This document shows, one piece after another, positions 1-11,269 of a stretch of DNA of 11,269 nt. Position 1 is the stretch's first letter. Every line of letters starts with the position of its first letter. The position numbers were made by a program, and so were the translations under genes. The DNA is from Treponema sp. Lineage in GTDB: Bacteria > Spirochaetota > Spirochaetia > Treponematales > Treponemataceae. A model generated the notes under the pieces. That model worked only from the letters and a program-made list of their open reading frames with translations. It did no database searches and was not told the origin of the DNA. The DNA is taken from NCBI GenBank assembly GCA_014804085.1, contig JAAVAM010000042.1:48171-59439 (forward strand), read 5' to 3'.

Positions 1-1136
1 CGACACGTCTTGTAAAACGTCGTGCCGTTGCAGAGGATGCACACGGGATCGTCCGTGCCCGCGCCGCCTTGCACGAGGCATGCCGCAAGAATGCTCGCCG
101 CATACCCCGCGCACCGCTCGACCAATGCGTCAAGCACCTCGTGCAGCACCGCACTGTCGTCCGCCGTCGCGCAGCATGCGGCAATGGCGTTTTCCCGGTC
201 GCCCGGCGTATGCAAAAAGCCGTCCACGACGACCAGCGGCACATCCGGCAGGCGACCCAGCGACGCGGCACATGACGCGCTCACCAAACCGTCCGCGGCC
301 GCCGCGCGCAGCACTTCCCCGGCAAGCGGCCCCAGATAGCCGCCCGAACAGCATTTCTCCAGCATGTATTCGCCGGGATGCAGACTCTTCGCGTCAAGTG
401 AAACGTCAAAGTCCGAGCGGGCGAACGCGCCGAATTTGCCGCTTTCGCACACGACAATCTGCCGGCTTTCCCCGCCCAACGCCGGCTGGATATACGCGCC
501 GTTCATGCCCGTGCCCAGAATAAAGCCGACATACGACGAATACCGCCTGCCGCCCGAAGCCGCGCCCGCGAGCAGCGCCGCGACCGTATCGTTCAGCAGC
601 GCGATGCGAGCGACGTGCCAACCCCGCGCCGCAAGCGTCTCCCGCAACGCCGCGCCCACGGGAACGCCCTCCACCTCGCGCGCCTTCACTTCCTTGCTGA
701 GCGAGTGCGGAATGCCGTCGCCGTCCTTGGTAATCGTCATCGAATACGAAAAGCAGAAGCCGATTCTGTCCGCCTTGTCCTTCAGGTAGCCGATGTTGTC
801 CGCAACCGCGTCAAAGAACGCCTGCCGGGACAGCTCCCGCTCCACGCCCGGCATCACGCCTTTCCGAAAGTCCGAGATGACCGGGCTGCCGTCCGCGCCG
901 AACGTGACCAGGCACGAGCGGAAATTCGTCCCACCCGCGTCAATGACGATGACCGACTGATTCCGCGGCGGCTGCTCCGGCGGCAGCAGCCAGGTGCGTG
1001 TCATGTCCTGCCACGCCGACGTATCGCCGCCGAGCTTCGCGTTCATGTCCGCAAGCAGCGGGCGCACCAGATTATAATCCGCCGTATCCACGGAAAAATG
1101 ATGGTTCGTAAAAAAAGAAGAGACCGAATCGCGCAT
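1..1136 (-). CDS. Hexokinase, eukaryotic-type (3' end outside window)
   Basis: ATP-dependent phosphorylation of glucose or other hexoses to hexose 6-phosphate, the entry step of glycolysis, in the cytoplasm. The reverse strand reads open from ATG 1136 to the window edge (378 codons). Visible motifs: the phosphate-binding DAGGTNFR at about residues 66-73, the sugar-binding segment GFCFSYS...SLSKEVK at 126-151, the catalytic-base motif LNDTVAALL with Asp183, the second phosphate loop ILGTGMNGAYI at 206-216, and ESGKFGAF/EKCCSGGYLG at 231-269. These are the landmarks of the hexokinase family (Hexokinase_1/_2), not of ROK or Glk kinases. Family members are about 440 aa, so about 60 residues are missing at the left. 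No Shine-Dalgarno precedes ATG 1136; a -10 box lies 6 nt upstream, suggesting a leaderless mRNA. Such hexokinases are typical of treponemes. Confidence 0.9.
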   Translation of the reverse strand, partial: MRDSVSSFFTNHHFSVDTADYNLVRPLLADMNAKLGGDTSAWQDMTRTWLLPPEQPPRNQSVIVIDAGGTNFRSCLVTFGADGSPVISDFRKGVMPGVERELSRQAFFDAVADNIGYLKDKADRIGFCFSYSMTITKDGDGIPHSLSKEVKAREVEGVPVGAALRETLAARGWHVARIALLNDTVAALLAGAASGGRRYSSYVGFILGTGMNGAYIQPALGGESRQIVVCESGKFGAFARSDFDVSLDAKSLHPGEYMLEKCCSGGYLGPLAGEVLRAAAADGLVSASCAASLGRLPDVPLVVVDGFLHTPGDRENAIAACCATADDSAVLHEVLDALVERCAGYAASILAACLVQGGAGTDDPVCILCNGTTFYKTC

Positions 1137-1142
1137 ACAAAA

Positions 1143-1174
1143 AGTATAGCACATCTTTTCCGTTTCCGCTACAA
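1143..1174 (-). promoter_or_regulatory. Hexokinase promoter, extended -10
   Basis: On the reverse strand TGC-TATACT (TATACT at 1148-1143, TG at 1151-1150) is an extended -10. The spacer to ATG 1136 is 6 nt, so the expected transcription start falls on the start codon. The best -35 candidate, TTGTAG at 1174-1169, is 20 bp away and weak; the extended -10 may compensate. Confidence 0.5.
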
Positions 1175-1175
1175 T
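1170..1175 (+). promoter_or_regulatory. Helicase -10 box
   Basis: TACAAT lies 6 nt before ATG 1182 and there is no ribosome site between them, so the transcript would begin at or next to the start codon. No good -35 is visible (1147-1152 reads TAGCAC). The box lies within the 45-bp gap shared with the divergent hexokinase promoter, so the two polymerase sites overlap. Confidence 0.35.
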
Positions 1176-1181
1176 GCCGGT

Positions 1182-3224
1182 ATGGCAGCAGACCTCTCCC
1201 ACCTGAAAGACGAACTGAATCCCGAGCAGTACCAGGCCGTCATGACCACCGAAGGCCCGATTCTCATCATTGCGGGCGCGGGCAGCGGCAAGACGCGCGT
1301 GATAACCTACCGAATCGCGCACATGCTCGACGCGGGCATTCCGCAGAGCCAGATCCTCGCGCTCACGTTCACCAACAAGGCCGCCCGGGAAATGGAGACG
1401 CGCGTCAAGGAGCTGACCGGGCGCAAATTGCAGAACCTGACGATCGCCACATTCCACGCGTTCGGCGTAAAAATCCTGCGGCAGGACATCGAACGCCTCG
1501 GCTGGCGCACCAATTTTTCTATTTACGACGAGACCGACCGCAACGCGCTCATCAAGGAGACCGGGCGCGAGCTGCAGTTCACCGCCGACGCGCTCGACGT
1601 GTACAAAATCGGCATCCTGTTCAGCGACATCAAGACAGGACGCAAAAACTGGACGGCCGCAAGCGACATGTACCGGCAGCTGTACGAAGGCTACCAGCAG
1701 GGGCTGCGCCTGTACAACGCCGTCGATTTTGACGATCTCATCACGCTCCCCATCCGGCTGTTCCGCGAGCACCCCGACGTGCTCGCCCGCTACAAAGACC
1801 GCTACCGCTACCTCATGGTGGACGAATTCCAGGACACGAGCCACCAGCAGTACGAGCTGATGCGAGCGCTTGCCGGGCAGAACGTCGCCGTGGTGGGGGA
1901 CGATGACCAGAGCATCTACAGCTGGCGCGGCGCGGACTACCAGAACATCATCAACTTCGAGCACGATTTCCCCGGCATGAAAGAAATCCGCCTCGAGCAG
2001 AACTACCGCTCCACCGAAACCATCCTCGCGGCGGCGAACGGCGTTATCAGCCACAACACCAACCGCAAGGACAAGACCCTGTGGAGCGGCAACGGCGGCG
2101 GCAAGCCGATCGAAATCTACATGCCCGAAAACGAGACCGCCGAGGCGCAGTTCATCACCGAAAGCATCCGTTCCATCTGCCTGCAAGAAAAACGGAAATA
2201 CGACGACTTCTGCATCCTCATGCGCACCAACACGCAAAGCCGCCCGCTCGAAGAGCAGTTCTTGCAGGAGAACATCCCCTACGTCATGAGCGGCGGCACG
2301 AGTTTTTTCCAGCGCAAGGAGATAAAGGACATCATCAGCTACCTGCGCGTCATCGCCAACCATGACGACGACGTGAACCTCCTGCGCATCATCAACACGC
2401 CGCGGCGCGGCATCGGGCGCACCACCATAGAACGGCTGAACGAAACCGCCCGGACGCTCGACGTGCCGCTGTGGGAGGCGATCACCGCCGTCATCAGCGC
2501 GGACGAATCGGAGAGCGGCATCAGCGAATCCACGCGCGACGACCTGCGCTCGTTCGTCACCTTTATAGAAAACAACCGCACCATGCTGAGCGGCAAGGGA
2601 CTCGCCAAAAAAGTGCGCGCGCTCGTGGAAGAAATCCGCTATTTCGACTGGCTCATCGCCGAGAACCCCAAAAGCGAAAAAGCCGCCCGCTTCAAGTACC
2701 TGAACGTGGAAAGCCTCATCAACTCCATGGACACCTGGGAGAACAACCCCGACACCAAGGACGCGAACCTCTACGCCTACCTGAACCGCATCACGCTGCT
2801 GAGCCGCGACGATCTTGACGACGGCGAGGAGAAAGGCAAGGTCAACCTGATGACGATCCATGCCGCCAAAGGGCTGGAATTCCCCGTCGTGTTCATCGCG
2901 GGCGCGGAAGAAGGCATTGTCCCCCATGCGCGCGCCGTGGAGGAAGGCGGGAACGCCGCCGTGGAGGAAGAGCGCCGCCTGTTCTACGTGGCGATCACCC
3001 GCGCGCGCGACAAGCTGTTCATCTCCGCCTGCCGCCACCGCCGCCGTCTGCGCGATGTCATTGCCTGCGAGGGCAGCCGCTTCCTTGACGAAATCCCCGC
3101 CAGCCTCGTGGCATACCACGAGCCGCCCCAGGCGGTGGATGCAAAAGCCGCACAAGACATCCTCGCCGCCATGCGCAAAAGCTTCACCAAGCCCATCGTC
3201 CCCGGCTTCGGGCGCAAGGGGTAA
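1182..3224 (+). CDS. UvrD/Rep-family ATP-dependent DNA helicase
   Basis: Superfamily 1A 3'-5' DNA helicase acting in replication restart or repair. All motifs are present in the 680-aa product: Q-motif LNPEQYQAV (12-20), Walker A AGAGSGKT (31-38), Ia LTFTNKAAREM, Walker B DEFQDT (214-219), III VVGDDDQSIYSWRG, IV LEQNYRST, V TIHAAKGLEFPVVF (near 557) and VI RLFYVAITRARDKL (near 600). The VVGDDDQSIYSWRG and LEQNYRS wording and a length close to Rep (about 673 aa), with no long C-terminal Tudor-like tail, favour a Rep-like role over PcrA/UvrD, but the subgroup is not certain. The frame is open far upstream (to 615), but that part is antisense to hexokinase; homology starts right after ATG 1182, which has no Shine-Dalgarno and follows a -10 box by 6 nt. 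The gene is apparently monocistronic. Confidence 0.93.
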   Translation: MAADLSHLKDELNPEQYQAVMTTEGPILIIAGAGSGKTRVITYRIAHMLDAGIPQSQILALTFTNKAAREMETRVKELTGRKLQNLTIATFHAFGVKILRQDIERLGWRTNFSIYDETDRNALIKETGRELQFTADALDVYKIGILFSDIKTGRKNWTAASDMYRQLYEGYQQGLRLYNAVDFDDLITLPIRLFREHPDVLARYKDRYRYLMVDEFQDTSHQQYELMRALAGQNVAVVGDDDQSIYSWRGADYQNIINFEHDFPGMKEIRLEQNYRSTETILAAANGVISHNTNRKDKTLWSGNGGGKPIEIYMPENETAEAQFITESIRSICLQEKRKYDDFCILMRTNTQSRPLEEQFLQENIPYVMSGGTSFFQRKEIKDIISYLRVIANHDDDVNLLRIINTPRRGIGRTTIERLNETARTLDVPLWEAITAVISADESESGISESTRDDLRSFVTFIENNRTMLSGKGLAKKVRALVEEIRYFDWLIAENPKSEKAARFKYLNVESLINSMDTWENNPDTKDANLYAYLNRITLLSRDDLDDGEEKGKVNLMTIHAAKGLEFPVVFIAGAEEGIVPHARAVEEGGNAAVEEERRLFYVAITRARDKLFISACRHRRRLRDVIACEGSRFLDEIPASLVAYHEPPQAVDAKAAQDILAAMRKSFTKPIVPGFGRKG

Positions 3225-3277
3225 ATGCCTCCGACCGACCTCTTGCGGAATTAAGCGAACCGCCACACATCGAAAAA

Positions 3278-3314
3278 CAATAATATTTTATCGTTTTTCG
3301 ATAAAATATTATTG
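3278..3314. repeat. Perfect 16-bp inverted repeat, probable operator
   Basis: Arms at 3278-3293 and 3299-3314 are perfect reverse complements around a T5 centre. The right arm ends inside the -35 box TTGACA (3312-3317). A further partial half-site, CGATATTATT, lies at 3320-3329 in the promoter spacer. A competing stem (CGAAAAAC 3271-3278 with GTTTTTCG 3293-3300) overlaps it. Position on the promoter suggests an operator, plausibly for the XRE regulator of the same operon; binding is inferred. Confidence 0.6.
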
Positions 3315-3340
3315 ACAAACGATATTATTTCCGCTACCGT
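3312..3340 (+). promoter_or_regulatory. Promoter of the DUF2975-XRE-barrel operon
   Basis: A consensus TTGACA at 3312-3317 is followed after 17 bp by TACCGT at 3335-3340, which keeps the key T, A and final T of a -10 box. The transcript would start near 3347, giving a leader of about 20 nt that contains the ribosome site GGAGGG (3358-3363) for ATG 3368. Confidence 0.5.
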
Positions 3341-3367
3341 AAGGCATCACCGCAAACGGAGGGCGGC

Positions 3368-3943
3368 ATGGGAATCAGGAAATGGAACAGGGGCATCCGC
3401 GCGGTCTCGCGCATTGCCGAAATCATCTATTTTGCGCTGGCGGCGGCAGTGGTCGTGCTTGCCGTCGCTTCGGTCGTGCGCCCGGACACGCTGGGCGGCA
3501 TGATTATTCTGAGCAACGGCGGGGACGTTTCCGTAGGAACGAACGGCTTTGAAATTGCGATTGCCGACCGTGACGGGAACGCCATTCCGGCGGCGGTGAC
3601 GCTGATCGCGGTCGTCGGCATAGTGACGATGCTCTGCATGGCGATGATTTTCAGGAATATTCGCCTGATTTTCGCCGCCGCCGAGCAAGGGGCATGCAGG
3701 ACGGACGGCGCGCTGATCTTCACCCCGGCCATCGTGCGCATGGTGCGCGAAATCGGGACATTCTGCATGGCAATCCCGGTCGCGGGCTTTGCCGCGCTCG
3801 CCGCCGGAAGGCTGATCATCGGCCCCGGACTGGGGGCGAGCGTCCAGCTCCACGGGCTTGCGATCGGCTTTGCGGTGCTGTGCCTGTCGCGGTTTTTCGC
3901 CTACGGCGCGGAACTGGAACACGAAGTGGAAGGGCTGGTATGA
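3368..3943 (+). CDS. DUF2975 family membrane protein
   Basis: A 191-aa inner-membrane protein with four predicted helices at about residues 17-37, 76-95, 126-146 and 160-178. A polar extracytoplasmic loop (about 38-75) lies between the first two helices, and the acidic C-terminal tail GAELEHEVEGLV is typical of DUF2975 (YoaS-like) proteins. The function of the family is unknown. The start has a ribosome site GGAGGG 4 nt upstream. It overlaps the next gene by ATGA, and that gene encodes a small XRE regulator. The DUF2975-XRE pairing (YoaS/YozG in Bacillus) is widespread and supports the call. The membrane protein may modulate or be regulated by its partner, but this is not shown by the sequence. 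Confidence 0.75.
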   Translation: MGIRKWNRGIRAVSRIAEIIYFALAAAVVVLAVASVVRPDTLGGMIILSNGGDVSVGTNGFEIAIADRDGNAIPAAVTLIAVVGIVTMLCMAMIFRNIRLIFAAAEQGACRTDGALIFTPAIVRMVREIGTFCMAIPVAGFAALAAGRLIIGPGLGASVQLHGLAIGFAVLCLSRFFAYGAELEHEVEGLV

Positions 3944-4176
3944 GCGCGGACGAACCGACAGAAACGGGCGGCGGAAAAATCATCCTCCGCCTTGACCGCA
4001 TGATGGTGGAGCGGCAGATGTCCCTGAACGAGCTTGCGGAGCGGGTCGGGATCACCAACGTGAACCTGTCAAAAATCAAGAACAACCGGGTGAACGCCAT
4101 CCGATTCTCCACGCTGGAAGCAATCTGCGCGGCACTGGACTGCACACCCGGCGACATCCTTGTGTACCAAAAATGA
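3940..4176 (+). CDS. Small XRE/Cro-type transcriptional regulator (YozG-like)
   Basis: A 78-aa DNA-binding protein. After a polar N-terminus it consists almost only of a Cro/C1-type helix-turn-helix: LDRMMVERQMSLNELAERVGITNVNLSKIKNNRVNAIRFSTLEAICAALDC with the HTH at about 28-47 and the family ending CTPGDILVY. The ATG overlaps the DUF2975 stop (ATGA at 3940-3943), which indicates translational coupling. This two-gene arrangement is the standard context for the family. The palindrome over the operon promoter at 3278-3314 is a likely target, implying autoregulation; this is inference. The DNA-binding fold is clear; effector and regulon are unknown. Confidence 0.85.
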   Translation: MSADEPTETGGGKIILRLDRMMVERQMSLNELAERVGITNVNLSKIKNNRVNAIRFSTLEAICAALDCTPGDILVYQK

Positions 4177-4208
4177 CCTGCGCCGGAGAGCGCGGGAAGG
4201 AGTTATAT

Positions 4209-4883
4209 ATGAAAAAATTGCTTACGGCAATTGTTGTGGCAGCGGCCGCCGCCGCGTCATCGTTCGCGACGGTGGAGCTGAGCGCGGGACTTCAGATGAC
4301 ACCGTACAACGGCATCAAAGTTGCGGGGGCGGACAGCTTCTATGAGTCCGTTCCGCTCGGATTCGAGACGCAGGCGACGTTCTATTTCCGCGACCTGCGC
4401 CCGTTCAGCGTCGGTCTGAACGTCGGGCTTGGGTACGACCATTTCTCATGGATCGACGACACATCGCTGCGGAAAATAGACGGCGGCTTCAACGCCGCGC
4501 TCACGGTAGGACCGGCGTTCCGATTCGCCATTCCCGGGACGCGCAGCTCAATTTTCGTGTCTCCCGGCTTCAAATTCGGGTGCACGGGCATCTCAACCCC
4601 GGCGAACGCCAGCAGAGGCGACGACATGCACGACACCCTGATCGCCATGGAATTCGGCTTCCACCTGGACGCCTGCTACACGTTCTGGTGCGTGCAGAAC
4701 GTGCAGTTCGGGCTGGGGCTGAATTTCGGCGCGGGCTACTCGCTGGGCTTCGGGCGGGCAGGACGAACCACGGTCGCATGGGGCAAAGAAAAAAACGACG
4801 ACCTCGACCTCACCTGGGCGGATTTGGACTACGCGCAGCACCTCAAACTCTTTACGGGCGTAACGTTCAGAATCGGGAAATGA
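4209..4883 (+). CDS. Outer-membrane beta-barrel protein, small
   Basis: A 224-aa secreted protein. The N-terminus MKKLLTAIVVAAAAAASSFA is a Sec signal peptide with probable cleavage after SSFA. The mature part alternates polar and aromatic residues in short amphipathic strands (LSAGLQMTPY, ETQATFYFRD, FSVGLNVGLGYDHF, FGLGLNFGAGYSLGFG) and ends in a final strand, LKLFTGVTFRIGK, as outer-membrane barrels do. Likely an 8-10-strand barrel; specific function is not recognised. ATG 4209 is chosen because AAGGAG (4197-4202) lies 6 nt upstream and because the signal peptide begins there; an in-frame ATG at 4173 overlaps the upstream stop but has no ribosome site. It is probably the last gene of the DUF2975-XRE operon, with 32 nt to the regulator stop. 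Confidence 0.75.
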   Translation: MKKLLTAIVVAAAAAASSFATVELSAGLQMTPYNGIKVAGADSFYESVPLGFETQATFYFRDLRPFSVGLNVGLGYDHFSWIDDTSLRKIDGGFNAALTVGPAFRFAIPGTRSSIFVSPGFKFGCTGISTPANASRGDDMHDTLIAMEFGFHLDACYTFWCVQNVQFGLGLNFGAGYSLGFGRAGRTTVAWGKEKNDDLDLTWADLDYAQHLKLFTGVTFRIGK

Positions 4884-4887
4884 CGAA

Positions 4888-4922
4888 ACAGAACAGGCAG
4901 CGGTTTCCGCTGCCTGTTCTGT
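4888..4922 (+). terminator. Perfect 16-bp stem-loop after the barrel gene
   Basis: Arms 4888-4903 and 4907-4922 pair perfectly around a TTT loop, 5 nt past the stop codon of the barrel gene. No T-run follows on either strand, so it is either a U-tract-less terminator or a 3'-end stabiliser of the mRNA. Confidence 0.55.
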
Positions 4923-4948
4923 GCGCAACGCGCCCGGATAAAAACACC

Positions 4949-4977
4949 TTGCAATACTTGCAAATCAACAGTAAAAT
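4949..4977 (+). promoter_or_regulatory. Promoter of the 2TM protein gene
   Basis: TTGCAA (4949-4954), a 17-bp spacer and TAAAAT (4972-4977). The start codon at 4985 begins 7 nt after the -10 and there is no ribosome site, so the mRNA is predicted to be leaderless. Confidence 0.6.
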
Positions 4978-4984
4978 AATAAAA

Positions 4985-5698
4985 ATGATTATGCTTGAAG
5001 AGAATGCCCTTTTGGATTTGTTGCACAAGCGCGCTCATCACATAAAGACGCGGGCACATTCATGGGAAACATTGCTATGCTTTATAGGCTACGTGGCATC
5101 GGTTTTGCTTGCAGACATCAAGACACTTCCTTCAAAAACGCAGCTTATCATCGTCATTATAGGTTTTTTATATCTTGCTGTTTTTATCGCAAGCCTCTAC
5201 GGCTCCCATTATTCAGTGGATGCGTTTTATCAGGACATCGTGAGGGCTGGCGAAGACCACAATTTCTCTTTAATCCTGTTAAAAGACCGTTCCGGCAATT
5301 TTCCAAACAGATACCTCATGAAAAAAGACAAGCGCTGGAACTGTTATTTGTTTCCATATCTGCGCACGCTCAACGAAAAAGACCGTGACTACGAATCCGT
5401 CCTCCATTTTCTAGAGGATACGTTGCGCATATCAAACCATTCATACGAATTCACGGAAACAAAAGAAGCGGATTTTACCAAAGCCTCCGTCTCCTCCAAC
5501 ATGACAAAAACATACCACCACACGTTCTATCAGTTTTTATGCGACATTGCCAGCAATCCGCAGCTCAACAAGAAAAACGCCATCCACATTGACGGTCAAA
5601 CATATAAATGGCTTTCGATTGATGACATGAAAAACGACCGACGCATGATGGAATACAACCGGGACAACATTACCTACGTTGAAAAGCAGTTTGTATAG
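4985..5698 (+). CDS. Two-helix membrane protein of unknown function
   Basis: A 237-aa protein that I do not recognise. A polar N-terminus (1-27, with a basic HKRAHHIKTRAH stretch) is followed by a hairpin of two membrane helices at about 28-44 and 53-72. The remaining 165 residues are polar and probably cytoplasmic, rich in Asp, Lys, Tyr and Asn. The layout (short cytoplasmic helix, 2TM, soluble tail) recalls SLATT-type proteins of conflict systems, but no diagnostic motif was seen and the comparison is weak. ATG 4985 follows the -10 box by 7 nt; ATG 4991 is the alternative. Base composition is clearly more AT-rich than the helicase and barrel genes, so transfer is possible. The frame is open further upstream (to 4448), but that part overlaps the barrel gene and stem-loop and is not coding. 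Confidence 0.65.
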   Translation: MIMLEENALLDLLHKRAHHIKTRAHSWETLLCFIGYVASVLLADIKTLPSKTQLIIVIIGFLYLAVFIASLYGSHYSVDAFYQDIVRAGEDHNFSLILLKDRSGNFPNRYLMKKDKRWNCYLFPYLRTLNEKDRDYESVLHFLEDTLRISNHSYEFTETKEADFTKASVSSNMTKTYHHTFYQFLCDIASNPQLNKKNAIHIDGQTYKWLSIDDMKNDRRMMEYNRDNITYVEKQFV

Positions 5699-5723
5699 CC
5701 ATATCCCGCACCGCAGAACAAAA

Positions 5724-5751
5724 TCCTGCCGCAGAAACTCCTGCGGCAGGA
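5724..5751 (-). terminator. Intrinsic terminator of the DUF4469-like gene, possibly bidirectional
   Basis: Arms TCCTGCCGCAG (5724-5734) and CTGCGGCAGGA (5741-5751) with a 6-nt loop. Read on the minus strand, the stem is followed by TTTTGTTCT, and it lies 6 nt past the stop of the minus-strand gene. On the plus strand the 3' flank is only weakly T-rich; it may also end the 2TM transcript. Confidence 0.65.
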
Positions 5752-5757
5752 CAGTCT

Positions 5758-6555
5758 TTACGCCGTCAGGGCGGATTCCTCGGCGGGGATGACGGTCAGC
5801 GGCAGGGCGCTCACTGTCTCGCGCACCGACTTGACTTCCCGTTTTCCGTGGCTGCTCGATGTCCTGATGACAACGAACCATGACGATCCCGCCTTCAGCT
5901 GCGGCGGCAGGATGAGCGATATGGTCTTGGGCATGTTCTGGAAGACATGCGTTGCCCTCACCCAGGCAGACTCATCGCTGCCCATCGTCCCGTCAGACAT
6001 GACCGGCGCAAAGAACACGCCCGTGCGGATGCCGTCGCCGGCGCCCCTCAGGCGTTCGCCCGAAATCTGCATCGGCATCCCCTCGGTCGCCTCGCACCCG
6101 ACCCGCTCGGTAAAAAGGTCAGTAAACTGCCTGATTGCCGGGGCGGTGTTCTCGGTCGCAACGCTGTCCACGAGGACACCGGCGACGGACGACTTTGCCT
6201 CCTTTGACGGCGCAAAGCCGAGTCCGAGATCGGGAACGTCGTCCACGGTCGGCTCCTGCGCGTCAATGCCGCCACGGGAATTCAAGTACAAGATGCCGAG
6301 GTCGAGCACGTTCACCGCCTCCCCCTCCCTAAGCTTCTGGAGGATTGCGATCTTGAATTCGGTCGCCATCATGCGGATAATCGTCTCGGAGACGAGCGGG
6401 TTGTTCTTCTTGACAACCGCGATCACGTTCTCAAGCGTCGCCATGTTCCTCTTGACAGTGGCATACATCTTGTCGCCGTCAACCATACAATTTTTATGAA
6501 ACGTCGCGCTCACGCGCTTTTCGGAGTCTGAATGCTCAGTAATAAGTTCTGACAT
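5758..6555 (-). CDS. HU/IHF-like DNA-binding protein, DUF4469-type
   Basis: A 265-aa protein. Residues about 30-95 (MYATVKRNMATLENVIAVVKKNNPLVSETIIRMMATEFKIAILQKLREGEAVNVLDLGILYLNSRGGI) follow the HU/IHF-like pattern seen in the DNA-binding domain of DUF4469 proteins: a helical pair, then LxxGxxVxxxxlGxfyl strands. A low-complexity Asp/Pro/Ala linker (about 100-130) leads to a beta-rich C-terminal half (about 150-255), which would be the DUF4469/Ig-like part. Such proteins are mostly described from Bacteroidetes and gut bacteria; function unknown. The start is fixed by AGGAGG 7 nt upstream of ATG 6555. It lies downstream of the XRE repressor on the same strand, separated by 165 bp. Family call from memory of the pattern, not from a search. 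Confidence 0.55.
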   Translation of the reverse strand: MSELITEHSDSEKRVSATFHKNCMVDGDKMYATVKRNMATLENVIAVVKKNNPLVSETIIRMMATEFKIAILQKLREGEAVNVLDLGILYLNSRGGIDAQEPTVDDVPDLGLGFAPSKEAKSSVAGVLVDSVATENTAPAIRQFTDLFTERVGCEATEGMPMQISGERLRGAGDGIRTGVFFAPVMSDGTMGSDESAWVRATHVFQNMPKTISLILPPQLKAGSSWFVVIRTSSSHGKREVKSVRETVSALPLTVIPAEESALTA

Positions 6556-6724
6556 ACAAACACCTCCTGATTAGGATACATATTGACCCCGGACGGCCGG
6601 TCGTGGTATGCTCTAGAGAGACACTCAAAGCGCATACCACGTTTTGATGAAGCGGGCAGTCTGCGTTCCAGCGCGGGCTGCCCCATTTTTCTGCCGGGAA
6701 GTTCCGGTGATTCCCCGCCTTCAT
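6536..6724 (-). CDS. Possible small ORF coupled to the XRE gene
   Basis: A 62-codon ORF whose ATG overlaps the stop of the XRE gene (ATGA), with AAGGAGG 10 nt upstream. Its stop lies 20 nt inside the next gene. This is the arrangement of a coupled operon gene. Against it: the product is unlike known proteins (rich in Trp, Arg, His, Cys), it has no recognised domain, and the DNA carries plus-strand promoter and terminator signals. Probably not expressed as protein, but the ribosome site deserves mention. Confidence 0.2.
   Translation of the reverse strand: MKAGNHRNFPAEKWGSPRWNADCPLHQNVVCALSVSLEHTTTGRPGSICILIRRCLYVRTYY
6583..6612 (+). promoter_or_regulatory. Plus-strand promoter antisense to the minus-strand unit
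   Basis: TTGACC (6583-6588), an 18-bp spacer and TATGCT (6607-6612) preceded by TGG, an extended -10. It points right, towards the terminator at 6654-6690, and no plausible protein gene follows. Predicted start near 6619. Confidence 0.5.
6602..6641. repeat. 10-bp inverted repeat over the plus-strand -10
   Basis: CGTGGTATGC (6602-6611) and GCATACCACG (6632-6641) are perfect inverse copies 20 bp apart. The left copy covers the extended -10; the right lies about 13-22 nt inside the predicted transcript. This suggests an operator, or a weaker mirror-image promoter on the minus strand. Confidence 0.5.
6619..6690 (+). ncRNA. Candidate small RNA (about 72 nt)
   Basis: Bounded by the promoter at 6583-6612 and the intrinsic terminator at 6654-6690. 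The roughly 35 nt before the hairpin contain no start codon with a ribosome site. It lies in the gap between two minus-strand genes and would be antisense to any mRNA running from the XRE gene into the HU-like gene. Boundaries are predicted, expression is not shown. Confidence 0.35.
6654..6690 (+). terminator. Intrinsic terminator, plus strand
   Basis: GGGCAG (6654-6659) pairs with CTGCCC (6678-6683). The stem continues inward to 13 pairs, three of them G-U on the plus strand, closing on a TCCA loop, and CATTTTT follows. On the minus strand the G-U pairs become A-C mismatches and no U-tract follows, so only the plus orientation works. Confidence 0.6.
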
Positions 6725-7227
6725 GTTTTCGTTACCTCCTTGTTTTTATCTTTGCCGGAGTATGCGGCGCGTGCCGTATGCACCATGCCCCGCAAGACCT
6801 TCAGCTCAGCCTCTACTTTCTGCATCTGCATTTCAAGGCTATCTAACAAATCATGCTCACATTCGGCGGCATTTGTTTTGACTATCACTTTCATCGATTT
6901 CATATTCTGCCGAACAGACTCTGTTGGTGAGAATTTCACTATCATATCTTTTTCTGAAGCACCTTGCTTTACTGACATTGTACCTAATGACGGTATCTCA
7001 ATCTCACCCTTGCAGATGGACTTCAATGTTTCAATCCTGTTTCCCAGCAGGATATCTGTAGAAACATCAAAAAACTGAGCCAGCCGCAACAACACATTCT
7101 GTCGCGGAACAGTCCCCTTATTCTCCCACATGTTCACCCGGCTTTTGGTAACACCGATCTCTTTTGCAAGCTGCGCCATCGTAAGCCCTCGCTTCTCACG
7201 CAATCCCCTTATCGTTTCCCTGAACAC
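6721..7227 (-). CDS. XRE-family repressor, autoregulated
   Basis: A 168-aa transcription factor. The N-terminal HTH (RETIRGLREKRGLTMAQLAKEIGVTKSRVNMWENKGTVPRQNVLLRLAQFFDVSTDILLG, about 3-62) is a classic Cro/C1 domain. The C-terminal part ends in a helical, probably coiled-coil segment, DLLDSLEMQMQKVEAELKVLRGM, likely for dimerisation. GTG 7227 is chosen over ATG 7257: that ATG abuts the -10 box TACAAT and lies before the predicted transcription start, whereas GTG 7227 follows the purine-rich AGGAAGGGTAGGG. Two 17-bp operator-like palindromes flank its promoter elements, so it probably represses itself. It is divergent from the protease gene, with the palindrome array between them, and resembles the control gene of a phage or mobile element. 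Confidence 0.8.
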   Translation of the reverse strand: MFRETIRGLREKRGLTMAQLAKEIGVTKSRVNMWENKGTVPRQNVLLRLAQFFDVSTDILLGNRIETLKSICKGEIEIPSLGTMSVKQGASEKDMIVKFSPTESVRQNMKSMKVIVKTNAAECEHDLLDSLEMQMQKVEAELKVLRGMVHTARAAYSGKDKNKEVTKT

Positions 7228-7248
7228 TGCCCTACCCTTCCTCCATGT

Positions 7249-7276
7249 ATTGTACATTTTTATTGCACACTGTCAA
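7249..7276 (-). promoter_or_regulatory. Promoter of the XRE repressor
   Basis: Reverse strand: consensus TTGACA at 7276-7271, a 16-bp spacer, TACAAT at 7254-7249. Predicted start near 7242, giving a leader of about 15 nt before GTG 7227. Confidence 0.7.
7252..7268. promoter_or_regulatory. Operator O2 (GTACAT...TTGCAC)
   Basis: GTACATTTTTATTGCAC, an imperfect 17-bp palindrome that covers part of the -10 and the spacer of the XRE promoter. It shares the TTGCAC half-site with the site at 7284-7300. Confidence 0.5.
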
Positions 7277-7283
7277 TATATTC

Positions 7284-7300
7284 GTGCAATATTTTTGCAC
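7284..7300. promoter_or_regulatory. Operator O1 (GTGCAA...TTGCAC)
   Basis: GTGCAATATTTTTGCAC, with perfect 6-bp arms and a 5-bp centre, lies just upstream of the XRE -35. Its centre is 32 bp (about three helical turns) from that of O2, which suits cooperative repressor binding. Its right half recurs in the array spacer at 7352-7359. Confidence 0.55.
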
Positions 7301-7306
7301 TTTTTA

Positions 7307-7520
7307 GTCCCTGACAGGGACTGCCTGTTTTTTCGTCCCTGTCAGGGACGGTTTTGCACTTAGTCCCCATCAGGGACGAAATTCCGCTTAGTCCCTATCG
7401 GGGACGTGTACACGTCCCTGTCAGGGACTAATATGTATCCCCGACAGGGACAGGGATGCGCACCGGTCAAGGACATGGCCGTGTCCCCGGCAGGAATGCG
7501 GGGCTGTCCTAGCAGGGAAC
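7307..7520. repeat. Array of nine 15-bp palindromes with exact 28- then 23-bp period
   Basis: Copies of GTCCCTGTCAGGGAC or variants begin at 7307, 7335, 7363, 7391, 7414, 7437, 7460, 7483 and 7506. The steps are 28, 28, 28, then 23 five times. The copies at 7335 and 7414 are identical; 7307, 7363 and 7391 differ at 1-2 bases; those at 7460, 7483 and 7506 are degenerate (about 11 of 15 for the first two, one base short in the last). Spacers are 13 bp and then 8 bp and mostly unrelated, although the copies at 7307 and 7363 are both preceded by TTTTGCACTT-like sequence. Each copy can form a 6-bp hairpin. The array fills the 7301-7520 gap between divergent promoters. Role unknown: operator array, iterons or recombinase sites are possible. 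Confidence 0.85.
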
Positions 7521-7529
7521 GGGGAAATG

Positions 7530-7538
7530 TGGTATACT
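7530..7538 (+). promoter_or_regulatory. Protease promoter, extended -10
   Basis: TGG-TATACT at 7530-7538, with no clear -35 because the last array palindrome (7506-7520) occupies that position. Predicted start near 7545. The surrounding GTGGTAT.CT and a nearby GAGAGAC recur at the plus-strand promoter at 6603. Confidence 0.55.
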
Positions 7539-7593
7539 GAGAGACGGCGGAAACACTGAATGGAGCATGACGCTAATAGTGAGGAATAAAATC

Positions 7594-8448
7594 ATGGAAA
7601 TGAGCTTATCAGAAAAACTAACTTATTCGACTGTACTTATTAGATGCAAATATGCAGACGGCACAATTGGCAGTGGCACGGGATTTATTATCAATCTTTG
7701 TCAGAATGATGAGACAAGAACATGTGTTCCAGTTATTATCACCAATAATCACGTTGTAGAAAATAGCATTGAAACTCAATTTGAATTCTGTCTGCAAGAT
7801 GAGGAAGGAAATCCGATTGATAATAAATCATTTAGTATAACTTATAGAGATAATGCTTGGATCCAACATCCTGATAAAGCTATAGATTTAAGGTGTTTGC
7901 CAGTTGCTAATGTCTTACGAGAACTGGAAAAGCGTCATGTTAAGGTTTTCTACATTCCTCTTGAAGTAAGTTTAATTGCCAAAACAGAACAATTAGAAAG
8001 TTTATCAGCTATGGAAGATGTTATCATGATTGGATATCCAACAGGACTGTCTGATAAATACAATCACAAACCGATAATTAGAAAAGGTATAACTGCCACA
8101 CATTTAAAGAAAAACTATCAAGGCAAAAAGGAATTCTTGGTTGATATAGCGTGTTTTCCAGGCTCAAGTGGTTCGCCTATATTCATACTTAACGAGGGGA
8201 CATATCATATTGGAAATGATCTTTATGCTGGAAGTCGGATAGTTTTTGTGGGAGTATTATATGGTGGACCTCAGTATTCAGCAGCAGGTGACTTTGTTTT
8301 AATGAATTTACCCAATATGCCACAACCTCGTTCACTTACACAAATTCCGATGAATTTAGGAGTAGCAATAAAAGCTGAACTTATATTGGCATTTGAAGAA
8401 AAATTTAGCAACCATAAGCTAGAAAATGAGGAGCAATTTAATGGATAA
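7594..8448 (+). CDS. Trypsin-like serine protease, cytoplasmic
   Basis: A 284-aa S1-type (Trypsin_2-like) peptidase. The catalytic triad is readable: His53 in IITNNHVV, Asp98 in AIDLRCLP and Ser192 in FPGSSGSP. GSGTGFII (26-33), IMIGYPTG and RKGITAT are further marks of the fold. There is no signal peptide or membrane helix, so it should act inside the cell, unlike DegP-type proteases; no PDZ domain follows. ATG 7594 has GAGGA (7581-7585) 8 nt upstream; ATG 7567 has a ribosome site only 1 nt away. The gene is strikingly AT-rich compared with everything around it, a sign of recent acquisition. It overlaps the mod start by 8 bp, with the mod ribosome site inside its own codons, and therefore belongs to the restriction locus transcriptionally. 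An effector role in defence is plausible; the substrate is unknown. Confidence 0.8.
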   Translation: MEMSLSEKLTYSTVLIRCKYADGTIGSGTGFIINLCQNDETRTCVPVIITNNHVVENSIETQFEFCLQDEEGNPIDNKSFSITYRDNAWIQHPDKAIDLRCLPVANVLRELEKRHVKVFYIPLEVSLIAKTEQLESLSAMEDVIMIGYPTGLSDKYNHKPIIRKGITATHLKKNYQGKKEFLVDIACFPGSSGSPIFILNEGTYHIGNDLYAGSRIVFVGVLYGGPQYSAAGDFVLMNLPNMPQPRSLTQIPMNLGVAIKAELILAFEEKFSNHKLENEEQFNG

Positions 8449-9057
8449 ACTAAAAATGCAATCTATGGACAAAGTGCAGGAAAACATATGGAAGATTCAG
8501 GCATTGTTCCCGAACGCCGTAACAGAATGTGCGGATGGCAGGAAGTGGGGGGGGTGGTACGGCGAGCCGTTGATTTTGACGTGCTCAAGCAGGAGCTTGC
8601 GGACACGCTTATCGACGAGCGCGAACTCCGCTATCAGTTCACTTGGCCCGACAAGCAAAAGTCCATTTTGCTCGCGAACACTCCCACAAATAAAACCTTG
8701 CGCCCGTGCAAGGAAGAAAGCGCTGACTTTGACAATACTCAAAACCTTTATATCATCAAGCCCGACCGCACCGTGTTTGATTTGCTGTTCCAAGTCATGC
8801 TCGATTTGGGCAAGCCCCTTTCCGCTAAAATTGAAGAAAAGAATATTGCGGGCAAGCGCGTATTTATCGTAAACGATGACGACTTGATTGCGTGTTTTGA
8901 GGACAGCATATCCGCAGAAATAGTTACGGAAATCGCAAAGGCAAAGCCGCTTTATGCCGTATTCCGCGACAGCGGTTTGTCCTCGGATTCCGTCGCCGCC
9001 AACTTCGAGCAGATTTTCGCAACCTATAGCCCAAGCACGGTAAGGAAGGTGTTGTGA
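8441..9057 (+). pseudogene. mod: Type III DNA methyltransferase (Mod) remnant: core deleted, frame broken
   Basis: Mod would methylate the recognition site and supply specificity to Res. ATG 8441 with GAGGAG 7 nt upstream opens the N-terminus MDKLKMQSMDKVQENIWKIQALFPNAVTE. At the G8 run (8547-8554) the frame breaks; one extra G would join it to AVDFDVLKQELADTLIDE...NKTLRPCKEESADFDNTQNLYI, the conserved Mod N-terminal region. At about 8754 this is joined in frame to IKPDRTVFDLLFQVMLDLGKPLSAKIEE...FATYSPSTVRKVL, the conserved Mod C-terminus. The 400 or so residues in between, including the DPPY and AdoMet motifs and the target recognition domain, are absent. Restoring the frame would give about 205 aa, against more than 600 in the family. 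No methylation activity is possible. It is followed directly by TA modules. Confidence 0.85.
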
Positions 9058-9080
9058 TGCCCTCCGCACGAATCAAGCAA

Positions 9081-9109
9081 TTGACTATACGTAATTTATT
9101 ATGTATCAT
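9081..9109 (+). promoter_or_regulatory. hicAB promoter with operator
   Basis: TTGACT (9081-9086), 17-bp spacer, TATCAT (9104-9109). The spacer holds the near-palindrome ATACGTAATTTATTATGTAT (9087-9106), a good candidate operator for HicB. Predicted start near 9116, so the ATG at 9101 lies upstream of it. Confidence 0.65.
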
Positions 9110-9130
9110 ACTAGACGCAAGGAGCGGCGC

Positions 9131-9337
9131 ATGGAATATTCGTCACGGGAAATCATAGGCATGCTTGCGGCAGACGGCTGGCAAGAAGTGGCGTGCGTGG
9201 GAAGCCATCACCACTTCAAGCATCCAAAAAAGCCGGGGCGAGTTACCGTGCCGCATCCGAAGCGGTCGATTCCTATAGGAACGGCAAAAAGCATTTTCAG
9301 ACAGGCGGGTATTGACCCCAAGGAGAAAAAGCAATGA
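9131..9337 (+). CDS. hicA: HicA-family toxin (mRNA interferase)
   Basis: A 68-aa ribonuclease toxin that cleaves mRNA when unbound by HicB. The double-stranded RNA-binding-like fold is visible in SSREIIGMLAADGWQEVACVGSHHHFKHPKKPGRVTVPHPKRSIPIGTAKSIFRQAG, with the catalytic histidine in GSHHHF (26-28) followed by the conserved GRVTVPHP. Length is usual for the family. ATG 9131 is used because AAGGAG (9119-9124) is 6 nt upstream and the in-frame ATG at 9101 lies within the promoter. The gene overlaps hicB by ATGA. It sits in the gap between mod and res, where no TA gene is normally required, so it is an insertion into the locus. Confidence 0.92.
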   Translation: MEYSSREIIGMLAADGWQEVACVGSHHHFKHPKKPGRVTVPHPKRSIPIGTAKSIFRQAGIDPKEKKQ

Positions 9338-9768
9338 AAAACGAATACGCGTTTATCGCTGTCCTTGAATATGCCGACGACGGCATCAGTATAAGTTTTC
9401 CCGACCTTCCGGGCTGTTTTTCATGCGCCGAGACAAACAACGCTGACGAAGCCGTGCGAAACGCACGGGAAGCGTTGGGACTTCACCTGTTCGCCATGGA
9501 GCAGGACGGGGAGGAAATTCCCGAACCCCGAACGCTGAATGACGTGGAGTTGAGAAAAAACTGCGTTCCCGCCGTCATCAACGTTTTCATGCCGTCCGTC
9601 CGCGCGGCGGTCAAGACGGCTTTCGTAAAAAAGACGCTTTCCCTCCCCTCATGGCTTGCCGCACTTGCCGAAGAAAAAAACGTGAACTGCTCGAAGGTCT
9701 TTCAGGACGCGCTCAAGACGTTCCTCGGCGTGGAAGAGCCGATATACTATAAATCAGTCGGATTCTGA
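9334..9768 (+). CDS. hicB: HicB-family antitoxin
   Basis: A 144-aa antitoxin. Residues 1 to about 90 (YAFIAVLEYADDGISISFPDLPGCFSCAETNNADEAVRNAREALGLHL) are the HicB partial RNase H-like domain that blocks HicA. The C-terminal segment TLSLPSWLAALAEEKNVNCSKVFQDALKTFLGV (about 100-133) is a ribbon-helix-helix DNA-binding unit, which would bind the promoter palindrome at 9087-9106 and repress the pair. The start overlaps the hicA stop; GGAG lies 9 nt upstream. Transcription probably continues into the second TA module 20 bp downstream. Confidence 0.92.
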   Translation: MKNEYAFIAVLEYADDGISISFPDLPGCFSCAETNNADEAVRNAREALGLHLFAMEQDGEEIPEPRTLNDVELRKNCVPAVINVFMPSVRAAVKTAFVKKTLSLPSWLAALAEEKNVNCSKVFQDALKTFLGVEEPIYYKSVGF

Positions 9769-9788
9769 AAAACAAGGAGACGGATGCC

Positions 9789-10070
9789 ATGACAATGACG
9801 AAAGTTGAAATTGACGTGCCCGAAGAAATCGTGCCGTACACGGTGCTTGAGGATAAGGACGCACAAATTACAAGAAACGCGATGCTCGTTTATCCCTATA
9901 TCAAAAGCGGCGTTATGTCGCATGGAAAGGCGGCGGAAATGCTTGGACTGTATAAGATTGATTTGATTGCGCTATATGGCAGACTGGGCATGCCGTACTT
10001 TGATGAAACAGAAGAAGAATTTGAAGAAGATTTAGTGGTGCTAAAGAGGGCAAAAGGAACTGCCGTATGA
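9789..10070 (+). CDS. UPF0175 family antitoxin
   Basis: A 93-aa protein of the UPF0175 type: VEIDVPEEIV near the start, then NAMLVYPYIKSGVMSHGKAAEMLGLYKIDLIALYGRLGMPYFDETEEEFEEDLVVL. Family members pair with PIN-like DUF3368 toxins and contain a small HTH-like core (about 40-70). AAGGAG (9774-9779) lies 9 nt before ATG 9789; ATG 9795 is the alternative. It overlaps the following toxin by ATGA, the usual coupled arrangement. No separate promoter is clear, so it may depend on the hicAB promoter. Confidence 0.85.
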   Translation: MTMTKVEIDVPEEIVPYTVLEDKDAQITRNAMLVYPYIKSGVMSHGKAAEMLGLYKIDLIALYGRLGMPYFDETEEEFEEDLVVLKRAKGTAV

Positions 10071-10567
10071 TTGTCGTTTCGGACACAACTCCCATTATTT
10101 CACTTTTGAAAGCAGGGCAACTGGAATTGCTGAGAAAACTGTTCGGTACAATCTGCATTCCGCAATCCGTTTATTACGAGCTGACAGCGAATGAAAAATT
10201 CCCCGAAGAAGTAAGGGCTGTGCAAGACTGTGATTTTCTTCTTGTGAAAAAAGTGCAAAATGAAAAAGCCGTTGCCATATTGCGAAGTCTTACGGGGCTT
10301 GATGCCGGGGAAAGCGAAGCAATCATTTTGGCAGATGAGAAATGTTCTGATGTGCTGTTAATGGACGAGCGCAAGGGCAGACAGGTCGCCAAGAAAATGG
10401 GAATATCCGTTACGGGTACTATTGGAATGCTAGCACAGGCATTTGATGAGAAGGTGCTGACAAAAGAAGATGTTATAAAGTGCGCGGAACGCCTCAAAGA
10501 AAATGATATACGTATTAGTGAAAAACTGTATAAGAAATTGACTGAACACATAGAAAAAAGGACATGA
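10067..10567 (+). CDS. DUF3368 PIN-domain toxin
   Basis: A 166-aa putative ribonuclease of the PIN superfamily. Acidic residues expected to bind metal are visible: Asp6 in VVSDTTPI, Glu82/Glu84 in AGESEAI and Asp100 in LLMDERKGR, all diagnostic of DUF3368. The C-terminal part is helical and Lys-rich. Its partner is the UPF0175 antitoxin immediately upstream with an ATGA overlap. The res start lies 6 nt past its stop, so the toxin-antitoxin pair sits directly against the restriction subunit. Target RNA is unknown. Confidence 0.87.
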   Translation: MIVVSDTTPIISLLKAGQLELLRKLFGTICIPQSVYYELTANEKFPEEVRAVQDCDFLLVKKVQNEKAVAILRSLTGLDAGESEAIILADEKCSDVLLMDERKGRQVAKKMGISVTGTIGMLAQAFDEKVLTKEDVIKCAERLKENDIRISEKLYKKLTEHIEKRT

Positions 10568-10573
10568 CGGAAA

Positions 10574-11269
10574 ATGAAATTCAAATTCAAAATACAAGAC
10601 TATCAGACGGACGCGGTGAACGCCGTGGTCGAGGCGTTTACGGGGCAGCCGTTCAACGACAGGCTTTCTTATTTGCGCGACATGGGAAGCGGAACTGAGC
10701 TGGACTCGTTCCAAGACTGCGGATTTTGGAGCGGAACGGGATTCGGCAACGCGCCACTGTCGCTTTCGGACGGACGGCTTTTGGACAACATCCGCGCCTT
10801 GCAGATTGCGGGCAATATAAGGCAGTCGCAGGAACTCTCAAAGCCGTTCGGTGCGGGATGCCGCTGCGCGCTCGACATTGAAATGGAAACAGGCACGGGC
10901 AAAACCTATTGCTACATAAAGACGATGTTCGAGCTGAACAAAAAATACGGCTGGAGCAAGTTCATCGTCGTCGTTCCGTCAATCGCCATCCGCGAGGGCG
11001 TAAAAAAGTCGTTCGAGATAATGGAAGATCACTTTTTCGAACAGTACGGCAAAAAGGCGCGGTATTTTATTTACAACAGCAAGAATCTCAATCAGCTGGA
11101 TAATTTTTCGTCAAGTAAAGATATTAACGTTATGATAATCAACTCGCAGGCGTTCGCGTCGTCTTTAAAAGAGGGCGCGAGAAACGAAGCGGCGCGCATT
11201 ATTTACAGCAAGCAGGACAGTTTCGGAAGCCGCCGCCCGATTGATGTGATTGCCGCGAACCGTCCTATC
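10574..11269 (+). CDS. res: Type III restriction enzyme, Res subunit (3' end outside window)
   Basis: ATP-dependent helicase/nuclease subunit that, with Mod, translocates and cuts DNA between unmodified sites. The 232 codons present read [22 protein letters not shown] with the conserved QDYQtdAV start, then Walker A METGTGKT at about 104-111 and motif Ia [13 protein letters not shown] at about 125-137. The helicase DEPQ motif is expected just past the edge. No frameshift is seen to 11269. Start ATG 10574 lies 6 nt after the DUF3368 stop with only a weak ribosome site (GGA), so reinitiation is likely. Since Res needs Mod for DNA recognition and the local mod is destroyed, the enzyme is probably inactive here unless another Mod is present. 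Confidence 0.9.

Follow-up and report, generated by a model that had tools for sequence, protein, structure and literature searches.

What is a row of nine palindromes, set at exact intervals, doing between a repressor gene and a protease gene? The window (the whole stretch of Treponema sp. DNA under analysis, 11,269 nucleotides) holds, in order, genes for an HU-like protein with a C-terminal DUF4469 domain (HU/DUF4469; 5758..6555, minus strand; DUF4469 match; third in the controller operon of relatives) and an XRE repressor (6721..7257, minus strand; HTH_3, with weak resemblance to RmrA/CapH/RstR), then the array, a divergent trypsin-like protease (7567..8448, plus strand), the remnant of a type III methyltransferase (Mod), HicAB, UPF0175/PIN and the start of a gene for a type III restriction subunit (Res; 10574..11269, plus strand; family matches). 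The preliminary description had placed the array between a repressor and a defence-like protease, and its neighbours bear this out, HTH_3 on one side and the PADLOC candidate PDC-S45 (E 1.7e-102) on the other. By comparison with the full-length gene at locus L064, and judging from translations only, just the two ends of the Mod gene are left (8488..9057, in region 8426-9057, plus strand); 8488..9057 has no Pfam match. A relative in genome G195 (contig C21) is mirrored, reading Mod, Fic, array, XRE, M78 peptidase, HU/DUF4469. A peptidase gene was looked for between xre and HU in the window, and none was found.

The palindromes are 15 bp long and start at 7307, 7335, 7363, 7391, 7414, 7437, 7460, 7483 and 7506, that is, at three steps of 28 bp followed by five of 23 bp; for the ninth site a start at 7505 fits equally well. 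Matches to GTCCCTGNCAGGGAC with up to three mismatches number seven in the window, where 0.23 were expected and 200 dinucleotide shuffles gave at most two, so site starts and shuffle test agree that the nine-palindrome array on a 28/23-bp lattice is real. It has a 28-bp-lattice part (7307..7405; sites 7307, 7335, 7363 and 7391) and a 23-bp-lattice part (7391..7520; a five-site core at 7391, 7414, 7437, 7460 and 7483 plus the weak ninth site at 7506), the latter aligning without gaps with 15 other arrays; neither part is given a strand. Copies 1 to 9 differ from GTCCCTGNCAGGGAC at 0, 0, 2, 2, 0, 2, 4, 3 and 5 positions, and on these counts we rate copies 7 to 9 as weak. The proposal that copies decay toward the protease needs correcting at the weak site S2 (7460), where most copies in G000, G050 and G195 have the same asymmetric ending, so that its weakness is not plain decay. 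That this is neither plain tandem duplication nor a CRISPR array had been recognized from the window alone, and the analysis agrees: step lengths are held while spacers diverge, the units are diverged 15-bp palindromes, the 8- and 13-bp spacers are homologous between arrays, and cas genes are absent from the nine window ORFs scanned. Replication iterons were likewise rejected, rep being absent from the same nine ORFs and the array recurring at several places in the genome.

The genome of the window (2.7 Mb, 75 contigs) carries four arrays with this GTCC-type palindrome, on contigs C20 (the window), C29 (twice) and C47, and because it is only about 90% complete further arrays may be missing from the count. 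A sequence-only model built from 8 arrays and run on 200 genomes of the genus (E <= 0.01) matched nine of them, strongly in G000, G050, G195 and G197 and weakly in G016, G057, G144, G170 and G196. Simpler patterns were less specific: a two-site 28-bp pattern matched 5 of the 200 genomes (G071 probably by chance), and a three-site 23-bp pattern matched 19, many of the matches being other 23-bp tandem repeats and a few also matching the reversed control; six loci found with the three-site pattern and one found with the array model were inspected and left out of the analysis. Sixteen GTCC arrays, picked as alignable, share the five-site core over 107 columns with no gaps, and beyond one end of it carry 0 to 8 additional 28-bp units. 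The 23-bp five-site core is thus the conserved part, to which a varying number of 28-bp units is added. Three more copies, outside this set, have four core sites only, one with a small insertion. Among the 90 steps of the 16 arrays, 88 are exactly 23 bp (65) or 28 bp (23); one is 29 bp and one 22 bp, the latter being the window's last, which becomes 23 if its ninth site is shifted by one base. Identity among these alignable arrays is 0.83 in the arms, 0.49 in the inner bases and 0.55 in the spacers, and the window's spacers match those at the same positions of other arrays (e.g., GTGTACAC and GGTTTTGCGnTTA), contrary to their first description as mostly unrelated.

The GTCC arrays have various neighbours. 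Immediately upstream of the G170, G144 and G016 XRE orthologues (61-67% identity in the matching part), a related array follows an exact 23-bp lattice, with arms that are mostly RTCCG rather than GTCCC; in G170 and G144 a second such array lies by a small XRE gene adjoining polysaccharide-type genes (judged from translations). Other GTCC arrays lie near murE-like, lipoprotein, pectinesterase, rlmD-like and SH3-domain genes, where no XRE was recognized among the ORFs read or the eight neighbours scanned; one array without a recognized XRE, G195:C7, adjoins a C5 methylase gene. The expected tie to XRE and protease genes therefore stands in part: a lattice upstream of xre recurs, as described below, but GTCC arrays are also found where no XRE was recognized and with other partners. 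Their presence beside non-defence genes means either that the binder has a wider regulon or that the element spreads as a repeat.

This raises the reading of the arrays as MITE- or REP-like dispersed repeats, selfish or neutral, that gather in variable islands, their lattice a product of tandem duplication without regulation. GTCC elements are indeed dispersed, the G195 and G050 copies are homologous along their full length, differ in unit number and are flanked by repeat lattices, and contigs end near GTCC elements in G195 and G197. The GTCC type does make up one dispersed family as REP or MITE elements do; the array class as a whole does not, as palindromes differ between controllers. Nor is the palindrome scattered without phasing, the outcome that would have told against a functional array, since dispersed copies are also on the lattice. 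Unrelated palindromes recurring upstream of xre in different genera, and step lengths held while spacers diverge, make us regard the dispersed-repeat explanation as unlikely, and we demoted it from main reading to rival.

The XRE of the window belongs to a type of controller operon, xre–(peptidase, CapP-like where tested)–HU/DUF4469. Relatives of the HU/DUF4469 protein (E <= 1e-20) occur in 60 of 200 genomes of the genus and in 75 of 274 genomes, from 7 of 20 genera, of the family; a profile of nine of them matched 4fmr at 1.3e-14 and HU-alpha weakly (about 0.04), and PF14848, listed for some homologues, was below cut-off in the L064 orthologue. An ORF with HExxH lies upstream of HU in 26 of 31 operons, L064 included, by the motif only, and the other 5 of the 31 have no peptidase ORF. 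The L064 peptidase, the only one so tested, is M78 by Pfam and capP by PADLOC (2.1e-19); the peptidase at L141 had no NCBIfam match, and the window XRE matched PADLOC capH weakly (1.2e-8). Separately, a conserved gene encoding some 130-150 residues (YAILCG..; L100 8705-9157, L103 6762-7157) stands first in polysaccharide-type clusters that adjoin small XRE genes and arrays; the L100 copy has no Pfam match.

We devised a lattice test for these operons, scoring 420 bp upstream of XRE for self-repeat at a lag of 19 to 30 bp (z >= 4, the null being mononucleotide shuffles). The genus set, assigned by hand, comprised 31 of 63 loci, those with no XRE recognized upstream, with XRE at a contig end or with too little DNA being dropped; the set from other genera, assigned by profile, comprised 15 of 20 fetched loci (four lacked XRE and one had too little DNA). 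A lattice was observed in 20 of the 31 genus operons and in 4 of 129 upstream regions of other ORFs at the same loci (Fisher P = 4.6e-14), and in 13 of 15 operons from other genera vs. 2 of 41 controls (P = 5.3e-9), P values that overstate independence, several of the operons being closely related. To keep coding DNA out of the control regions, the test was repeated with noncoding gaps of at least 150 bp only on both sides, giving 17 of 30 vs. 2 of 76 in the genus and 12 of 15 vs. 0 of 28 elsewhere. Lags in the 20 positive genus operons were 23 bp (11 operons), 22 (five), 28 (two), 27 (one) and 21 (one); over all sets the lags group around 22-23 and 27-28 bp, apart from a few of 21 and a single one of 26. 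The 13 of 46 operons that fail include L064, L102, L106 and L131, though arrays are visible there by eye. On a finished replicon, the T. saccharophilum plasmid pTS1, repeats 23 and 23 bp apart separate hsdR from the series helix-turn-helix gene–hypothetical–DUF4469; the autocorrelation score alone there is z of about 3.3. As to a mobile source, one DNA query each against plasmids and phages gave no match, the L141 HU protein matched one Treponema plasmid and no phage, and an HU alignment against viral contigs (one peptide pattern) confirmed no relative.

Spacing is kept among these operons, and the palindrome changes. A second operon in the genome of the window carries variants of GGTATAGSCTATACC; arrays of G134 and G197 have GTTAAGNNNCTTAAC, that of the G050 controller TTCTTAC..GTAAGAA, G043 ACATGTACATGT, G269 GGAGAC..GTCTCC, and G250 eight near-copies of ATCTTACACACTGTAAGAT. 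The G134 repeats are laid out at 23, 24, then 28, 28, 28 bp, with the 28-bp part nearest XRE. That related switches keep the spacing and often change the palindrome points to an unrecognized mode of immune regulation in bacteria. The palindrome of the G179 controller recurs in a second array not far from the end of a contig (L184, G179:C18:54232-54361), near a gene that by translation resembles mannose-1-phosphate guanylyltransferase.

Beyond the array we listed 37 far-side ORFs and scanned 34, leaving out L101, L149 and L165. Nineteen of the 34 are defence or restriction genes or candidates, 16 of these divergent from XRE: Cas9, HsdM, HsdR, Mrr/IIG, C5 methylase, type III Mod, MmeI, GmrSD, BrxA, DrmD-like and other SNF2 helicases, a T5orf172-ResIII protein, Fic and the PDC-S45 protease, the last two counting only as PADLOC candidates. 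The other 15 are not recognizable as defence: XRE-type HTH (four), an integrase, Wzz, NUDIX, an AMP-binding enzyme, a YgjP-like peptidase and six without a Pfam match. Among the scanned genes the protease is the partner only in the window, Fic, HsdM, HsdR, Cas9, BrxA, a DrmD-like helicase and others taking its place elsewhere, and we therefore dropped the idea of a sensing element linked to the protease alone.

Palindromes on such a scale could act as RNA hairpins or extruded cruciforms, or as paired half-sites for a dimeric protein. We compared these readings in the 26 of 44 operons whose arrays scored 16 or more in autocorrelation. As hairpins would require, many units are strong palindromes, and in 17 of the 26 arrays the units are more palindromic than permuted ones, the 22-bp arrays of one XRE clade being mostly poorly palindromic. 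Against hairpins, arm compensation within arrays is absent (Watson-Crick 74 vs. 75.2 expected; G-T 36, C-A 45), no covariation is seen at pairs 5-11, 6-10 and 7-9 in 80 sites of G000, G195, G050 and G197, and the window has no Rfam match at gathering scores. Over all 105 sites pair 5-11 does covary (65 vs. 46.3), a signal that comes from a split between clades, and pair 1-15 slightly (80 vs. 73.9, P = 0.04). Half-sites thus vary independently, which fits recognition of the two half-sites of double-stranded DNA by a dimer, and we hold structured RNA or cruciforms to be highly improbable. The same lack of compensation leaves the idea that drifting palindromes are read by shape without support.

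Which protein that dimer would be is less plain. The predicted xre promoter, as read from sequence (7249..7276, minus strand; -35 TTGACA at 7276-7271, -10 TACAAT at 7254-7249), suggests by its position that the true XRE start is the GTG at 7227. Just beyond it, at 7284..7300 (no strand given), lies the dyad GTGCAATATTTTTGCAC, the putative XRE operator; in this XRE clade 6 of 10 promoters carry a dyad of its class, against 0 of 35 elsewhere. Such dyads follow XRE clade, with motifs that were picked after seeing the sequences: dyad A (TTCAA/TGCAA) in those 6 of 10 vs. 0 of 35, dyad B (TTyAC class) in 13 of 20 vs. 0 of 25, L194 being missed and assigned by eye, and dyad C (TGATAAT class) in 4 of 14 vs. 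1 of 31. Arrays do not always do so. By eye, L141/L144 and L194 have recognition helix and promoter dyad in common and differ in their arrays (GTTAAG vs. GGAGAC), and L105 and L106/L199 likewise share helix and dyad with different arrays. Since the dyad tracks XRE clade while arrays can differ, the dyad is most likely recognized by XRE and the array by another factor, for which HU/DUF4469, conserved alongside and HU-like by profile, is our first candidate.

The competing view is that XRE itself binds the array, as a CI-like repressor row to which the promoter dyad adds one further site. Adjacent dimer sites in lambda-type operators are about 23-24 bp apart, three to an operator, a spacing comparable to the 23-bp pitch here; the present arrays have five to nine or more sites, and lambda repressor itself binds its sites. 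Several arrays of the TExxxSHY clade share TTAC..GTAA half-sites, which fits XRE as binder there, and orthologues in G000, G195, G170, G144 and G016 have all kept a GTCC-type array. Set against the clade-bound dyads and the differing arrays above, this leaves XRE as array binder possible, if rather doubtful.

Our preferred reading, which we consider probable from the sequence comparisons, is that the array is a cis-acting row of protein sites, a multi-site operator, in the promoter region between a stress-type xre–(M78-type peptidase)–HU/DUF4469 controller operon and a usually divergent defence gene. Of the roles first suggested, it is this one that the lattice tests and partner genes favour; iterons, a recombinase landing array and a protease-specific sensor are not supported. 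Each palindrome would be occupied by one dimeric DNA-binding protein, and at a 23-bp pitch (about 2.2 helical turns) neighbouring dimers could assemble side by side into an ordered nucleoprotein array, repressing or timing both promoters, with XRE on a dyad of its own at the xre promoter. If the locus works as CapH/CapP does, DNA damage would lead the peptidase to cleave XRE and so release the locus. In the window, which yielded no peptidase gene between xre and HU, release may have changed or be lost.

The closest known system is CapH/CapP, which controls CBASS and other immune operons and in which CapP is activated by ssDNA and cleaves the CapH repressor (PMC13373217). Both have an HTH repressor beside defence genes, at L064 together with an M78 peptidase as in CapH/CapP, the PADLOC capH (weakly) and capP models matched, and with 19 of 34 far-side genes, candidates included, the present operons too lie beside immune operons. 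The differences are the third gene, HU/DUF4469, the long phased palindrome array and, in the window, a peptidase gene not found. RptR, a repressor acting on restriction-modification islands, resembles the present case in having repeated short palindromes at a defence-island promoter, with three 9-bp repeats, and zero to five palindromes in promoters of homologues (PMC12255303). Its sites are described there as 6-bp palindromes over the -10 box (PMC12255303), unlike the units of 15-19 bp here, at a 22/23/28-bp pitch, with up to 13 sites (L005), upstream of the promoter and with a palindrome that differs per locus. The P. gingivalis PG0121 locus likewise joins an HU-like gene to inverted-repeat DNA (77-bp, capsule) at a variable surface locus (PMC3969353); it has one long inverted repeat and no phased array, and XRE or peptidase is not mentioned in the excerpts consulted (PMC3969353). 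Our literature search found no paper on DUF4469, and none on a phased array attached to a CapH/CapP-like controller with HU/DUF4469.

A wider and decidedly tentative proposal, less likely to hold than the operator itself, is a class of defence-island switch in which the XRE–CapP–HU/DUF4469 operon assembles a filament of protein along the array it carries, with the pitch of 22/23 or 27/28 kept and the palindrome rewritten per locus, some palindromes having spread to surface-gene promoters as a regulon. If so, several islands per genome could be controlled without cross-talk, which touches the open question of how bacteria silence dangerous defence genes until needed. XRE, CapP-like peptidase, HU/DUF4469 and array adjoin type I, IIG, III and GmrSD-type restriction, C5 methylase, BrxA, a DrmD-like helicase and Cas9; the array-operon combination is a sequence handle for finding such controllers, and the system lets helical phasing of a site array be tested as a setter of defence expression.

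Further short-period repeats adjoin the GTCC elements. A second lattice, TATTTGCGGAAATA, at an exact 22-bp step, follows directly after the GTCC element in G195 and G050 (L031 13648-13750 and 10463-10565; L034 2336-2482; L066 4798-4900; L067 4796-4876), and more 23-bp lattices lie beside it at L032, L034 and L067. At L006 (4052-4171) a 21-bp lattice has a motif alternating with its own reverse complement (TTTCCATGTGCAGA / TCTGCACGTGGAGA). Two paralogous lipoprotein-like genes beside GTCC arrays each carry nine consecutive G between TTGACA and the -10 region (L005 7517-7525 and L006 7260-7268), which looks like a phase-variable promoter.
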